Of a stretch of DNA of 21,087 bases, positions 1-21,087 are shown piece by piece. Under the pieces are notes generated by a model. It saw nothing but the letters and a program-made list of their open reading frames with translations, was not told the origin of the DNA and ran no database searches. The DNA is from a virus: the IMG/VR virus record IMGVR_UViG_3300042197_000940, positions 1 to 21,087 of that record; one strand, 5' to 3'. Positions within the stretch are counted from its first letter, which is position 1. Each line of letters begins with the position of its first letter. The translations under genes and the position numbers were made by a program.

Positions 1-1
1 T

Positions 2-1948
2 GAGAGCGCATGGCCTGCGTTGTTCGCCGAGACGTTCGGACAGAACGCTGTCTACGAGAAGACTGGCAACTACGCGCCGCAGAATGCCTACGCCTCGAAG
101 GTCGGCCCTGAGATTATCAAGGCCGAGTTGGCGAAGCGGAACCGCAAAGTACGCCGCGCCATTGATGCCGAATACGAGAGCGACGAGCCGCTCGGATACC
201 AGCATCTCAAGGTGCGTCCGTGGCTGATGAAGGGCGTGACTGAGTCCCGCGCGTACTGCCCGACTGGAGACGGCGGCGGCATTGACAACTCGTGCAGTGC
301 ATCCGACAAGGGCAAGGAGCCAATCCCGGCCGGTGACAAGTCTCTCAAGTCTTACGAGCCGTTCACGCCGAATGAATCAACGCGGAACTCTGACTTCGCG
401 ATCCTTCCGTCCGACGCAGAGGCCGCAGCCGCGCTAAAGGAGCCGCAAAGAGAAAAGTACGGAGCCCATCGAACTCTTCCGGCAGGATATCCGCTCGACT
501 TGCGGATCGACATTCCTGCGTTCGAGAACCATGGCGCGTACGTGGTCACTGCTCACGAGCATGTAAACGGTGCTGGCGTTGGGGCTCCTGTCGGCTACGA
601 CTCGATCATTCGCCTGAAGGGCGACGTTGATTTTCGGGTTGGCGAGACTGCTGCGACGAAGATCGCTCGCGGAAAAACATCCAAGAACACGCACTCGACC
701 GTGAAGGGCAAGTTCGACCCGAGTCGCGACATCCCAGAAGGCATCGATGACTGGACGCCGGTTGGCTACAACCCGAAGACTGCCACGTACTACTACGACA
801 AGCGGAACGGCAAAGAGATCGTCGGCGGCGTCGACTCGATCAGCGTCGGGAACTCCGTGTTTGTGCGGATTCCGAAGTACGGCAACGGACGAGACCCGTC
901 GAAGCCTCCTCGCAATGCGAAGACGGACTACCGATCGGCAGACTGCGGCCGCGACGAGAGCGGCAAGTTCGGCAGCGGTAACGACTGCGCATCAGACGGC
1001 AGCGGCGGCGGCACTGCCACAGCCGCACCCACCGGCGACCGCTGGTCGTCCAACGAGACTGCCGTCTGGCCTGTTTCGTCGCGAGACAAGTCGCCTCCAC
1101 TTCTCGGCGACGGACGCTACGGCTCGATCGAAGTCTCGGCCCCGAAGGCCGTGAAGGCGTCGCTCGACGCGGCTGGCATCGACCCGAAGTTGGCTCCGAT
1201 GGTCGCTGGCGGAAGCGAAGAATCAGACGTCTTCGTCCGCCCTGCCCCGGACTTCTCGATGGAGTTCCCAGGCTCGAAGGTCACGCCTGTGATGTTCGCC
1301 TTTGAGAAGGACTTCGCCGGAGTCGAGAGCGGCCTGCACGGCTCGTCTGTGATTGGCGTCACGGCATCTGGCGAGACTGTCGTCTACCACAGCACGGTCA
1401 ATGTGGCGGACTCGATCAAGTCCGACGACTCGAAGCGGCACGCCGCTGCTCGCGAGTTCTACCGAGCCATGACGTCCTCTGTAGAAGCCGCCCGCAAGGC
1501 TGGAGTCTCTCGGATCGTCCTCAATGCGGCCGGGAACTCGTCGGCCACCAAAGGCAGCGTGACGTCTACGCCGTGGCGTGGGTACACGATCTGGCCCCGA
1601 ATGGGCTTCGACGCACCTCTCCCGGCGAGCATCAAGGCGAAACTCCCGCCAGACTTGTCCCACGCCAAGTCTCTACTCGATCTGCACGCCACGCCCGAAG
1701 GCACAAGGTGGTGGCGCGACAACGGCGAAGACCTCGACGTGTCTTTTGATCTCAAAGACAGGTCGAGTCCGCAGGCCAAGATCATGGACAGGTTCATCAA
1801 GAAGTTCGGCGAGAGCCGTCGCGAAATGCCGCTGGGCTCAGGCGACGAGTGGATGTCTCCCGAAGACCTCGTCCGCCTGGACGAGATGTGGCAGGAGATT
1901 TGGGACGACGGGGAACTGGACGACTACGAGTGGAATGACAATGCCTGA
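2..1948 (+). CDS. Portal-slot head protein, C-terminal part, with two Cys linkers and cargo domains (5' partial)
   Basis: The frame is open to the left window edge, and the TTG at 20 has no Shine-Dalgarno sequence, so I treat the gene as truncated by the window. The first ~80 codons end in an ordinary basic/acidic helical stretch that I do not recognise; the slot just before a prohead protease fits a portal or MuF-type minor head protein, but this is inference. A cysteine-bracketed linker (257-295) follows, then a beta-rich domain (about 380-890) with GYDSI and VGYNP...YYYDKR motifs, which I remember from large polyvalent phage proteins but cannot verify. A second linker (944-988) leads to a GNAT-like domain (about 1230-1790) with GYTIWPRMGFDA and a later RWWRDNG motif. 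The end is very acidic. The stop overlaps the start of the next gene. Confidence 0.6.
   Translation, partial: ESAWPALFAETFGQNAVYEKTGNYAPQNAYASKVGPEIIKAELAKRNRKVRRAIDAEYESDEPLGYQHLKVRPWLMKGVTESRAYCPTGDGGGIDNSCSASDKGKEPIPAGDKSLKSYEPFTPNESTRNSDFAILPSDAEAAAALKEPQREKYGAHRTLPAGYPLDLRIDIPAFENHGAYVVTAHEHVNGAGVGAPVGYDSIIRLKGDVDFRVGETAATKIARGKTSKNTHSTVKGKFDPSRDIPEGIDDWTPVGYNPKTATYYYDKRNGKEIVGGVDSISVGNSVFVRIPKYGNGRDPSKPPRNAKTDYRSADCGRDESGKFGSGNDCASDGSGGGTATAAPTGDRWSSNETAVWPVSSRDKSPPLLGDGRYGSIEVSAPKAVKASLDAAGIDPKLAPMVAGGSEESDVFVRPAPDFSMEFPGSKVTPVMFAFEKDFAGVESGLHGSSVIGVTASGETVVYHSTVNVADSIKSDDSKRHAAAREFYRAMTSSVEAARKAGVSRIVLNAAGNSSATKGSVTSTPWRGYTIWPRMGFDAPLPASIKAKLPPDLSHAKSLLDLHATPEGTRWWRDNGEDLDVSFDLKDRSSPQAKIMDRFIKKFGESRREMPLGSGDEWMSPEDLVRLDEMWQEIWDDGELDDYEWNDNA
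257..295 (+). repeat. Cys-bracketed linker 1 (CPTGxGGGIDNSC type)
   Basis: Encodes CPTGDGGGIDNSC inside the first gene, directly before the polyvalent-like cargo domain. It is the same 13-residue element as at 3423 and 4074, differing at one residue. Confidence 0.9.
944..988 (+). repeat. Cys-bracketed linker 2 (CGRxESGxFxxGNxC type)
   Basis: Encodes CGRDESGKFGSGNDC, followed by a Ser/Gly-rich run, before the GNAT-like domain of the first gene. It is a close relative of the linker at 4691 in the third gene. Confidence 0.85.
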
Positions 1949-4610
1949 AAAATACTCCCACATCGACTTCACGCCTCCCGAGGGGGTCCGCAAAGAAGCC
2001 GAGAAAGGCCTCGCATGGCGTCGCGAGCATGGCCGAGGCGGCACCGCTGTTGGGATCGCCAGGGCGAGAGACTTGGCAAATGGAGTCAAACTCTCGCCGT
2101 CGACGGTTCGTCGCATGAAAGCGTTCTTCGACAGGCACCAGCAGAACAAGGACGCGACAGGATGGGCTCCAGGCGAGGATGGATTCCCATCTAACGCCAG
2201 GATCGCCTGGGCTCTTTGGGGCTCCGACGCCGGATGGGCGTACGCCCGCAAGGTCGTCGAGCAGATGAACGCAGCCGACGAGGAGGAAGGCCGGTCTCTG
2301 CGGCCGTTTGGCTCGACGCAAGGCATCAAGCCCAAGGTCTTCGTCGTCCATGGCGCCCCCGCCAGCGGCAAGACTTCATATGTGATGCAGCACAAGGGCG
2401 AGAACGACGCGATCTTCGACTTCAATAAGGTGATGGCTGCCGTCTCGGGCATGCCTCCGCACCAGAAAAACAAGAATCTCATCTCTTACTGCACCGACAT
2501 TCGAGACCTTATCATCAAAAAGGCCCTGAATAAGCCGTCAGTCGACAAGACTTGGATCATCACGACCAACATCAGCGACGACATGAAGGGCCAGTTGTCT
2601 GACATTCCCGTCGAGTACATCCACATTGACACTCCGAAAGAGGAGTGCCTGAAGCGAATTGAGGAAGACCAGGAACGGCAGCCTATCGCGGATGAGTTGC
2701 GAGAGGTTGTCGAGCGGTATTTTTCACCCGAGCAAAGGAGTGCCCCAGTGCTTCCCAACGTCGAGCGTCGGTTTCTTGGCAATTTCAGCGACGTCGAGAA
2801 GGCCGACCCCGATCTGCTTCGCGTCGAGAAGCGAGCCGACCCCGCTACGGGTCAGCAGCAGACGTACTTGATCGGCTATGCGGCCCGCTTCGGAAAAGAC
2901 TCGTTGCTTCTCGGGGATTTCGTGGAGAGAATTGACCCCGGCGCGTTCGATCTTGTCGAGACACGCCAGGACGGCGAGGGGAGGCCGCTCGAAACTCGCT
3001 GCTTGTTCAACCACGACCCCAATCATCTTTTGGGCCGCTTCCCGACGACGATGAAGATGACCGTCGACGAGAAGGGCTTGCGGTACGAGTGCCTGCTGCC
3101 GGAGTCTCGAAAGGACATCGAAGAACTCTGCCGCCGGGGCGACTTGAAGGGCTCGTCCTTTAGTTTCGTGGTCGCCGAGGGCGGGGAAAAGTGGAGTTAC
3201 GAGGGCGGTCGATCGACGAGGCTTGTAACAAAAATCAAGTCACTTCTAGATTGCGGCCCAGTGACCTACCCCGCGTATGGAGATGCTACTGTTGCCGTAG
3301 CCAAGAGAAGTTACCAGCAGTTCCAGAAGTCTGGACACGCTGAATCTCGCAACAAGACCAAGGCCAAGGTCGCCGAGGAGTTTGCGAAGACGAAGAAGTT
3401 CCTGGCGGAGCGTCGTGGATTCTGTCCGACCGGCCCAGGCGGCGGCATCGACAACTCGTGCGGGACTGGCGGCGCTGGCATTCACGCAACAAGCACGCCC
3501 GTAATGGCTGGCGCTGCCGCAGGTGCGGCGCTCGGAGCAATCGCAGGCGTACCGGGCGCCGTGATTGGTTCTTTTGTTGGGCTTATCGCTGGCGCCGTCG
3601 GCGCCGATCGCTACGTCGCCAAGGTCGAGAAGGCCCTTAAGCGTGTCGGCTCTTCTGTGAAAAAGATCGACACGTTCGCAAAGTCGCTCGGCAAGTCGAT
3701 GCAGATCGAGTCCACAAAGACCGGCGGCATCAAGGCCGAAGGCGGCGGCATGAAGATGACAATCGAGAAGTCCACTGGCGGGAAGATTGCCATTGTGGAG
3801 AACGTAAAGAACGCAATCGGAGAGAAGGGAACAGAGAGCGTTGGTCGACTTGCCGAAACGCTGACCGGAGCAGGCAGGAAACTCGGTGTCGATCACATTG
3901 CTGTTGTTTTGAGTTTCGACGACAAAGACCAGAAGACGTTTGTTGACGCAGGGTTTAAGGGCATTGAGATTTCAAGCGACGGATCAAACGTCACTCTCTG
4001 GAAGTCGTACGACAAAAAGTCCAAGCGAAGCCTCGACGACCTCCGCTCTTTTCTGCAAGAGCGTCGCGGATTCTGCCCCACCGGAGAAGGCGGAGGCATC
4101 GACAACTCATGCACCGCGACTGACGGAAGCAAGCCACAAGGCAGCGGCGGGAAACAAGACAAGCCACGGTCTGGAGGCGGCGGAGGCAAGCAGAAGTCTC
4201 CGCAGAGCGGCACGCCGAAAGTTAAGCCTCCGAAAGAGAAGAAAGAATCCGGCGGCTACATGGAGTGGAAGAAGGGCAAAGACAAAGAAGCCCAAGACTT
4301 CGTTGACCAGGCCCGCGAAGGCCAGTTGGCTCGTGGCGGCAAGTCTGGCGGCAAGTCCGACGATGGCGGCGGAGTCCAGACATGGAGCAAGGGAGACGAC
4401 TTCCCGTGGACGACCAAGCAAGTTGGCACCGACAAGGGCTACGTGCAGGGCCAGCACCCGGACGGGAGCAAGACTGAGAAGTACCCATTCGATGGCGACT
4501 CATCGGAGGCCTACAAGAAAGCCAGCGATGAAATCGCCAAGAAGAAGAACAAGCGGTCTCGTGATGTTGTCCGCGAGACGCTGGCGTTTCTCAAGGAACG
4601 AGCGAGATGA
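1941..4610 (+). CDS. HK97-family prohead protease fused to a helical phage domain, a P-loop kinase-like domain and two linker-cargo cassettes
   Basis: 889 residues; HK97 proteases are usually about 200-250. Residues 1-110 carry a small phage domain (GRGGTAVGIARARDL, then RIAWALWGSDAG) that I know as an uncharacterised head-region domain. Residues 132-265 look like a P-loop nucleotide kinase, with Walker A GAPASGKTS at 138-146. Residues 270-460 are the protease, which cuts scaffold/capsid delta domains: the catalytic His fits H358 in FNHDPNH and the Ser fits S406 in GSSFSF. Cys linkers lie at 495-507 and 712-724. The first is followed by a glycine-zipper hydrophobic segment (about 521-556) and a small domain ending DAGFKGIEI; the second by a Lys/Gly-rich low-complexity tail. 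I chose the ATG at 1941 (alternative 1935), overlapping the previous stop; frame further upstream is shadow. An internal SD-GTG start at 2748 could make the protease alone. Confidence 0.9.
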   Translation: MPEKYSHIDFTPPEGVRKEAEKGLAWRREHGRGGTAVGIARARDLANGVKLSPSTVRRMKAFFDRHQQNKDATGWAPGEDGFPSNARIAWALWGSDAGWAYARKVVEQMNAADEEEGRSLRPFGSTQGIKPKVFVVHGAPASGKTSYVMQHKGENDAIFDFNKVMAAVSGMPPHQKNKNLISYCTDIRDLIIKKALNKPSVDKTWIITTNISDDMKGQLSDIPVEYIHIDTPKEECLKRIEEDQERQPIADELREVVERYFSPEQRSAPVLPNVERRFLGNFSDVEKADPDLLRVEKRADPATGQQQTYLIGYAARFGKDSLLLGDFVERIDPGAFDLVETRQDGEGRPLETRCLFNHDPNHLLGRFPTTMKMTVDEKGLRYECLLPESRKDIEELCRRGDLKGSSFSFVVAEGGEKWSYEGGRSTRLVTKIKSLLDCGPVTYPAYGDATVAVAKRSYQQFQKSGHAESRNKTKAKVAEEFAKTKKFLAERRGFCPTGPGGGIDNSCGTGGAGIHATSTPVMAGAAAGAALGAIAGVPGAVIGSFVGLIAGAVGADRYVAKVEKALKRVGSSVKKIDTFAKSLGKSMQIESTKTGGIKAEGGGMKMTIEKSTGGKIAIVENVKNAIGEKGTESVGRLAETLTGAGRKLGVDHIAVVLSFDDKDQKTFVDAGFKGIEISSDGSNVTLWKSYDKKSKRSLDDLRSFLQERRGFCPTGEGGGIDNSCTATDGSKPQGSGGKQDKPRSGGGGGKQKSPQSGTPKVKPPKEKKESGGYMEWKKGKDKEAQDFVDQAREGQLARGGKSGGKSDDGGGVQTWSKGDDFPWTTKQVGTDKGYVQGQHPDGSKTEKYPFDGDSSEAYKKASDEIAKKKNKRSRDVVRETLAFLKERAR
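2734..2750 (+). promoter_or_regulatory. Internal ribosome binding site and GTG start for a shorter protease
   Basis: AAAGGAG (2734-2740), a 7-base spacer, then an in-frame GTG (2748-2750) exactly between the P-loop domain and the protease domain (codon 270 of the fusion). Spacing and strength are better than for most annotated starts here. It would give a 620-residue protein starting VLPNVERRF. Sequence facts are direct; use as a start is inference. Confidence 0.6.
3423..3461 (+). repeat. Cys-bracketed linker 3 (CPTGxGGGIDNSC type)
   Basis: Encodes CPTGPGGGIDNSC after the helix KFLAERRGF, at the junction between the protease domain and the glycine-zipper cargo. Confidence 0.9.
4074..4112 (+). 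repeat. Cys-bracketed linker 4 (CPTGxGGGIDNSC type)
   Basis: Encodes CPTGEGGGIDNSC after the helix SFLQERRGF, before the Lys/Gly-rich tail. Both this helix and linker match the copy at 3411-3461 almost residue for residue. Confidence 0.9.
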
Positions 4611-6529
4611 GTTTAGAGGCGAGGTACGCCGACCTCCTCGCCTTCGTCGAGGAGCGAGATCGGCAGTTGACTCTGCCAATGGGCGAAGACTGCGGGCGCG
4701 AGTCCGGCCAGTTCGCGCCTGGCAATAACTGTGCGGCTGGTGGCGATGGCCCGCCTGCGACCGATAGTCAGCCTCGCCCTCGTCCTCATCCAGTCGCTGG
4801 AGGCCCGCGATCCAACACGTCGAACGGATTCCCTGGCTCCTGGGGTCGAGATCGTCCGCTGTCGCACGAAGGCCCACTGCCTGGCCTTCCGGACATCAAG
4901 AAGATCGACGTCGACAACGCCAAGCAAGTCACGACCCTTGCTAGGAAAGTAGGGTTCGAGAGCGTCGCGTCGATGGTTCGCTTTGGCGCAGCAGATGGGA
5001 AGAGGTCCGAAATCGAGATCACAGCAGACTCGGAACGGGTGCGTCGCCGGGGGCCGACAGAAGACTCTCCGTCTGTGGTTGTCACGTCCGAGACGCTGAC
5101 GATCGAATCAAAAGCCCCCGTCTACATGGGAGGCGCGAGGCAACCGGGACAGCGCCCCATTGGCATGGTCGAACTCGACTTGGCGATCAAGAAAGAAGGC
5201 GACGATCCGCCTGTCGCGCTGTACGGCTTGTTTAGCGTCGACTACACCGTGAAGTTGGCGATCAAGCGAGAGAAAGAGTCGTCGCAGCACGGAGACTCGG
5301 CCACCGAGCGGCACCTTGGAGCGATGATTATCGACAAGATGCTCGTGTCCCTGGAAGAGGCCGAGAAAGCAGGGGCAGCGAAAGCGAAGACGTTCGCGGC
5401 TGGCAACGAAAACGACTCTACGTTTCAGGGGTATCGGCTCTGGGGGAGGTTTGGTTTTGACGCCGTCCTGTCTGGCGAACTGCGAGATCGGATCATGGAC
5501 GCCAACGACGCTGCCGACTCGCCAATCTTGTCTCAGGAAGTAGCCCAAAAGGTCGTCGAAACGGGCAAGATCACTCTTCAAGACCTCATCAGCACAAAAG
5601 CAGGCGAGAAGTGGTGGTCTAAAAACGGAAGCGGCATCTACTTGTCTCTCGACTTCAGCGACAAGAACAGCCAGGGATACCAGCGGTACAAGAAGATGCT
5701 GGATCGATCCAAGAAAGCCAAGGAGCGAGGCCAGCGATCGTACGAAGACTTCTGCGAGTACGCACTGACGACGTACCGAGACCTCGCCGAGTGGCGAGGC
5801 TTTGCGGACGAGTCCCTTGAGGTTCGGTACGCGAGCCTACTCGCGTTCGCGCAGTCGCGAAACTGTGGCACCGGCGAGGGCGGATTCCAGAAGGGAAACA
5901 CCTGCGCTGGCGGCAAGATCGCCGACGCGGCCGTGGGTGCAGCAAAAGGCGCAATCAAAGGTGCGGCTGTTGCGGCCGGGGCCGTCGGGCCGTTCCCGCC
6001 GTATGTCGTCAAAGGCGCTGCCGTCGGTGCCGCCGTCGGTGCCGTGAAGGGACTCTACGACAACAGCATGCAGCCCACGCGAGTCATGCAGAAGATCGAC
6101 GAGATCGGCACGAGCGAAAAGCAAGTCGCTGATCTCGTGCAGCGTCTCGGCGGCTCGCCAAAGTCTGTCGCGAAGGTCAAGGACGGCAAACTGACGCTTC
6201 GCGTCAATAACAGCAAGGGCGAGAAAGTCTTCGACGTCGAGATGGGCAAGTCGAAGTACACGATCACGCCAGCACGTAAGTCAGGCACGCTGTCCAGCAG
6301 CGAGATCGCTCAAGTCAAGAAGATCGCCGACGAGAACTCCCCAAAAGAAGTGAGCGTCGTCGTGAAGTCCAAGTCGCCCTCGTATGTGGCGAAACTTGTC
6401 CGGAAGGGGTTCCAAGTCACAGCCAACGCTGCGGGCATGCTCGTTGCGACGGTTGTTCTCCCGACGTCTGCATCGGTTGCAGTCGCGATGGGAGAAGGCG
6501 TGGTGGATTCCCTGAAGAAAAAGAAGTGA
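4607..6529 (+). CDS. Two-cassette head-accessory protein (GNAT-like cargo plus glycine-zipper cargo)
   Basis: 640 residues, function not established. It is built as two parallel cassettes. Cassette 1: helix SLEARYADLLAF (2-13), Cys linker (29-42), Pro/Gly-rich spacer, then a GNAT-like domain (about 95-390) with a GMVELDL strand, RHLGAMIIDKML helix, AGNEND, GYRLWGRFGFDAV (from 275) and later EKWWSKNG; these last motifs match the C-terminus of the first gene. Cassette 2: helix SLEVRYASLLAF, Cys linker (420-433), a glycine-zipper stretch (about 436-482) and a small domain with KLVRKGFQV. No intact acetyl-CoA loop is obvious, so catalysis is unproven. ATG overlaps the previous stop (ATGA), suggesting coupled translation. 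Lys-rich end. A role as an internal or ejected virion protein is my inference. Confidence 0.75.
   Translation: MSLEARYADLLAFVEERDRQLTLPMGEDCGRESGQFAPGNNCAAGGDGPPATDSQPRPRPHPVAGGPRSNTSNGFPGSWGRDRPLSHEGPLPGLPDIKKIDVDNAKQVTTLARKVGFESVASMVRFGAADGKRSEIEITADSERVRRRGPTEDSPSVVVTSETLTIESKAPVYMGGARQPGQRPIGMVELDLAIKKEGDDPPVALYGLFSVDYTVKLAIKREKESSQHGDSATERHLGAMIIDKMLVSLEEAEKAGAAKAKTFAAGNENDSTFQGYRLWGRFGFDAVLSGELRDRIMDANDAADSPILSQEVAQKVVETGKITLQDLISTKAGEKWWSKNGSGIYLSLDFSDKNSQGYQRYKKMLDRSKKAKERGQRSYEDFCEYALTTYRDLAEWRGFADESLEVRYASLLAFAQSRNCGTGEGGFQKGNTCAGGKIADAAVGAAKGAIKGAAVAAGAVGPFPPYVVKGAAVGAAVGAVKGLYDNSMQPTRVMQKIDEIGTSEKQVADLVQRLGGSPKSVAKVKDGKLTLRVNNSKGEKVFDVEMGKSKYTITPARKSGTLSSSEIAQVKKIADENSPKEVSVVVKSKSPSYVAKLVRKGFQVTANAAGMLVATVVLPTSASVAVAMGEGVVDSLKKKK
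4691..4732 (+). repeat. Cys-bracketed linker 5 (CGRxESGxFxxGNxC type)
   Basis: Encodes CGRESGQFAPGNNC near the N-terminus of the two-cassette protein; relative of linker 2 at 944. Confidence 0.85.
5864..5905 (+). repeat. Cys-bracketed linker 6 (CGTGxGGFxxGNxC type)
   Basis: Encodes CGTGEGGFQKGNTC between the two cassettes of the third gene. It is intermediate in sequence between the CPTGxGGG and CGRxESG types, linking the two classes. Confidence 0.85.
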
Positions 6530-6702
6530 TGACACAAAGCGGCGATAAATGTCGGATGTGCGGTCGCGGTCGCATGACCACTCGCACGAGCAAGCCATGC
6601 GGCGAATATCAGGTTCGCTACCTGAAGTGCAGCGCATGCGGCGCACAGGCCCGTTCAGTCGTCTCAGCCAGCCGTTCGTGGCGACGCGAAAAAGTTGTGT
6701 GA
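6529..6702 (+). CDS. Small zinc-ribbon-like protein
   Basis: 57 residues beginning MTQSGDKCRMCG, with CxxC pairs CRMC (8-11) and CSAC (34-37), the arrangement of a two-knuckle zinc ribbon, and a basic C-terminus (SWRREKVV). There is a further Cys at 24. The ATG shares its A with the stop of the preceding gene (TGATG), a normal coupled arrangement, and the frame has good coding character. The stop codon lies inside a perfect palindrome. Similar tiny zinc ribbons occur in phage structural operons; role (nucleic acid or protein binding) unknown. It sits between the accessory cassettes and the capsid gene. Confidence 0.7.
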   Translation: MTQSGDKCRMCGRGRMTTRTSKPCGEYQVRYLKCSACGAQARSVVSASRSWRREKVV

Positions 6703-6711
6703 CACAACTTT
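6691..6711 (+). terminator. Perfect 10+1+10 palindrome at the end of the zinc-ribbon gene (weak terminator or operator)
   Basis: Arms AAAGTTGTGT and ACACAACTTT flank a single G, giving a 9-bp stem with a TGA loop in RNA. The A-run before and TTT after fit a weak intrinsic terminator or attenuator, but no real U-tract follows. The perfect dyad would equally suit a dimeric repressor site. It overlaps the gene's stop codon. Confidence 0.45.
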
Positions 6712-6736
6712 AAGTCTCTTCGGGTCTCTGTTCTTC

Positions 6737-6792
6737 GTCTCGTAAGTTGAATCCTGTCGTTACACGCGGCAGGAACAACTCACCCACGAGAC
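6737..6792 (+). promoter_or_regulatory. Long imperfect stem-loop in the capsid gene leader
   Basis: Three nested helices can be read: GTCTCGT (6737-6743) with ACGAGAC (6786-6792); AGTTG (6745-6749) with CAACT (6776-6780); TCCTGTCGT (6752-6760) with GCGGCAGGA (6766-6774, two G-U pairs), closed by a TACAC loop. It ends just before the capsid Shine-Dalgarno AAGGAA (6794-6799). No convincing -35/-10 promoter was seen in this 105-base gap. Probably an RNA stability or translation element for the most expressed gene; inference. Confidence 0.5.
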
Positions 6793-6807
6793 CAAGGAAC
6801 AGAACGA

Positions 6808-8301
6808 ATGGAATCGTCCGCCAAGATCAAGTCTCTTCTCGACGAACTCGCCGCTGTACTGGCTGAGATGGGCGCCCTTCAGGACGAGGTGTCCGACGAG
6901 CGCGCTGAGACCGTTCCGCCCGTTGATGGCGAGGACGAGGAGATGGAAGAGGACGACGTCGAGGAGAAGGGCTACAAGCCCGAGGGCGTCGAGGACGCCG
7001 AGGGTGCGATGCCCGAGGACGAGGAGAAGGAGAAGAAACTCCGCTGCCTCTGCGAACGTGCGGAGAAACTCCGCGAGAAGATCAAGTTCTACGAGGGCGT
7101 TGCTGCCAAGGAGTTGGAACTCCGGGCGGTCCTCGACAAGTCTACGCCCGCCACGGATTCGGCGGTCGCTTCTTACCCCAAGGCCAAGGAGGGCCGGTCT
7201 GTGTCGATCTACCACAATCTGCCGGGTGCCGGTCGTCTGAAGAACTTCAAGGGCCAGAACGCCGAAGAGCGTGCCTATCGGGCCGGTCAGTTCTATCGGG
7301 CCACGCTGCTCAAGGATCAGAACGCCGCTCGGTGGTGTGCCGATCACGGCGTGGTCGACAGCCGCGCCCTGAGCGAGGGCATCAACTCGGCTGGCGGAAT
7401 CTTTACTGCGGAAGAGGTGCTGAACGAGGTGATCGTTCTGGTCGAGACGTACGGGGCCTATCCTGCCCACGCTCGCAACCTCCAGATGAAGTCCGATACG
7501 CTCGTTATTCCTCGTAGGACTGGCGGTTTGAAGGCGTACTTTATTGGCGAGAACAGCCAAGTGCCGGATTCCGACGCGAGTTGGGATCGGGTGCAACTCG
7601 TCTGCCGCAAATGCGCGGTCTCGAACCGGATGAGTTCGGAGATTTTGGAAGACTCCGTTCTGAATCTTGGAGACTACATCACTGGCGAGATCGCCCGGTC
7701 TCTTGCCGAATTGATCGACACCGTCGGCTTTGTCGGGAATGGCAGCGGGGATCACGGTTCGATGATCGGCGTAGCCACCAAGATCAACGACGGCACCCAC
7801 ACGGCTGGCGTCGTGACGGCTGCGACCGGCAACACCGGGGCTCTGACTCTGGACGTGGACGATCTGATCGCCACGGCTGGCCGACTCCCGCTGTATGCCC
7901 GTGCCAACGCCAAGTGGTTCGTGAATCCGGCCGTGTTCGCCGCCAGCGTGCAGCGTCTCGGCCTGGTCAACAACGTGGGCCTCTCGGGCGGCAACACTGC
8001 CGCGAACCTCGCGGCTGGCGCCGAGATGCGGCTGCTGGGATATCCGGTGGTTTTCGTACACACCCTTTCGAGCGCTGTGGGCGCCGACCCCGGTGTTGTG
8101 AAGTTCCTCTTCGGTGACCTCTCGATGAGTTCGTACTACGCGACTCGCCGGGGCATGACGCTGAAGACCTCGACCGACCGCTACGCGGAACTCGATCAGA
8201 CGCTGATCGTTGCGACGAGCCGCTTCGACTGTGTCACCGCTGACTGCGGCGACAACACGAAGGCTGGTCCGGTCGTGGCTCTCAAGACTGCTGCTTCGTG
8301 A
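6808..8301 (+). CDS. Major capsid protein, HK97 fold
   Basis: 497 residues, building the icosahedral shell. Residues 1-105 are a highly charged coiled-coil region with a long acidic stretch, matching the delta (scaffold) domain that the upstream protease removes in this family. From about 120 the HK97-fold body follows: SEGINSAGGIFTAEEV (about 188) as the N-arm/E-loop region start, GGLKAYFIGE beta strands, the long spine helix NLGDYITGEIARSLAELID and the P-domain-type FVGNGSGDHGSMIGV (about 308). The C-terminal part includes GYPVVFVHTL and a surface strand, FLFGDLSMSSYYATRRG. Clear RBS AAGGAA eight bases before the ATG. Position after the protease supports the call. The cleavage site cannot be placed exactly. 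Confidence 0.93.
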   Translation: MESSAKIKSLLDELAAVLAEMGALQDEVSDERAETVPPVDGEDEEMEEDDVEEKGYKPEGVEDAEGAMPEDEEKEKKLRCLCERAEKLREKIKFYEGVAAKELELRAVLDKSTPATDSAVASYPKAKEGRSVSIYHNLPGAGRLKNFKGQNAEERAYRAGQFYRATLLKDQNAARWCADHGVVDSRALSEGINSAGGIFTAEEVLNEVIVLVETYGAYPAHARNLQMKSDTLVIPRRTGGLKAYFIGENSQVPDSDASWDRVQLVCRKCAVSNRMSSEILEDSVLNLGDYITGEIARSLAELIDTVGFVGNGSGDHGSMIGVATKINDGTHTAGVVTAATGNTGALTLDVDDLIATAGRLPLYARANAKWFVNPAVFAASVQRLGLVNNVGLSGGNTAANLAAGAEMRLLGYPVVFVHTLSSAVGADPGVVKFLFGDLSMSSYYATRRGMTLKTSTDRYAELDQTLIVATSRFDCVTADCGDNTKAGPVVALKTAAS

Positions 8302-8350
8302 TAAGTACGGACACACTCACCCTGAAACCCCTGACTGGAGAATCTGAAAC

Positions 8351-8785
8351 GTGAATCATCTCGAAGGTACGAAGACTTCTGCAAGGATTTCGACGAGCGT
8401 GGCCGTGAACGCGACCCACAGTCACGAGATCGACACCTACGGCGCCGACTACGTGTCGGTCGACGTGGTGTACAGCCACTTCACCGCTGCGGCGTCCTCG
8501 TACGCCACGGTGCTGAAGGTGCAGCAGAGCGACACGGCTGGCAGCGGCCAAGTTGACGTCCCCGGCTTCTCGGTGGTGGCTGGTGCCGGTCGGACGACCG
8601 GCGTCGGCGCGACTGGTGCCGTGGCTCGGTTCAACATCGACTGCCGTGGCAAGCGGCGGTATCTCACGGTCGTCACCACTCCGGGTCAGCCCGCTGCCGT
8701 TGCGACGGTGGCTCGGCTCTCGAAGTTGGAAGAGATGCCGACCGAGAAGAACGCTGCCGGTGTCGACGCTTTCGTGAGCGGTTGA
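8351..8785 (+). CDS. Putative capsid decoration/head protein
   Basis: 144 residues, beta-strand rich, with alternating hydrophobic residues (DYVSVDVVYSHF, YATVLKVQQSD, RYLTVVTTPG). No membrane segment or catalytic motif. Its slot immediately after the major capsid gene and its all-beta look fit a capsid-surface or head accessory protein, but identity rests mainly on context. GTG start with GGAG (8337-8340) ten bases upstream; no ATG alternative fits as well. It stays in the head operon, 49 bases after the capsid gene. Confidence 0.6.
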   Translation: MNHLEGTKTSARISTSVAVNATHSHEIDTYGADYVSVDVVYSHFTAAASSYATVLKVQQSDTAGSGQVDVPGFSVVAGAGRTTGVGATGAVARFNIDCRGKRRYLTVVTTPGQPAAVATVARLSKLEEMPTEKNAAGVDAFVSG

Positions 8786-8854
8786 GGCAAGTTTCGGGGG
8801 GGAGCCAAACTACGGGCGGCTCATCCACGGATGGTCTTGACTGGGCATGGACGC

Positions 8855-8892
8855 CCAAGCCGCCTCTTTGTTTACTCCATCAAGAGGCTTGG
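8855..8892 (+). promoter_or_regulatory. Hairpin that encloses the ribosome binding site of the glycosyltransferase-like gene
   Basis: CCAAGCC (8855-8861) plus TCTT (8865-8868), with a GCC bulge, pair with AAGA/GGCTTGG (8882-8892) around a 13-base loop; an alternative GCCTCTT/AAGAGGC pairing also exists. The right arm contains AAGAGG, the only SD-like sequence before the ATG at 8899, so the structure could hide the RBS. No T-run, so not a normal terminator. The stretch 8786-8898 has odd codons if read as coding and is better viewed as leader. Confidence 0.5.
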
Positions 8893-8898
8893 GTTTAC

Positions 8899-9684
8899 AT
8901 GCGAGTTATCGTCGGCAACGTAGAGCATGATGTCCGAATCGCGGGCGCGATCAGCGTTCCGCGATTAGGCTTTATGGACAATTATTATTGTTCCATTCAA
9001 GCCTTCTCTCAGTTCGGCATCCCGCTCACGAAAGGCACCGGGGCCTTCTGGGATCAAGTGATGTCTCGGATTCTCACGGACTTGAGTCGTGAGGAGGCCG
9101 GGTATGACTTCATCATCACGATGGATTACGACTCCGTATACGAGCCCGAGTGCATCTCGCGGCTCGTGTCGGCTGCTCTCTTGTCTGGATACGACGCCGT
9201 GGCTCCGCTTCAGACGAAGCGGGATGACCAGAAGTTGATGTTCACGCCCAAGGGCATGTCTGGAGACCACGACAGCAAGATCACCTTGCCTCTGGAGTGG
9301 TGGGAAAAGCCCACTCAGCCCGTGGACAGCGCTCACTTTGGCCTGACCGTGCTGCGGACGGCGGCTCTTCGCCGCATGCCGAAGCCATGGTTTCTGGGCG
9401 TGCCCAACTCCGACGGCGACTGGGCGGACGTCGAGCCCGGCGACGGCAAGACGGCTCGCGTCGATCCGGACATTTACATGTGGCGGAAGTGGCGGGAGTG
9501 CGGCAACACGCTGGCGATCTGCCCTCAAGTCTCGATCGGCCACGCGGAACTCGTGATCACCTGGCCGGATCAGCAACTGAAGGCCGTGCATCAGTATCCG
9601 AATCACTACTGGCAAGCAGGCGGGCGGCGACCACCGGAGGCGTGGGGTTCTCCTGAGCATGCAGCAAAGTGTGAGGCTAAGTAA
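8899..9684 (+). CDS. Glycosyltransferase-like protein (GT-A fold, DxD)
   Basis: 261 residues. It begins with a basic strand region (VRIAGAISVPRLGFMDNYY) typical of small GT-A glycosyltransferases, followed by helix and FIITMDYDSVY, where D76-x-D78 is the metal/nucleotide-sugar DxD candidate, then DAVAPLQTKRDD and a later acidic stretch DGDWADVEPGDG. I chose the ATG at 8899; the frame could extend to a TTG at 8782 that overlaps the previous stop, but that stretch looks non-coding and forms a hairpin. It sits between head genes, so it may modify a capsid or decoration protein; sugar and target unknown. Family call moderately sure, function inferred. Confidence 0.65.
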   Translation: MRVIVGNVEHDVRIAGAISVPRLGFMDNYYCSIQAFSQFGIPLTKGTGAFWDQVMSRILTDLSREEAGYDFIITMDYDSVYEPECISRLVSAALLSGYDAVAPLQTKRDDQKLMFTPKGMSGDHDSKITLPLEWWEKPTQPVDSAHFGLTVLRTAALRRMPKPWFLGVPNSDGDWADVEPGDGKTARVDPDIYMWRKWRECGNTLAICPQVSIGHAELVITWPDQQLKAVHQYPNHYWQAGGRRPPEAWGSPEHAAKCEAK

Positions 9685-9688
9685 GCGT

Positions 9689-9892
9689 ATGAAAGTTCGA
9701 CTCCTAAGAGACTGGTCGTATCACAAGCAAGGCGAAGTCGCTGAAGTCTTCGAGCCTACTGCTCGAAACTGGCTCATCAACGGCATCGCCGAGGCGGTCA
9801 GCGAGAGTCGTTCTCTCGACATCGAGGACGCTGTCGAGAAGCCCGCTCAGGCAGTCGAGCGGGCTGTCCTAGACCGCAAGCAGAAGAAATGA
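9689..9892 (+). CDS. Small structural-operon protein of unknown function
   Basis: 67 residues (MKVRLLRDWSYHKQGEV...), a short beta-type start with RDW and then ARNWLINGIAEAV, followed by a charged Lys/Glu tail ending DRKQKK. Such small proteins are common between head and neck genes in siphoviruses; I know no role. The ATG at 9689 gives the standard MKVRLLRDW start; an in-frame ATG at 9659 would add 10 residues inside the previous gene and has no RBS. Four-base overlap with the next gene. Confidence 0.6.
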   Translation: MKVRLLRDWSYHKQGEVAEVFEPTARNWLINGIAEAVSESRSLDIEDAVEKPAQAVERAVLDRKQKK

Positions 9893-10515
9893 AGTCCTAC
9901 GAGTTAGTCCAGCGGGGCAACGTCCGGTATCGCTCGCTCCGGCGAATTACAGAGCCTGTGGTCGAGCCTGTCTCGATCTCGGAGGCGAAGTCGCACCTTC
10001 GCATCGACGCCGACTTCACGGACGACGATCTCTACTTGCAGTCTCTCATCTCGGCCGCCCGCATCCATGTCGAGACCGTGAGCGACCGGACTCTGATTCT
10101 GTCCCAGTGGCAGATGAAGATGGACGTGTTCCCGTCGTGGGACATTGAACTCCCCAAGCCGCCGATCGCAGTCGGGGACGTGACGGTCTCGTACATCCCG
10201 TCCGACGCCGTCTACCTCCCGGTGCCGTACACAAACTTCCGCGTCGACCGAGACTCGACGCCTGCGGTCATTCGCCCGCAGTGGAACGGCTCGTGGCCGT
10301 CGGCGAGAGGGGCAGAGAACGACGTCGTGATCACGTACTGGGCTGGGTACGGCCCGTCGCCCGCCAACGTGCCCACACCCGCGCGTCACTGCATCTTGAT
10401 GCTTGTGGCGTCGTGGTACGCCAACCGGGAAGCAGTCATCCAGGGTGGCATGAACCCCGTCCCCATGGCCGTCGAAGTCTTGCTTGGTGCGATCAACTGG
10501 GGGCAGTACCGCTGA
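9889..10515 (+). CDS. Head-tail connector, gp6-like
   Basis: 208 residues. The N-terminal part has the family hallmark: EPVSISEAKSHLRID, acidic DDDLYLQSLISAARIHVE and RTLILSQW, as in HK97 gp6-type connector proteins that sit under the portal. A beta-rich middle (FRVDRDSTPAVIRP, DVVITYWAGYG) and a C-terminal helix region (ILMLVASWYANREA, plus AVEVLLGAINWGQYR) follow, which also match the longer connector family. The ATG overlaps the previous stop (ATGA). Together with the next gene it forms the neck. Confidence 0.88.
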   Translation: MKSYELVQRGNVRYRSLRRITEPVVEPVSISEAKSHLRIDADFTDDDLYLQSLISAARIHVETVSDRTLILSQWQMKMDVFPSWDIELPKPPIAVGDVTVSYIPSDAVYLPVPYTNFRVDRDSTPAVIRPQWNGSWPSARGAENDVVITYWAGYGPSPANVPTPARHCILMLVASWYANREAVIQGGMNPVPMAVEVLLGAINWGQYR

Positions 10516-10516
10516 T

Positions 10517-10852
10517 ATGGCTCTTCGCGCTGGCGATCTTCGCGAGTCCGTCACGGTTCAGGTCGCGACTGAGCAGACCAACGACTACGGCGAGACTACG
10601 TTGACATGGTCAGACTTCGCCTCCCGGCGGGCCTCCATTCGCGGCCTGCGGGTCGACGAAATGATGAGCGCCCAAGGGCCGTACACGGTCGCGACGCACG
10701 ACGTCGAGTTTCGGTATGTGCCTGGGCTTCAGGCTGGCATGAGGCTTGTCTGGAATAGCCGCACGCCGAGCAGGACTCTGGACGTGATTCAGGTCACAGA
10801 GGGCGTCAACCGAGAGTCGCACAGACTTGTCTGCAAGGAGCAAGTCGCGTGA
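10517..10852 (+). CDS. Head closure (head-tail joining) protein
   Basis: 111 residues starting MALRAGDLRESVTVQ, the classic opening of the phage head-tail joining family, followed by DYGETTLTWSDFASRRASIRGL and HDVEFRYVPGLQAGMRLVW. All-beta. It plugs the connector until tail attachment in related phages. The ATG lies one base after the previous stop; the frame upstream of it lies over the previous gene and is shadow. Four-base overlap with the next start. Confidence 0.88.
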   Translation: MALRAGDLRESVTVQVATEQTNDYGETTLTWSDFASRRASIRGLRVDEMMSAQGPYTVATHDVEFRYVPGLQAGMRLVWNSRTPSRTLDVIQVTEGVNRESHRLVCKEQVA

Positions 10853-11262
10853 TCACGGTCGAAATCCAGGGACTAGACGAACTCATCGAAGCAGTCCGCA
10901 AGATTCCCACGTCTATCGACCGCAAGTCAGTCTTCGAGGACGTATCTCAGCAGTTCTCAGCCCGTCTTCGAGCAGCCACTCCGAAGGGATACAGCGGCAA
11001 ACTGCGAGACTCGGTGGTCTACTCCGCCGACGACGAGCAGGGCGAAGTGGGGTACGAGCAGGGCGTCGAGACCGCCGGAGACTCCAGCCTGGACAGCGTC
11101 ATTCGGCCCAAGAGGCGGGGCAAGTCTGTCCTGGCTCGCAATTGGGTCAAGCCAGACGAACTGGAGGCTGTCCTTCAGGAGACGTTCGACTCCTACGCAT
11201 CCGAGGGGTCCGTCTTCATGGAGACTCGCTTCGCGGAGGAGTTAACTCGTGGCCTATCCTGA
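10849..11262 (+). CDS. Neck/tail completion protein, HK97 gp10-like
   Basis: 137 residues beginning MITVEIQGLDELIEAVRKIP, the usual opening of the gp10-like family (a strand then G-x-x-E-L helix), then TPKGYSGKLRDSV and a Pro/Arg patch (VIRPKRRGKS). The GTG start is four bases before the previous stop (GTGA). Order connector, closure, gp10-like, completion is the standard siphovirus neck order, supporting the call. Confidence 0.85.
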   Translation: MITVEIQGLDELIEAVRKIPTSIDRKSVFEDVSQQFSARLRAATPKGYSGKLRDSVVYSADDEQGEVGYEQGVETAGDSSLDSVIRPKRRGKSVLARNWVKPDELEAVLQETFDSYASEGSVFMETRFAEELTRGLS

Positions 11263-11656
11263 AAAGTGGCTCCGAGCCAAGTTGGACGAGGCCACGACGG
11301 CTGGCGTCCACCCCATTCTGGCTCCTCAAAACGCCCCTCTTCCGCTGGTCGTGTACCGCAGGACCGGAACCCGCCGGGAGCGGAACATGGGCGGCAACGT
11401 CGGCAGGCCTATTGCCACGTTCTCGGTCTCGATCGTGGCCGAAAGTTACAGCCAGGCCAAGGACATCGCCGAGGCGGTTCGCCTGAAAGTTGACAACTTT
11501 ACGGGCGACTACTCTGGCCTGACAATTGTATTTACCTCGCTCGTGTCCGAGGCGGACAACATGGAACGTCCAAACGAAGGACAGGCGAAGCCGCTGTATC
11601 GCGTCGATCAGGTTTACGAAGTTCGGTATCACGAAAACGTCCAAGGAGGGGCGTAA
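11249..11656 (+). CDS. Tail completion/terminator protein
   Basis: 135 residues, an alpha/beta protein with MAYPEKWLRAKLDEA, PLVVYRRTGT, ATFSVSIVAESYSQAKDIAEAVR and RVDQVYEVRYHE, the outline of the short tail terminator proteins that cap the tube. Family is inferred from pattern and slot. GTG start with an excellent SD (GGAGGAG, 11235-11241, 7-base spacer); it overlaps the previous gene by 14 bases. Confidence 0.7.
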   Translation: MAYPEKWLRAKLDEATTAGVHPILAPQNAPLPLVVYRRTGTRRERNMGGNVGRPIATFSVSIVAESYSQAKDIAEAVRLKVDNFTGDYSGLTIVFTSLVSEADNMERPNEGQAKPLYRVDQVYEVRYHENVQGGA

Positions 11657-11659
11657 AAA

Positions 11660-12031
11660 ATGGCCTACGAATCCGCACAGGGCTTGTCGTTCACGTTCAG
11701 CGGCAAGACGTTCCTGCTCACGAGCATCTCGTTCAGCAAGAAGGTTCCCGAAGTTGACGTCACTGACCTGAAGTCTCCTCACGGCTCATTCCGCTCGTAC
11801 CGCCCGGCGCCCATCCGCGACGGCGACGAACTGTCGATCGAGTTCTGGGGCATGGACTTCCCGCAGATGACTGCTACGGGCGTTCTGTCGTGGTCGATGG
11901 ACGGTACGGGCAGCAACTCGGCCCTGATCTCGTCTCTTCCGACCGTGGCTCTCTGCACGTCGTCTCAGTTGCAGGCTGCGGCTGGCGAACTCATCAAGGG
12001 CTCGGCCACGCTGCGAATCACTTTGACTTGA
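11660..12031 (+). CDS. Tail tube protein 1
   Basis: 123 residues, all-beta: GLSFTFSGKTFLLTSISFSK, then VDVTDLKSPHGSFR, GDELSIEFWGMD and KGSATLRITLT. This pattern fits major tail tube proteins, the stacked hexamer rings of a long tail. RBS AGGAGG (11644-11649) ten bases before the ATG is the strongest of the tail genes, as expected for an abundant protein. The next gene encodes a paralogue. Confidence 0.75.
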   Translation: MAYESAQGLSFTFSGKTFLLTSISFSKKVPEVDVTDLKSPHGSFRSYRPAPIRDGDELSIEFWGMDFPQMTATGVLSWSMDGTGSNSALISSLPTVALCTSSQLQAAAGELIKGSATLRITLT

Positions 12032-12034
12032 TGA

Positions 12035-12466
12035 ATGCCGTATATCTCGTCGCACGGCGCCACGTTTACGTGGGGCACGTTCAATTTTCAGATCACGTCG
12101 CTGCAAGTCGCTGCCAATGCGGGAAGTGACATCGACATCACGTCGATGTCTTCCGAGGTTGTCAGCGACCCAGCGAACACTGATCGAAAGATGGTCGTGC
12201 CTGACTACGACACGGCCGTGTCGGCGAGGTACGGCAGCGAGATGTCGATTGAGTTCTTTGCCAGCAGAGACATTACGGCAGCGAACTACTTCGACGTCGT
12301 GGGCTCGAAGAGAACATTCACCCTGACGCTACCTCCGGGCGAAGGCACGGCGGCGTCAGGGACGTTCTCGATCAACAAAACGGCGATCCTGACTCAGATG
12401 AGTCTCGGAGCGGCCACCGGGGAGTATGTGAAGGGTTCGGCTTCGTTTCGTGTAACAGGAAGGTAA
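12035..12466 (+). CDS. Tail tube protein 2 (tandem paralogue)
   Basis: 143 residues with the same plan as the preceding protein: GATFTWGTFNFQITSLQV, DIDITSMSSEVVSDP, SEMSIEFFASRD and a similar end, EYVKGSASFRVTGR. Residue-level similarity to the neighbour is clear at the two ends but weak in the middle. The stop of the previous gene and this ATG are only three bases apart, with poor SD, so it probably relies on coupled translation. It may be a second tube ring type or a tube variant; undecided. Confidence 0.65.
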   Translation: MPYISSHGATFTWGTFNFQITSLQVAANAGSDIDITSMSSEVVSDPANTDRKMVVPDYDTAVSARYGSEMSIEFFASRDITAANYFDVVGSKRTFTLTLPPGEGTAASGTFSINKTAILTQMSLGAATGEYVKGSASFRVTGR

Positions 12467-12473
12467 TTTCCAC

Positions 12474-12818
12474 ATGGCTCTCAGTAAGGCTGCGATTCTC
12501 GCTGCGGACGATAAGAAGATGGTCGACCACGACGTTCCCGAATGGGGCGGCGCGGTCAAACTCCGGGTGATGACGGGCACCGAGCGGGATCGCTTCGAGT
12601 CCGAGTTCGTCAACGGCAACAAGAGCGTCGACATGGTGCGGGCGAAGTTGGTCGCCAAGTGCCTGTGCGACGAGAAGGGCGAGCGTCTCTTCACCGAGAC
12701 CGAGATCCCCCAGTTGGGCGAGAAGTCCGCTGCGGTCCTTGACCGTCTCTTCGCTGAGTGCATGAAGTTGAACAGGTTCTCGAAAGAGGACGTGGACGAC
12801 CTCGCAAAAAACTCCTAG
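12474..12818 (+). CDS. Tail assembly chaperone, short (G-like) product
   Basis: 114 residues (KMVDHDVPEWGGAVKLRVMTGTERDRFE...), with helices and ending DDLAKNS. This is the shape and slot of the short chaperone that precedes every siphovirus tape measure. SD AGGAAGG (12457-12463), ten-base spacer. Its last codons carry a slippery site that feeds the following frame. Confidence 0.85.
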   Translation: MALSKAAILAADDKKMVDHDVPEWGGAVKLRVMTGTERDRFESEFVNGNKSVDMVRAKLVAKCLCDEKGERLFTETEIPQLGEKSAAVLDRLFAECMKLNRFSKEDVDDLAKNS

Positions 12819-13120
12819 ACCGTCCCCGCAGGCTGTTCGAGTTCCGGCTCGCACTTGCGCTTGGACGGTCCCATGCCGAACTTCTCGCGTCGGTCGATGC
12901 GGCCGAACTCGCAGAATGGGAGGCATTTTGGACAATAGAACCATGGGGAGACGAGTGGCGAAGAACCGCTCGTCTCGCCACGGCTCTATGCACTGCCTGG
13001 GGCTGTAAGCGTCTGGAAGAGGAGATGCTCATGCCCAGCCACCGCAAGCGACAGCAGACCAAGGACGAGATGCTGGGCGAACTGTGGAAGTTGGCCGCCG
13101 CTAACGGAGCGAGGGGCTGA
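12474..13120 (+). CDS. Tail assembly chaperone, frameshifted (G-T-like) fusion
   Basis: Reading 12474-12812 and then 12812-13120 in the -1 frame gives about 215 residues. The second part (LLDRPRRLFEFRLALALGRSHAEL...AEWEAFW) is the T-type extension, which contacts the tape measure in other siphoviruses. It overlaps the short chaperone, is in the -1 frame and has no good start of its own (a weak ATG at 12758 lies inside the short gene). The arrangement matches the known G/GT programme. Confidence 0.88.
12806..12870 (+). promoter_or_regulatory. Programmed -1 frameshift signal
   Basis: The heptamer A AAA AAC (12806-12812) is aligned with the zero frame (GCA AAA AAC). After a five-base spacer, GACCGTCC (12818-12825) pairs perfectly with GGACGGTC (12863-12870); inside, CGCAGG (12827-12832) pairs with CTTGCG (12854-12859, one G-U) and CGAG (12838-12841) with CTCG (12848-12851). 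Slippery site, spacer and long stem are all as expected for a strong -1 shift. Confidence 0.88.
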
Positions 13121-13122
13121 CT

Positions 13123-16100
13123 ATGGCGACGATTGGCAGTCTCGCGGTCGCCTTCACTGCGAACCTCAAGGGCCTTGAGGACGGCATCGAGGAGGTCGTT
13201 GACCTGTTCGATGACTTGTCCGAGGCTGCGGAAGACCTGACAGAGAAACTGTCCACGGTCTCGCAGTCTCGGGTGGCAATCAAGGTTGACTCGGCTGAAC
13301 TCGAAAAAGCCAGAGGCGACGTCGAGTCGCTGCAAAAGGCAGCGTCAACGACGGCGACCGTCAAGGCTGCGGCCGAGACGTCGTCTGTCGATGCGGCAAC
13401 AACGAGCGTCGAGAAACTTGGAGACGCAATAGAGTCGACGACAGAAGCAGCAACGTCGTCTCGCAATTCGATCTCTCAGGCGGTCATAACCGCCGCAAGG
13501 CTCTCTGCCGCAGCGACCGCAACCGCTTCCGCATACCGAGAAGTTCGCGACGGGACGCTTGCCTATATAGCCTCTGCAACCAGGGCGAGAAGTACTTCCG
13601 AGCAACTTGCAGTAGTAAACGCCGCGCTTCGGGGGGATTATATTGCGCTGCGCGTCGTCATGGCAGGCGTTGGAAGGTCGATCCAGGGTTATGTCGCTGG
13701 ATTCTTCACGGCAGAAGGCGCAGCGAATGTCCTGCGAGCGGGACTGTCTGGGCTCTTGTCGACTCTCGGGGTCACCGACCAAGCGCTTGCTTCGTCGATC
13801 AAGTACTTCGCAGACTTTTCTATAACCCAGGCCGCCAGCGCAGCGGCGTACAGGCTCAGTCAGAGGTCACTTGCCGTACTCGGAGAGTCGCTTGACGTCG
13901 CGGGCGAATCGGTCGCAAGGTTTGCGGCATCTAGTGCAACGCTCAGGTCCGCAGGAGCAACGGTAGCAACGGCGTTCAACGCCGCCAACAACGCCTTCAA
14001 CGTGACGTCGGCCAGGATCAGCCTCATGCTGTCGAGGCTGAACGTGGCTGGGCCAGTGTCTGCGACCGTCGGCACGGCGTTTGACTCGCTGAGACAGACT
14101 GTCGAGGAACTGGCAAGCGGCTCAAAGACGCTGTCGTCTGTTGCGTCTTCGGTGTCGGCTGGTCTCGCCTCGCTCATTCCAAGTTCCGTGGCGGTCTCGT
14201 CCGCACTGACAAGAGCAGCGTCCACTGCGTCTGGGCTTGTCGGCACATTCGGGACGCTATTGTCGTCGCTGCAATTCATCCGCGAGGGAGCGAACTCGAC
14301 GGCCGAAGGGTTCATCGGGCTCGTTGCGAGAACGGCGGCTACATCCGCCGCCATCGGCGGCGTCGCTGGCGCGCTGGGCGCATGGGCGGCGGGAACGTCC
14401 GCTGTCGCCGGAGCGACAGCGAGCGCCGGAGCGGCTCTGGCGTCGTTTGCAACGGCACTGCCAGTGACCGCTGGCCTGGCAATCGCAGCAGCCGTCGCGA
14501 CTGGAAGGTTTGCTCGCGAACTTGAATCCCTGAGCGTTCAGTCGCAGCAAGTAGAGCAGATGGCCGACCGCTTCGGCGCGCCTCGTCAGGAGATCGAGAA
14601 ACTGAGACTGTCGGCGTCAAACGCTGGCGTGGGCCTGAATCAACTCGCAAAAGCGCAGCAGGCGTTCTATACGTCTCTCGGCAAAATAAAGGCAGGCCAA
14701 CTGAACGTCGAGAACGTCCGCGAGGCAAAACTCGCGTTCGACAGGCTTGGCATTTCGCTTGACGAGATCAGGGGCAAGTCTCCGGACCAAGTCTTCAAGA
14801 CAGTCGCCGCAGAGTTATCCAAGGTTGAAGACCCGGCGAAGCGGACGCAGATCGCTTTTGACCTGTTCGGCAAGCAAGGGGCCGCGATTCTGCCGGCGCT
14901 CAAGGAGTTCGGCGAACTCTCGGCGGACTTTGATCGCTTGGGCGGCTCGATCAGCAATCTCGACTTTAGTCGGTTCACGAGTCTGGAGCAGTCGTTCGAT
15001 AGGTTGCATGCGTCTGCGTCGTCGCTCAGGACGGCAATGCTCGTTCCTTTTACGGAACTCCAGAAGGCGTTCAACAACGCCATGGCTGACATCAAGGGCG
15101 GCGTGGCAACCGCGCTTGGGCCGATTGCAAGCGTGCTGGCGGACGCAACAAAACCGTTTGCGGTCGTGATCGAGATTGCTGGTCGGTTTGTCGGCATCCT
15201 CCTCCGCATCGTCGGAGTCTTCACGACGATCGCGGCGTCCCTTAGCGTCCTGGGGACGATCGCCCAATTGTTTGAAGGCATCCAGCAGGGCGTCTACGCC
15301 GCCATGGAGCCTGTCGAGCAACTCATCTCAATGCTGCAAGGCGTCGCGGGCCTGATTTCGTCCTACATGCGGCCGCTGTCTGGGATTTTTACAGCGATCG
15401 GAGCGGCAATCGGTGTTGTTGTCGGCGGACTCGCGCAACTCGTAACGTACGTTGCCCTTGGCGCTGCTGCGTGGGGCGTCTACTCGGCAGCAGTCGCCGT
15501 CGCGACTGGGTTTTCGCTTGTTGCTACTGTCCAGTTTATCGCCATGTGGATCGCAGCGCTGGGCCCGTTTGCGCTCGTCGTCGCTGGCCTTGCAGCAATC
15601 GGCGCCGGGATTGCTGCTGTGACATACCTCGTGGCGGCAGGCATCAAGTGGCTCTACGACTTTGCCGACTCTTTTGGCGTCTTTGGGGAGTCGCAGCCTG
15701 AGATCAACGCCGCAACTGCGTCTGTGTCTGAACTTTCCAACGCGGCAGCGCGCTCGGCTGACGGCGTCGACAAGATCGCGGCCTCTGTTGAGGCCGCGAG
15801 GGGCGGCATTGGTGACCTGACGATCGAGGCCGCGAAGTTCGGCGACGCTGGCGCTGATGCAGCAAAGGCGGCTCAGGAGCAGTTCGGCGAGTTGCAGCAG
15901 AAACTGGCTCAAAAGAAAATCGACCTCCCGACGTTCGACAAGGAGTCTGCAAAGATTCGCGAAAACCTTGAGAAGAACCTTGAGATTCTCCGCGACGATA
16001 GCCCAGAGATCACGCTCAAGAAGAACCTCGAACTGTACAAGCAACTCGACGACGCGGCCAAGCAGGCCGCCAAGTCAACTCGCGACATCGGCGCCGACGT

Positions 16101-18246
16101 GCAGATCGGAGACAAGATTTTTCCGAGGTCCGAAGAGGTCAAAGCAAGGGCGAAGCAGTTCGAGCGCGAGTACACTGCCGCGCTCGAAGCCATCAAGAAG
16201 AAGCAGCAATCCGGCGACTTCGCCCGCGAGTTGACTGCGAAGAAGAAGCAGAACGAAGACGACTTCAAGTCTGGGAGAATCAACAAAGAGCAGTTCGAGT
16301 CCGTGAAAATCGAACTCGACTCCACTACAGCACAAGAGCAGGCTGCGATCGCCGCCGAGGACGCTCAGCGAGAGTTCCAGCGGAAGAAGGTGAAACTCGA
16401 AGCCGACTTGTCGTTCGCCGACGGCATCCGCAAGAGCCTTGAGACTGCGTTTCTGACCCCAGTGCAGAAGTTCCAGAAGGAACTGAAGAAGATTCGCGAC
16501 AACCCCGAGTTGACGGCGTCGGAGAAAGACCAAGCCGAGTCAAACTTGCGACGCGAGGCCCGCGAAGGCCTCATCGGAAAGACCGCTCAGACGCAGTTGC
16601 AGGAGCGTCGCCGAGACTTGGAGCAGGGAGTCGAGTCTGGTCTCATCTCTCGCGAGCAGGCAGACTTCCAGGGGCAGAAGGCGCTCGACGATTTCGCCCA
16701 GGCCCTGGGCGTTGTGAAGACTCCATTCGAGGAGTTCTCCACGTCGATCGACGGCATCGCTGAGAAGTTCGGCTTCGTCGGCCAGCCGCTCGACGAGGTC
16801 AGAAAGAAACTCGAAGGCACGCCGGAGCAGTTGGCCCTGTTTGACCGAGCCGTCAAGGAGTCGAGAGACAAGTTGCTCGCGTCGCTCGGCATTGAAAAAT
16901 CTCCCGAGCAAGTCTTCCAAGAGCAGATGAAGAAGATCGAGGAGGCCGCGAACTCGTCCGACCCAAACAAGCGAATCTCGGCAGAGCAGCGGCAGCAGGC
17001 CGAATCAGCGGCAAGGCGGCAGCGGGATAAGGCTCTTGGAGTCGGCGACGGAGTCGGCGAGCAGTTCGCCGAGCGACAGGCAAACATCAACGAGGCCTTC
17101 GGCGGCGGCAAGGACAACGCCCGTCTCGCGATCGCGAACAACGCCCTCGCGGCAGACAAGCGAGCAGCCGCTGGTCTTGATGCGGACCCTGCCCAGCAAC
17201 TCAAGGCTGGGGCGGCGAAGATCAACGACGTGTTCAACGTCACGGGCAAGTCTCTCGCCGAGATTCAGGCGTCCCTGAGTCCGGAAGACTTCGCCCTCTA
17301 CCAAGAGGCCCAGAAGAAGAATGCTGAGAACATCAAGGCGAGCCTGGGAGTCGAGAAAACAGGCGCCGCCCAGTTCGCCGAGGCTCGCCAGAAACTCACG
17401 AAGGCAGTCACAGACGGAGTCATCTCTCAGGACGAAGCAAACAAGGTTCTGAAGAACCAAAAAGACGCCCTGCTCCAGTCTCTCGGCATCTCGAAGTCTC
17501 CTTCCCAGGACTTCGAGGACGCAGTCGCGAAGATCAAGGAGAATGCGTCCGAACTTACGCCAGACGAGTTGCAGAAGGGCCTCAAGGAGGCAAAGGACAA
17601 ACTGCTTCAGTCGCTCGGCATCGACAAGTCGCCAGCCGATGCTGCCGAAGAGTCGCTCAAGAAACTGCGAGAGGCTTTCAACAAGGGGCAGATCAGTCTG
17701 GATGAGTTCAATAAGGGAACGCAGAAAGCGAAAGACGCTCTCTTACAGTCTCTCGGCATCCCCCTTGATCCGGTCGTGCAACTCGGCGACCGGCTCGGCG
17801 ATCTTCAGGAAGCGTTCGGCAAGGGCCTGATCACGCAGGAAGAGTTCACGCGAGGCCAAGAAGAAGCCCGGCGTGCCATGCTCCCTGGCGGCGAAGCGGA
17901 GAGCCCAGTCAAGAAGTTCGAGCGAGACCTCGACGCCGTGGACCGCGCCCTTCAGGAGGGTCTTATTGATCCTGCTGACGCAGACCAGCGAAAGAAAGTC
18001 CTCCAAGCCCAACTCCAAGAAGACCTCAAGCCTGCCCTCGACCGCGTCGCTCCCGACCGTCGGGCGGTCGAGTCTGCGGACACTCGCAGCAAGGCGGGCG
18101 TGGACACGTTCTTCCGCATCCTGCGGGGACAGGACAACCCTGGCCTCAAGGCTCAACTCGAAACGGCCCAGGCCACGAAGTTCCTCGCCCAGGCTGCGGC
18201 CCAGCCCGAGGCCGCCGAAGTCATCGCTCAACTTGCAGCCCGTTAG
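13123..18246 (+). CDS. Tape measure protein
   Basis: 1707 residues, sets tail length and is ejected into the host in siphoviruses. Residues 1-120 are coiled-coil-like. Ala/Gly/Ser-rich regions follow, with hydrophobic stretches around 395-465 and especially 680-860 (VIEIAGRFVGILLRIVGVF; AIGAAIGVVVGGLAQLV; GPFALVVAGLAAIGAGIAA), the usual tape measure membrane segments. The last third is Lys/Glu/Gln-rich and carries about nine 44-60-residue repeats with LLxSLGIxKSP motifs. It directly follows the chaperone pair, and its size matches no other phage gene. Using the general rule of about 0.15 nm per residue, the tail would be roughly 250 nm (inference). Confidence 0.93.
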   Translation: MATIGSLAVAFTANLKGLEDGIEEVVDLFDDLSEAAEDLTEKLSTVSQSRVAIKVDSAELEKARGDVESLQKAASTTATVKAAAETSSVDAATTSVEKLGDAIESTTEAATSSRNSISQAVITAARLSAAATATASAYREVRDGTLAYIASATRARSTSEQLAVVNAALRGDYIALRVVMAGVGRSIQGYVAGFFTAEGAANVLRAGLSGLLSTLGVTDQALASSIKYFADFSITQAASAAAYRLSQRSLAVLGESLDVAGESVARFAASSATLRSAGATVATAFNAANNAFNVTSARISLMLSRLNVAGPVSATVGTAFDSLRQTVEELASGSKTLSSVASSVSAGLASLIPSSVAVSSALTRAASTASGLVGTFGTLLSSLQFIREGANSTAEGFIGLVARTAATSAAIGGVAGALGAWAAGTSAVAGATASAGAALASFATALPVTAGLAIAAAVATGRFARELESLSVQSQQVEQMADRFGAPRQEIEKLRLSASNAGVGLNQLAKAQQAFYTSLGKIKAGQLNVENVREAKLAFDRLGISLDEIRGKSPDQVFKTVAAELSKVEDPAKRTQIAFDLFGKQGAAILPALKEFGELSADFDRLGGSISNLDFSRFTSLEQSFDRLHASASSLRTAMLVPFTELQKAFNNAMADIKGGVATALGPIASVLADATKPFAVVIEIAGRFVGILLRIVGVFTTIAASLSVLGTIAQLFEGIQQGVYAAMEPVEQLISMLQGVAGLISSYMRPLSGIFTAIGAAIGVVVGGLAQLVTYVALGAAAWGVYSAAVAVATGFSLVATVQFIAMWIAALGPFALVVAGLAAIGAGIAAVTYLVAAGIKWLYDFADSFGVFGESQPEINAATASVSELSNAAARSADGVDKIAASVEAARGGIGDLTIEAAKFGDAGADAAKAAQEQFGELQQKLAQKKIDLPTFDKESAKIRENLEKNLEILRDDSPEITLKKNLELYKQLDDAAKQAAKSTRDIGADVQIGDKIFPRSEEVKARAKQFEREYTAALEAIKKKQQSGDFARELTAKKKQNEDDFKSGRINKEQFESVKIELDSTTAQEQAAIAAEDAQREFQRKKVKLEADLSFADGIRKSLETAFLTPVQKFQKELKKIRDNPELTASEKDQAESNLRREAREGLIGKTAQTQLQERRRDLEQGVESGLISREQADFQGQKALDDFAQALGVVKTPFEEFSTSIDGIAEKFGFVGQPLDEVRKKLEGTPEQLALFDRAVKESRDKLLASLGIEKSPEQVFQEQMKKIEEAANSSDPNKRISAEQRQQAESAARRQRDKALGVGDGVGEQFAERQANINEAFGGGKDNARLAIANNALAADKRAAAGLDADPAQQLKAGAAKINDVFNVTGKSLAEIQASLSPEDFALYQEAQKKNAENIKASLGVEKTGAAQFAEARQKLTKAVTDGVISQDEANKVLKNQKDALLQSLGISKSPSQDFEDAVAKIKENASELTPDELQKGLKEAKDKLLQSLGIDKSPADAAEESLKKLREAFNKGQISLDEFNKGTQKAKDALLQSLGIPLDPVVQLGDRLGDLQEAFGKGLITQEEFTRGQEEARRAMLPGGEAESPVKKFERDLDAVDRALQEGLIDPADADQRKKVLQAQLQEDLKPALDRVAPDRRAVESADTRSKAGVDTFFRILRGQDNPGLKAQLETAQATKFLAQAAAQPEAAEVIAQLAAR
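16702..17900 (+). repeat. Nine-unit repeat in the tape measure C-terminal third
   Basis: Units begin near residues 1194, 1254, 1304, 1348, 1407, 1453, 1497, 1543 and 1587 (spacings 60, 50, 44, 59, 46, 44, 46, 44). The best copies carry LLxSLGIxKSP, then a helix, then GxISxxEF or similar, e.g. LLQSLGISKSP, LLQSLGIDKSP, LLQSLGIPLDP. The last three are nearly regular, suggesting recent expansion. Confidence 0.75.
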
Positions 18247-18261
18247 TACGGATACGCTTCT

Positions 18262-19242
18262 ATGCCAGAGCCAAACTCAGTCGGCCCGCCGTGGTCAAAT
18301 CCGCTGCTCACTGACGTGACAGACTGCCGCGAACTCTTTCGTGGCAAGTCTCGCCAGGCGGGCATCGACGGCAATCCGACCTACACCAGAATCTTTCTTG
18401 TCCGAGTCAAGACAGTCAATCCAGACCTGGCGCAGGTCGCTTCTGCTCCTGGGATCAACTGGCGTGACGTTTATCCAGACGACGCCAATGCGTACCTCGT
18501 CGAGTCCAGCACGCAGCAAGAAGGCGACTCGGCGTTCCATTACAAGGTCACGTACCAGTACAAGTATCTCGACGAGTCCGAGAAGATACCGTGGCAGCGT
18601 CCGCCGCAGTTTTCGTTCTCCGGCTCGCTGGCTTCGGCTCCGTGCTTCTGGCACTACCCAAACTCGGGAGACAACGAAACCAAGCAGATCATCGTCAACA
18701 CCGCCAAAGACCCGCTGTCTGGGCTCGATCGCGACGAAGGCGAGTTCAACGTCACCATCTCGTACAACCAGAAGCCGCCGTTTGATTACGCCAAGGCGCA
18801 ACTCTACGTAGGCGCAATCAACTCAGATACATGGAGCGGAGGCCAGCCCAAGACTTGGAAGTGCCAGAGCATCACGGCGAACCGCAAGATCGAGACTATT
18901 CCTGGCGTGAACCCAAGCACTGATCCGCCAGTCAGAGTCGTGTACTACGAGACTTCTGTCTCGATCGCTTACAGGAACACGGGCTGGGACTTGCAGACTT
19001 GGAATGTCGGATTCAATGAACTCAAAGGCGGCAAGCGAGTGAAGATTCTCGCTGGCAGCGAGCCAGTCAGTGAGCCTGCCGCCCTGAACTCCAACGGCAC
19101 TCAGAAGACTCCCGGCCAGCCACCAGACATGCTGACGTTCCGCATCTACAGGGCGCTGCCGTTTGTGGGAACTTTTCACAAATTGCCCAGCGATATCTTG
19201 GCTGGCTGGCCGTACACAGAACCGGCGTTCTCGGTTACGTAA
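18262..19242 (+). CDS. Tail-associated protein of unknown function (distal-tail slot)
   Basis: 326 residues, beta-rich and aromatic-rich (HYKVTYQYKYLDESEKIPWQRPP; YETSVSIAYRNTGWDLQTWNVGFNEL), no membrane segment. The C-terminal part ends in a mixed region (TFRIYRALPFVGTF). Directly after the tape measure, the usual distal tail/baseplate slot, but the sequence does not look like a standard Dit, so I do not name it. I have a vague memory of similar proteins in planctomycete-type phages. ATG at 18262 with a weak SD, fifteen bases after the tape measure stop. Confidence 0.6.
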   Translation: MPEPNSVGPPWSNPLLTDVTDCRELFRGKSRQAGIDGNPTYTRIFLVRVKTVNPDLAQVASAPGINWRDVYPDDANAYLVESSTQQEGDSAFHYKVTYQYKYLDESEKIPWQRPPQFSFSGSLASAPCFWHYPNSGDNETKQIIVNTAKDPLSGLDRDEGEFNVTISYNQKPPFDYAKAQLYVGAINSDTWSGGQPKTWKCQSITANRKIETIPGVNPSTDPPVRVVYYETSVSIAYRNTGWDLQTWNVGFNELKGGKRVKILAGSEPVSEPAALNSNGTQKTPGQPPDMLTFRIYRALPFVGTFHKLPSDILAGWPYTEPAFSVT

Positions 19243-19243
19243 C

Positions 19244-19615
19244 ATGCTCAACATCAGTCAGTTCAAGAAAAAAACTCCAGCGAACAAGACTGAGCAAGTC
19301 GTCCAGTTTCGCCACAAAGACGCGCAGCGAATTGCCTCAGCAGTTCACGCACACGAGACTGCGAGACGTGGTCGCAACCCAAGCACGCTCCCGCGAGCCG
19401 CTGGCGGCGGGGGCAGCGCGTTCGCGACGGCAAGGTTCACCGGCGCTTGGAGCAAAGACACCCTAAAGACCGTCACGTTCATTGCAGACACTGCCGCCAC
19501 GGCCGTCGCCAGCAACATCTTCTCGAACATCGCCGCGCCGCCAGGGAACGGCTCTCGTCGCTGCGGGCTTGCGCTGGAGGGAACGACTTGGATTCTCATC
19601 GCCGCTGAGTGCTAG
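19244..19615 (+). CDS. Small tail-associated protein of unknown function
   Basis: 123 residues. A basic N-terminus (MLNISQFKKKTPANK) is followed by a His/Arg-rich helix and Gly-rich linker, then a compact beta-type domain: FATARFTGAWSKDTLKTVTFIADT...GLALEGTTWILIAAEC. Not recognised as a named family. The ATG is one base after the previous stop. I read it as part of the tail-tip operon. Confidence 0.6.
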   Translation: MLNISQFKKKTPANKTEQVVQFRHKDAQRIASAVHAHETARRGRNPSTLPRAAGGGGSAFATARFTGAWSKDTLKTVTFIADTAATAVASNIFSNIAAPPGNGSRRCGLALEGTTWILIAAEC

Positions 19616-19617
19616 TA

Positions 19618-21087
19618 ATGAACTTTGGTTTCGAGTGCTTCCGGAAACTGATCTGCTGCATTCCGAAGATATACGGGTGGGGGAATAACGGCTTCGGCCA
19701 GTTAGGCCTCGGCGAGGGCTCAGGCTACAAGTCCGACATGTCTCTGCCGGGCACAGGGCCGCCGACCATCGATAAGCAGTCGGACTGGATCAAGGTCTGC
19801 TCGGGAGGGCTTCGAGGGTACGGGATACGCTCAGACGGGACGCTGTGGGGGTGGGGTACTCTCGTCTCCTCTGCGGGGTACGGCGTTGGCTGGCCTCCCG
19901 GCGACGGCGTCGCCGAGAACTACTCCCATCCGGTCCAGATCGGCGTCGGCCACCAGTGGATAGACGTCTCTGCGTCTTATTCGCACACACTGGCTGTGCG
20001 AGAGGATGGCACGCTGTGGGCGTGGGGCTCAAACAGCCAACATGCGCTCGGCACGCATCTTCGATACCTTCGCGGCACGGCGATAGGCCACGCCGAAGAG
20101 GCGATCCGGGCGGTTCTTTCGAGACCGATTGCGTCGGCGGGCATCGGCACCGGCCAAGGCAAGTACTCCAAAAAGCCGACCGCTCAAGTCGTGCAGATGA
20201 AGAAAGACTCGCTCGGCAGCGATTGGGTCGTGGACGACAGCATCTCGCCGACTCCGGCCCAAGTCGAGGCCGTTCTGGACTACACGGTCACTTCGGTGGA
20301 GTTGACCAACGGCGGAGGTGGATACACGTCCACTCCGACGGTGACGATAGACGGCGACGGTTCGGCGTCAGTCAGGCCGAACATGACGTTCAAGGTCGTC
20401 AGCGTTCGAGTAACCAACGGCGGCTCTGGGTACACGTCTCGGCCGACTGTGATTGCGCCTGGGTGGTTGGGGTCGGCGACGATGGAAGTTTCCGCGATGG
20501 GCAGCGTCGTCGAGAGCGTCTTGGTCACAAATCCTGGAAGCGGATATATCAAGCCGCCGTCCGTGACTATAAACGGCGCTCTGACGTCAAGCCTTGCCGC
20601 CGTCATTGTGAATGGAGCAGTGTCTCGCGTCGACGTTGCCGCAGGGTTCAAGATAGACGCCGAGTCTGCTTCGATAGGCTTCGTTGGCGGAGGCGGCTCC
20701 GGGGCAACGGCCCAGGCGACTCTTCGCATGAATCATGTCGTTGCCGTCAGAGCCATATCCCAGGGGTCATTCAATAGGAACGACTATTTCTCGTCTGAAT
20801 GGACGACCCCGGTGACGTTCTCAGGCCCCGGTGCAGGCGCCACGGCGAGTGTTGTCTTTGGCGACGGATACGTTAACTCGTTGACGCTCACTCCAGGCGA
20901 CGGCTATCGCGAGACTCCGGCAATAGCGTTTTCAGGCGGCGGCGGAGATGGAGCGTCGGCAGAAGTAGTCAGCACCGAAGGCGAGGTCGAGTCGGTCACC
21001 ATTATTTCGGCCGGAGGCGGCTACACTCGCAGCGAGGCTGGCTTTCTCCGGCGAGCCCCGTTCGTGCAATTCACTCGCGACCCTGAA
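19618..21087 (+). CDS. RCC1-like repeat tail-tip/fibre protein (3' partial)
   Basis: Open to the right edge for 490 codons. The N-terminal ~145 residues hold two RCC1-like blades: YGWGNNGFGQLGLG (from 19), DGTLWGWG (about 72) and HTLAVREDGTLWAWGSN (about 122). From about 220 to the end lies a series of Gly-rich beta repeats with the theme VxSVxVTNGGSGYTSxPTV. No catalytic motif. Such propeller plus beta-repeat proteins suit an adhesin or receptor-binding tail protein; the target is unknown. ATG two bases after the previous stop, with no clear SD. A 310-codon overlapping frame here is Arg-rich shadow. Confidence 0.65.
   Translation, partial: MNFGFECFRKLICCIPKIYGWGNNGFGQLGLGEGSGYKSDMSLPGTGPPTIDKQSDWIKVCSGGLRGYGIRSDGTLWGWGTLVSSAGYGVGWPPGDGVAENYSHPVQIGVGHQWIDVSASYSHTLAVREDGTLWAWGSNSQHALGTHLRYLRGTAIGHAEEAIRAVLSRPIASAGIGTGQGKYSKKPTAQVVQMKKDSLGSDWVVDDSISPTPAQVEAVLDYTVTSVELTNGGGGYTSTPTVTIDGDGSASVRPNMTFKVVSVRVTNGGSGYTSRPTVIAPGWLGSATMEVSAMGSVVESVLVTNPGSGYIKPPSVTINGALTSSLAAVIVNGAVSRVDVAAGFKIDAESASIGFVGGGGSGATAQATLRMNHVVAVRAISQGSFNRNDYFSSEWTTPVTFSGPGAGATASVVFGDGYVNSLTLTPGDGYRETPAIAFSGGGGDGASAEVVSTEGEVESVTIISAGGGYTRSEAGFLRRAPFVQFTRDPE
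20296..21050 (+). repeat. GGxGYTSxP-type beta repeats
   Basis: About seven units of 30-45 residues within the last gene. Clear copies carry NGGGGYTSTP (20308), NGGSGYTSRP (20418), NPGSGYIKPP (20528), PGDGYRETP (20893) and AGGGYTRS (21007); two degenerate copies lie between (about 20640 and 20760). Each has a preceding VxSVxV strand and often a following Gly-rich GxGA run. Confidence 0.75.

What the first reader, a model, noticed from the sequence alone, without database searches (positions are those of the whole stretch)
257..5905. Six cysteine-bracketed linkers shared by three neighbouring head proteins, each leading into different cargo
Directly visible: CPTGxGGGIDNSC three times (257, 3423, 4074), CGRxESGxFxxGNxC twice (944, 4691) and CGTGEGGFQKGNTC once (5864), spread over three genes and always at domain boundaries. 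Cargo differs: polyvalent-like beta domain, GNAT-like, glycine zipper, Lys-rich tail. This looks like a cassette system in which head proteins carry swappable effector modules. The Cys pairs might form disulfides, bind metal, or mark cleavage or sorting.
Basis: partly seen in the sequence, partly recalled or inferred. Interest (0 to 1): 0.8.

Follow-up and report, generated by a model that had tools for sequence, protein, structure and literature searches.

The report
Cysteine-bracketed cassette headers in phage heads
These phages build some head proteins as chains of interchangeable, often toxin-like modules, each preceded by the same 13-15-residue cysteine-bracketed tag, and comparison of relatives shows modules being gained, lost and swapped exactly at that tag.

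Summary
In detail: six linkers lie at the stated coordinates in three coupled head-module genes. They belong to one virus-specific family, C(P/A)TGxGGG(I/V)DN(S/T)C, CGTGxGGFxxGNxC and CGRxxxGxFxxGNxC. I found about 500 copies in about 300 ORFs of uncultivated phages, up to 9 in one 2,929-aa protein and 13 in one head operon. Both cysteines are invariant: dropping them from the search pattern gave no further copies of the first form. Four portal families, the S78 prohead protease and MuF proteins carry linkers; major capsid and tape-measure proteins do not. Cargo is diverse (59 families) and includes ADP-ribosyltransferases, zeta-toxin kinases and GNAT-like domains. Cassette exchange is shown by comparison: with homologous upstream sequence, 54% of pairs have unrelated downstream sequence at linkers, against 2% at control points. 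The linker at window 944 is itself a junction that replaces a 1.1-kb ART cassette present in a relative. Linkers can start a protein but almost never end one, so they act as headers for the cargo that follows. What the cysteine bracket does (processing site, redox or metal clasp, loading tag) is unresolved. Best filed as a new variant of phage polyvalent or polymorphic effector proteins.

The parts
2..1948 (+). ORF1, C-terminal 648 aa of a polyvalent protein cut by the contig start; carries linkers 1 and 2
   Evidence: close uncut relative of 2,477 aa with 7 linkers
257..295 (+). linker 1, CPTGDGGGIDNSC
296..943 (+). cargo: beta-rich module; homologues lie between portal and coat genes in Roseobacter phage CRP-9 and MW202701
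   Evidence: tblastn E 9e-7 and 3e-10, contexts
944..988 (+). linker 2, CGRDESGKFGSGNDC; junction of a cassette deletion/insertion relative to record G403
989..1945 (+). cargo: GNAT-like module
   Evidence: AF2 mean pLDDT 81; weak but consistent GNAT matches in the PDB
1941..4610 (+). ORF2: phrog_2859 module, AAA_33 kinase-like domain, S78 prohead protease, linker 3, Gly-zipper module, linker 4, Lys-rich tail; start overlaps the stop of ORF1
2334..2678 (+). AAA_33 kinase-like domain
   Evidence: Pfam E 1.6e-4, below the curated cut-off
2841..3329 (+). Peptidase_S78 prohead protease domain
   Evidence: E 1.8e-30
3423..3461 (+). linker 3, CPTGPGGGIDNSC
   Evidence: different cargo follows it in L023
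3462..4073 (+). cargo: glycine-zipper module plus C-terminal domain
   Evidence: PF13441 E 0.004, weak
4074..4112 (+). linker 4, CPTGEGGGIDNSC
4113..4607 (+). Lys/Gly-rich tail ending in an LxFLxER helix
4607..6529 (+). ORF3, 640 aa; begins with a helix and linker 5; start overlaps the stop of ORF2
4691..4732 (+). linker 5, CGRESGQFAPGNNC, an N-terminal header (residue 29 of ORF3)
4733..5863 (+). cargo: second GNAT-like module, homologous to 989-1945
   Evidence: 251-bit profile match; aligned in A1
5864..5905 (+). linker 6, CGTGEGGFQKGNTC
5906..6526 (+). cargo: Ala/Gly-rich zipper-like module, no family match
6808..8301 (+). major capsid protein, HK97 fold, no linker
   Evidence: PF05065 E 8.4e-34

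Best explanation
The linkers are cassette headers in head-interior proteins of a large set of tailed phages. Each header is a short peptide of 13-15 residues closed by two invariant cysteines, followed by a Gly/Ser/Asp-rich flexible stretch and then one cargo module of typically 130-350 residues. Modules are strung together behind the portal, behind the S78 prohead protease, or in separate genes of the head operon. Many cargoes are host-directed enzymes such as ADP-ribosyltransferases, zeta-toxin kinases and GNAT-like domains. Shown by comparison: the header is a coding, protein-level constant; cargo changes exactly at it; whole cassettes are inserted or deleted between two headers, with junctions inside the header DNA. 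Inferred: because portal and protease face the inside of the prohead, cargo is assembled inside the capsid and delivered with the DNA, as for T4 Alt and as proposed for MuF fusions. Inferred, least certain: the header marks where cargo is detached from its carrier (proteolysis in the prohead), or forms a redox- or metal-stabilised clasp between modules. My single best guess is a processing point, at about 0.4.
For: Family and spread: 101 contig stretches with the strict motif, at least 119 with the CGTG form, about 500 copies in about 300 ORFs. Cys constancy: leaving both Cys out of the pattern returned the same 101 stretches; for the CGTG form one extra stretch was listed, a chance match in a 33-aa frame; 337 of 337 unique copies keep both Cys. 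Cys is 0.29% of residues elsewhere and 130 of 191 inter-linker modules have none. Cassettes: with upstream homologous, downstream is unrelated/homologous/intermediate in 268/110/116 pairs at linkers, 43/1827/268 at controls. Clean module indel L071 versus L172 and window versus G403, junctions inside linker DNA. Polarity: first linker within 45 codons of the upstream stop in 28 of 195 ORFs; last linker within 45 codons of the stop in 2 of 188, at least one of these a false hit. Protein-level selection: synonymous entropy of the 14-residue class equals background, 1.46 versus 1.48 bits. Carriers: 63 HK97-type portal, 24 lambda-type portal and 39 S78 ORFs, none of 77 capsid or 8 tape-measure ORFs; also Mu-type and P23-45-type portals. 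Cargo families.
Against: No virion proteomics is known to me for any of these phages, so packaging, cleavage and delivery are unproven. No S78, S49 or ClpP protease was found in some portal-bearing records with linkers, which weakens one shared protease site, although records are fragments. The linker has no confident predicted fold (pLDDT 46-64), so a stable clasp is not supported on its own. Cassette pairs come from related contigs and are not independent.
Confidence: 0.72

Rival explanations
1. Structural clasp: the two Cys form a disulfide (or bind metal, alone or pairwise between subunits) and make a compact bead that insulates neighbouring modules or stabilises them in the virion, without cleavage.
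For: Both Cys are invariant while most other positions vary between classes, and Cys is otherwise depleted. AF2 puts a small strand bridge between residues 9 and 15 of the linker 2 model.
Against: The linker is predicted with low confidence in two models. No PDB chain matches its profile. It also sits near the N-terminus of separate proteins, where no two modules need insulating.
Confidence: 0.3
2. Capsid-loading tag: the linker, often with the helix before it, binds scaffold, protease or shell and recruits each cargo into the prohead, as T4 capsid targeting sequences do.
For: N-terminal header polarity; headers start ORFs in head operons; T4 precedent (PMC9026906).
Against: Portal- and protease-fused cargo needs no extra tag, and up to 9 copies in one chain would be redundant. 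The helix-like signature precedes only 34 of 358 contexts.
Confidence: 0.2
3. The linker is only a recombination joint: conserved DNA that lets cassettes recombine in frame, with no role in the protein.
For: Junctions fall inside linker DNA, in stretches of shared sequence. Synonymous diversity is somewhat below background in the 13- and 15-residue classes (1.18 versus 1.46 and 1.04 versus 1.38).
Against: The 14-residue class has background synonymous diversity, and copies differ in codons while keeping residues. Absolute conservation of Cys cannot follow from DNA homology alone.
Confidence: 0.1
4. Self-processing element in the manner of an intein or of an Asn-cyclising motif: Cys1 and the Asn-x-Cys end catalyse cleavage or ligation.
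For: Cys at the start and Asn two residues before the final Cys in nearly all copies.
Against: 13-15 residues are far too few for a splicing domain; Asn is Pro in 6 of 177 copies of the 13-residue class (IDPTC).
Confidence: 0.06

Closest known systems
Polyvalent proteins of phages and conjugative elements (Iyer et al. 2017, PMC5512222)
   Same: Long multidomain proteins in portal-terminase phages, with effector domains fused to MuF or portal domains, predicted to be packaged and injected; the ART-PolyVal family named after them occurs in the cargo here.
   Different: That paper describes no constant linker ('linker' and 'cysteine' do not occur in its text). Here one Cys-bracketed peptide precedes nearly every module and is the site of exchange; the S78 protease is also a carrier.
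MuF polymorphic toxins of temperate phages (Jamet et al. 2017, PMC5576092)
   Same: Head protein with swappable C-terminal toxin domain, including ADP-ribosyltransferases.
   Different: One C-terminal toxin behind a MuF domain, with small downstream ORFs proposed as immunity genes. Here there are chains of up to 9 linkers and mostly portal or S78 carriers; the words 'linker' and 'cysteine' do not occur in that text.
T4 capsid targeting sequences of internal proteins IPI-IPIII (PMC9026906), with Alt as packaged ADP-ribosyltransferase
   Same: Short constant peptide ahead of divergent internal head proteins; proposed there as a way for T4-like phages to load various proteins.
   Different: About 10 residues suffice, at the N-terminus, removed by the prohead protease gp21; no Cys bracket is mentioned in the passages read. 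Here the peptide recurs inside fusions.
Pre-toxin domains such as PT-VENN and releasing peptidases of polymorphic toxins (Zhang et al. 2012, PMC3482391)
   Same: A constant element next to a variable toxin module, thought to be a site of processing.
   Different: Domains, not 13-15-residue peptides; no VENN motif in the linkers.

Membership tests
Phage polyvalent proteins | Several distinct domains in one polypeptide encoded in a portal-terminase phage | tested here: met
   Relatives of window ORF1 are 2,477-2,929 aa with 7-9 linkers between portal and S78 genes; S78 and capsid genes in the window
Phage polyvalent proteins | Domains of the polyvalent/effector repertoire (ART-PolyVal, zeta toxin, GNAT and others) | tested here: met
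   In relatives: ART-PolyVal in 10, ADPrib_exo_Tox in 9, zeta toxin in 2 of 125 cargo representatives. In the window only a GNAT-like fold
Phage polyvalent proteins | Packaged in the virion and injected | not testable with these tools
   needs virion mass spectrometry
MuF polymorphic toxins | N-terminal MuF domain (PF04233 or relatives) | tested here: not met
   No MuF match in the three window proteins; MuF found in few linker proteins
MuF polymorphic toxins | Immunity gene directly downstream of the toxin gene | not tested
   genes downstream in the window are head genes
T4-type capsid targeting sequence | N-terminal position on the cargo protein | tested here: not met
   Most linkers are internal; only 28 of 195 ORFs begin with one
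T4-type capsid targeting sequence | Removal by the prohead protease | not testable with these tools
   needs virion proteomics or a co-expression assay
Pre-toxin VENN motif | VENN motif at the constant/variable boundary | tested here: not met
   absent from the linker columns tabulated and from the window's linkers
Intein/HINT | Splicing domain with an obligatory C-terminal Asn | tested here: not met
   Element is 13-15 residues; Asn replaced by Pro in 6 copies

The most novel reading that the evidence does not exclude
The Cys-bracketed peptide is a previously undescribed, dedicated cargo-handling element (a processing or release site, or a redox switch) used across phages with four portal families to detach and deliver several effectors per virion, and it is at the same time the joint at which effector cassettes recombine.
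Probability: 0.35. Interest if true: 0.88.

Novelty: new variant of a known kind. Interest (0 to 1): 0.74.

Why it matters
A 13-15-residue signature that marks cargo starts in uncultivated phages gives a simple way to find new phage-delivered effectors, most of which have no family match. It also shows, at junction resolution, how polyvalent head proteins gain and lose modules in frame. If the linker proves to be a release or loading signal it could be used to put chosen proteins into phage heads.

Tried and rejected
Intein-like or self-splicing reading: rejected on size and on the IDPTC variants. DNA-only recombination site: rejected as sole role because of synonymous variation and invariant Cys. 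Cellular origin: almost absent from bacterial genomes. One S78-specific cleavage site for all: weakened because some portal-bearing linker records show no S78, S49 or ClpP match, fragments notwithstanding. A conserved helix before every linker: only 34 of 358 contexts. The 50%-identity hit in human faecal phage MT835746 is not a linker. tblastn with 22-24-residue linker queries against 50,697 phage records found nothing convincing, but such short queries have low sensitivity. Linker-only structure prediction gave no fold and no PDB chain matched its profile. Three of the counted copies (L014, L073, L089, antisense frames) are false hits.

Full report
What is there. The window is a complete IMG/VR record of 21,087 bases, a fragment of a tailed phage: the end of a large protein, a gene with an S78 prohead protease domain, a third protein, the major capsid protein, head-tail connector and tape-measure genes. 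A loose form of the first motif is found 3 times in the window and in none of 100 shuffles. ORF2 starts at 1941, overlapping the stop of ORF1, and ORF3 starts at 4607, overlapping the stop of ORF2, so the three genes are probably translated as a coupled set (inference).

One family, many copies. A profile built from these found 500 copies in 309 ORFs of 223 loci, of which at least three, in antisense frames, are false. They fall in three length classes of 13, 14 and 15 residues with graded intermediates (CATG forms, CPTGEGGGVKNDC, CPTGEGGGIDPTC, CVRDPSGRFGEGNKC). Some proteins hold many: the closest relative of the window (record G403) has a head operon of portal (1 linker), a 2,477-aa protein (7), a 451-aa protein (1), the S78 fusion (2), the ORF3 homologue (2) and a capsid protein (0). 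Record G405 has 13 too, with 9 in one 2,929-aa protein. The window's ORF1 is the end of such a protein.

The cysteines. To avoid a search bias the scans were repeated without the cysteines. The CPTG core returned the same 101 stretches. For the CGTG core one new stretch was listed, a chance match in a 33-aa frame. Among unique copies found with Cys-free patterns in the fetched loci, 337 of 337 have both. Cys makes up only 0.29% of the remaining residues and 130 of 191 inter-linker modules have none; window ORF1 has four Cys, all in linkers. So the pair is under strict protein-level selection.

Viral, not cellular. The strict form is absent from the 84,980-species genome set. The CGTG form occurs twice there: in a Singulisphaera acidiphila prophage, where a portal protein is followed by linker, repeats and a C-terminal domain that looks nuclease-like to me (the last point is inference), and in a betaproteobacterial MAG contig. 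A looser pattern found only the Singulisphaera copy among 392 genomes of its phylum. The host of the window's phage is not established.

Carriers. The parts before the first linker belong to at least four portal families (Phage_portal, Phage_portal_2, Portal_Mu, P23-45), to S78 proteases and to MuF proteins. In the fetched loci 63 HK97-type portal, 24 lambda-type portal and 39 S78 ORFs carry linkers, against none of 77 capsid and 8 tape-measure ORFs. The carriers are therefore proteins that face the inside of the prohead (established knowledge of portal and prohead protease).

Cargo. The 470 cargo segments of at least 80 aa form 59 families by single linkage, 33 of them singletons. Of 125 representatives, Pfam recognises ART-PolyVal in 10, ADPrib_exo_Tox in 9, ART in 4, zeta toxin in 2, and GNAT families; PHROGs adds Alt-like ADP-ribosyltransferases. 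Most cargo has no named family. In the window, the modules at 989-1945 and 4733-5863 are homologous to each other. The first was modelled at mean pLDDT 81 and its PDB neighbours are mostly GNAT acetyltransferases, including the toxins TacT2 and AtaT, but with weak scores (best E 0.005, TM-scores mostly below 0.4). GNAT-like is therefore likely, not proven. The module at 296-943 has homologues encoded between portal and coat genes in Roseobacter phage CRP-9 and in MW202701, without linkers.

Cassette exchange. For linker pairs whose 80 residues upstream are homologous (at least 50% identical), the 80 residues downstream are unrelated in 268 pairs, homologous in 110 and intermediate in 116. At control points in the same ORFs the numbers are 43, 1827 and 268. 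The converse (downstream homologous, upstream unrelated) is 84 of 280 against 54 of 2,500. Pairs are not independent, but the contrast is very large. Individual cases resolve the junction. L071 has one extra module between two linkers compared with L172, with near-identical DNA on the outer sides and almost identical linker DNA at both ends. The window against G403: left of linker 2 the window matches the linker that precedes an ART-like cassette in G403 (85-86% DNA identity, 0.21-0.35 to the other candidate); right of it the window matches the linker of the next gene, 1.1 kb further on (80-92% outside one less similar stretch of 45 bases). Those two G403 linkers are identical over their first 21 bases. 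So the two arrangements differ by loss or gain of the ART-like cassette together with a gene boundary, with the joint inside the linker. The direction is not known, and the ART assignment of that cassette is by motif reading (inference).

Polarity. The first linker lies within 45 codons of the upstream stop in 28 of 195 ORFs, whereas the last linker lies within 45 codons of the stop in 2 of 188, at least one of which is a false antisense hit. The element is thus a header for what follows, not just a joint. Window ORF3 is an example: a 28-residue helical start, then linker 5, then cargo.

Protein or DNA. Codon diversity at linker positions equals background in the 14-residue class (1.46 versus 1.48 bits) and is somewhat lower in the other two (1.18 versus 1.46; 1.04 versus 1.38), which probably come from fewer lineages. 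Selection acts on the peptide; DNA similarity between headers is probably a by-product that recombination uses.

Mechanism. Shown: constant header, variable cargo, junctions in the header, interior carriers. Inferred: packaging and delivery, by analogy with T4 Alt (PMC9026906) and with MuF and portal fusions (PMC5512222; PMC5576092). Open: what the Cys bracket does. A processing site fits portal-fused cargo, which must be freed before it can leave through the tail, and fits headers at protein starts. But S78, the obvious protease, was found in only 30 of 51 records examined, and some portal-bearing records without it also lack S49 and ClpP matches. A clasp fits the Cys pair, but structure prediction gives the linker no stable fold. 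I put the processing reading first at about 0.4, clasp 0.3, loading tag 0.2.

Comparison and novelty. Effector domains fused to head proteins are known (polyvalent proteins, MuF toxins), as are short targeting peptides (T4) and constant elements next to variable toxins (pre-toxin domains, PMC3482391). I found no description of this linker in the papers consulted or in four targeted searches of an open-access library, which does not include most subscription journals. I therefore call it a new variant of a known kind.

Noticed in passing
window 1956-2276: The N-terminal part of ORF2 matches phrog_2859, a module that also occurs in a linker-bearing portal fusion (L131 residues 651-757), so modules ahead of the protease seem mobile too.
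   Followed up: partly
window 2328-2738: phrog_4581, annotated terminase small subunit, matches the AAA_33 kinase-like region of ORF2; the family name may be a misannotation.
   Followed up: no
window 8782-9684: A protein with a weak glycosyltransferase family 2 match (E 7e-4) lies between capsid and connector genes.
   Followed up: no
window 19609-21087: The last, cut ORF has regulator-of-chromosome-condensation (RCC1)-type matches followed by repeats matching many virion structural families; possibly a host-contact protein.
   Followed up: no
L223 2176-4956: The Singulisphaera prophage portal carries a long run of KPNAST repeats between the linker and its C-terminal domain.
   Followed up: no
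L227 5437-8421 and L228 4114-8301: Podovirus proteins between portal and coat genes share the window's 296-943 module but have no linkers.
   Followed up: partly
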